NCBI GenBank assembly: GCA_024648695.1
Contig: JACAVV010000013.1
Span: 1 to 41,050, forward strand
Source of the DNA: Nitrospina sp.
Lineage (GTDB): Bacteria > Nitrospinota > Nitrospinia > Nitrospinales > JACRGP01
Direction of reading: 5' to 3'
Length of the DNA stretch: 41,050 nt
This document shows, piece after piece, positions 1 through 41,050 of the stretch; position 1 is the first letter of the stretch, and the number at the start of each line of letters is the position of its first letter. The translations under genes and the position numbers were made by a program. Below the pieces are notes generated by a model. That model was not told the origin of the DNA. It did not search any database and worked only from the letters and a program-made list of their open reading frames with translations.

Positions 1-56
1 CGTTTCCAAATCCACTTTTTATTTGCATCTTAAAGAGTGTGAGTTTAGGTTTAATC

Positions 57-76
57 ATAGAGATCAAGATCTCTAT
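57..76. repeat. perfect inverted repeat upstream of the HD gene
   Basis: Nine-base arms ATAGAGATC and GATCTCTAT are separated by AA. No T-run follows on the + strand, so it is not an obvious terminator. It could be an operator for the downstream HD/sirtuin pair or part of a 3' structure of an upstream gene outside the window. The rest of bases 1-217 is AT-rich and shows no convincing gene. Confidence 0.4.
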
Positions 77-217
77 AAATTGCTACTAAAAATCATCAAA
101 AAACGACCTCTTAACTAGTCTTGTACCGAAAATAATTTTGAGGGACCATTCTCCCACCCCGGCTTGAATGCTCTTTCAAGAAATGCTAAGGTTTGGCAAC
201 TATTAAAACTGGATTTC

Positions 218-871
218 ATGGAAACATATACGTCCCTCATTGAAGATACCAGAGACTTTGTAAAGAAAGAACTGGAAAACGACGCTTCCGGTCACGATTG
301 GTGGCATATTTTCAGAGTGTGCAACACGGCCAAAACCATAGCCCAGTCCGAGAGCGCGGATCTGACAGTGGTTGAACTGGCCGCGCTTTTGCACGATATC
401 GGCGACTGGAAATTCCATAACGGGGATGAAAGTGTGGGTCCCGCAAAAGCCTCCAAATGGCTGGTTGAAAACGATGTTCCTGACGCCATTATTTGCGCCG
501 TTTGCGACATCATTAAAACCCTGTCCTTTAAAGGAGCCAACGTCGCCACACCCATGTCGACCCTGGAAGGCAAGGTCGTGCAGGATGCCGACCGTCTGGA
601 TGCCATTGGCGCTATGGGAATCGCCCGTGCTTTTGCTTACGGGGGACACCACAACCGGTTGATTTACCATCCCGATCAGCCACCCGAACTGCACGATTCG
701 TTTGAAAAGTATAAAAGCAACAAGGGGCATTCGATCAATCATTTTTACGAAAAGCTCCTTCTACTGAAGGATCGTATGAATACAACCACCGGTAAGGCCA
801 TGGCGGAAGAACGCCACCAGTTCATGGAGCAGTATTTAAACCAGTTTTTTAAGGAATGGGATGGACACTGA
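218..871 (+). CDS. HD-domain phosphohydrolase (YedJ/YpgQ-like)
   Basis: A 217-residue soluble protein of the HD metal-dependent phosphohydrolase superfamily. The family pattern is visible: an N-terminal GHDWWHIFRV motif supplies the first His, HDIGDWKF supplies the His-Asp pair, and QDADRLDAIGAMGIARAF supplies the distal Asp and helix. This arrangement matches YedJ/YpgQ, for which B. subtilis YpgQ is a described nucleotide pyrophosphohydrolase; the substrate here is inferred at most. An in-frame TTG at 164 would add 18 residues, but homology in this family begins close to the ATG at 218, so that start is preferred; neither has a strong ribosome-binding site. Its stop overlaps the start of the sirtuin gene by 11 bases, implying co-translation. 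Confidence 0.85.
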   Translation: METYTSLIEDTRDFVKKELENDASGHDWWHIFRVCNTAKTIAQSESADLTVVELAALLHDIGDWKFHNGDESVGPAKASKWLVENDVPDAIICAVCDIIKTLSFKGANVATPMSTLEGKVVQDADRLDAIGAMGIARAFAYGGHHNRLIYHPDQPPELHDSFEKYKSNKGHSINHFYEKLLLLKDRMNTTTGKAMAEERHQFMEQYLNQFFKEWDGH

Positions 872-1682
872 AGAGCTGTTAAAAAGGTCGGCGGAACTGA
901 TATCAGAAGCGGGCCGGATTTTGTTCCTTACCAGTGCAGGAATGAGCGCCGACTCCAACATTCCCACGTTTCGGGACAAAGACGGTTATTGGCGGAACTT
1001 TCCTCCATTCAAGGAAAAAGGTTTGGAAGCGCAGGATCTGGCAAGTCCCTGGGCCTTTCGCAACGAACTCCCCCATGCCTGGGCGTTTTACGAGTGGCGA
1101 AGAAGGAATGCACACGAAAACCAGCCGCACGAGGGTTATCATATTCTCAACCGGTGGATTGCGGAATTTGCACAGGAGGGGTTTATACATACCACCAATA
1201 CTGATGGCTTTCACCTTCTCTCAGGTTGCAACCCGGACAGCGTGAAGGAAGTCCACGGATCCATGTGGCGTTTGCAATGCCTGGATGCATGCTGTTACGA
1301 GTTTTGGGACGATACCACGGTTCCCCTTTGCGAACTGAACCACGACACCATGATGGCTTCGGATTATCCTTTGTGTCCGCATTGCGGAAGCATTGCCCGT
1401 CCCCACATCCTGATGTTCGGAGACGGGGAATATGTGGGGCACTCCGAACAAGACCGTAACTTCAAACGGTTCCTGCAATTTCCCATTGATCTTGCAATCC
1501 TTGTGGGAAGTTCCGGGATGGTACCCACCAATGATTACATCGCCCTGCAGTTAAAGCAATCCGGCACCCAACTGATAAACATCAATCCTGACCCCTCGAC
1601 TAATTCCATCGCCAGTGCGGAATTGTTTTTACCTTTAAAAAGCCTGGAAGCTTTTCAAACTTTGGATAATTTAATAGGTTAA
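861..1682 (+). CDS. divergent Sir2-family NAD-dependent deacylase
   Basis: A 273-residue sirtuin-fold protein expected to use NAD+ to remove acyl groups from lysine or to transfer ADP-ribose. The NAD-binding segment reads TSAGMSADSNIPTFRDKDGYW, a variant of the usual GAGxSxxSGIPxFR. The catalytic region reads TTNTDGFHLLSG followed by EVHGSMW, which keeps the catalytic His and a variant of the QNxDxLH motif. Cysteines near residues 135-140 plus CPHCG form a plausible zinc site, and VGSSGMVPTND matches the later NAD-contacting loop. It is translationally coupled to the preceding HD hydrolase. The substitutions (Gly to Ser in the first motif, Gln-Asn-Ile to Thr-Asn-Thr) place it away from classical CobB, so the reaction is uncertain. 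Confidence 0.82.
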   Translation: MDTEELLKRSAELISEAGRILFLTSAGMSADSNIPTFRDKDGYWRNFPPFKEKGLEAQDLASPWAFRNELPHAWAFYEWRRRNAHENQPHEGYHILNRWIAEFAQEGFIHTTNTDGFHLLSGCNPDSVKEVHGSMWRLQCLDACCYEFWDDTTVPLCELNHDTMMASDYPLCPHCGSIARPHILMFGDGEYVGHSEQDRNFKRFLQFPIDLAILVGSSGMVPTNDYIALQLKQSGTQLININPDPSTNSIASAELFLPLKSLEAFQTLDNLIG

Positions 1683-1981
1683 CCTCCGGTCGTAAGGGTA
1701 AGGAATCAGATAGTTTTAACCCTTTCTCCGGGAGGGAGCGGTTTAGATTTTCTGTTTCCCAAACTCAAAGGCATTGATCCATAACCGGGGTTGGGTAAAA
1801 GACCTCCATTGAGTTGAAAGATATTAAACGCAACCTTACCCCTTTCAGGAAACATGATTGCAGGTGAGGCTTCAAATATAGTAAGCTTAAATAAAATATT
1901 TTGGTAGTATCAGGATTTCGAAGGCTCCTAAAAATAATAATTTTCACTTAAAACCTGGATAATACAATTAAGGAGAAAAAT
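1683..1981. other. intergenic region before the DUF1566 gene
   Basis: About 300 bases with no convincing gene. A GC-rich patch near 1719-1745 can fold imperfectly and may end the HD/sirtuin transcript. A 60-codon minus-strand frame here (1765-1947) has no ribosome-binding site or recognisable motif. A good ribosome-binding site (AAGGAG) lies at the 3' edge for the next gene. Confidence 0.4.
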
Positions 1982-2617
1982 ATGCCATCGGCCTTGCTCG
2001 CTTTGTTATTACTTATTTTCATTCCCAGTGGAGCGTTCGCTGAATGTTCTCAATCCGAAATTTGCCAAATGCTGGGCAAGCTCAATCATTTTGCCATTCT
2101 GGACAAGTGTCCCAATGCAGGCCCCAAATTAGTGGAGTGTAAAAAAGTTTCCGTAAAAAAACTGGAAGAATTAGCCACACCCAACTTTGTTGATAATAAA
2201 GATGGAACGATTACCGATACGGCCAATAAACTGCTTTGGATCAAAAAAGGCATTTTGAACAAAGTTTCCCTGAAAGATGCTAAAAAGTATGCCGAAACTG
2301 CTACCGTCGCGGGTAAATCCGGATGGCGTCTGCCCAAACTGGCAGAGTTGAAGACATTGGTTTATGATAAACGCGTTCTGAATGCCAGTGGAAAAAAGTC
2401 CTGGATCAATCCCCTTTTTGATGATGGAGTGGGACATTATTACTGGACTTCCACAACCTGTGCGGACATCACTGAAATTGAAGACCGGTATCAGAAAAAA
2501 ATATGCCAGCAGGGGGATGCCGGAGCCTGGCTGGTTCATTTCAACATCAATGCCATTTTCTGGCACCACACCAAAGCGGAAAATTACCATATCTGGCTCG
2601 TCCAAAACCTGGAATGA
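1982..2617 (+). CDS. secreted DUF1566 (Lcl C-terminal-like) protein
   Basis: A 211-residue protein with a clear signal peptide (LLALLLLIFIPSGAFA, cleaved before ECSQ near residue 20), so it is exported. The mature part carries a DUF1566 domain: VDNKDGTITDTANKLLW, then SGWRLPKLAELKTLV, and a late YYWTSTTC. This is the usual order of the N-G-T-D-x-x-T-L-W, WRLP and FWT blocks. Paired cysteines near the mature N-terminus (C21, C28, C44, C53) could form disulfides. The domain is frequent in bacterial exported proteins but has no assigned reaction. A strong AAGGAG site sits before the ATG and a terminator follows, so it is probably monocistronic. A second, cytoplasmic DUF1566 protein lies at 32424-32876. 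Confidence 0.8.
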   Translation: MPSALLALLLLIFIPSGAFAECSQSEICQMLGKLNHFAILDKCPNAGPKLVECKKVSVKKLEELATPNFVDNKDGTITDTANKLLWIKKGILNKVSLKDAKKYAETATVAGKSGWRLPKLAELKTLVYDKRVLNASGKKSWINPLFDDGVGHYYWTSTTCADITEIEDRYQKKICQQGDAGAWLVHFNINAIFWHHTKAENYHIWLVQNLE

Positions 2618-2632
2618 TCCTGTTACAGATTT

Positions 2633-2680
2633 ATAACGGAGTTGGGTCCAGATCAAGGGACTCGGCTCCGTTATTTTTTT
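2633..2680 (+). terminator. Rho-independent terminator after the DUF1566 gene
   Basis: A stem with outer arms ATAACGGAG and CTCCGTTAT continues inward through G-U pairs (TTGGGTCC against GGGACTCGG). It is followed by a run of seven T. It starts 16 bases after the stop codon. Confidence 0.85.
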
Positions 2681-2748
2681 AGGCTTCATCTTTTCACCAA
2701 AACTCTACCAGGATAAATCAGTCTTTTTAATATCCTTCCAGTCATTAT

Positions 2749-2808
2749 TATAAGAATGTGAAGTTCAAACGAAACTATTACCACGGTTTGAACATCCTTA
2801 TTCTTATA
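2749..2808. repeat. nested inverted repeat upstream of selO
   Basis: Outer arms TATAAGAAT and ATTCTTATA enclose inner arms GTTCAAAC (2763-2770) and GTTTGAAC (2785-2792), giving an interrupted 60-base dyad. There is no T-run, so it reads more like a regulatory dyad or a leader RNA fold than a terminator. It ends about 58 bases before the selO start. Confidence 0.45.
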
Positions 2809-2866
2809 TATCATCTGCCTGAATACAGGTTTACTTTCCGGACATTGGGAAAACACCTTCCACCTT

Positions 2867-4351
2867 ATGAATGCTCTTGACGAACTGAATATTGTGAATA
2901 AATTCTCCGAATTGGGAGAAGACTTCTTTCAAAGAAAGAATCCTGACACCGCTACCGAACCCTATTTAGTCAGTTTCAATCCGGAAGGAGCACGTTTACT
3001 GGATTTGTCCCCGGAGCAGGCGGAATCAAAGGATTTCATTGAAACTTTTGCCGGAAACCAGATTCCCGCGAAATCCGATCCCCTGGCGATGGTGTATTCC
3101 GGCTATCAGTTTGGGGTTTATAATCCCCAACTGGGAGATGGACGAGGCATCCTGTTAGGTGAAGTGATTAACGAGGCCGGGCAAAGCTGGGACCTTTACC
3201 TTAAGGGAGCGGGTCCTACACGGTTTGCCCGCGGATTCGATGGCCGTGCGACTTTGCGTTCATCCATCAGGGAATACCTGTGTGGGGAAGCGATGTATGG
3301 CCTGGGAATACCTACCACCCGGTCGTTGGCTATCGTGGGTATAAGAGATTTAATTTACCGCGAAATGCCGGAGCTGGCGGCAGTGTTGGTGCGATTGTCT
3401 CCGTCCCATATACGTTTTGGAAGCTTTGAATACTTCTATCATACCCAACGCCCTCATAAAGTGACGGCGCTGATGGATTTTGTGATTCAGCAGTATTTTC
3501 CTGATTTTATCCATGAGACGGATAAATACCGTTTAACATTCAGGGAAATCATCGATTGCACAGCCCGGACCATCTCACAATGGCAGGCGGTGGGTTTTGG
3601 TCATGGGGTGATGAACACTGATAATATGTCCATTCTTGGCCTAACCTTTGATTACGGCCCCTTTGGGTTCATGGATATATATAATCCGCAATTCATTCCC
3701 AATCATTCAGACACCCATGGTCGCTATTCGTTTTTCAGGCAGGCTGAAATCGCTTACTGGAACCTCAGCAAACTGGGTGTGACCTTAAGGCATTTGATCG
3801 CTCCAGAGGACATTAATAGCGATCTTGATGAATTTCAACCGCGCTTCAATCAATATTACCGCCTCCTGATGGCTGAAAAAATGGGTCTCGCTATCACCGA
3901 CGAAGAGTTTCGCGAACTGGTGCGAAACATGTTCAATCTGCTTTTTTCCGCGAAACTGGATTACAGTAATTTTATGAGGAATCTGTCTGATTTTCCTTCA
4001 AAAGATTCCGGAAGTTTTTCAGCGGGAGAGGTTTCTTCGAGCGACTGGGCTCCCTGGTTCAAACATTACAGGAAGTTGATTAACCGGGAAGAACCGGACG
4101 ATGAAGAACGAAAACAACGTATGGATAATGCCAATCCAAAGTTTATTTTAAGAAACTACCTTGCCCAGAGGGCTATCGATAAAGCCCTCAAGGAATCTGA
4201 TTTTAGCGAGATCGAACGGCTGAGAATTCTGCTACAAAATCCTTTCAAGGACCAACTTGACCTGTTTGAAAAACATGGCATCGATCCCGAGTTTTATTCT
4301 GCCGACACCCCGGAATCCTTGACCGGGATACAGGTAAGCTGTTCAGCCTGA
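2867..4351 (+). CDS. selO: protein adenylyltransferase SelO (YdiU family)
   Basis: A 494-residue SelO pseudokinase, known to transfer AMP from ATP to Ser/Thr/Tyr of target proteins and linked to redox stress. Recognisable blocks are SGYQFGVYNPQLGDGRG, LYLKGAGPTRFARGFDGRA (the ATP-site lysine and arginine region), RSSIREYLCGEAMYGLGIPTTRSL, and GVMNTDNMSILGLTFDYGP with the metal-binding Asn/Asp. The protein ends in VSCSA. This keeps the conserved near-terminal Cys of bacterial SelO (VSCSS in E. coli), the position held by selenocysteine in animal homologues. It is full length for the family. The ATG at 2867 gives the expected N-terminus despite a weak ribosome-binding site. It stands alone, with a dyad symmetry element upstream. 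Confidence 0.93.
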   Translation: MNALDELNIVNKFSELGEDFFQRKNPDTATEPYLVSFNPEGARLLDLSPEQAESKDFIETFAGNQIPAKSDPLAMVYSGYQFGVYNPQLGDGRGILLGEVINEAGQSWDLYLKGAGPTRFARGFDGRATLRSSIREYLCGEAMYGLGIPTTRSLAIVGIRDLIYREMPELAAVLVRLSPSHIRFGSFEYFYHTQRPHKVTALMDFVIQQYFPDFIHETDKYRLTFREIIDCTARTISQWQAVGFGHGVMNTDNMSILGLTFDYGPFGFMDIYNPQFIPNHSDTHGRYSFFRQAEIAYWNLSKLGVTLRHLIAPEDINSDLDEFQPRFNQYYRLLMAEKMGLAITDEEFRELVRNMFNLLFSAKLDYSNFMRNLSDFPSKDSGSFSAGEVSSSDWAPWFKHYRKLINREEPDDEERKQRMDNANPKFILRNYLAQRAIDKALKESDFSEIERLRILLQNPFKDQLDLFEKHGIDPEFYSADTPESLTGIQVSCSA

Positions 4352-4442
4352 ATTCAGTATAAAATTTTCAGCAATTTGTTTAACCCGGGGGCTTCAATCA
4401 CCCTCCGAACTAAAAATTCACTCCATTTAAAGGAATCCTGAT

Positions 4443-4673
4443 ATGATCGTTATGGAAGGAGAAATCACAGAAGTCTCTTGTCCCCCGAATAAAGCCGACC
4501 AGTACCGCAACCTGACCATTTGGCTTCCGGAAACTGAGGATCACATAGAATTCACCGTGTTTTTGACTCAATTTAAGGAAGCGGGTATGAAGGAAGGTGA
4601 TAAAATAAAGCTACAAATCGATAAGGCTTTTGATATCGACGAATTTGCACAAAACCTGTTCCAGGGACGCTAG
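4443..4673 (+). CDS. small conserved-looking protein of unknown function
   Basis: A 76-residue acidic protein that I do not recognise. Alternating hydrophobic stretches (GEITEVSC, NLTIWLP, HIEFTVFL, DKIKLQI) suggest a small beta-barrel such as an OB-like fold, but this is only an impression of secondary structure. An AAGGAA site lies close to the ATG at 4443; a second ATG three codons later is an alternative. The gene sits 28 bases before thiL on the same strand and may be co-transcribed with it. There is no signal peptide or membrane segment. Confidence 0.65.
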   Translation: MIVMEGEITEVSCPPNKADQYRNLTIWLPETEDHIEFTVFLTQFKEAGMKEGDKIKLQIDKAFDIDEFAQNLFQGR

Positions 4674-4701
4674 ACCGGTCACCCGACAATAAAACTCCAA
4701 A

Positions 4702-5721
4702 ATGGATTTGAAGCGCATAGGAGAATTTGGCCTCATTGACCGTTTGACAAAACGGAACGGCTTCCCCAATTCGAAACTGGACATTGGAATTGGCGACGAT
4801 TGCGCTGTTTTCAAACCATCGCCAGGTAAAAGGCAGGTCGTCACTACCGATGCCTTGATTGAACATATTCATTTTAATTTATCCACCATCACCCCCTACC
4901 AGTTGGGGTGGAAGTCCCTCGCAGTCAATCTCAGTGATATTGCCGCCATGGGGGGAGTGCCCCGATTCGCATTTTTGTCCCTGGGCATCCCGACGCATTG
5001 TGACGTAACGTTTCTGGACTCGTTTTCAAAAGGGTTTCATGATTTGGCAGGGAAATATGAGGTGGAACTGGCAGGAGGCGATACCACCCGGTCCTTAAAC
5101 GATTTATTCATCAATGTGACGCTCATTGGCGAGGTCTCCTCCAAAAAGTTTTTTTGCCGAAAGGGGGCGCAAGAAGATGACGCCCTTTTCGTCAGCGGGG
5201 ACCTTGGCGACTCTGCCCTGGGTTTGGAATTATTGCAAACTCCCGGCAAATCCTGGATCGCGAGTAAAACGGCCAGAGCCCAATTGATTCGAAAGCACAC
5301 TCAACCCGAACCCAGGGTCAATCTGGCCCGGGAATTGGTCTCCTGTAACGTAAAAATTACATCCATGATTGATATCAGTGACGGCCTGGCGCAAGATTTG
5401 GGCCATATCTGCAAAGCCAATTCTCTGGGCGCCCAACTGTGGGAACAAGAGTTGCCTTCTTCACCTGCACTCCGTAAAGTATGCAGATCCAATAATTTGA
5501 ACCCAATGAGTTACATTTTGGGGGGAGGAGAAGATTATGAATTGCTATTTACAAGCCCTTCCAAAGATGCTAAAAAAGTATTAAGACATTTCCAAAAAGC
5601 TGAGGTTTCGGTTTCACAAATAGGGGTTATGTTGGCTTCGCCGAAAAAGCTGACCCTGGTCGGGGAAAATGACCGCGAAGTGAATATCAATTCCATAAAG
5701 GGTTTTGACCATTTTAAATAA
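4702..5721 (+). CDS. thiL: thiamine-monophosphate kinase ThiL
   Basis: A 339-residue enzyme that phosphorylates thiamine monophosphate with ATP to make thiamine diphosphate, the last step of cofactor synthesis. The family signatures are complete: RIGEFGLIDRL at the N-terminus, the GIGDDCAV metal-binding motif, TTDALIEHIHF, and SLAVNLSDIAAMGG. Later come AGGDTTRS, DISDGLAQDLGHI and GGGEDYELLF, so the AIRS-like N- and C-terminal domains are both present. Length is typical. No TPP riboswitch-like structure is visible in the short space upstream. A weak dyad (TTCATT/AATGAA, about 5730-5751, then CTTTTAATT) lies downstream and may slow transcription. Confidence 0.95.
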   Translation: MDLKRIGEFGLIDRLTKRNGFPNSKLDIGIGDDCAVFKPSPGKRQVVTTDALIEHIHFNLSTITPYQLGWKSLAVNLSDIAAMGGVPRFAFLSLGIPTHCDVTFLDSFSKGFHDLAGKYEVELAGGDTTRSLNDLFINVTLIGEVSSKKFFCRKGAQEDDALFVSGDLGDSALGLELLQTPGKSWIASKTARAQLIRKHTQPEPRVNLARELVSCNVKITSMIDISDGLAQDLGHICKANSLGAQLWEQELPSSPALRKVCRSNNLNPMSYILGGGEDYELLFTSPSKDAKKVLRHFQKAEVSVSQIGVMLASPKKLTLVGENDREVNINSIKGFDHFK

Positions 5722-5813
5722 GATCCATTCATTTCTCCTTCTAGGAATGAACTTTTAATTATGAATAAAGTCGTGAAACTGGTCCCAGCATTCTCGGGGG
5801 TTACTTAAATACC

Positions 5814-7118
5814 TTGGACGAGTCATTTTTACCCCGTCTGATCATATTATTTGTCTTGTTGGTTTTATCCGCTTTTTTTGCGGCCTGCGAAGCGGCCTTT
5901 TTCTCTTTGAGCTCAATTCAGCTCAACTCCTTAAAAGAGTCTCAGGGGCGTCGCGGTTTACTGGTGAATGATCTTTTAGCGCACCCCAAAGACCTCCTGA
6001 TTACAATTTATATTGGCAACGAGGTGGTCAATGTCGCTGTGGCGGCGGTAACAACCTCCATTGCATTAAAGATTTTTGGAAACTCCGGGGTTGCTATTGC
6101 CATCGGCCTGGGAACTTTTTTGATCCTGTTATTTGGCGAAATTGTGCCAAAGACATTGGCCTTGAAGTTTTCCGAGTCCTACGCCCTGTCCTCTGCCTTT
6201 CCGCTCCACATTTTTTCCAGAGTGGTCCAGCCCATCCAAAGGTTGTTCAGTCGCATTGCCGGCTCTCTTATTACCCTATTGGGAATCAACACTACGGCTC
6301 CCATCAAATATGGCATGACGGAACAGGAGTTCCGCACCCTTGTAGAACTTGGCGAGGGTGAAGGGGTGTTACATGCAGAAGAGCGTGAAATGATCCATAA
6401 TGTCATCGAATTCGGAGACACTACGGCGGGTGAAATCATGACTCCTAAAATTGACATGTTTACCATTTCTGCCGAGGAAGAAATGGAAGAAATTTTGCCA
6501 CAGATAATGAAGAATTTTTACTCCCGCGTCCCCGTAATCGACCAGGATGGAGAATCCATTGCCGGAATTTTGTACACCAAGGATCTGAACCGCCACAAGA
6601 ACCTGCCCAGGGAAAAGTTTAAATTAAAAAGTATATTGCACCCTGCCCTCTTCATTCCAGAGTCCAAAAAAATCAAAGAACTTCTGGATGAATTCAAAAA
6701 ACAAAAGAAGCATTTAGCCATTGTTTTGGATGAATATGGAAGCGTTTCCGGTCTGGTCACTCTCGAAGATATCGTCGAAGAGCTGGTTGGGGAAATTGAC
6801 AGCGAAATGCGAATGGAGTCAGATAACATCACTCAAGTTAACAGCACCACCTATAACCTCTCATCAAAATGCAGTCTTTCGGAGTTCAACAGCCAATTCA
6901 GTTCGGAGTTGCCAGAAAAGGATTTTGATACGGTAGGCGGCTTTGTGTTCGACCTGTTTGGAAGGGTTCCCCGGTTTGGCGAAACGGCAACTCATGGAAA
7001 TTTTAAATTCCAGATCCAAAAAATGAAAGGGCCGCGTATCATGGCCGTGCAATTATCGTTGCTGAACCATGAGGCTCCGTCGGAAGTACCAAAACCTAAC
7101 GAAGAGGTTCCAAGCTGA
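5814..7118 (+). CDS. CNNM/CorC-type membrane protein with CBS pair (first of two)
   Basis: A 434-residue inner-membrane protein of the HlyC/CorC (CNNM) family, implicated in Mg2+ and other divalent-ion homeostasis. Residues 1-160 hold hydrophobic segments with the DUF21 signature (FFAACEAAFFSLSSIQL, then GEIVPKTLAL). Residues about 205-330 are a CBS pair, including GEIMTPKIDMFTI and LDEYGSVSGLVTLEDIVEELVG. The C-terminal transporter-associated domain contains the usual DTVGGFVF block. The start is a TTG at 5814, because no ATG or GTG occurs nearby and the membrane domain begins immediately; GGGGG 13 bases upstream is a poor ribosome-binding site. Its TGA overlaps the next gene's ATG by one base. 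Confidence 0.9.
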   Translation: MDESFLPRLIILFVLLVLSAFFAACEAAFFSLSSIQLNSLKESQGRRGLLVNDLLAHPKDLLITIYIGNEVVNVAVAAVTTSIALKIFGNSGVAIAIGLGTFLILLFGEIVPKTLALKFSESYALSSAFPLHIFSRVVQPIQRLFSRIAGSLITLLGINTTAPIKYGMTEQEFRTLVELGEGEGVLHAEEREMIHNVIEFGDTTAGEIMTPKIDMFTISAEEEMEEILPQIMKNFYSRVPVIDQDGESIAGILYTKDLNRHKNLPREKFKLKSILHPALFIPESKKIKELLDEFKKQKKHLAIVLDEYGSVSGLVTLEDIVEELVGEIDSEMRMESDNITQVNSTTYNLSSKCSLSEFNSQFSSELPEKDFDTVGGFVFDLFGRVPRFGETATHGNFKFQIQKMKGPRIMAVQLSLLNHEAPSEVPKPNEEVPS

Positions 7119-8380
7119 TGGATCTTGGTTCCACATTGCTTTGGGTGGGTATTTGTATTTTATTTGAAGCATTTTTCTCCGGCACCGAGCTTGCCGTCAT
7201 TTCACTCAACCGGGTGAACATTCAAAAAAAAGCCGATGAGGGCAATACCTCCGCTCAAAAAGTCCAGGAACTTTTAAAAAATCCGGAACGGATTTTTTCC
7301 ACAACCTCTCTTGGAACCAATCTTGCCGTCGTTACCAGCACTTCATTATTTGCGGCGTTCATGGTGAATCAGTTCGCTGAAAAAGGGGATATGTACGCCA
7401 CCCTGATTTTATCGCCGATCATTCTTTTCGGAGGAGAAATTGTCCCCAAATTGATTGTAAGCAACCGGGCCAATTCCACAATCCTGGTCTTAGTTCACCC
7501 GCTAAATTTCTTCTGTAAAATTTTTACTCCGGTGTTAAAAGTTTTTGGATTTTTCACCGAATTGCTCCTGAAACCTTTCAAGGGTCTGACAGAGTACAAA
7601 AACCCCCTGTTCAGCAGAGACCAGATTCAACAGGTGGTGGGACCCGGTTCCCAATCTACTGATCTGGGAGTGGTCGAACGCAAGATCATTCATAAAATTT
7701 TCAATTTTGGTGAAATCACCGTCGAGCAATGCATGGTGCCCCTGGTCCAGGTGGTGGCCATCAAAGACACAGCCACTCTCGAAGAATCACATGAACTGGC
7801 CAACTCTTCCGAGTATTCCCGGCTCCCGGTTTTCCATGAACGTATGTTCAATATGACCGGTATATTGAACACCTTCGATTTAATCAACCTTCCGATCGAT
7901 AACACACCCATCACCAACCTCATTCGACCGGCCTATTACGTCCCTCCCAACAAAAAGATTGACGGCCTGCTAAAGGGCCTTCAAAAAAGGGGACTGCACA
8001 TGGCAATTGTCGTGGATGAGTATGGGGGATGTATCGGCATTATCACCATTGAGGATGTGCTTGAGGAAATCGTTGGAGAAATTGAAGACGAGTTTGATAA
8101 ACCTGAGAAACTCTATAAACCTTACTCTGATGGGGGCTATTTGATTGATGGGGAAATGGGGATTGATTCGATCAATGAGGATCTGGGATTAAATCTTCCC
8201 AAGGGAGACTACGAAACGTTAGGGGGCTTGATCATTGAAAAGCTGGAAAAAATTCCCTCCCCCGGTGAACAGGTAACGGTGGAAGGCTATCGGCTCACTG
8301 TAAAAGATACAAGTAAGCGAAAAATCAACTCCATCATTGTTCGCGAAATAAAAAACAATGGTAACCAGGACGCCGGGTAA
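7118..8380 (+). CDS. CNNM/CorC-type membrane protein with CBS pair (second of two)
   Basis: A 420-residue paralogue of the preceding gene with the same order of parts. It has a DUF21 membrane domain ([16 protein letters not shown] at the N-terminus, [10 protein letters not shown]), a CBS pair ([13 protein letters not shown] and [22 protein letters not shown]), and a C-terminal domain with [20 protein letters not shown]. The ATG lies inside the TGA of the upstream gene (TGATG), a classic coupling arrangement, so the two proteins are probably made in fixed ratio and may form a heteromer. The sequences differ enough to be an old duplication. The ion handled cannot be told from sequence. Confidence 0.9.
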
Positions 8381-8400
8381 TCAGCAATCTGGATAATACC

Positions 8401-9132
8401 CTACAACCCCCGTTTTTTTTCCAGTTCGCGATAAGCCGATTGAATTTCCAAAAATTTCACGTGGGCCTGTTCAGCAAGATCCGCTCCCAAATGGGAAACG
8501 GTGTCCGGATGATATTCTCTTGCCAATTGGCGGTAGGCCTTACGTATTTCCGTATCAGAGGCCGATGAAGTCAGGCCCAGGACACTATAGGGCGTTTTCA
8601 GGAGGAACAAACCGTATTTGTCGCGTATTCGGTTATGATCATCATAAGAAACCCCCAGCGCATCGGACAACGTTTTCAGGTCTTTTTGCAAATCTTCATT
8701 TAAGCGGGTTTCTGATGTTCCTACCAGTGCAACCTGGTAAGCAAGCCCCAATAACAGGATGAGGTACAAATTTCCACTGGCTTGGCGATATTGGGTTACC
8801 AGGGGCTCAATTGCCGGATTCACTCTTTGTGTTTCGCGAATAATAGTTGAAATTTGTTGGGAGCCATCTTCCTTCACTCCAAGGTTTTTCTCCAGGAATC
8901 GAAAAATGATATTCGATTCCAGGGACGTCACCCCCCCTTTAGATTTAGCGATTCGGCTTAATAAAGCAACCAGCGAAAATACAAACATAGGCCTGTTTTT
9001 CAGTCCCGGAAGATTTTTATTGAATACCTTTGCCCATTTTTTGGACGCAAAATGTTCAATCGCTCCACCTACAATGGCTCCTAAGGGACCTCCCCGAAGG
9101 AAACCCAAACCTGCTCCAACCCACCAGGACAT
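8401..9132 (-). CDS. DjlA-like membrane co-chaperone (TerB-like plus J domain)
   Basis: A 243-residue protein with a Gly-rich hydrophobic N-terminus ([20 protein letters not shown]) of the kind that anchors DjlA in the inner membrane. A helical TerB/DjlA-like middle covers about residues 50-165. A C-terminal J domain covers about 180-243 and contains the [12 protein letters not shown] motif with intact HPD, which stimulates DnaK. The order anchor-TerB-J is that of DjlA. It converges on the CNNM pair with only 20 bases between the stops and no clear terminator. The J-domain call is firm; the DjlA name is from architecture. Confidence 0.85.
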
Positions 9133-9330
9133 TTAACCAGACCACCTTCTTAAATAAGATTCGTTCACAAGCTGACAGACCATCCTTCCCTTCCCTGGAC
9201 TCAATGTGGACACAGCCTTTTCAAGATGGTATTCTGCCGCCGTCTTTAACATTTTTCCAATAAAAAGTTTCCCGGTAAAATTTCCAGAAAAAATTAACCT
9301 TTATCTTGATTATTTTGAGGGTATCCATTC

Positions 9331-9621
9331 ATGGTCAAACATATAGTGATGTTCAAATTGAAAGAAAAAACTCCCGAAAACATGGAAAAAGCAATTCGGG
9401 CATTGAAAAGCCTTGAGGGCAATATAGAAACCCTGCGCTTTATGGAAGTGGGAATTGATTATAAAGGATCTGAAAGAAGTTTTGATATCGTTTTAACCAC
9501 CCACTTCGACAATAAAGAGGGGTTAGAGGTCTACGCGAAACACCCCAATCACCTCCCGGTTGTGGCTATTTTGAAAGAATTGTACACCAGTTCCGTGGTA
9601 GTGGATTATGAAATAAATTGA
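9331..9621 (+). CDS. Dabb-family alpha/beta-barrel protein
   Basis: A 96-residue protein of the stress-responsive dimeric A/B barrel (Dabb) family. It opens with MVKHIVMFKLKE, has a central helix (NMEKAIRALKSLEG) and strand (LRFMEVGIDY), then FDIVLTTHFDNKEGLEVYAKHPNH and a final VVVDYEI strand. These are the family's usual blocks, including the YxxHPxH segment. Such proteins are small soluble dimers with varied or unknown roles. The gene is isolated, with a GAGGGT site before the ATG and AT-rich spacers on both sides. Confidence 0.85.
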   Translation: MVKHIVMFKLKEKTPENMEKAIRALKSLEGNIETLRFMEVGIDYKGSERSFDIVLTTHFDNKEGLEVYAKHPNHLPVVAILKELYTSSVVVDYEIN

Positions 9622-9860
9622 AAAATAAACCTATCGGCACTAAGAAATCCACTTATAAGAACTTGGATTGTTAGTCCTTTGGAGTTTCATTCTTTTCCTT
9701 TAAACAAATAAAACTTGCACTTTTTGTCATCAAGTGTTAATGTTCCCCGAAATTTTTTGAATAGACACTTTTTTTATCTTATCTAATTTAATATAAATAA
9801 TATTTAGTATTTTCAACATTTTAGACACCTTTAATACAGCAAATCATATATTTAATGCAG

Positions 9861-9879
9861 ATTCCTGGGGTCCAGGAAT
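9861..9879 (+). repeat. perfect 8-bp hairpin in the H1-like/DksA leader
   Basis: Arms ATTCCTGG and CCAGGAAT flank GGT. No T-run follows. It could be a protein-binding dyad near the promoter or a leader hairpin. Confidence 0.5.
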
Positions 9880-9930
9880 TGCGTTTTAGGCCATTGGTTG
9901 GGGTTTAACTTTATACCTCAAACATTGGGA

Positions 9931-9977
9931 GATTTTTAGAATTCAGTTAAAGCAATCCTAAAGAATTCTAAAAAATC
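9931..9977 (+). promoter_or_regulatory. long hairpin abutting the ribosome-binding site
   Basis: GATTTTTAGAATTC (9931-9944) pairs with GAATTCTAAAAAATC (9963-9977) with a single bulged base. The loop is 18 bases. The 3' arm runs directly into the AGGAG of the next gene, so folding would place the ribosome-binding site at the foot of the stem. A role in translation or mRNA stability is inferred. Confidence 0.55.
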
Positions 9978-9990
9978 AGGAGAACAGAGG

Positions 9991-10779
9991 GTGACCAAAA
10001 AAAAAGTTTCATCAAAAAAGAAGGCCAAAGCTTCCAAATCTGCCCCCAAAAAGATTCAATCGGTTAGCAAACCAAAGGCCAAAAAAGCCACTCCCAAAAA
10101 ACCGGCCACAAAAAAATCCGCTTCCAAAGTCAAGTCGGTAAAAAAGGTATCTGCAAAACCGGCACGACCCAAAGCCAAGACGACTAAAAAGGTTACTGCC
10201 AAAAAAGCGGTTAAAGCGAAGGCAAAAAAAGCCGCACCCTCTAAAAAGAAAGTTGTTTCAAAAACCAAAAAGACCGCACCAAAAACCAAACAAAAAGCAG
10301 TAAAGAAAAAAGCGGTCAAGGCAAAGGTTAAAACAACAAAAACCACGGTCAAAAGCAAAAAGAAAACGGTTCCTGCCAAATCGGTCAAAAAACAAGTTAA
10401 ACCGGCCGTAAAATCAACAAAGCCTCAAAAAAAAATGGACCCGGCAATCGAGAAGATACGGAACAAACTGCTCAATAGCCGCCGGGAGCTTTTTGAAATG
10501 CTGGCTTCGTCCCAGGAAATGGAACGCAGTTTGAGCGAATTGAACTTTTCAAATGAAATTGATCTGGCCTCCAGTCTGGAGGGGCGGGAAATGGTGTTTC
10601 AATTGGCAAGCCGCGACCGCAATGAGTTGCGTTTGATCGACGAAGCTCTATTTCGAATCTCCAACGAAACTTACGGAATTTGCGAAAGCTGTGGAAAAAA
10701 TATTTCTGCTAAACGACTGCAAATCATGCCCCTGACCCCCTATTGTATCGAATGCCAGGAGTCCATGGAACATTCCTGA
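9991..10779 (+). CDS. histone-H1-like tail fused to a DksA/TraR zinc finger
   Basis: A 262-residue protein in two parts. Residues 1-148 are almost entirely Lys, Ala, Pro, Ser, Thr and Val in KKA/KPK-like patterns, as in bacterial histone-H1-like DNA-binding tails. Residues 149-262 are a DksA/TraR-type module: a helical hairpin (IEKIRNKLLNSRRELFEML, and a tip containing EIDLAS) and a four-Cys zinc finger CESC-x17-CIEC. DksA-type proteins bind the secondary channel of RNA polymerase; the basic tail would add DNA or RNA affinity. The start is GTG at 9991 after CAGGAGAACAGAGG. A run of nine A at codons 2-5 is a possible slippage site. It converges with secA only eight bases away. Whether it acts on polymerase or mainly on the nucleoid is open. 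Confidence 0.85.
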   Translation: MTKKKVSSKKKAKASKSAPKKIQSVSKPKAKKATPKKPATKKSASKVKSVKKVSAKPARPKAKTTKKVTAKKAVKAKAKKAAPSKKKVVSKTKKTAPKTKQKAVKKKAVKAKVKTTKTTVKSKKKTVPAKSVKKQVKPAVKSTKPQKKMDPAIEKIRNKLLNSRRELFEMLASSQEMERSLSELNFSNEIDLASSLEGREMVFQLASRDRNELRLIDEALFRISNETYGICESCGKNISAKRLQIMPLTPYCIECQESMEHS

Positions 10780-10787
10780 CCCAGGGT

Positions 10788-13352
10788 TCAGGAACTCCCA
10801 TGACATTTTTTATATTTCTTGCCGCTTCCACAAGGGCAGGGATCATTTCTTCCCACTTTCTTTTCTTCGCGTCTAACGGTAGCCGGTTTGGAGCTTTCTC
10901 CTGATTCTCCCCGATGTTCGATAAATTGTGGTTGGCTAGGAACGGTTTCCTCCACTTGAGCCAACTCCCGCTCTACCTTGATTCTGAAAATAAATTCGGT
11001 GGTTTCCTCGCGAATACGGTGGGTCATCTGCTGAAACATTTCGAACCCTTCCTTCTTGTATTCAGTGAGAGGATTCTTTTGAGCATAACCACGGAGTCCA
11101 ATTCCCTCCTTGAGGTGGTCCATAGCCAGGAGATGGTCTTTCCATAAATTGTCCAAAACCTGCAACAGGATCATCTTACCTACACCCTGAAACGTTTCGC
11201 TACCAATCTCGGCTTCTTTTTCGTTCAAAATGCGCTCGATTTCATCCAAAATGGTGTCGTGCAACTGATCGCGGTTACAATGTTCCAGTTCCAATGGTGC
11301 TTTATCATTGACCACCAATTCCTTGTCATCAACCTTTTGGATACGAATGCCCGAAAACTGCCTTTCCAGAAAATCATTCAGCTCATCGATGTCCCATTCC
11401 TCGGGATAAACTTTTTCGTGGCACACATCATGTAACTTTTCTCCAAGCACCTCATCGGCCATTTCCAACAGCATGTCCTTCTGGTTTTCACCGGATAAAA
11501 TTTCCCGGCGCATGGCGTAGATCACCTCGCGCTGGCGGTTCATGACGTCATCAAACTCCAGAAGGTGTTTACGAATATCGAAATGATGGGCCTCGACTTT
11601 GGATTGCGCATTGGCTACTGCCTTTGAAACCATGTTATGTTCGATTGGCTGGCCTTCATCCATGCCCAATCGGGCCATCAACCCGGATATCTTGTCGGAA
11701 CCGAAAATCCGGAGTAAATCGTCTTCCAGAGACAGGAAGAAGCGGGACGATCCTGGATCACCCTGCCGTCCGGAACGACCACGCAACTGATTGTCGATGC
11801 GCCTTGATTCATGACGCTCGGTTCCTAGAATATGCAATCCACCCAAATCTGGAACCCCCTCTCCCAACACGATATCGGTACCGCGGCCGGCCATATTGGT
11901 CGCAATGGTCACTGCACCTTTTTGGCCCGCCTGGGCAATGATCTCAGCTTCTTTTTCATGATGTTTGGCGTTGAGGACATTGTGTTTGATTCCGAATTTT
12001 TTTAAATGCCGGCTCAACTTTTCAGAAGTTTCAATAGAAATGGTGCCCACCAGTATCGGTTGCCCTGTCGCATGAATCTCCCGGATCTCTTCCATAACAG
12101 CATCGAACTTTTCTTTCTCCGTTCGGTATATGACATCCGGAAAATCCTCACGAATCATATTCATATTGGTGGGAACCACGACCACTTCCAGGCCATAGGT
12201 GGATTGAAACTCCGCCGCTTCTGTGTCGGCGGTACCTGTCATCCCTCCCAGCTTGTTATACATTCGAAAATAGTTCTGGAAAGTGATGCTGGCCAGGGTC
12301 TGGTTTTCGTTTTCAATGGTTACACCTTCTTTTGCCTCAAGCGCCTGATGCAAGCCATCACTGTAGCGCCTGCCGGTCATCATCCTTCCTGTAAACTCAT
12401 CGATGATAACCACCTGCCCATCCTTGACCACATAGTCCACCTCGTTTTTCTTCATCATGTGCGCCATCAGGGCCTGGTTGACATGATGAAGGATTTCAAT
12501 ATTGGATGGATCATACAAATTTTCCACATTCAGCAAACTCTCTACCTTGGCCACTCCTTCATCAGTAAGCACCACGGTTTTTGCTTTTTCATCCATCAGG
12601 CAATGCTCTTTTTTGTTGAGTTTGGGAATGATGGCGTTGACCGTATAATATTTATCTGTCGACTCCTCGGCAGGACCGGAAATGATCAAAGGCGTACGTG
12701 CTTCGTCGATCAGAATGCTGTCAACCTCATCCACAATCGCAAAGTTCAATTCGCGTTGAACAAATTGCTCTTGCGAAAACTTCATATTGTCGCGAAGGTA
12801 ATCAAAACCAAACTCGTTGTTGGTTCCATATGTCACATCGCAGGCATAGGCTTCCTTTCTCTCCTCTTCAGTCATATCGTGGTAAATATTACCCACCGTT
12901 AAGCCCAAAAACTTATAGATCGTTCCCATCCAATCCGCATCACGTCGCGCAAGGTATTCATTAACCGTGACGACATGGACTCCCTTTCCGGAAATCGCGT
13001 TCAAATACACAGGGAGAGTCGCCATCAGGGTTTTACCTTCACCGGTTTTCATTTCTGCGATTTTGCCTTCATGTAAAACCACTCCACCTATCAACTGAAC
13101 GTCGAAATGTCGCATCTTAAGCGTTCTGACACTGGCTTCGCGAACGGTTGCAAAAGCCATAGGTAAAAGTTCATCCAAAGAAGTCCCATTTTTAAAGGAT
13201 TCCTTAAATTCCGCGGTCTTGGCCTGCAATTGCTCATCGCTCAAGTCTTTAACGGATGCTTCCAATTCGTTGACCTGGTCCACATATTCCTGAATGCGTT
13301 TTAATTCCCGGTCATTGCGGGTGCCAAAAAATTTTTTAACGATTCCAAACAT
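10788..13352 (-). CDS. secA: preprotein translocase ATPase SecA
   Basis: An 854-residue SecA, the motor that pushes preproteins through SecYEG. It has [16 protein letters not shown] (Walker A), the [25 protein letters not shown]-like box, [15 protein letters not shown] and [15 protein letters not shown] from the second helicase domain. It ends in the zinc- and SecB-binding tail [13 protein letters not shown]. Length is usual. The ATG at 13352 gives the family-typical N-terminus [17 protein letters not shown]; an in-frame TTG two codons upstream is less likely. It stands downstream of a long spacer on the same strand as the M23 peptidase gene and converges with the H1-like/DksA gene. Confidence 0.97.
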
Positions 13353-13812
13353 AGCCAACCTATGGTTTGATCATTTCAATGATTATTTCGAGTTTCCCAT
13401 TTTACCAATTCGCTTATTCTTCAATGACCAAAATACGTAAGGTCTCAGCAAGGCAAAAGGCACACTCATTCTCAATTGGGATTATTTTATTCCCCCGTTT
13501 CACCGGGATTACAATGCATTAAATAATTGTACAGAGCCACTCCAGTTGCCTGAAGTTAATGAAGTCCTGGAGTATAAAAGGGATAGGTAGATTACCAGTG
13601 AAATTCCATCCAAACAAACAAAAAGCCTTTGATTATTTATCCCCCAAACAAAGGCGTCCGGCCCTGCATTCAGGGCCGGAATTTTGGTAAATAATTAAAG
13701 GCGTTTTTTATTCAAACAAGTTTCCTGGCTTTCCCCAAGTGTTGATTTATCCGAACAGGATACACGGGAAGGAATCAGGTTTCCACATTAAAATAGAAGC
13801 CTGAAAACTGGA
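13353..13812. other. intergenic region between the M23 peptidase and secA
   Basis: About 460 bases without a convincing gene; both flanking genes are on the minus strand. It should hold the secA promoter and the end of the M23 transcript. One strong hairpin is listed separately. I see no RNA gene. Confidence 0.4.
13657..13680 (-). terminator. strong GC hairpin, probable terminator of the M23 gene
   Basis: Perfect ten-base arms TCCGGCCCTG and CAGGGCCGGA flank a four-base loop about 130 bases past the M23 stop codon. Only a weak T-rich stretch follows on either strand, so efficiency is uncertain; a structured site in the spacer is the alternative. Confidence 0.45.
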
Positions 13813-14739
13813 TCAATCCTCCAGGATATAGTTTTTCGGGTTGACCGGGATTCCATTGACCAAAACCTCATAATGGAGGTGAGGTCCCGTACTTCTACCG
13901 GTGCTTCCTACATAAGCCACCACCTGACCACGTTTTACACGATCCCCAACTTTTACCGCATGCTTGGAATTGTGACCGTAGCGGGTGACAATATTATAAC
14001 CATGATCGATTTCAACCAGGTTTCCATATCCATAATCCTTTCCTGCCAATTTAACCACACCATTAGCTGTGGCTCGAACCGGAGTGCCCGACCGTGCCGC
14101 AATGTCCCATCCTTCATGGCGTTCCTTCATACCTGTGAAGGGCGACTTGCGATAGCCAAATTTTGACGTGACCCATCCTTTAGTTGGCCAAATCGAAGGC
14201 GTTGAGGATAAAAAGGATTCCTGATTCTTAAAAAACTCATCCAGTTCCTGAAAACTGATAAGTTGCATTTGGGCCTGATTGTCCAAATTTCCCAAATCAC
14301 CGTTCAAACGATCCAGAATGGACCGTGTCCCTGCATCCATTGATGTAGAAAAACTTTGAGAAGAAAGGCCGTATGGCCCGCCAAGCCCAAGGCTCTTTTC
14401 CATGGATTTGGGAGAATTTTCCAAGGCTGTAATAACCCGTAGCTTCTTTTCAAACCGCTCCAGCCGGGCCATTTCAGTTTCAAAATTCTTGATTCGGTGC
14501 GAAAACTTCTCTAATTGAACTTTCTGGATCTTGGATTCCCGCTTAATCTTACTAAGTTCCGCTTGGCCATCCAATAAATGAAAATATTGGTTCGAAAAAT
14601 AGTAAGAGGATCCGCCCAAACCGGCCAAGAGCAAAATAAGGCCCAAAACGGCGACCTTGACTAACCATTTGGATAAACGGATGTTTTTCGGAGATCCTGA
14701 ACCTGGAAAAACCACCATTGTGTAATATTTCTTTTGCAC
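13813..14739 (-). CDS. membrane-anchored M23 (LytM-type) metallopeptidase
   Basis: A 308-residue cell-wall-associated protein. A short cytoplasmic N-terminus precedes one membrane segment (WLVKVAVLGLILLLAGLGG). A coiled coil follows (about residues 60-110), then a C-terminal M23 domain. Its zinc ligands are present in HEGWDIAA (His, Asp) and GPHLHYEVL (His), along with GYGNLVEIDHG and GDRVKRGQVVAYVGSTGRSTG, so it could be an active peptidoglycan endopeptidase. A GTG at 14739 follows AGGAGG by four bases and is preferred to an upstream TTG. A good sigma-70-type promoter lies just upstream, so it is probably transcribed apart from the TPR-dnaB genes. Confidence 0.9.
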   Translation of the reverse strand: MQKKYYTMVVFPGSGSPKNIRLSKWLVKVAVLGLILLLAGLGGSSYYFSNQYFHLLDGQAELSKIKRESKIQKVQLEKFSHRIKNFETEMARLERFEKKLRVITALENSPKSMEKSLGLGGPYGLSSQSFSTSMDAGTRSILDRLNGDLGNLDNQAQMQLISFQELDEFFKNQESFLSSTPSIWPTKGWVTSKFGYRKSPFTGMKERHEGWDIAARSGTPVRATANGVVKLAGKDYGYGNLVEIDHGYNIVTRYGHNSKHAVKVGDRVKRGQVVAYVGSTGRSTGPHLHYEVLVNGIPVNPKNYILED

Positions 14740-14783
14740 AACCCCTCCTAGGATGATTAAATCCAATAGTCATTCACAGGAAA

Positions 14784-14813
14784 ATCCTATCTCCTAAGCT
14801 ACTATTTTGTCAA
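14784..14813 (-). promoter_or_regulatory. sigma-70-type promoter for the M23 peptidase gene
   Basis: On the minus strand TTGACA (14813-14808) and TAGGAT (14789-14784) are 18 bases apart. This gives an expected start near 14776 and a short leader to the GTG at 14739. Confidence 0.6.
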
Positions 14814-14897
14814 GAGTTATTTCTATTTGTCACACTCGTGTCACAATGTATTACGTTAAAACCCAGGCCTAAAAATTACGTAAACTTTCAGTTTATT

Positions 14898-15821
14898 TCA
14901 TTGAACGCCTTTCATCCTCTCTCTCGCCTGGATATGCTGAGGATTGATTTCCAGCACTTTCCGGTAATATTCATTGGCTTTGGCCTGATCCCCCTGCTCT
15001 TCATGCAGGATGGCTAAACTGAACAGTCCGGAGACTTCGCCGCTTTGATTGTTGATTTTTTGGTAGATTTCAACGAGTCGTTCCCAATTTTCAATGGTTT
15101 CCTGCAATTTGCCCTGACTATAAAGCCGAAAGCTTTCCTGTCTCAAACTCCGGGCCAAAGCGTTGCCATAGCCTTTCGCTTGCCTGACCTTTCCGTTTTT
15201 AAGGGAATCTTCAAACTCCTGTTGAAATTTAAGAGCTTCTCCCATTTCGCGGTAAACTATTTTCAAATTCTCATAGTAAAAGGTTCCGGCAGGATCCATC
15301 TCAATGGCTTGTTTGATTTTGCTCACCGCTTCTGAGTAATCTTTGTGATGAGACAACACCGCCCCCAAGTTGTTCAAGGCCAGAGCGTTTTTGGGGTCTG
15401 CTACAATCGCCTTTTTAAAGTATTCTTTGGCGGGTTCATACATCTTGCTTAAATAAAAACAATAACCTAATGCATATAAGGCGCTGGAAGAGTCCGGATG
15501 GGCAATTAGATAATTTTCAATAAAAGCCTCCGCCCCGGCCAAAAACTCCATTCCATAATAGGATTTCACCAGACCACGAAACACCATTCCCTTGTCGTTT
15601 CCCTGATTAATCAACCGGGTGTAGGACTCGGCGGCTTTCTTATATGATTTTTGAAAGAGATGAAAATCCGCCATTTGCCGGTCGGACATGGCAGGAAAGC
15701 CCTGGTGCGCACCAAAATCCTGCGCCACGCCCATAGACGCCACCAGAAAAAAAACCACACAAAATGCTAAAGCGGTCCCGATCCTTTTAAACGCGGGATG
15801 TGACACCACATTATTTTTCAT
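14898..15821 (-). CDS. exported TPR-repeat protein
   Basis: A 307-residue protein with a signal peptide (basic start, then ALAFCVVFFLVASMGVA, cleaved before QDF), so it is periplasmic or envelope-bound. The mature part is a run of tetratricopeptide repeats, for example ALYALGYCFYLSKMYEPAKEYFKKA, then NALALNNLGAVLSHHKDYSEA, and a final QGDQAKANEYYRKVLEINP. These form a protein-binding solenoid. The frame extends upstream to 15890 inside dnaB, but the ATG at 15821 gives the signal peptide and is the likely start. It lies 25 bases after dnaB and is probably in the same transcript. Its partner is unknown. Confidence 0.82.
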   Translation of the reverse strand: MKNNVVSHPAFKRIGTALAFCVVFFLVASMGVAQDFGAHQGFPAMSDRQMADFHLFQKSYKKAAESYTRLINQGNDKGMVFRGLVKSYYGMEFLAGAEAFIENYLIAHPDSSSALYALGYCFYLSKMYEPAKEYFKKAIVADPKNALALNNLGAVLSHHKDYSEAVSKIKQAIEMDPAGTFYYENLKIVYREMGEALKFQQEFEDSLKNGKVRQAKGYGNALARSLRQESFRLYSQGKLQETIENWERLVEIYQKINNQSGEVSGLFSLAILHEEQGDQAKANEYYRKVLEINPQHIQARERMKGVQ

Positions 15822-15846
15822 TGTTGGATACCTGAATTGAGAACTG

Positions 15847-17241
15847 CTAAAAGGGAACATCTCCCGAAGGGGCTTCATTAGGAACACCACCGGGCAAGGC
15901 TTCGTCTGAATGGTTGGTAAACCGGGTGAACTCGTGAATAAAGGTTAGCTTGACGTCGCCAATGGGACCATTACGCTGTTTTCGAATCAACAATTCCGCA
16001 ACACCGGGTTCGGCGGTTTCCGGGTTGTACACTTCATCGCGGTAGATAAAAGCCACCACATCGGCATCCTGCTCAATCGCGCCCGATTCACGCAAATCGG
16101 ATAACAGCGGCCTTTTGTCGGTCCGGCTTTCAACACCTCGGCTAAGTTGGGACAGAGCCATAACGGGCACATTGATTTCTTTCGCCAGAGCTTTCAAGGA
16201 TCTTGAAATTTCCGAGATTTCCAATTGCCGGCTCTCGGTTTTACCCCTGGCGTGCATGAGTTGCAAATAATCAATAATCACCAAACCGATATCATGTTCC
16301 GCCTTCAATCTTCGCGTTCGCGCCCGGACATCCAGGGCCGTAAGCGCAGGTGAATCATCGATAAAAATAGGCGCTTCGGAAATCCGGCCCGCCGCCGTGG
16401 TCAAGCGCGGCCAATCTTCTTTGGACAGGTAACCGGTACGCAACTTGGTAGAATTTACCTTCGCTTCGGCACACAGCATTCGCAAAGCCAGTTGTTCCTT
16501 TGCCATTTCCAGACTGAATACCGCCGTCGCCACTTTTCTTTGCATGGCGGCAAACCGGGCGATATCGAGCGCAAAACTGGTTTTCCCCATACTTGGGCGC
16601 GCGGCCAAAATAATAAGGTCGGAAGGTTGAAATCCGGAGGTCATATGGTCAAGGTCGGTGAATCCGGTTTCGACTCCGGTGATCATCCCCGGCTTTTCAA
16701 ATAACTCCTCTATATATTGAAAGCTCTTTTTTACAATTTCGTTGATTGGAAAATAACTGCGCCGGGTGCGCTTTTCAGAAATCTCAAATATCGCCTGCTC
16801 GGCCTGATCCAGAATAGTCTCTACATCCTCAAAAGCTTCATAGCTTTGCGTGACGATTTCGGTAGCGGTGGCGATTAAATCCCGCAGAACCTTTTTTTCG
16901 CGAACGATTTTGGAGTGATGGCTAACGGCCTCAGCGGTGGGAACTTTTTCTTCCAGTTCCAGCAGGTATTCCATGCCGCCGCAAGCTTCCAGGCTATCTT
17001 TTTTTTGCAGGCGGTCAGTGAGAGTAAGAACGTCAACGGTTTCGTTGACTTCGAACATATCCGCCATGGCAGAATAAATTCTCTGGTGGGTTGAGGAATA
17101 GAAATCATCCGGGCTCAGGATTTCCAGCGACCGTGCAAAGGCCTGATTGGATTTCAGACAAGCTCCCAGCACACACTGCTCCGCTTCCTTTTGGTGGGGA
17201 GGAAGCTTTTTTAGAGATAAGTCTGAAAGGACATCGGACAT
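15847..17241 (-). CDS. dnaB: replicative DNA helicase DnaB
   Basis: A 464-residue hexameric helicase that unwinds DNA ahead of the replisome. The N-terminal DnaB domain starts PPHQKEAEQCVLGACL. The RecA-like domain has AARPSMGKTSFALDIA (Walker A), GLVIIDYLQLM (Walker B), and SQLSRGVESRTDKRPLLSDLRESGAIEQDADVV. Length and motifs are complete, with no intein. It follows rplI in the common rpsF-ssb-rpsR-rplI-dnaB order. The extreme C-terminus, SGDVPF, resembles the SSB tip DDDIPF encoded a few genes upstream, noted as a finding. The intergenic gap before it contains hairpins that may set relative expression. Confidence 0.97.
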   Translation of the reverse strand: MSDVLSDLSLKKLPPHQKEAEQCVLGACLKSNQAFARSLEILSPDDFYSSTHQRIYSAMADMFEVNETVDVLTLTDRLQKKDSLEACGGMEYLLELEEKVPTAEAVSHHSKIVREKKVLRDLIATATEIVTQSYEAFEDVETILDQAEQAIFEISEKRTRRSYFPINEIVKKSFQYIEELFEKPGMITGVETGFTDLDHMTSGFQPSDLIILAARPSMGKTSFALDIARFAAMQRKVATAVFSLEMAKEQLALRMLCAEAKVNSTKLRTGYLSKEDWPRLTTAAGRISEAPIFIDDSPALTALDVRARTRRLKAEHDIGLVIIDYLQLMHARGKTESRQLEISEISRSLKALAKEINVPVMALSQLSRGVESRTDKRPLLSDLRESGAIEQDADVVAFIYRDEVYNPETAEPGVAELLIRKQRNGPIGDVKLTFIHEFTRFTNHSDEALPGGVPNEAPSGDVPF

Positions 17242-17310
17242 ACCAGACCCTTGCCTGCTAGCGGATTTTTATTGGACGGGTTCCTGAGATAATAGATTCA
17301 GGACCGTGAA

Positions 17311-17334
17311 CCACCCTTTCAGATTAAAGGGTGG
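17311..17334 (-). promoter_or_regulatory. hairpin between rplI and dnaB
   Basis: Arms CCACCCTTT and AAAGGGTGG flank a six-base loop, about 33 bases past the rplI stop. No T-run follows on the minus strand. It is more likely a processing, stabilising or partial-attenuation element than a full terminator. A smaller dyad (TCCTGA/TCAGGA) lies at 17282-17303. Confidence 0.5.
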
Positions 17335-17366
17335 GGGTTGCTGACAATTCAATCGAATCAAAAACC

Positions 17367-17882
17367 CTATTTGGATTCTTCTGCGCTCTCGGCGGTTTCC
17401 GCAGGAGCTTCAGCTTCTTCCGCAGGAGCTTCCGGCTCGGCTTCTTTTTCAACCGTCACCTTAACTTCTGCAACCACTTGGGCGTGAAGCTTAATTGGGA
17501 CCAGATGATCCCCCAGGGTTTTAATGGGTTCACTCAATTGAATTTTGCGTTTATCAATTTCCACGCCCTGCTTTTTCAGTAATTCGGCAATTTCCTGTGA
17601 GGTTACCGAACCATACAACTTTCCGGTCTCGCCGACCTTTTTGGTCACCGCACAAGAAGCTTGTTTTATTTTACCAGCAATTTCTTCAGCGCCAGCGATT
17701 ACTTTCTTTAATTTTCGCTGAACCACCGCTTTTTGATGGTTGAAGGCTTTTACATTTTTAGGGTTGGCCAGGAGAGCCTTGCCTTGAGGAAGCAGGTAGT
17801 TGCGGGCATAACCGTCTTTCACAACCACTTCATCTCCTACCGAGCCCAGGTTATCGACATCTTCTTTTAATAATAAACGCAT
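17367..17882 (-). CDS. rplI: ribosomal protein bL9 with acidic C-terminal tail
   Basis: A 171-residue bL9, a two-domain protein of the large subunit near the L1 stalk. The N-domain MRLLLKEDVDNLGSVGDEV with the VKDGYARNYLLPQGKA signature, the long central helix and the C-domain are all present. The normal protein ends near residue 147. Here a further 25 or so residues of Glu, Ala and Pro follow, a low-complexity acidic tail. The ATG at 17882 is the family start; AGGAG lies 11 bases upstream. It follows the DUF2232 gene and precedes dnaB. Confidence 0.96.
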   Translation of the reverse strand: MRLLLKEDVDNLGSVGDEVVVKDGYARNYLLPQGKALLANPKNVKAFNHQKAVVQRKLKKVIAGAEEIAGKIKQASCAVTKKVGETGKLYGSVTSQEIAELLKKQGVEIDKRKIQLSEPIKTLGDHLVPIKLHAQVVAEVKVTVEKEAEPEAPAEEAEAPAETAESAEESK

Positions 17883-17916
17883 GGATGAATGCACTCCTAA
17901 ATTGTAATTGTAAATT

Positions 17917-18873
17917 CTATTCTTCGGATACTTCGTCCGGAACCACTTTTAATTTCCTGATATCCAGCCATAAGTCAAACAAGCCCAAACCGACAAACAT
18001 GCCAATCAGGATCGGTTGCGAAAACCCCAAACCCAGCAACAGGATTCTAAAAATAATGGGAACGTTTTTTCTTTCCATATAATGCAGGGCAATGGCCAAT
18101 CCCTGGATCATGTAGAGAACGACCATCACGATAAAAACGTTCATTCCCAGAATTTTCGGAGTCCCCTGGGTCGCAAACGAAAGCAACGAAGATATGATAA
18201 AGAGCCAGATAAGGTTATCGGGCATGGACCAACGGGTAAACTTACCGAAAGTATAACCGGCCTCCCCAAACATCCGGGTCCACGCCAGACGCACAAAGGT
18301 GTAATTGAGCAAAGCCACGATCAAGGAACCCATAACAATAAATGCCGGGAATGCAGAAGCAAATGAGGATGAAGTTTGGTCCATGAAAGTATTCATGGCC
18401 TGTATATCCTCGGCACTGGTTCCAGCTCCCTCCAGGCTCTTGATCGATTCCCCGATCTGTTCCTTTATTTGATTTTCAAAAAACTCTACAGGTGAGCCGT
18501 CCTCACCTGAAAGGGTTGTCAGCACCAGCACAATGGATAACAGTGCCGACCCGATCCCACTTAACAGGACCGATCTTTCAATACTCCAATGAAGCCTGAT
18601 TGTCTCCGCCATCAGAAACACCAGAACTCCATATTCGACCAAAAACACCCAAGCCTGATTCATTCCCATTAAAGTGGAAAGTACAATAAACACAAGCCCA
18701 ATACCGATAAGGCCGATTTGCTTTCCATTTTGCAGGTAAATAAAAATCAACGGCGTCGGCGCAAGCACCCCCAGCATCAAACCAAGCGGAGGAAACAACA
18801 TTATGGCCGCCACCAGAATAAAAACAAAGGCCAGAGGAAAAACCAAAGGCGCTAATGGATTTTTGCCAGACAA
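17917..18873 (-). CDS. DUF2232 (YybS-like) multi-pass membrane protein
   Basis: A 318-residue integral membrane protein with about eight hydrophobic segments, beginning LVFPLAFVFILVAAIML and ending with a GIGLGFSQ-type helix (LLLGLGFSQPILIGMFVGLG). Proteins of this type are often encoded between rpsR and rplI, which is where this one sits, one base after the rpsR stop. The function of the family is not established; it has been grouped with membrane transport-like proteins. The family call rests on position and the hydropathy pattern more than on a catalytic motif. Confidence 0.8.
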   Translation of the reverse strand: MSGKNPLAPLVFPLAFVFILVAAIMLFPPLGLMLGVLAPTPLIFIYLQNGKQIGLIGIGLVFIVLSTLMGMNQAWVFLVEYGVLVFLMAETIRLHWSIERSVLLSGIGSALLSIVLVLTTLSGEDGSPVEFFENQIKEQIGESIKSLEGAGTSAEDIQAMNTFMDQTSSSFASAFPAFIVMGSLIVALLNYTFVRLAWTRMFGEAGYTFGKFTRWSMPDNLIWLFIISSLLSFATQGTPKILGMNVFIVMVVLYMIQGLAIALHYMERKNVPIIFRILLLGLGFSQPILIGMFVGLGLFDLWLDIRKLKVVPDEVSEE

Positions 18874-18874
18874 T

Positions 18875-19111
18875 TTAATGTTCTACAGAAAACGGTAGCA
18901 AGGCAATGTTTCTGGCCCGCTTGATGGCGGTGGTCAATTGCCTTTGGTGTTTGGAACAGTTTCCGGAAATACGAGAAGGAACGATCTTCCCGCGCTCGGA
19001 AATGAGCGGTTTTAAAGTTTTTACATCATAAAACAAAATTCGTTCGACCTTGTCCGCACAAAACCGGCAGATTTTTTGTGAAAAAAATGAACGCTTTTTA
19101 AATCCTGTCAT
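18875..19111 (-). CDS. rpsR: ribosomal protein bS18
   Basis: A 78-residue bS18, which pairs with bS6 on the small-subunit platform. [48 protein letters not shown] is the standard family core. The N-terminal CRFC plus the later Cys in GNCSKHQ form a zinc-ribbon-like set, so this is the cysteine-containing (C+) type. It follows ssb at a 73-base interval and precedes the DUF2232 gene by one base. Confidence 0.96.
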
Positions 19112-19184
19112 TGCATCCTCAAATGAGTATTTTCGTTAATTATCAAACGCCCCCAACAACAAACCGGGCGCACCTGATTTCATT

Positions 19185-19610
19185 CTAAAAAGGTATATCG
19201 TCATCCTGGGAAGAAGCGCTTTGGCCCTGACCCTGACTTTGATTTTGACTGTAAGATGAGTCGCCTGAAGTTGGCCTGGAATCGGCCCGTCCCAGAAACT
19301 GGACGTTTTCCGCCACCACTTCGAGCTTGTTTCTTTTTTGCCCGTCGCTGGTTTCCCAGGAATTCAGACGCAAGCGGCCTTCAATAAAGGCACCGCTACC
19401 TTTACTCAAATACTGGGCACAGTTTTCTCCCTGTTTGCCCCATACGGTGATATCGACAAAGCAAACTTCTTCCTTCATCTCATCCCCTTGCTTGTATTTG
19501 CGATTGACTGCCAACCCGAAACTGGCCAACGCCGCTCCTCCCGGGGTGTAACGCAATTCGGGATCCCGTGTCAGGTTTCCCATAAGCATCACTTTATTAA
19601 CAGAAGGCAT
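19185..19610 (-). CDS. ssb: single-stranded DNA-binding protein SSB
   Basis: A 141-residue SSB that coats single-stranded DNA in replication and repair. The OB-fold covers residues 1-108: NKVMLMGNLTRDPELRYTPGG, then FVDITVWGKQGENCAQYLSKG and IEGRLRLNSWETSDGQKR. A Gln/Ser/Gly-rich linker follows, and the protein ends in the partner-binding tip DDDIPF. It starts two bases after the rpsF stop, an arrangement that suggests coupled translation. Confidence 0.97.
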   Translation of the reverse strand: MPSVNKVMLMGNLTRDPELRYTPGGAALASFGLAVNRKYKQGDEMKEEVCFVDITVWGKQGENCAQYLSKGSGAFIEGRLRLNSWETSDGQKRNKLEVVAENVQFLGRADSRPTSGDSSYSQNQSQGQGQSASSQDDDIPF

Positions 19611-19612
19611 TG

Positions 19613-20065
19613 TCAGGAATCTCCATCCGATTCAGCAACTGCGGTTTTTTCAGCTTTAGGCGCACTTTCCTTAGCCGCTTCAGGCTCCTTTTTCTCGGCT
19701 TTATCTTTATTGTCTTCGGACGATTCACCTTCTGCCACTTCTTCCAGGGAACCTTTGCCCAAAGCCCAATCCAGTTCATCCTGCTCCAGGCGAATGACCA
19801 AAAACTTAATCAGCAAATCATAAAGCTTGAATTCATTTTCCAGCTCGGTGATTTTTGCGCCATCACAGGAATGATAAATATTCAGATAGTACCCGAACCG
19901 GTTCTTTTTGACCCGGTAAGCGAGGCGTTTTTTGCCCCACTTTTCTGTTTTTATGATTTCACCGCCAAATTTGGAGATAAAGGAACCGATTTTTTCGATG
20001 GCTTGGTCGACTTGGGGTTCGTCTAAATCGGGCTTAAGAATAACGACGCTTTGATAGGTACGCAA
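19613..20065 (-). CDS. rpsF: ribosomal protein bS6 with charged C-terminal tail
   Basis: A 150-residue bS6. The family core covers about residues 1-100 (TYQSVVILKPDL, then GKKRLAYRVKKNRFGYYLNIYH). The remaining 45-50 residues are a Glu/Lys/Ala/Ser-rich low-complexity tail. The start is TTG at 20065, supported by a very strong AGGAGGAGG site (20079-20071) and by the family N-terminus; there is no alternative ATG. It is the first gene of the rpsF-ssb-rpsR operon and is divergent from the beta-propeller lipoprotein gene. Confidence 0.95.
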   Translation of the reverse strand: MRTYQSVVILKPDLDEPQVDQAIEKIGSFISKFGGEIIKTEKWGKKRLAYRVKKNRFGYYLNIYHSCDGAKITELENEFKLYDLLIKFLVIRLEQDELDWALGKGSLEEVAEGESSEDNKDKAEKKEPEAAKESAPKAEKTAVAESDGDS

Positions 20066-20215
20066 TAGTGCCTCCTCCTGAGTTTAATAGCCCTGACCAA
20101 ATGCCAGGGCGAGGGGTTGAAGTATTTATGTTATATTGTCGGTGATTTTTACATAGGATGCGTTTTTAAGCAAGCGAAATCACATCCATTGACTGCCTGC
20201 AACGGAACCCGGCCC

Positions 20216-21379
20216 GTGAAATTTTCCTTTTCTGAAATAGCTTCCCCCTGGCAACACTCACTTTATGTTTTCAGCATAATCATTCTCCTGACCCCGGTTT
20301 GGGGATGCGATTTCAAATTGCCGGAACGTCCGCCGGATTTGTTTTACAAATCCAATGAAATCAGGGTGGGACTGGGACCGGAGTTTTTGTTTTCGCAGGA
20401 CTTTAATAACGACGGTGAACTGGACATCGCTTCAGTCAACAGCAAGGATCACAGCCTTGACATTATTTTGGGGAAAGGGGACGGCACATTCCGCTTTCCA
20501 CAAACCTATAGAGTGTTTTCCGAACCCACTGCCCTGAGTTCGGGAGATTTCAACAACGATTCTTATCAGGACCTGGTCCTAAATTCGCGGGGAGAAAACT
20601 GTTTAACCCTGCTACTTGGGACCGCCAATGGCAAATTCCTGCCCGCCCAGCGAATTCCTACCGGGAAAGTGCCTTTATGGGTGATTGTGCAGGACTTCGA
20701 TTCGGACGGGAACCTCGATCTTGCGGTTACCTTGACTTTCGACAAAATGGAAATCAAGATGGGCACCGGATCGGGCACTTTTAAAAAAGGAGATACCTAT
20801 TATACCGGGTCGAGATCCCTCTCCGGAGTTGCCAGTGATTTTAATGGGGACGGTGTAAGCGATATCGCATTGGCAGTCAGCAGTGCCAATTCCAGTTCCA
20901 TCCGGATATATACGGGAAACGGCGACGGCACTTTTCAGCAAACCCTTCGCTTTGCCCGAGGGCTGGTTCCCCTGGCATTAATCAAAAGAGACATGAATGA
21001 CGACGGGCTGGAAGATTTGATAACCGCCACAGGAGGCGGGGATAATTTGTTCCTGTTTTATTCCAACGGCGACGGGACGTTTAAAGAAAAAATAACCTTT
21101 GCCGCCGGGGGAGGACCTACGGCCCTGGTCGCCGGCCATTTTAACGAAGACCGTTTTCTGGATGTCGCTGTTGCCAATTCGCGAAGCAGTAATTTTTCTG
21201 TAGTGATGAGAAGACCAGACGGCAGATTTAAATTCCCCACCCGGGATTACGTTACAGGGGGAACCCCTTTGGCGATCACCAGCGGGGATTACAATGGCGA
21301 TAAAATGACAGATATAGCCGTTGTCAGCAACGCCACAAGGATTTTGGAAGTTTATTTACAAAAGCGCTTGCTGAAATAA
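20216..21379 (+). CDS. FG-GAP/VCBS beta-propeller lipoprotein
   Basis: A 387-residue exported protein, probably a lipoprotein: a hydrophobic stretch LYVFSIIILLTPVWG precedes Cys in a lipobox-like VWGC. The mature part has seven Asp-rich Ca2+-binding loops of the FG-GAP/VCBS type: DFNNDGELD, DFNNDSYQD, DFDSDGNLD, DFNGDGVSD, DMNDDGLED, HFNEDRFLD and DYNGDKMTD. This fits a seven-bladed propeller. Such domains mediate binding at the cell surface; no enzyme domain is attached. A GTG at 20216 puts the signal segment near the N-terminus; a TTG at 20117 would add 33 residues. It is divergent from rpsF and converges with the ABC binding-protein gene. Confidence 0.82.
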   Translation: MKFSFSEIASPWQHSLYVFSIIILLTPVWGCDFKLPERPPDLFYKSNEIRVGLGPEFLFSQDFNNDGELDIASVNSKDHSLDIILGKGDGTFRFPQTYRVFSEPTALSSGDFNNDSYQDLVLNSRGENCLTLLLGTANGKFLPAQRIPTGKVPLWVIVQDFDSDGNLDLAVTLTFDKMEIKMGTGSGTFKKGDTYYTGSRSLSGVASDFNGDGVSDIALAVSSANSSSIRIYTGNGDGTFQQTLRFARGLVPLALIKRDMNDDGLEDLITATGGGDNLFLFYSNGDGTFKEKITFAAGGGPTALVAGHFNEDRFLDVAVANSRSSNFSVVMRRPDGRFKFPTRDYVTGGTPLAITSGDYNGDKMTDIAVVSNATRILEVYLQKRLLK

Positions 21380-21386
21380 GTGGGTA

Positions 21387-23507
21387 TCAACTGAGCATTT
21401 GTGGAAATTTGCCCAACTTTTTCCACTTGTTGAAATAATAATCAATTCGTCCATCTTTTGTTGGATAGATCTTTTTGTATTGCTCCGACCCATCCGGTTG
21501 GCTTTCAACAATAACTATCCTTTTATCTAGCACTTTTGTGGATTTAGCTACATAGAGAAAGGTATAAGGTTGATCTCGCGCTATCAGGCGATGGAGTTTC
21601 CGGGCCAGGCGAATTTGTACATTCCTGTCATATTCCTTACGGATTCTGAGAATCAAAGCATCCGCTTCCGGGTTTTTATAACCGACAAAATTCAATTGTT
21701 GCGGTCCCGTTTGGCTGGAGTGCCATAGCTGGAACAAATCCGGATCGTATCCCATACTCCAACCCAGCACCAGAGCATCGAATTTGGCTTTATTGACAAA
21801 GTCCGTTAAAAACACCGCCCATTCAAAAAATTGCGTGTTGCACTTGATTCCTATTTTGCGCCAACTGTTCTGAGCAATTGCCAATATGTTTTTCCGCACC
21901 GCATTGCCGCTATTGGTGATCAAGTTGAATTCGAATACCTTCCCATCTTTCTCCAGAAACCCGTCAGCATTTTTTTTCCACCCCACCTCTTCCAGAATTT
22001 TTAACGCTCCCTTAGGATCGTAGGGAATCGGCGCCACATCCGGGTCGTACCAATCAGATACCTTTGGATAAGGCCCGTTGACTCTCTCGCCTTCCCCATA
22101 AAGGACAAATTTGATGATTTTTTCGGTATCAATGGCCATTCCCAGAGCTTTGCGCACCCTGCGATCTGCAAACAAAGGATTGCGCAGGTTATACCCTATA
22201 TAGGAATAAAACGATCCGATACTGGAAAAATGCTGGTACGCCTCATCCTGTTTAAAACGTGCGATCTGGTGAGGCATAGCCTGATAATTGTCAACCGCTC
22301 CGGTATAAAACTCCATTTCCTGAGTGAGAGGATCCGGGATGATGCGCATGACAAACTCTTTGTACTCCGGAGGAGAATCCCAATAATTCCCGTTGGAAAC
22401 CAGACGAATATAGACATCGCTTTTCCACTCAGCAAATTTAAAGGGTCCGGTACCAATGGGATGGCGATTGAAATCGCTTTCACGCATAGAGGGGGTAGTG
22501 TCCAAAGGCAAACCAGGTTCGGGAGCAACACCGGGGTCAAATAAATGTTCGGGCAAAATACCCATCATCCAGGCATTGATTGCTGGAGAAAATAATCTCT
22601 TGTAGGTGAACCGGATGCGATACGGACTTAGGGCAACGGCAGATTTTACTGGCTCATAATCTGATGTCCTGGGAGAAGCGTTCTTTGGGTTCATGATCGC
22701 CCTGTAGGTAAACAGTACGTCGCCAGAATCAAATTCATGCCCATCGTGAAACAGGACCCCTTTCCTTAAATGAAATTCAATGACCGGATTGTGTTCGAGA
22801 ATCGGGATCCATTCTGCCAGTTTAGGTTTCAGGATAATTCTATCTTCCGCCGTATCTGTTTGAATGTAAGTTTCGCGATGAAAATTTTCTTCATAATTTT
22901 TTCCAATCAAATCCAAAACGGGTTTAAAAAAATCCTGGTCGATTTTTTTGAGAGTAAACTTGATTCTGGGTGGCATGGACACGGTATATTTGATTTCACG
23001 CACCTGGCCGGTTTCCTCTTTTTTTTTGTCTTTTCTGGATATTTTGGGAGGGGTGAATAACCTTTTAAAAGTTTGGGCCGGAACCAGTTCCCAGGATTTT
23101 ATATTGCCCATCCACTTCTCGTTTTCGGCCAGGGACTTTTTCAAAAACGCCAACCACTCTTCAGGAGTATCTAAAACCGTTTCGTGAAGAGTTATCCCGA
23201 GATTCAGGGTTAAATACGCTTCCTCGTACTGAATCCAGCTCTCAGCAAGGCGGGGACGGAAATTCAGTTGGTCATCGTAATCAATGAGCCCGTCGAAAAC
23301 CAGGTCGTTGATAACCGAACTTGAAGAGTCCGCACTTAAAATCGAATTCAGGATCTGGGCATCTCCTCCAGAACTTTGTATATAACGAATGAGTCTTTGC
23401 GGATTTCCTTTGGCCTGGTTCTCGTAAGTAGGCACCCAAAAAAAAGATTGAAAAAGAAAACCTGTAAGTACTAACGGGGCAAAAATCAGGATGCGTTTGG
23501 TCCACAT
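21387..23507 (-). CDS. ABC-type peptide/oligopeptide-binding protein (family 5)
   Basis: A 706-residue extracytoplasmic solute-binding protein of the DppA/OppA family. The N-terminus (KRILIFAPLVLTGFLFQSFFW) is a signal or membrane anchor without a lipobox Cys. Family features include NDLVFDGLIDYDDQLNFRPRLAESW, VIEFHLRKGVLFHDGHEFDSGDVLFTYRAI, GTGPFKFAEW and RRVRKALGMAIDTEKII. It is longer than typical (500-600 residues) because the region after the first domain (about 95-240) carries an insertion with a Lys-rich segment and a second motif-like stretch. No permease or ATPase genes adjoin it, so it either serves a transporter encoded elsewhere or has another role. Confidence 0.88.
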   Translation of the reverse strand: MWTKRILIFAPLVLTGFLFQSFFWVPTYENQAKGNPQRLIRYIQSSGGDAQILNSILSADSSSSVINDLVFDGLIDYDDQLNFRPRLAESWIQYEEAYLTLNLGITLHETVLDTPEEWLAFLKKSLAENEKWMGNIKSWELVPAQTFKRLFTPPKISRKDKKKEETGQVREIKYTVSMPPRIKFTLKKIDQDFFKPVLDLIGKNYEENFHRETYIQTDTAEDRIILKPKLAEWIPILEHNPVIEFHLRKGVLFHDGHEFDSGDVLFTYRAIMNPKNASPRTSDYEPVKSAVALSPYRIRFTYKRLFSPAINAWMMGILPEHLFDPGVAPEPGLPLDTTPSMRESDFNRHPIGTGPFKFAEWKSDVYIRLVSNGNYWDSPPEYKEFVMRIIPDPLTQEMEFYTGAVDNYQAMPHQIARFKQDEAYQHFSSIGSFYSYIGYNLRNPLFADRRVRKALGMAIDTEKIIKFVLYGEGERVNGPYPKVSDWYDPDVAPIPYDPKGALKILEEVGWKKNADGFLEKDGKVFEFNLITNSGNAVRKNILAIAQNSWRKIGIKCNTQFFEWAVFLTDFVNKAKFDALVLGWSMGYDPDLFQLWHSSQTGPQQLNFVGYKNPEADALILRIRKEYDRNVQIRLARKLHRLIARDQPYTFLYVAKSTKVLDKRIVIVESQPDGSEQYKKIYPTKDGRIDYYFNKWKKLGKFPQMLS

Positions 23508-23629
23508 TTTAGTTATACCGGGTTCGAGTGTTTTTGCGGTTCAACCAATTCTTTATTTTACTTTCTCGCTCCGTCTCAACATAATGTAAAATCAAACGCT
23601 TTTCCACAATTAAAGATTCAAATTTTTTC

Positions 23630-23658
23630 TTGACTTAAAACCGTTTTACTTTTATTAA
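23630..23658 (+). promoter_or_regulatory. sigma-70-type promoter for the ferredoxin gene
   Basis: TTGACT (23630-23635) and TATTAA (23653-23658) are exactly 17 bases apart. A start near 23665 would give a leader of about 120 bases before the ferredoxin ATG. Confidence 0.5.
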
Positions 23659-23785
23659 GTAGAGACCTCCTGAAGTGATATTTGCGATCCTTCAGGATAA
23701 AAATTCGATAACTCCAAGGCATGACCAAAGATTTGAATATTGTATTTTTTTTAAAACATTAATTACTTTCTAGTGAGGAATTTTT

Positions 23786-24124
23786 ATGGCTACCATTATT
23801 ACGGAAGAATGTATTAACTGTGGTGTTTGTGAACCGGAATGTCCAAACGGTGCTATCGACGATGGTACCAAAACCGATGCTGATATTTATGTAATTGATC
23901 CTGAGTTATGTACCGAGTGTGTTGGTTTCCATGGCGAGGAAGCCTGCCAGGAAGTATGTCCTGTTGACTGCTGTATTCCGGACGAAGACATTCAGGAAAC
24001 GGAAGAAGATTTGCTGGAAAGAGCCAAGAAACTGCATCCCGATCAGACGTTCCCAGGTTTGGATGAATTGACCAATGAGACTTCTCCGTTCAGGAATCCT
24101 GATAGAAAGAACGCAAACCTTTAA
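23786..24124 (+). CDS. 2[4Fe-4S] ferredoxin (YfhL/Allochromatium type)
   Basis: A 112-residue small electron carrier. The first cluster motif is CINCGVCEPECP. The second is the expanded CTEC-x8-CQEVCP with a further Cys in VDCC, the pattern of Allochromatium vinosum-type and YfhL ferredoxins, whose clusters have unusually low potentials. A helical C-terminal extension (DIQETEEDLLERAKKLHP) also fits that type. It stands alone with its own promoter-like sequence and a GAGGAA site before the ATG. The partner enzyme cannot be told from the neighbours. Confidence 0.93.
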   Translation: MATIITEECINCGVCEPECPNGAIDDGTKTDADIYVIDPELCTECVGFHGEEACQEVCPVDCCIPDEDIQETEEDLLERAKKLHPDQTFPGLDELTNETSPFRNPDRKNANL

Positions 24125-24249
24125 TTTCTTTTGAATTAAACGGTTTCTATTTTGGGGATTTGTGTTATGATGTTTTTTCTTCACTGAAAACATCCGTCCT
24201 CAAGATCGTTTGTTTTTTCTATTTCATTTATTATTTCAGGGTTCGATAC

Positions 24250-24266
24250 CTTCAGATAATCTGAAG
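24250..24266. repeat. inverted repeat upstream of tRNA-fMet
   Basis: CTTCAGAT and ATCTGAAG are separated by one base, 34 bases before the mature tRNA. It could lie in the tRNA promoter or in the 5' leader of the precursor. Confidence 0.4.
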
Positions 24267-24299
24267 TTTGAGCAGAAGTATCAATTCTTCCGATAATAT

Positions 24300-24376
<77 letters not shown>

Positions 24377-24383
24377 AAAAATT

Positions 24384-24419
24384 AAGGGGTTGGCCTTTAA
24401 AAGGTTAACCCTTTTTTTT
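24384..24419 (+). terminator. Rho-independent terminator of tRNA-fMet
   Basis: AAGGGGTTGGCCT and AGGTTAACCCTT form a stem with G-U pairs and a bulge, directly followed by eight T. It begins eight bases after the CCA end. Confidence 0.82.
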
Positions 24420-24458
24420 CGACCGTTTTTAGTCTTTGAGTAAAATATTCTCCAGACC

Positions 24459-24749
24459 ATGCGATTTCATAAGCCTTATCCCTTAAGAACCCGCGCTGGT
24501 TTCCCCAAGTCATACCGTTTAATATTTCTGTATTGGATGGCGGTAACTTGCATGGCCTGCTCTGCGCCAAAACTCATTCCCCCGGACAACAAAAGTGTCG
24601 ATGAACTGCGTAGCGACTACCGGTACTGCAAAGAAGAAGCAGATAAATGGGCTTCCACCAAGGGAGGCTTCAGCGGTTTCCTCAATTCCACCCAGAACAG
24701 AAACTACTATCAGGTCTGTATGATTGGTCGCGGGTGGACGCCGGATTAA
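24459..24749 (+). CDS. small lipoprotein with CMxxRGW-type C-terminus
   Basis: A 96-residue exported protein. A basic N-terminus and the hydrophobic segment LIFLYWMAVTCMA precede Cys in a lipobox-like MAC. The mature part has YRYCKEEADKW and ends in VCMIGRGWTPD. Small lipoproteins ending in a C-M-x-x-R-G-W/Y motif are common in proteobacteria and have no assigned role. The two remaining mature cysteines could form a disulfide. The ATG lacks a strong ribosome-binding site, so the N-terminus is tentative. Confidence 0.68.
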   Translation: MRFHKPYPLRTRAGFPKSYRLIFLYWMAVTCMACSAPKLIPPDNKSVDELRSDYRYCKEEADKWASTKGGFSGFLNSTQNRNYYQVCMIGRGWTPD

Positions 24750-24852
24750 CCAGATTCCTCGAGCCTGGGAGTTTTTATTTGGGTTTTAGAAAAAATATAG
24801 TGGTATCCTTAAACCCGGTTTTGTAGAAACTTTTCAGGTGTAAAACCTTTTA

Positions 24853-26898
24853 TTGACAAGGGGTTCGAACACCCGCTTCCCTGAAAACTTTAAAATTTCC
24901 CTGCCCGTGCACGATTACAGTCTTTTCCAGGATTTGACCATTTTATTATTGGTCTCCCTACCCATCAACCTGCTGTTTCATAGAATCCAGTTACCCTCCA
25001 CAATGGGCTTTTTGGTGGCGGGCATTTTAATTGGCCCTAATGGGCTTTCCTGGATTGGGCATCCCGATTCGGTAAATAACCTGGCGGAAATCGGAGTGGT
25101 GCTTTTGTTGTTTGTGATTGGTTTGGAGTTTTCACTTTCGAAAGTTTTAAAAAGCCTGGCCGGGGTGGCTGGTAGCGGGAGCATCCAGATACTGTTAACC
25201 TCTGCCGTGGTGTTTTTAATCTGCCGCGAGGCTTCATTTCCGACCCACCAGAGCTTGTTTATCGGCCTGTTAATCGCTTTCAGCAGTACTGCGATTGTTA
25301 TCAAGATGCTAACAGATTCCGCGGAACTGGACACCATGCACGGCCGTTTGAGTATCGGCATTTTGTTGTTCCAGGATATTTGCGTGGTCCCGACGATGGC
25401 GATCATTCCTTTGTTGGCCCAGGCAGACCAGTCGGGTTGGGGAGATCTGGTTCTTGCTCTCCTGAAAGCTTTAGCGGCCATTGCTTCCATTTTCCTGATT
25501 TCGCGCTGGGTCGTTCCCAGAGCTCTGCATATTATCAGTACCATGGGAAGCAAAGAAAATCTGACTCTGTTTGTCATCTTTTTGATTCTAGGCACCGGTT
25601 GGCTTTCTCAAAGCCTTGGCTTATCCCTTGCTATGGGCGCTTTCATTGCCGGATTGATTTTGGCTGAAACGGAATACAGTTATCAAATCATCCTGGATAT
25701 TTTGCCTCTCCGGGATTATTTTGTGAGCATCTTTTTCATAGCCACAGGAATGCTTTTGGATTTCCAACAGCTCTTGCATTCCTTCCCATTTTATCTGGGC
25801 ATCACCCTGTTAGTGATCCTTTTTAAAACAGTTATCACCAGCTTGGCCTCCCTGGCCATCAGAAATCCTCTTCGTGTCTCGTTGATTACCGGATTCAATT
25901 TGTCGCAGGTGGGAGAGTTTTCCCTGGTTATGGCCGGAATGGCATTGAGCGATCAACTGATATCCCCATCCTTGTTTCAATCGCTTTTAATCGTTTCCAT
26001 TTTGAGCATGTTGATTTCACCGATCATTATTCAAAATGCTTCAGCACTGGCGTTGGGAATCACGCGTATCATTGCCCCAAAACTTGCCACAGTTGAACCT
26101 AAAGAAGAGGAAACTTCTGAAAAGAAGCCTTTGAAGGATCACGTTATCATCGTGGGCTATGGTCTGGGCGGACGCCATCTTTCCAAGGTGTTGCAGGAGT
26201 CGAGCATTTCCTATATCGTGATCGATCAGGACAGTGAACAAATCAAGCAGGCCTTGTCTGAAGGCGTGTCCGCTTGCTATGGGGACGTGACCCAGCGGGA
26301 AAATCTGCATCGCGCGGGCATTGAATCTGCGCGCATGATCGTCTTCCTCACTTCGGATTATTTTGCAACCACCCAGGGCGTGAAACTGGCGCGCCAACTC
26401 AATCCACAAATTTATGTCATGGTGCGCACCCGGTACGCGTCGCAGGCCGATGAGGTGACTTCCGCCGGAGCGAATCAGGTCATTCCTGAAGAGTTTGAAA
26501 CGTCCATTGAAATTTTTTCAAGAGTGTTGAAGGAATACCACATCCCCAATAATATTATTGAACAACAAATTGAATTGGTAAGATTGGAAGGTTATGCGAT
26601 GTTTCGTGGAGTGTCTTTTTCTGCAGAGTCCCTGGGAAAGTTCTCCACTTACCTGACGGCCAGTCTGACGGAATCCTTTCATATCCTGGACTCTTCCTGG
26701 GTCAATAAAAAAATGTTGAAAGACCTTGCAATAAGCGAAAAAAGTGGCGTCACCTTACTGGCAGTCGTGCGCGACCAAAAAGTCCATGCCCATCCGGAAC
26801 AGGAGTTTAGGTTTCAGGAGGAAGACATTATCATTTTATTCGGAAGCCACGCCCAACTGGACAAAGGTTTGGAACTACTGCAAAAGGGTCCCGGTTGA
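24853..26898 (+). CDS. KefB/C-like monovalent cation:proton antiporter (CPA2) with TrkA domains
   Basis: A 681-residue membrane protein. Residues about 25-405 hold some 12 hydrophobic segments of the Na+/H+ exchanger fold, with MGFLVAGILIGPNGL, FVIGLEFSLSKVLK and GILLFQDICVVPTMAI as in Kef proteins. Residues about 430-545 form a TrkA-N (RCK) NAD-binding domain (HVIIVGYGLGGRHLSKVL and the distal Asp in IDQD). Residues about 590-675 are TrkA-C. It should exchange K+ or Na+ for protons under nucleotide control. The start is unsettled: TTG at 24853, or GTG at 24907, which would begin just before the first membrane helix. Confidence 0.9.
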   Translation: MTRGSNTRFPENFKISLPVHDYSLFQDLTILLLVSLPINLLFHRIQLPSTMGFLVAGILIGPNGLSWIGHPDSVNNLAEIGVVLLLFVIGLEFSLSKVLKSLAGVAGSGSIQILLTSAVVFLICREASFPTHQSLFIGLLIAFSSTAIVIKMLTDSAELDTMHGRLSIGILLFQDICVVPTMAIIPLLAQADQSGWGDLVLALLKALAAIASIFLISRWVVPRALHIISTMGSKENLTLFVIFLILGTGWLSQSLGLSLAMGAFIAGLILAETEYSYQIILDILPLRDYFVSIFFIATGMLLDFQQLLHSFPFYLGITLLVILFKTVITSLASLAIRNPLRVSLITGFNLSQVGEFSLVMAGMALSDQLISPSLFQSLLIVSILSMLISPIIIQNASALALGITRIIAPKLATVEPKEEETSEKKPLKDHVIIVGYGLGGRHLSKVLQESSISYIVIDQDSEQIKQALSEGVSACYGDVTQRENLHRAGIESARMIVFLTSDYFATTQGVKLARQLNPQIYVMVRTRYASQADEVTSAGANQVIPEEFETSIEIFSRVLKEYHIPNNIIEQQIELVRLEGYAMFRGVSFSAESLGKFSTYLTASLTESFHILDSSWVNKKMLKDLAISEKSGVTLLAVVRDQKVHAHPEQEFRFQEEDIIILFGSHAQLDKGLELLQKGPG

Positions 26899-26940
26899 CT
26901 GGAGTTAACGTTCATTTTATCAACTTGAGTTATTGACAAG

Positions 26941-26982
26941 GGTACCCTCTCTCCCCTGGCGGAAAAGGTCAGGGTGAGGAGG
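26941..26982. repeat. intergenic palindromic repeat of the CCCTCTCCCC...GGGTGAGG kind
   Basis: The spacer contains CCCTCTCTCCCCTGGCGG followed by AAAAGGTCAGGGTGAGGA. Short GC-rich motifs of this CCCTCTCCCC/GTCAGGGTGAGG type recur between genes in many bacterial genomes and produce false small frames read as LTLTFSARGER, which occurs here on the minus strand. Only this copy is in the window, so repetition in this genome is not shown. Confidence 0.45.
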
Positions 26983-27100
26983 AATAATAAGGCGAAAAGC
27001 TCACAACAAAGAGTCCTCATATAAAGTTTTAGTAAGTTTGAATCGATTTTATTGGAATCATTTCCCTTATCCGTAACTGGGGTTTAATCAGGAAACATTC

Positions 27101-28060
27101 ATGATCATTAATTTGTTTTTTATATTGGCCGGTTTGGTTGCTTTGTATTATGGAGGCGACTTGCTGGTTTCCGGTTCGATTCGGGTCGCAAAAGCCATAA
27201 AAATGAGCCCCTTTGTCATTGGCGCTACGGTGATCGGATTCGGAACCTCCGCTCCGGAGCTTGCGGTCAGTGTTTTGGCGGCATTTCGCGGTTCGCCCGA
27301 ACTGGCAATGGGAAACGTGATTGGAAGCAATATTGCCAATGTCGGCCTGGTCTTGGGAATCACGGCCATGATAGCTCCTCTGGTGATGCTCCCCGGACGC
27401 CTGAAGGCAGAGGCTCCTCCCCTGCTCATCGCGACTTTCCTGATCCTCGTTTTAACCTGGAACCTTCAGCTTACCCGCTGGAACGGTATGGTTTTGCTTT
27501 GCTTGCTGGCCCTTTTCCTTTGGAGAAACCTGACCAATAAGGAGGAACAGGAATTCGAGGCGGAACGGGAACATGAAATTGAAGAGGAAATGCAAATTTT
27601 TGCCAACGCGGGCTTGCCGGTTCAATTCCTTCTCATTGTGGCGGGGTTGGTTCTGTTAATTTTGGGGGCCGAAGGTTTGGTGCGCGGCGGGGTTGCCATC
27701 GCCAGGTCTTTGGGTATCAGCGAATGGTTTATCGGGATTTCCATTGTAGCGGTCGGAACCAGCTTGCCTGAAATCGTCTCATCCGTCATTGCCGCAAGAC
27801 GGGGCCACGGCGAAATGGCCATTGGCAATGTGTTCGGTAGTAATATTTTTAATATCCTGATGGTCCTCGGAACAGCGTCTGCAATCCACCCCTTGAATAT
27901 TCGCGAGCCGATTCACCCTGATTTGTTATTCACGACCGGTCTGACTTGTTTGCTTCTGGTTTTGATAAAACTGGAAGACAAACTGGTGAAACGGGATGGC
28001 GTGATTCTGCTGGCTTGTTACGTGGCTTATATACTTTTGAAGGGATTCAAAGTTTTCTAG
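27101..28060 (+). CDS. CaCA-family Ca2+(Na+)/cation antiporter (YrbG-like)
   Basis: A 319-residue, roughly ten-helix inner-membrane exchanger. The two inverted alpha-repeats of the CaCA superfamily are obvious: GFGTSAPELAVSVLAAFRG with GNVIGSNIANVGLVLG in the first half, and AVGTSLPEIVSSVIAARRG with GNVFGSNIFNILMVLG in the second. These carry the ion-binding Glu and Asn residues. A charged cytoplasmic loop (EEQEFEAEREHEIEEEM) joins the halves. Length is typical of YrbG-type proteins. Whether it moves Ca2+ or another cation is not decided by sequence. It converges tightly with the bactofilin-TPR gene. Confidence 0.93.
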   Translation: MIINLFFILAGLVALYYGGDLLVSGSIRVAKAIKMSPFVIGATVIGFGTSAPELAVSVLAAFRGSPELAMGNVIGSNIANVGLVLGITAMIAPLVMLPGRLKAEAPPLLIATFLILVLTWNLQLTRWNGMVLLCLLALFLWRNLTNKEEQEFEAEREHEIEEEMQIFANAGLPVQFLLIVAGLVLLILGAEGLVRGGVAIARSLGISEWFIGISIVAVGTSLPEIVSSVIAARRGHGEMAIGNVFGSNIFNILMVLGTASAIHPLNIREPIHPDLLFTTGLTCLLLVLIKLEDKLVKRDGVILLACYVAYILLKGFKVF

Positions 28061-28064
28061 GACA

Positions 28065-30080
28065 TTAGTGCGAGGCCCGATGATGCTTCTGAAAGCGATT
28101 CAATTGTTTCTTGTAATACCGGTCCTTGGGGTCCAGCTTAATGGCTAACTTAATGAACTCCACTGCCTGATTGACCTCGCCGCGCGCGAAATAGACTTCG
28201 GACAGAGTGTCAATATAACCGGGTTCTTTGGGAAATACTTCCACAGTTTTTTTGGACATTTCCAAACTGTCGTCCAGGTTCATTTTTTTCTTGGCGTAAA
28301 GCCAAGCCAAACGGTTCATTGCCTCATAATTATCGGCTCGAAGCTCAAGAGCCTTCTTGCAATGCCCGATGGCCACGGTCAAATACCGTTTTTTACTATA
28401 GGAAGAACAGATGCCATAATAAAGGTCGCTGTCAGGTCCATGCGACGCGACGGCCTTCTTCAACACCTCAATGGATTTATCAAATTCTTTTTGTTCAAGC
28501 AAAAGGTTGCTGTAAGCCAGCACACGGTCCGGGTTCTCCGGATCCAGTTCCATCGCTCGTTTAAATTTATTCTCAGCCTGCCCCAACGCTCCGGTTTCCA
28601 TGAAAAAAGCTCCCAACTCCTGATGAATGTCGGGTTCTCCGGGAATCAATTTCACCGCTTTCATTAAAGCTTTCCCCGCCAGATCATATCTTTTATCTGC
28701 CCGAAACAATTTTCCTAGTTGAAAATAGCTTTTACCATCGTTGGGATTCAACTCCACCGCTTTTTGGAAAGCATCTATCGCTTTATCAAACTCCAGTTTC
28801 TCGGCATATAGTTTTCCAAGCCGCGCCTGTACCACAGCGCTTTTGGGGTCCAGCGATTCCGCCATCTCGTATGATTGTATGGACTCTTCAACCAAACCCT
28901 TCTGAAAATACCAATCGGCAACACGGATCTGCGCCTGAAAATTTTGCGGAAACCGCTCAAGTGCTTTTTGAAATGCCGGAATCGCTTCCCTTTTCTTGCC
29001 CTGCTTAAACAAGACTTCCGCCATTTTAAAATGAACTTGAGCGTTGCTGGTATCGCTTTCCAGCACTTTTTTCAGATGCTCTTCTGCAAGGCTCCACTGC
29101 TCGCTTTTCATGTATAAATCGATGAGTTTGGCGCGCGAATCGCGATGTGCCGGATCCAGTTCAACCACCTTCTGCAAATGGGCAATGGCCTGATCCGCCT
29201 GCTCCGCATCCAACTGCAAACGGGCCAGAGCCAAATGCGCCTGAACGGTTTCGGGTTGGTGCTTCAGGACATTACTGTAGGCCCCGACGGCTTTCTTCTT
29301 CTCACCCTGGGCCAACAAGGATTCAGCCAGCTTCATGCCGTAGTCGGTTTGAGACGGATTCAGCATCAGGGCCTTTTGGAATTGGACCTCTGCTTTTTTG
29401 AAAGACTCCTGCTTTAAATAGACTTCCCCCAACCCCATATGAATCTCAGGGTTCTCCTTCGATGTTTTCAGTCCTTCTAAAAAAACTGCTTCGGCCTCGG
29501 AAAACTTGCTGGCCTTGATCAATGAGTTCCCCTGGCTCACCCAATCCTTCGGTCCAAAGCTGGGTGACGATTGAGCGAACCAGAATCCTCCGATACCCAA
29601 TCCAAGTAACAAAAGAATCGACATGAAGCCCCAGCCTTTTTTCTTGGGCTTGTCGTCCTTTTTGCCATTGGAATCTGCCGCCTTGGACACGGCTTCTTTT
29701 TTGGCTTCCTTCGCCGCCTGCTTGATCGCCTTTTCATTGCCCGCTTCCGGGGCTGGCGGGGCGCTCAGCATCTGACAACTGCCTTCGAAATTCGACCCTT
29801 CATCAATCACCAACTGGTAGGTGGTGATGTCTCCATCCAGATGGCTTTCTTTCATCAGCGCCACCTTGTTTGCCGCTTGCACGTTTCCTTTAATGCTCCC
29901 CATATTGGTCACATTGTAAGAATGGATTTCGCCGGTGTATTTTCCGAATTTGCCAACGATGAAATTGCTCGAGGATTCGACCTTGCCCTCAAATTCCCCG
30001 TCCAGATGAACGGTTCCCTTGACTTTCAAGGTCCCAACGAGTTTCACTCCCTGATTGAAATAGGAATCCATAAATTTCAC
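28065..30080 (-). CDS. bactofilin domain fused to a membrane segment and long TPR array
   Basis: A 671-residue protein in three parts. Residues about 5-110 are a bactofilin beta-helix (GTLKVKGTVHLDGEFEGKV, MGSIKGNVQAANKVAL, SHLDGDITTYQLVIDEGSNFEGSCQM), a domain that polymerises into cytoskeletal filaments. A Lys/Ala-rich linker leads to one membrane helix near 158-176 (GFMSILLLLGLGIGGFWFA). Residues about 180-665 are 13-14 tetratricopeptide repeats. By topology the bactofilin part would be cytoplasmic and the repeats periplasmic, so the protein could link an internal scaffold to envelope partners; this is inferred. An ATG three codons in (30071) is an alternative start. The upstream spacer is long and structured. 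Confidence 0.88.
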   Translation of the reverse strand: MKFMDSYFNQGVKLVGTLKVKGTVHLDGEFEGKVESSSNFIVGKFGKYTGEIHSYNVTNMGSIKGNVQAANKVALMKESHLDGDITTYQLVIDEGSNFEGSCQMLSAPPAPEAGNEKAIKQAAKEAKKEAVSKAADSNGKKDDKPKKKGWGFMSILLLLGLGIGGFWFAQSSPSFGPKDWVSQGNSLIKASKFSEAEAVFLEGLKTSKENPEIHMGLGEVYLKQESFKKAEVQFQKALMLNPSQTDYGMKLAESLLAQGEKKKAVGAYSNVLKHQPETVQAHLALARLQLDAEQADQAIAHLQKVVELDPAHRDSRAKLIDLYMKSEQWSLAEEHLKKVLESDTSNAQVHFKMAEVLFKQGKKREAIPAFQKALERFPQNFQAQIRVADWYFQKGLVEESIQSYEMAESLDPKSAVVQARLGKLYAEKLEFDKAIDAFQKAVELNPNDGKSYFQLGKLFRADKRYDLAGKALMKAVKLIPGEPDIHQELGAFFMETGALGQAENKFKRAMELDPENPDRVLAYSNLLLEQKEFDKSIEVLKKAVASHGPDSDLYYGICSSYSKKRYLTVAIGHCKKALELRADNYEAMNRLAWLYAKKKMNLDDSLEMSKKTVEVFPKEPGYIDTLSEVYFARGEVNQAVEFIKLAIKLDPKDRYYKKQLNRFQKHHRASH

Positions 30081-30625
30081 ACACCTTTCCTGATTGGAAT
30101 GAATGAAATACTCTGTTTAGGATGCCCAATTCTACACCATTTCCCCACCCAAAACAACCGGGCGACGCCCGGGGGAAGCTCCAGGCTCAAGGCGGGATGG
30201 ACGAATAACGCTCCACCGCCGGGGGATCACAAAGTAAACCTTTAAATAACCGTGCGGCTGAGGTCGCTCCGCTCCCGCGCCGCGACCTGTAAACGTTAAT
30301 GTTTAGAGATAGGGGCGATTGGGTCAAAGTATAGGCAAACGCACCATCCAAAATTTATGAAAAATTCAAAAATGTCATCCTGCTACCAGAGAAGGATCTC
30401 TGGTAGCATATTTATCGCGAGAAAGATTTTTTTCGACAACATGATTCCAAATCGAGTGTGACTTTCAGCAATTGAATAGTTTCTTAGTATGAAGTTGAAC
30501 CATCGAAAGATCTACGGCAATAACGAGCGAACAATCAACTTTTATGAACCGGAAACCGTTGAAAAACGAACCAAGAGTTGTTAAGGTACCGCTTTCTTTT
30601 ATCAACGCAAATCTTTGGAGACACC
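30081..30625. other. structured, partly GC-rich spacer between bactofilin-TPR and rph
   Basis: About 545 bases between divergent genes, with no convincing coding region. Three strong dyads stand out: CCGGGCG-A-CGCCCGG (30158-30172), AGGTCGC...GCGACCT (30261-30288), and a perfect 12-base-arm hairpin at 30381-30408. The part from about 30150 to 30290 is much richer in GC than its surroundings. It should contain both divergent promoters; it may also hold a small RNA or a remnant repeat. Confidence 0.5.
30381..30408. repeat. perfect 12-bp-arm hairpin upstream of rph
   Basis: TGCTACCAGAGA and TCTCTGGTAGCA flank AGGA. Only a short TATTTAT follows, so it is not a standard terminator. The preceding GTCATCCTG and the internal GAAGGATCTC resemble pieces of short dispersed repeats seen in some genomes; that resemblance is only suggestive. 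Confidence 0.6.
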
Positions 30626-31348
30626 ATGGCAAGACCTAGCGGCCGCAAGATCAATGAACTCAGACCCATTAAAATCACCAAAAACTTCACCTGCCACGCC
30701 CACGGATCGGTCCTGATCCAGGCCGGCAACACTAAAGTCATCTGCGCCGCCAGCGTCGAAGAAAGAGTTCCTCCCTTTTTGCGTGATAAAAAACAAGGAT
30801 GGGTTACCGCAGAATACTCCATGCTTCCCTCCTCAACCCACACCCGCACGTCGCGGGAATCGTCACGCGGAAAAGTGACCGGAAGAACGCAGGAAATCCA
30901 GCGCCTGATCGGGCGCGCTTTGCGAACAGTAGTGGATATGGAAAAACTGGGGGAACGTACCGTGTGGATAGACTGCGATGTCATCCAGGCCGATGGCGGC
31001 ACCCGATGCGCCTCCATCACCGGCGCTTACGTGGCCTTAGCCTTGGCCCTTAAGAAGCTGAAAACCGAAAAGAAGATCGAAACCATCCCGCTCAAGGATT
31101 TCGTTGCGGCAGTAAGCGTAGGCATTTTCGAAGGCAAGAAAGTCCTGGATCTGGATTATGACGAAGACTCCACCGCCGATACCGACATGAACATCGTCAA
31201 AACCGGCTCCGGCAAATACGTAGAAATTCAGGGCACCGCCGAACAAGACCCCTTCGACGACACCCAAATGAAAGGCCTCCTGTCCCTCGCCGACAAAGGC
31301 ATCAAAGAACTAATAGCTTTACAGAAAAAAGCGATTGGGAAGATTTGA
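30626..31348 (+). CDS. rph: ribonuclease PH
   Basis: A 240-residue phosphorolytic 3'-5' exoribonuclease that trims tRNA 3' ends. [52 protein letters not shown] and the phosphate-site [15 protein letters not shown] are standard. [20 protein letters not shown] and [15 protein letters not shown] complete the catalytic core. The ATG at 30626 follows GGAG at a good distance and matches the family N-terminus; the frame's upstream extension to 30578 is not coding. Length is typical. No rdgB-like gene follows, which differs from the frequent rph-rdgB pairing. Confidence 0.96.
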
Positions 31349-31393
31349 CTTTTTTATTATGCCCGTAACTACCCCCGGAACCTCCGGAAAATG

Positions 31394-31661
31394 CTAAACT
31401 TTAATATGAGCCGCTTTTTCCCTCATACCTGCCATATCAAAAGCCATTTGCATCTTTAGCCAATGTTCCGGGGTTGAACCAAACGTTTTTGTAACCCGGA
31501 TGGCCATTTTCGGGAGACAGTGAAGTTATGGTATGAATCAACCTGGAAAGTGTTGGACGGGTTATCCCCAAACCTTTAGCCTCTTCAGTAAAATTTAGTC
31601 CGGAAGCCTCAATAGCATTCTTAACGATTATACCGGGATGAACCGGTTTTTTCATGGCCAT
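31394..31661 (-). pseudogene. higA: frameshifted HigA-family antitoxin
   Basis: The N-terminal half is a clear HigA/VapI-type helix-turn-helix protein (MKKPVHPGIIVKNAIEASGL, then ITRPTLSRLI, ending SLSPE), with AGGAG before the ATG at 31661. After SPE the frame goes wrong. One base later it resumes as MAIRVTKTFGSTPEHWLKMQ and ends at a TAG at 31394-31396, matching the family's SPEMALRLSKAFGTSPEFWL pattern. One extra base in the AAAA run (plus-strand TTTT, 31507-31510) explains the break. The antitoxin normally binds HigB and represses the operon; this copy would lack its C-terminal helices. Confidence 0.85.
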
Positions 31662-31950
31662 GTTTTTTCTCCTGAATGAAAATCCCCTAAAGTCCACATC
31701 AAACGCTTTGCCTTCTTCAAATCTAATAATAATTCTGTGGTTCCTGGATACATATACACTGCAAAAGCCTTTCAAATTCCCTAAAAGCAAATGGAGTCCA
31801 AAACCTAATATCCAGCTCTTCCAAGGCTTCTGCTGTATCGAGAATTGATAAATAAATCTCCGCCTTGTCTGCAATACCAGACCGTAATCGACTTCGTTCC
31901 CCATTCTCATAAAGCCTTTTCAAACCTCGGTGCCGGATAATTTCAATCAT
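31652..31950 (-). pseudogene. higB: frameshifted HigB-family toxin
   Basis: A RelE-fold mRNA interferase reading MIEIIRHRGLKRLYENGERS from the ATG at 31950 to EELDIRF. There it breaks and resumes one base later as GLHLLLGNLKGFCSVYVSRN, then HRIIIRFEEGKAFDVDFR. This fits HigB's GFRLHPLKGDLKGFWSVRVSGNWRITFRF pattern. A second break after VDFR restores DFH and a stop at 31654-31652. The breaks fall in TTTT (plus-strand AAAA, 31800-31803) and GGGG (plus-strand CCCC, 31684-31687). In the restored frame the toxin would overlap higA by ten bases, the usual coupled order. As written, the gene is dead. Confidence 0.82.
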
Positions 31951-31958
31951 GCCCAAAC

Positions 31959-31977
31959 TGTAACACGCAACATTACA
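31959..31977 (-). promoter_or_regulatory. operator-like dyad before higB
   Basis: TGTAA and TTACA half-sites flank nine bases immediately upstream of the higB start. This is the place and shape of a HigA autorepression site. Binding is inferred. Confidence 0.45.
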
Positions 31978-32103
31978 CACGTCGATTTTTCAGGGAAAAT
32001 GATTCCAGGACTCCCTGTTTTAGGTGCAGTATAGAAAAGACCATAAAGGCCTTATAAATCTAATCTATTAATGCTTTTGAGTTTGAAGCTTCTTTAATAC
32101 GAA

Positions 32104-32397
32104 TTAAAAAAACACATCCTTATTAAGCTGGTCGCGGAGTACGATTTCGGCGGGGGTGAAGTATTTTTTGTTGCTGTTGCACTTTTTGCAGGACACAACA
32201 GTGTTTCCTTTGGTGCTTTTGCCTCCGCGGGACAGAGGCAGGACGTGGTCCATGGTGAGTTGGTCACGCTCGAATTTGCCTCCGCAATAATGGCACACGC
32301 CGTCATTGAGTTTTCTCTGCCACCATTGGGTCTGGCGAAGTTTGCGGGCTTTGGAACGTTCCTTCTGGATTTGTGATGATATCTTGTCGTCGGTCAT
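32104..32397 (-). CDS. small HNH endonuclease
   Basis: A 97-residue HNH-type nuclease. CHYCGGKFERDQLTMDHVLPLSRGG contains the first CxxC and the catalytic Asp-His; GNTVVSCKKCNSNKK contains the Asn, second CxxC and final motif residues. The order CxxC-DH-N-CxxC is complete, so the enzyme may be active. The N-terminus is a basic helix. No partner gene (terminase, methylase or intron) adjoins, so it is best read as a free-standing HNH protein. It lies 26 bases after the DUF1566 gene on the same strand. Confidence 0.85.
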   Translation of the reverse strand: MTDDKISSQIQKERSKARKLRQTQWWQRKLNDGVCHYCGGKFERDQLTMDHVLPLSRGGKSTKGNTVVSCKKCNSNKKYFTPAEIVLRDQLNKDVFF

Positions 32398-32423
32398 AAT
32401 GCTTTTCTTCCTGCCTTCTTATA

Positions 32424-32876
32424 CTATTTGCCGGGGAAAAATTCCAGTAGTTTGAATGGGTTCATGTTGAGTCGGACAGCCCGCGCAGTGCCGGACACGC
32501 TATGCCTCGGGTACCATTCCATTTCGCCGCCGTTGTAATCGAATCCCAAGGCGGCGGATAGTTTGGTCTGGTTGGTCCAGAAACAACTGCCGTAACTGAA
32601 CTCGTAAATGGGGTCGATGTGCAGATAAAAGGTTTTGCCCCGCGACTCAAAAGGATAGTTCAATTCGTACAGGCTTTGCAGTTCCAGCCGATTCGGCAAA
32701 CGCCAGTCGGTGTGACCGCCAAGTTTTTCCTGATTTAATTTGGCGACGTATTCTTCGGCCTCGTGCCAGGTGAAATAGCTTCCCGTTTCGGGATATGCGT
32801 AGGCTTCCTGCCACATCAGTCCCGTTTGCGTATCTGTGATGGTGCCATCGCGATTGTCTATGTGTCTATAGGGCAT
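32424..32876 (-). CDS. cytoplasmic DUF1566 protein
   Basis: A 150-residue protein made almost wholly of one DUF1566 domain: HIDNRDGTITDTQTGLMWQEA, then TDWRLPNRLELQSLYELN, a late SCFWTNQTK and a final ARAVRLNMN strand. Unlike the exported homologue at 1982-2617 it has no signal peptide, and it is shorter. The FWT block and the VRL ending resemble the formylglycine-like fold of the Lcl C-terminal family. Function is unknown. It may share a transcript with the HNH gene just downstream. Confidence 0.78.
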   Translation of the reverse strand: MPYRHIDNRDGTITDTQTGLMWQEAYAYPETGSYFTWHEAEEYVAKLNQEKLGGHTDWRLPNRLELQSLYELNYPFESRGKTFYLHIDPIYEFSYGSCFWTNQTKLSAALGFDYNGGEMEWYPRHSVSGTARAVRLNMNPFKLLEFFPGK

Positions 32877-32997
32877 TATTGATTTTAATATTTTTTTTTG
32901 GAGGATGAAGAAAATTTAGACAAACAAAGCTCAGGGGAATTTTCGAAATTTCTCAAGGAAAAAGCCATTATTATGATAATTAATCAATAGCACTTTT

Positions 32998-33453
32998 TCA
33001 GTTTTCCGAGGTGGGAAGGTGAACGATATGGAACCAGTATTCTTTTAGTTTTTCGATGGCCCGGGTAAACCCCTCTATATCGACAGGCTTTTCGATATAA
33101 CTATTAGCTCCCAATTTATAACAGGAATGAATGTCCTGTTTGCTTGAAGAGTTGGTGAGCACGACTACCGGAATGGACCGGAGTTCCCGTTTTGATTTAA
33201 TTTCTTTAAGTACGTCCCTGCCATCAGTTCCTGGAAGATTCAAATCCAAAACTATCATTTTGGGTTTAGGATAGGCTGTTGAATCATTATAGTTGCCCCT
33301 CTGGTACAAATAATCCAATGCGGTATCCCCATCGGCACATCGATAGATAGGATTGTCCAGTCCAGCTTTGGAGAATGCTCGGGTAGCGATCTGGTAGTCT
33401 TCGTCACTATCCTCAATCATTAACAATAAACTGCTGGGTTTAAATGGTGACAT
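32998..33453 (-). CDS. single-domain response regulator (Rcp1-like)
   Basis: A 151-residue receiver domain with no output module. LLLMIEDSDEDYQIATRAF supplies the acidic pocket, MIVLDLNLPGTDG the phospho-accepting Asp, VVVLTNSSSKQD the conserved Thr/Ser, and SYIEKPVDIEGF the Lys. The spacing and the long loop after the second helix resemble Rcp1-type regulators paired with phytochrome-like kinases. AGGAGAA lies before the ATG at 33453. The gene overlaps the end of the histidine kinase gene by 14 bases, so the two are almost certainly partners. Confidence 0.92.
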   Translation of the reverse strand: MSPFKPSSLLLMIEDSDEDYQIATRAFSKAGLDNPIYRCADGDTALDYLYQRGNYNDSTAYPKPKMIVLDLNLPGTDGRDVLKEIKSKRELRSIPVVVLTNSSSKQDIHSCYKLGANSYIEKPVDIEGFTRAIEKLKEYWFHIVHLPTSEN

Positions 33454-35749
33454 TATCAGGTTCTCCTTGTAGTGTGAAAAAAAAAGTGGATCCTTCTCCC
33501 ACAATTGATTCTACCCACACTTTCCCATGGTGTCGTTCTACAATCTTTTTCACAAAAGCCAATCCGGCTCCCGTTCCTCCACCATGTTTGTTCTGGCCGT
33601 GAAGGCGCTTGAACATATTAAAAATTATATCTTGATGCTTTTTGGCGATCCCAATACCATTGTCCCGAACAAAAAACACACAGGAGCTTTTTGCGTCCAT
33701 GGATAATTTGGCTCCGTTGGAACCCTGAAACTTTGGATTTTCTCCAATACCTTTGCAACCAATCTCTATAACAGGGTTCTCACTATCATTGTATTTCATA
33801 CTATTTGAAATCAAATTCTGAAAAATCTGACCGGTTCGCACTCTATCACAAACAATGCGGGGCATTTCATTAATTTTTCGTATTTCAACATTTTTTTCAT
33901 CAATGACAGGTTGCAAAGATTCAAGGACTTCTTCCACCACTTCATTGATATCAACCTTGTCGTTGTGGTAACTCAATCTTGAAACTTCAGAATAGTTCAA
34001 TAGATTGCCAATCAAATTATCTAATCGAGTCGACAGTTTTATGAGCGATTGAAGCATGGATTTACCATTTTTATCAAGGACGTCAATATAATCTTCTAAC
34101 AAAAATTTGGAAAAATTATTGATTCCTCTAAGAGGTTCTTTGAGGTCGTGTGAAATGATATGGGCAAACTCTTCCAGTTCCCTGTTAGAGGATTCCAGGT
34201 CATTGGTATATTTCTGGATATCCTTTTCCATCGCTTTTCTTTCTGTGATGTCCCTGCAAATACCGGTAAACATCCGTTCTCCATCCAGATGGACTTCACT
34301 CACTGAAATTTCTAACGGAAATTCATTGCCATTTTTATTTTTGGCCATGAGTTCAAGGCAGTTTCCAAAAGAATGAGCCGGAGTAGAAGCAAGAAAGGCA
34401 TCTAAATATTTCGTATATTCCGTTATTTTACTTTCCGGAATCAACACGCTGACATGTCTGCCCACTATTTCCAATGATGTATATCCAAAAATTCTTTCTG
34501 CGGAAGCGTTGAATAAGGTGACCATCCCTTCCTCGTTAATTTTTACTAACCCGTCGGCCATTTCCTTGATAACAATTCGCATATCCATTTCGGTTTTTTC
34601 AAGAGCTTTTTCTGCGGCAATTTGTTTTGCTTCCATTTGGATTTCATGGAAACGAAAAATTAGGGCGATACATGATAAAAGAATCCAGCCGATCAATAAG
34701 AATAAAACGGTGTTTCTAAGAATGATATAAGGTTTGAGAGCCTCGTTTTTATCCAATTCGCTGGTAACGCCAAATCCGTATTGGGGAAGCCAGACCCATA
34801 CGCCCACTACCGGAACGCCACGATAATCGTTGTATCCATCGACATTAATACCGGAAACTCCCGATGTTGCACTTTGGGCCATCAGGGTCAGTGACTGCTT
34901 TTCTCTCGGAATTTCAGGCCTATACCCATCCAGCAAATTACCTCCTGGGTCACGAATCGAAATATTGAGCATTGAATGGTACGGAGGCTTGTCCGGCAAA
35001 AGACCCGTCGCCACCAATTGTTCCGTGAACCGGCTATTCGAAAGTAGGGTCCCCTGGGGATCAAAAGCATAAGTTTCGCCGCTGTTTCCCGGACGGTTTA
35101 TTTCCATGACCCTGGTAAAATCCAGTTCCGGCCGCATTCGAAAGGTCAGGACGGCTATGATTTCTTTGTCGTCATTAATAATCGGACTGGCAACAAACAT
35201 GGTGGGCCATTCTTCGTGGAACACACCGGAAACATCCGGAAGGGGTACTTCTCCCTTAAAGGGTAGTGAAAATACCGTTTCTCCTTCTAAAGCCTTTTTC
35301 ACAAAACCGGAACGATGAATAAGGTCTGATTGGCCGACGGGTTCTTTTAACAGGGCGGCTATTTGCAAGCCATTTTTATCTAAAATGACAAATCCGGTGT
35401 GTTTGAAATTACGATTGACGGGTCCCAGCAAACTTCTCAATTTTTTTAGCTCTTGAGTCCTCAACAGGTTGCCTTTGCTATACTCTCCTTCTGCAATTTT
35501 TTCATTTAAATCCAACACCAACTTACGAACGCGAGGCTCCTGTGCCCAAAAACGAACATTTTTTAATTCTTTTTCAAGCCAGATCTTTAACGTTTCTACG
35601 TTTGAATTCAAGGTGGTGGTAAGTAAGCTTTTAAGGTTGTTTTTCATTTCACGCTCGACCAGAAAAAGAACCAGCCAACCCACAAGACTAAAAAATACCA
35701 GCAGGAAAAATATTTGCTTGAATTTAGAAAGGTTATCTTTAATAAGCAT
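33440..35749 (-). CDS. membrane histidine kinase with Cache and PAS domains
   Basis: A 769-residue sensor kinase. A membrane helix near residues 13-32 and another near 350-372 (LRNTVLFLLIGWILLSCIALIF) enclose an extracytoplasmic Cache/PDC-like domain with GETYAFDPQGTLLSNSRF. A PAS domain follows (MADGLVKINEEGMVTLFNASAERIFGYTSLEIVG). The HisKA motif is FAHIISHDLKEPLRGINNFS with the phospho-accepting His. The ATPase domain has NLISNSMKYND, FVRDNGIGIAKKHQD and GGGTGAGLAFVKKIVERHHG. The ATG at 35749 is preferred to a TTG two codons upstream. It senses a periplasmic signal, probably a small molecule, and should signal to the overlapping receiver gene. Confidence 0.93.
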   Translation of the reverse strand: MLIKDNLSKFKQIFFLLVFFSLVGWLVLFLVEREMKNNLKSLLTTTLNSNVETLKIWLEKELKNVRFWAQEPRVRKLVLDLNEKIAEGEYSKGNLLRTQELKKLRSLLGPVNRNFKHTGFVILDKNGLQIAALLKEPVGQSDLIHRSGFVKKALEGETVFSLPFKGEVPLPDVSGVFHEEWPTMFVASPIINDDKEIIAVLTFRMRPELDFTRVMEINRPGNSGETYAFDPQGTLLSNSRFTEQLVATGLLPDKPPYHSMLNISIRDPGGNLLDGYRPEIPREKQSLTLMAQSATSGVSGINVDGYNDYRGVPVVGVWVWLPQYGFGVTSELDKNEALKPYIILRNTVLFLLIGWILLSCIALIFRFHEIQMEAKQIAAEKALEKTEMDMRIVIKEMADGLVKINEEGMVTLFNASAERIFGYTSLEIVGRHVSVLIPESKITEYTKYLDAFLASTPAHSFGNCLELMAKNKNGNEFPLEISVSEVHLDGERMFTGICRDITERKAMEKDIQKYTNDLESSNRELEEFAHIISHDLKEPLRGINNFSKFLLEDYIDVLDKNGKSMLQSLIKLSTRLDNLIGNLLNYSEVSRLSYHNDKVDINEVVEEVLESLQPVIDEKNVEIRKINEMPRIVCDRVRTGQIFQNLISNSMKYNDSENPVIEIGCKGIGENPKFQGSNGAKLSMDAKSSCVFFVRDNGIGIAKKHQDIIFNMFKRLHGQNKHGGGTGAGLAFVKKIVERHHGKVWVESIVGEGSTFFFTLQGEPDNVTI

Positions 35750-35905
35750 TATCAAATGTTAGATAATTGGAGCCTGAATGGACTAATAGTTGTTTGGGGA
35801 GTTTTTAACCCGTAGCTTAAATGACGGAATGCAAAATCTATCATGAAATCAATTTAACGGACAAGATTAAAGGGGTGATTATTAATTTTTTAAAATTGTT
35901 CTGCA

Positions 35906-35933
35906 TTGTGATAGGATGTCATCTACTGATAAT
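35906..35933 (+). promoter_or_regulatory. possible sigma-70-type promoter for the DUF992 gene
   Basis: TTGTGA (35906-35911) and GATAAT (35928-35933) are 16 bases apart, giving a start near 35940 and a leader of about 30 bases. The -35 match is modest. Confidence 0.4.
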
Positions 35934-35971
35934 CTAGTGTTATCTTGAAACAATTAACAAAGGGGAGTTCT

Positions 35972-36472
35972 ATGAAAAGACAGCGAAAAATATTTTGGGC
36001 AACTTTGCTCGGGTTGGTTTGTGTTCAGTGGTTTGCAATGGCTTCTCAAGCCATTTCTGGGGATTCTGGCGTAAAGGTAGGGATGTTGACTTGTAAAAGT
36101 ATTCCAAATACAGGAATAAACCTGATCATTCATTCTACCGTTGATATTAAATGTAAATTCATCGGTACCAATGGCGAAAACGAGTATTATAAAGGTGAAA
36201 CCGGCATCGGTTTGGGCATCGACTTGAAATGGGAACGTGATATTAAAGTCACTTTTACTGTGGTTGCGGCCCAATTTCGTGCCGGGACTCATCAACTGGC
36301 CGGTAAATATACCGGAGCGAGCGCAGGCGTTACGGCAGGTGCCGGCGGAGGAGCCCATGTTCTGGTAGGTGGAAATATGGATAGTGTCAGTTTGCGTCCG
36401 GCAGTCGAAGAAAGCAAGGGTTATGCTTTAGCGGCCGGATTGGGTTACATGAGTCTCGAACCTGGAAAATAA
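35972..36472 (+). CDS. exported DUF992 protein
   Basis: A 166-residue protein with a signal peptide (KRQRKIFWATLLGLVCVQWFAMASQA) and one DUF992 domain. The visible family features are VKVGMLTCKSIPNTG near the mature N-terminus, a second Cys in VDIKCKFIG, and GKYTGASAGVTAGAGGGAHVLVGG followed by VSLRPAV and a final AAGLGYMSLE. The two cysteines may pair. The domain is known mainly from alphaproteobacteria and its role is unknown; an eight-stranded, barrel-like fold is plausible. The ATG at 35972 follows AAAGGGGAG and is preferred over a TTG at 35945. A terminator follows directly. Confidence 0.82.
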   Translation: MKRQRKIFWATLLGLVCVQWFAMASQAISGDSGVKVGMLTCKSIPNTGINLIIHSTVDIKCKFIGTNGENEYYKGETGIGLGIDLKWERDIKVTFTVVAAQFRAGTHQLAGKYTGASAGVTAGAGGGAHVLVGGNMDSVSLRPAVEESKGYALAAGLGYMSLEPGK

Positions 36473-36486
36473 ATCATCTATTCCCG

Positions 36487-36530
36487 GGGTTGTGTTCCAT
36501 GTTTTATGGGCACAACCCTGTTTTATTTTG
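36487..36530. terminator. bidirectional terminator between convergent genes
   Basis: GGGTTGTG and CACAACCC close a stem that continues through TTCCAT/ATGG, followed by TGTTTTATTTTG on the plus strand. The minus-strand lipoprotein gene ends at its edge, so it may serve both. Confidence 0.75.
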
Positions 36531-37224
36531 TCCTGTTTTTTCGTGGTACCGGGGAACGTGGCGATTGTTCCGATGGGTATTTTCCTGGGTCAATTTCGTG
36601 GATTGCATAAAGCCCATTTCCAGCAAATCGAATTTGATAGGATTTCATTCCCATTGATAAATTCCCCATCAATACCTCTTTGTTGACGATAAGAGTTATT
36701 CTGTTTTGTTTGTTATCCCCAAGATACCCTTCCCAGGAATAACTTCCTGAGCGTTTTTGTTCGATTTTTTCTATTGTGGCCGGCAGGGTTGTGCCCTCAA
36801 ATAAATTAAAAGTCAGGTGTTTGGGCTGTGAGGCCTTGTTTCTTAAAAAAGATTGGGATTCAGCAGTTAAATCAAGATTCAATTGGACATAGCGAGTCCG
36901 GGTGATCGCCGGGTTGCGGGATTTCCTGACCATGGATGGTTGCACGGGAGGATCTTCTGAAAAAACCAAAGGCCCTCCCGTATTGGAAAGTAACCCTTCC
37001 CCGGTCTTTAAGTCTTCAGTTGAATGTGGTATTTCCTGTGGCCTTGTGTCGGCTGAAAACCGGGATGTCGCCATCGAATCCGAAGTTGCGCAGGAAAGGG
37101 ACGTTCCCACAATACTAAAAATCATCAGGGCTAGAGCAAATGGAACCGGTAACCATGGAAATCCAGGAATAGTCCTGTGCATATGAAGCAATTTGTTGAA
37201 TGGCAACGGCGTCTTTTTTTGCAT
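36523..37224 (-). CDS. lipoprotein with protease-prodomain-like fold
   Basis: A 233-residue exported protein. A long basic start and hydrophobic segment (FALALMIFSIVGTSLS) precede Cys in LSC, a lipobox. A low-complexity Ser/Pro-rich linker covers about 50-110. Residues about 112-215 read YVQLNLDLTAESQSFL, HLTFNLFEGTTLPATIEKIEQ, SYSWEGYLGDNKQNRITLIVNKEVLMGNL and SYQIRFAGNGLYAIHEID. I recognise this pattern from the N-terminal region of secreted peptidyl-Asp-type zinc metalloproteases. No protease domain follows; the protein ends shortly after in a Pro/Arg/Lys tail. So it may bind or inhibit a protease, or be a free-standing beta domain. No function is assigned. Confidence 0.75.
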   Translation of the reverse strand: MQKKTPLPFNKLLHMHRTIPGFPWLPVPFALALMIFSIVGTSLSCATSDSMATSRFSADTRPQEIPHSTEDLKTGEGLLSNTGGPLVFSEDPPVQPSMVRKSRNPAITRTRYVQLNLDLTAESQSFLRNKASQPKHLTFNLFEGTTLPATIEKIEQKRSGSYSWEGYLGDNKQNRITLIVNKEVLMGNLSMGMKSYQIRFAGNGLYAIHEIDPGKYPSEQSPRSPVPRKNRTK

Positions 37225-37364
37225 AATAATATCCTTTTAGGTCTGGAATTTTAACGCAATATATCCTACCTTACTGTAAGTTTAATAATATATTAAAATT
37301 GTAATGGCCTTCCGGGTTTCTTACAAATAATTCCCACCATCCATCTTTTCGTCTTGAAATAAGA

Positions 37365-38780
37365 ATGGCAAATGAACTTTTGTATGTAGTCGATGACGAT
37401 CCCGGCCTTCGGGAATTGATTCAGGTCCTGCTTGAAGAACAGGGATACCGCGTTTTAACTTTTGAAAACGGAAAAGTCTGTCTGGATCATTGGGAAGAGG
37501 ACCCGTCTGCAATTTTACTGGATATGGTCATGCCGGTATTGGATGGAAAGGAAACGTTGAAAAAGATCAAGGAAATCCATCCGGATATTCCCGTCATCAT
37601 GGTGACAAGTGTCCAGGACGTTGAAACGGTAGTGGGCGCCATGAAACTGGGGGCTTACGATTACCTGACCAAGCCCTTTGAAGAAACTCGCCTGATCACC
37701 AGTGTGGAAAAAGCACTTCAACAGCATTCATTAACGGGACGTGTTAAACATTTGGAGAGGGAAGTGAAACGCCTGAAAGGCGGCAACGGCATTCTGGGTA
37801 ACAGCAAAGCACTCAAAGTATTGCTTGATAAGGTTCACAAGGTGGAAAGCAGTAAGGCCAACGTGTTGATCCTTGGAGAAAGCGGGACGGGAAAGGAACT
37901 TTTGGCCAGGGCGATTCATGAGAACAGCACTTACTCCAAAGGCGCGTTTGTGGATATCAATTGTGGCGCTATTCCCGAAACGCTTCAGGAAAGTGAATTG
38001 TTCGGACATAAAAAGGGGGCGTTCACAGGGGCGGTGGATTCCAAAGTCGGCAAGCTGGAATTGGCCGATGGCGGCACATTGTTCCTGGACGAAGTGGGGG
38101 AAATGGATTTGAATACCCAAACCAAGTTTTTACGTTTCCTGCAAGAGCGCTATTTCGAACGGGTCGGAGATCATCAAAAGATTAAGATCGATACCCGCGT
38201 TCTGGCGGCGACCAATCGCGATCTTAAAAAAGAAGTGGAGCAGGGGAACTTTCGGGAAGACCTTTATTATCGTATTGCCGTTTTTCCCGTCACCATCCCT
38301 CCATTACGTGAACGAAAAGAAGATATTCCTCTGTTGTGCATGCACTTTCTCAAAAAGTATAAAGATGACCTGAACAAGGATTTTCAATCCATTGCTCCGG
38401 AAGCTTTAAGGCACCTGACCCAATACCCCTGGCCTGGAAATATACGGCAATTGGAAAACGCGATTTATCAGGCAATGATTATTTCCGAACCTCCGGTTAT
38501 TGATGTTCCCTCCCTCCCTGAAGACATTCTTGATCAGGCAGAGTCTCCACAAAATGCTGAAGCCATTTCCCAGTTTTCAGAAAAAGAACTCAAGCCAGAA
38601 CAGGCGACTCCTTCAACTTCGAATCCAGATGGTGAAATCCTTCCTTACGAGGAGGTCATAAAAAATACACTCGCCAATGCATTGGAAAAAACTCATGGAA
38701 ATATCCCCAAAGCCGCAAAAGAATTGCAACTAAGCAGAAGCACTTTTTACCGGATGGTAAAAAAGTACGACCTGGGTTGA
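37365..38780 (+). CDS. NtrC-family sigma-54 activator (receiver-AAA+-HTH)
   Basis: A 471-residue response regulator. The receiver (1-120) has acidic DDD near residue 10, the phospho-accepting Asp53 in LLDMVMP and Lys in LTKPF. The AAA+ domain has Walker A GESGTGKE (171-178), the sigma-54-contacting loop GAFTGA (218-223) and Walker [13 protein letters not shown] (236-247), plus [15 protein letters not shown]-terminal Fis-type helix-turn-helix ends the protein ([24 protein letters not shown]). All parts needed to open sigma-54 promoters are intact. A sigma-54-type promoter begins 170 bases after its stop and leads to the cupredoxin and cytochrome genes, the obvious candidate target. The cognate kinase could be the one truncated at the right edge. 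Confidence 0.95.
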
Positions 38781-38948
38781 CCCCTTCGAGAAACCATTCC
38801 CTCCTATTATCCCAAACCGGGACGATTCATCTCAAATTGAGATAATCCCTTTTCAGACTTTTATTTTTAGCCCAATCATGTGATTCGGCATGAATTTAAC
38901 CAATTGTTTATAAAAGAGTTATACGATTTCATGCGCTTTCATGACGAT
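38781..38948 (+). other. spacer with dyad: terminator or activator site
   Basis: ATCTCAA-A-TTGAGAT (38829-38843) is a perfect dyad. It is enclosed by GGGA/TCCC and followed by TTTT at 38850-38853, so it may be a weak terminator of the activator gene. It also lies about 110 bases before the -24 element, a typical distance for an enhancer site. GCATGAA (38888-38894) and TTCATGC (38928-38934) form a second, spaced dyad nearer the promoter. Confidence 0.45.
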
Positions 38949-38965
38949 TTGGCATACCCCTTGCT
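38949..38965 (+). promoter_or_regulatory. sigma-54 (-24/-12) promoter
   Basis: TTGGCAT-ACCCC-TTGCT matches the TGGCAC-N5-TTGCT consensus with a single difference and exact GG-N10-GC spacing (GG at 38951-38952, GC at 38963-38964). Transcription should start near 38976 and run into the cupredoxin and cytochrome c genes. Confidence 0.75.
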
Positions 38966-39048
38966 CTACTTAGGTTAAGAGGCGAAACGTTCCACTTGAA
39001 ATGGATGTTTTGTAAGAGTCTTAAGAAAAAGGTTGAGGAGTAGGCACC

Positions 39049-39282
39049 TTGAAACACTTAATGAAACAGAAATCAAATCCCGGAACCAATTCAGGAAGGC
39101 CAAAAGAAAGGGAGCATACATCATTGGCGGTTAGACCCAGTAGTCCTCCCGATAGCCGCCTCGTTGGATCGGGAGGCGCCTTCCCCTCCCGGTCCCCCTC
39201 CGGGGAAATGTGCAGGATTACAACGGGAGATCCAATAAAAAATGAAATTCATCGATTTTCACGCGGTTTATTTTCGAGTTAA
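39049..39282 (+). CDS. possible short leader ORF
   Basis: A 77-codon frame beginning with TTG, eight bases after GAGGAG, which is a good ribosome-binding arrangement. The product is Ser/Pro/Arg/Gly-rich and matches nothing I recognise. Its central part coincides with a GC-rich region full of inverted repeats, so the frame may be an accident of a structured RNA leader. An internal ATG at 39061 would give a slightly shorter product. If translated, it could be a leader peptide controlling the cupredoxin gene 21 bases downstream. Confidence 0.3.
   Translation: MKHLMKQKSNPGTNSGRPKEREHTSLAVRPSSPPDSRLVGSGGAFPSRSPSGEMCRITTGDPIKNEIHRFSRGLFSS
39145..39207 (+). promoter_or_regulatory. GC-rich structured element in the sigma-54 transcript leader
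   Basis: CCTCCCGAT (39145-39153) pairs with ATCGGGAGG (39168-39176). TTCCCC (39181-39186) pairs with GGGGAA (39202-39207), with further GC pairing inside. The block is much richer in GC than the flanking DNA. A cis-acting RNA is inferred; no known riboswitch class is recognised. Confidence 0.45.
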
Positions 39283-39303
39283 TAATAAGGAAGGAGTCTT
39301 ATC

Positions 39304-40116
39304 ATGAAAACAAAATTAACAGCAGTCTTATTGCTCAGTGGTTTTATGGTGTGTGGAGCCACCACACCCAGTATGGCCAAAAAAGTTAAGTATCAGGAAA
39401 TGGAAGTTAAGGATGGTGGATCCATTGTAGGTGTTGTGAACTTTAAAGGGGATGTTCCGCCGCCGATTATGGAAGATTTGAACAAAGGCAAAAATGTTGA
39501 ATTCTGTGTCCAGCATCCGGATACGAAAGAAGGCGGTATTCGTCCACGGCAAAAAGTGGTTGTCAAAGACGGTAAACTGATGAACACAGTCGTCTTCATC
39601 GAAAAAATCGAAAAAGGCAAGGCCTGGGGTAAGGAAACCGTTAAATTCGATTTCAAACAGTGCGACATTTTTCCTAAAGTGAGCGTTGTTCGGAAAACTC
39701 CAAAAGGTATGAAAAAGGGCCTGGTGGAGATCACCAATCAGGATGAAAACGTCCTTCACAATCCACATGGTTATTCTGTGGTGGGTGCAAGCAGAAAAAC
39801 TTTATTCAATAAACCTTTGCCTTCCAAAGGCGCTGTAGCGGATGTGACGAAGAATATGAAACGTTTCAAGAAGAAAAAAGACAAACATTTCTTCTTGCAA
39901 TGCGACCAGCATAACTTCATGGAAGCCGATGCCCGTATCATCTGGAACCCGTATTACTCCATCAGCGGTACTGACGGAGCTTTCAAAATCGATCAGGTTC
40001 CTGCAGGAACGTACAAAGTGACGGCTTGGCACCCTTACCTGGGTCAAACGACGCAGGATGTAACGGTTAAAGGTGGTGCAGATACCACCACGGATTTCGA
40101 AATGAGCGCTGAGTAA
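39304..40116 (+). CDS. periplasmic cupredoxin-like protein with carboxypeptidase-regulatory-like domain
   Basis: A 270-residue exported protein (signal peptide cleaved after SMA near residue 25). The N-terminal part begins GSIVGVVNFKGDVPPP, a beta-sandwich start. The middle contains a plausible type-1 copper set: His152 or His155 in LHNPHGY, then C200-x2-H203-x2-M206 in QCDQHNFM. The C-terminal part, TDGAFKIDQVPAGTYKVTAWHPYLGQ, is a carboxypeptidase-regulatory-like (Ig-type) domain. Two further cysteines (68, 120) could pair. A role in periplasmic electron transfer or copper binding is inferred. GGAAGGAG precedes the ATG. It shares the sigma-54 transcript with the cytochrome gene. Confidence 0.85.
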   Translation: MKTKLTAVLLLSGFMVCGATTPSMAKKVKYQEMEVKDGGSIVGVVNFKGDVPPPIMEDLNKGKNVEFCVQHPDTKEGGIRPRQKVVVKDGKLMNTVVFIEKIEKGKAWGKETVKFDFKQCDIFPKVSVVRKTPKGMKKGLVEITNQDENVLHNPHGYSVVGASRKTLFNKPLPSKGAVADVTKNMKRFKKKKDKHFFLQCDQHNFMEADARIIWNPYYSISGTDGAFKIDQVPAGTYKVTAWHPYLGQTTQDVTVKGGADTTTDFEMSAE

Positions 40117-40176
40117 TCCGGTTGAAAATTTACTAACACGAACAACTATCGTTTCTATATTAAAGGAGAAAATATT

Positions 40177-40611
40177 ATGAAAAAGACAATGGCAATCTCG
40201 GTTTTGACGGTCTTCGCTTTATCCATCGCAAGTTCGGCTTTCGCAGGCGCCGTTTGTCCCCAACCCAGAAAGACAGCGTCGGCTCCTTCGAACATAGCCA
40301 GCCAGGATAAAACCGGCTCCGCTAACGCGGAGAAAGGTAAACTGATTTACACGAAAAAAGCCAAACCGATGGCTTGTAAAATGTGTCACGGCGAGAACGG
40401 TGACGGTGCCGGTAAATTAGGCAAGGCCTTGAAACCGGCTCCCAGAAACTTCACTTGCGCCGATACCATGAAAGATGTTTCTCCGGGGCAAATGTTCTGG
40501 ATCATCAAAAAAGGCTCCAAAGGAACCGGCATGGTGGCTCATGGTAAAACATTGAAGGATAACGAAATCTGGGACGTTGTTAAATATATCCGGACCACTT
40601 TCGTAAAATAA
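40177..40611 (+). CDS. class I cytochrome c
   Basis: A 144-residue exported monoheme cytochrome (signal peptide ending SSAFA, cleaved near residue 23). CKMCH at 67-71 attaches the heme, followed by GENGDGAGKLGKALKPAPRNF. The likely distal ligand is Met119 in GTGMVAHGK, and the final helix is IWDVVKYIRTTF. This is the usual fold of small soluble or weakly bound cytochromes that carry single electrons in the periplasm. Two other cysteines (27 and 94) are outside the heme motif. It lies 60 bases after the cupredoxin gene with its own AAAGGAG site and ends at a strong terminator, so the two probably form a short operon. Confidence 0.93.
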   Translation: MKKTMAISVLTVFALSIASSAFAGAVCPQPRKTASAPSNIASQDKTGSANAEKGKLIYTKKAKPMACKMCHGENGDGAGKLGKALKPAPRNFTCADTMKDVSPGQMFWIIKKGSKGTGMVAHGKTLKDNEIWDVVKYIRTTFVK

Positions 40612-40636
40612 AAGTGAGTTGGCTCTCTCTACACGG

Positions 40637-40679
40637 CCGGGATAAATCGCAAGTCAGCGGTTTATCCCGGTTTTTTTTT
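40637..40679. terminator. strong terminator of the cytochrome gene, overlapping the kinase 3' end
   Basis: CCGGGATAAA and TTTATCCCGG, extended by CGC/GCG around a six-base loop, are followed by nine T. On the minus strand the kinase stop codon lies inside the stem, so the same hairpin may end both transcripts. Confidence 0.9.
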
Positions 40680-41050
40680 GTCTAAAGGAATGCGAAATCC
40701 GAATGTGGATCCCTCGCCCAACCGGCTTTCCACCTTCAATGTCCCGCCATGGGCTTCCACCATCTTTTTAGCAATGGCGAGCCCCAGACCCGAACTACTT
40801 TCCCCTCCGGTAGGTTGGGCACTTAACTTTTGAAAATGGATAAACAGTTTTTCCTGGTCTTCTTCTGAAAGGCCGGGTCCCTGATCCTGCACGGAAAAAA
40901 CGGCATGACCGTTTACCTGATTCAGAGATATTTCGATTTGTGTTTCGGGGTCTGAAAATTTTATCGCATTACTCAACAGATTATCGATCACCTGGCCCAG
41001 TCGGTTAGCATCAAAGTCAAACTCCGGCACGAGTTTCAAATCGTGGACAA
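40662..41050 (-). CDS. C-terminal part of a sensor histidine kinase
   Basis: The frame is open to the right edge, so only the last 129 or so codons are seen. They form the ATPase domain of a histidine kinase: NLLSNAIKFSD (N box), FSVQDQGPGLSEEDQEKLF (G1), and GLGLAIAKKMVEAHGGTLKVESRLGEGSTFGFRIPL (G2). A TTG at 41039 is not a real start because the homology continues upstream. It converges with the cytochrome c gene. By position it is a candidate partner for the NtrC-type activator at 37365-38780, but that is only a guess from proximity. Confidence 0.9.
   Translation of the reverse strand, partial: VHDLKLVPEFDFDANRLGQVIDNLLSNAIKFSDPETQIEISLNQVNGHAVFSVQDQGPGLSEEDQEKLFIHFQKLSAQPTGGESSSGLGLAIAKKMVEAHGGTLKVESRLGEGSTFGFRIPLDKKKPG

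Follow-up and report, generated by a model that had tools for sequence, protein, structure and literature searches.

A histone H1-like lysine-rich tail on a DksA-type protein of Nitrospinota suggests a DNA-tethered RNA polymerase secondary-channel factor

Introduction

Myxobacterial CarD joins a polymerase-binding domain to a disordered, DNA-binding tail rich in Lys, Ala and Pro, which in Anaeromyxobacter is histone H1-like and lacks AT-hooks (PMC9304148). The CarD tail can be replaced by human HMGA, by histone H1 or by the H1 C-terminal region (PMC8156234), and the tail-less protein retains a low activity (PMC4374960). The KPAA tails of AlgP and PhaF have likewise been reported, or are thought, to bind DNA, and AlgP is found in association with polyphosphate granules, whose spacing it determines (PMC9239181).

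For the DksA family, the residues that matter are known from E. coli DksA. The D71N/D74N protein still binds polymerase and is defective in the control of initiation, while R91A weakens and N88I strengthens the binding of RNA polymerase (PMC10746185). K98 and R129 touch ppGpp at site 2, and their alanine variants retain the binding of polymerase and lose that of ppGpp (PMC7676912). Our literature search yielded neither the effect of D71N by itself nor a paper on a DksA with a Lys-rich tail.

Here we describe a DksA-like gene with a long, Lys-rich N-terminal tail, found in a 41,050-nucleotide stretch of DNA from Nitrospina sp. (hereafter the window), together with its relatives. The host order (Nitrospinota) consists of marine and groundwater bacteria, marine nitrite oxidisers among them. 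From sequence, structural model and analogy, we read the product with moderate confidence as an H1-tailed, DNA-tethered secondary-channel factor of the DksA family that would act independently of ppGpp site 2.

Results

The tailed gene and its orthologues

The gene, its parts and its downstream neighbour are laid out as follows.

9991–10779, plus strand: tailed DksA-like gene, 262 aa, GTG start, TGA stop
9978–9982, plus strand: Shine-Dalgarno site AGGAG, 8 nt 5' of the GTG, read directly
9991–10434, plus strand: tail, residues 1–148, rich in Lys, Ala, Pro, Thr, Ser and Val, disordered, of histone H1-like composition
10435–10662, plus strand: DksA-type helical hairpin, residues 149–224, helices 151–184 and 189–224 (AlphaFold, Foldseek)
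10549–10575, plus strand: hairpin-tip motif FSNEIDLAS, in which Asn corresponds to E. coli D71, Asp to D74 and Ala to A76
10669–10773, plus strand: four-cysteine DksA/TraR zinc finger, Cys231, 234, 252 and 255 (PF01258, E 6.6e-13)
10788–13358, minus strand: secA, convergent, a conserved downstream neighbour given for context and outside the system

An AGGAG or GGAG-type site also lies 5' of the chosen start in most orthologues. A separate tail-less product from an internal start is unlikely, the in-frame ATG at 10435, just 5' of the domain, having no Shine-Dalgarno site; its position is occupied by Leu in most orthologues. The original prediction had proposed a Lys/Ala/Pro tail of about 148 residues followed by a DksA-type domain with a helical hairpin and a four-Cys finger. 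Both parts were borne out, with the tail at residues 1–148 and the domain at 149–262, and with PF01258, the AlphaFold fold and the Foldseek matches agreeing on the hairpin and finger.

The named relatives at 65–75% domain identity are all Nitrospinota MAGs, several of them called Nitrospinaceae. The gene was present in 54 of the 64 sampled genomes of the order, and most genomes without it are incomplete. Near-complete copies numbered 49, among them L022, which a contig end truncates, and L082, which has Ns in its tail; L062 and L063 are further copies that start at contig ends inside the Lys-rich tail. That close relatives had lost the tail had been named in advance as evidence that would count against the prediction; this was not seen, since every readable copy of the order has the tail.

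Fold and family of the DksA-type domain

The window protein scored 48.9 bits against PF01258 (cut-off 24.9, E 6.6e-13), and a Pfam scan of this protein and 29 relatives gave DksA-type families only, with no CarD_CdnL_TRCF domain. In an AlphaFold model, run on a 30-member alignment, the hairpin helices and the finger have pLDDT values of about 87–96 (about 90–96 for the hairpin apart from its tip) and the tip of 68–75. The best Foldseek match was P. aeruginosa DksA2 (4ijj, E 9.3e-7, TM 0.78 of the target), with further matches to E. coli DksA (1tjl) and to RNA-polymerase-bound DksA chains (7khi and 5vsw). By sequence, the solved relatives were those of Agrobacterium (2kq9), P. aeruginosa (DksA2, 4ijj), E. 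coli (DksA, 1tjl) and Chlamydia (6ptg). E. coli DksA is without such a tail, and the solved chains matched here span just 72–151 aa.

The NCBIfam DksA equivalogs TIGR02420 and NF033459 were both missed (68.7 against a cut-off of 115.5, and 83.5 against 105, respectively). By these profile tests the protein belongs to the DksA/TraR superfamily, yet is not to be called DksA. In three orthologues (L057, L058 and L059) the finger is longer by five residues, inserted between its two Cys pairs.

Residues at polymerase and ppGpp contact positions

Residue states were taken from an alignment of the 49 orthologues to E. coli DksA. D74, A76, R91 and all four finger cysteines are invariant (49/49), and the FSNEIDLAS tip, together with D74, A76 and R91, belongs to the least variable parts of the protein. 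At the position of E. coli D71 all 49 tailed orthologues have Asn, giving a tip of NxxDxA rather than the canonical DxxDxA; the sister families f5 and f7 (see below) retain Asp there. N88 is Leu, and L95 is Glu or Gly, in every one of the 49; K98 and R129 are replaced in 48 and K139 in 44. From the ppGpp site-2 set (R91, L95, K98, R129 and K139), R91 alone is retained throughout.

Together with the E. coli mutant data, this pattern of conserved and lost residues suggests that polymerase binding is likely kept and that ppGpp site 2 is likely absent. Moreover, because the residue at 71 is Asn and E. coli D71N/D74N is defective, the regulatory output may differ from that of DksA. The protein thus resembles DksA, DksA2 and TraR (E. 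coli DksA, P. aeruginosa DksA2) in its hairpin and C4-finger fold and in D74, A76 and R91, and departs from DksA at position 71, at ppGpp site 2 and in its sub-cut-off equivalog scores.

Locus and sister families

In nearly all orthologous loci inspected, a block is conserved that comprises an AIRS-type gene, two CNNM/CorC genes, a DnaJ-domain gene, a Dabb gene, the tailed DksA-like gene and secA, with the DnaJ-domain gene on the opposite strand and secA convergent; the G014/L069 locus retains the secA side only. The two CNNM/CorC-type genes stand adjacent and in tandem (window 5814–8380) and are kept with the block across the order. The DnaJ domain is C-terminal in a 243-aa protein (window 8401–9132, minus strand), whose gene is at the corresponding position in most loci inspected across the order. 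The neighbours were considered as a clue to function and set aside, the block being conserved but housekeeping-like, with nothing specific. For this chromosomal, syntenic locus a plasmid or phage origin was rejected, as tblastn gave only DksA/TraR matches of less than 60% identity covering less than half of the query.

Nearly every Nitrospinota locus inspected, those of the tail-less family f7 among them, has an adjacent, convergent secA. This family, from another order of the same class, has a DksA-like protein of about 120 aa with no tail, and its gene adjoins convergent secA in both loci that extend far enough to show the neighbour. In family f5, from another neighbouring order, the Lys-rich tail is 77 aa long and the gene has other neighbours. 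A tree with few columns, and many forks without resolution, groups f5, f7 and the window's order (96/85) and places f5 outside f7 and the window's order. As read from the sequences, the tail was either gained once and then lost in f7, or gained twice.

Tailed relatives in Desulfobacterota

Other phyla were reached through the genomes of earlier matches, and Desulfobacterota were sampled in depth (118 genomes); G081 also falls in this phylum. Several DksA-like proteins among these 118 genomes have Lys-rich N-terminal tails, and most relatives are without. The tailed set (L098/L116, L099/L113, L114, L103, L106/L129, L109/L139 and L118) is like the window protein in that a K/A/P-rich tail stands N-terminal to a DksA-type domain. 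Unlike those of the window's order, the tails are mostly shorter (about 57–127 aa in L116, L113, L114, L118, L129 and L139, and less in others) and patchy, with tailed and tail-less forms intermixed on a tree of the same few columns and many forks without resolution; in the tips that were read, the D71 position is Asp, not Asn. The window's order is therefore not alone in having this architecture, which was found fixed only there. Among L098, L099, L103, L106, L109, L113–L118, L129 and L139, most have an acidic C-terminal extension besides the Lys-rich tail.

Other candidate genes in the same genome

The window's genome encodes three DksA-type proteins, one of which has the tail. The two other PF01258 genes are short and tail-less, on G000:C22 (128 aa, with a canonical DxxDxA tip) and on G000:C3 (112 aa). 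The latter (L003, G000:C3:55307-55405) is very divergent and without a DxxDxA tip. A short, divergent DksA-type gene is also found in most relatives, and the role of this short paralogue may be a different one. With the tail as query, no second H1-like gene was found in the genome; five HU/IHF-type genes are ordinary open frames of 100–122 aa.

Composition and selection of the Lys-rich tail

The 148-residue tail of the window protein is 41% Lys, with a net charge of +62 and no Asp or Glu. Among the 49 near-complete orthologues, tails are 100–205 aa long (median 124) and 29–49% Lys, and have a net charge of +37 to +84, against −7 to +2 for the domains, so that chance does not account for the tail. 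Taken across all 49, the composition is 41% Lys, 15% Ala, 7% Pro and 1.3% Arg, with hardly any Gly or aromatic residues. The AlphaFold model shows no secondary structure in the tail (block pLDDT about 43–53, higher in the last few residues). A long, disordered, K/A/P-rich and Arg-poor basic region is thus present, as in Anaeromyxobacter CarD and in AlgP and PhaF.

CarD of Myxococcus and Anaeromyxobacter is similar in design, a polymerase-binding domain being joined to an H1/HMGA-like tail, but its domain (CarD_CdnL_TRCF, on the beta subunit) is unrelated, its tail is C-terminal and it works with CarG. AlgP and PhaF of Pseudomonas have a modular, H1-like KPAA tail on another domain, where it is thought to be a DNA tether; they differ in their partner domain, which serves polyphosphate or PHA granules, and in a C-terminal tail with regular KPAA repeats. 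By analogy, these precedents support a tether, and with the composition they suggest that the tail would bind DNA.

Lys-rich disordered tails bind RNA and polyphosphate too, which counts against a DNA tether. A tail that bound RNA or ribosomes (the nascent transcript or rRNA) in place of DNA would couple the factor to transcripts or to translation. Its net charge of +37 to +84 and its disorder would suit any polyanion, and the tail is modelled to begin at the hairpin base, outside the secondary channel. However, a Lys/Ala/Pro composition with 1.3% Arg and few Gly or aromatic residues is H1-like rather than RGG-like, and the DNA-binding precedents of CarD and AlgP/PhaF are of comparable composition; we regard an RNA-binding tail as unlikely. 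That the tail binds polyphosphate, or drives condensates such as granules or polymerase clusters, with DNA contact secondary, is suggested by AlgP, whose comparable KPAA tail is found on polyphosphate granules (PMC9239181). The conserved neighbourhood showed no polyphosphate gene, however, and the partner domain comes from a polymerase-factor family, so that we find this quite improbable.

Tail sequence and length drift fast between species, the 49 tails sharing a composition and not a sequence, and in close pairs the tail outpaces the domain (dN 0.07–0.48 against 0.02–0.05). This drift, the tail-less f7 and the patchy tails of Desulfobacterota would fit a low-complexity expansion that does little more than provide solubility or charge. 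On the other hand, every readable copy in the order has the tail, at constant charge and composition, TRF detected no tandem repeats in the DNA of the window tail, and dN is below dS in every close pair with a computable dS (dS being saturated in several pairs); we give such an expansion little credence. The tailed gene is a coding sequence under selection, and dN below dS despite the fast change argues that composition and charge are kept, and not the exact sequence.

A slippage artefact as the origin of the tail was rejected on the absence of tandem repeats (TRF, window copy) and on dN below dS. SPKK-type minor-groove motifs were also tried, and their number (23 across 49 related tails, against 12.9 in shuffles, sd 3.4; one in the window tail) was too weak to be of use. 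A Sir2-family deacylase gene lies about 8 kb upstream (window 861–1682) and is not closely linked to the tailed gene; it prompted the thought that the Lys-rich tail could be acylated.

Discussion

As a DNA-tethered secondary-channel factor, the protein would insert its hairpin into the RNA polymerase secondary channel, with the tip near the active site, as its fold and R91, D74 and A76 suggest. The tail would exit at the hairpin base, opposite the tip, and so emerge outside the polymerase and its secondary channel, to judge from the topology of the model and from known DksA complexes. There it could grip nearby DNA electrostatically, through Lys-phosphate contacts and with no sequence specificity. 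Tethering of this kind would raise the local concentration of the factor on the nucleoid and at promoters, and would bias its action to DNA-bound polymerase. We infer the joint effect of DNA and polymerase binding, and independence from ppGpp, from these separate parts. The original prediction, which joined the holding of DNA by the tail to contact of the finger with polymerase, is to this extent partly supported.

Since none of the order's readable copies lacks the tail, it probably ties transcription control to the DNA mass. Likewise, the loss of the ppGpp site-2 residues and the Asn at 71 indicate that the protein probably acts as a modulator that is constitutive or under some other control, and not as a ppGpp-potentiated stringent-response DksA. 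Family f7 speaks against a tether, as it manages without a tail in the same secA-side locus. That the DksA-like part is inactive on RNA polymerase, and the protein a nucleoid-packing one with a borrowed fold, would agree with the Asn at D71, the lost ppGpp site-2 residues and the sub-cut-off equivalog scores, but is highly improbable, as the constancy of D74, A76, R91 and FSNEIDLAS is unexpected for a mere scaffold.

Beyond the tethered factor itself, a wider reading is offered tentatively, and as a whole we doubt it somewhat. It would hold that these are lineage-defining, nucleoid-tethered factors, the order having fused an H1-like tail to the DksA fold and changed the tip to NxxDxA; that a chromatin-type factor modulates polymerase without ppGpp site 2, while the short paralogue covers other DksA-type roles; and that the tailed factor is convergent with CarD, perhaps with more than one origin in Desulfobacterota.

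If a DNA-tethered factor is indeed what the gene encodes, a single small protein would serve both in packing the nucleoid and in controlling polymerase throughout an entire bacterial order. The design of CarD, in which an H1-like tail is added to a domain that binds polymerase, would then have evolved again on an unrelated factor; by analogy the logic would be that of CarD, with a putative DNA-binding tail on an unrelated domain that probably binds polymerase. The natural, order-wide change of D71 to Asn offers, in addition, a test of the role of that tip residue.
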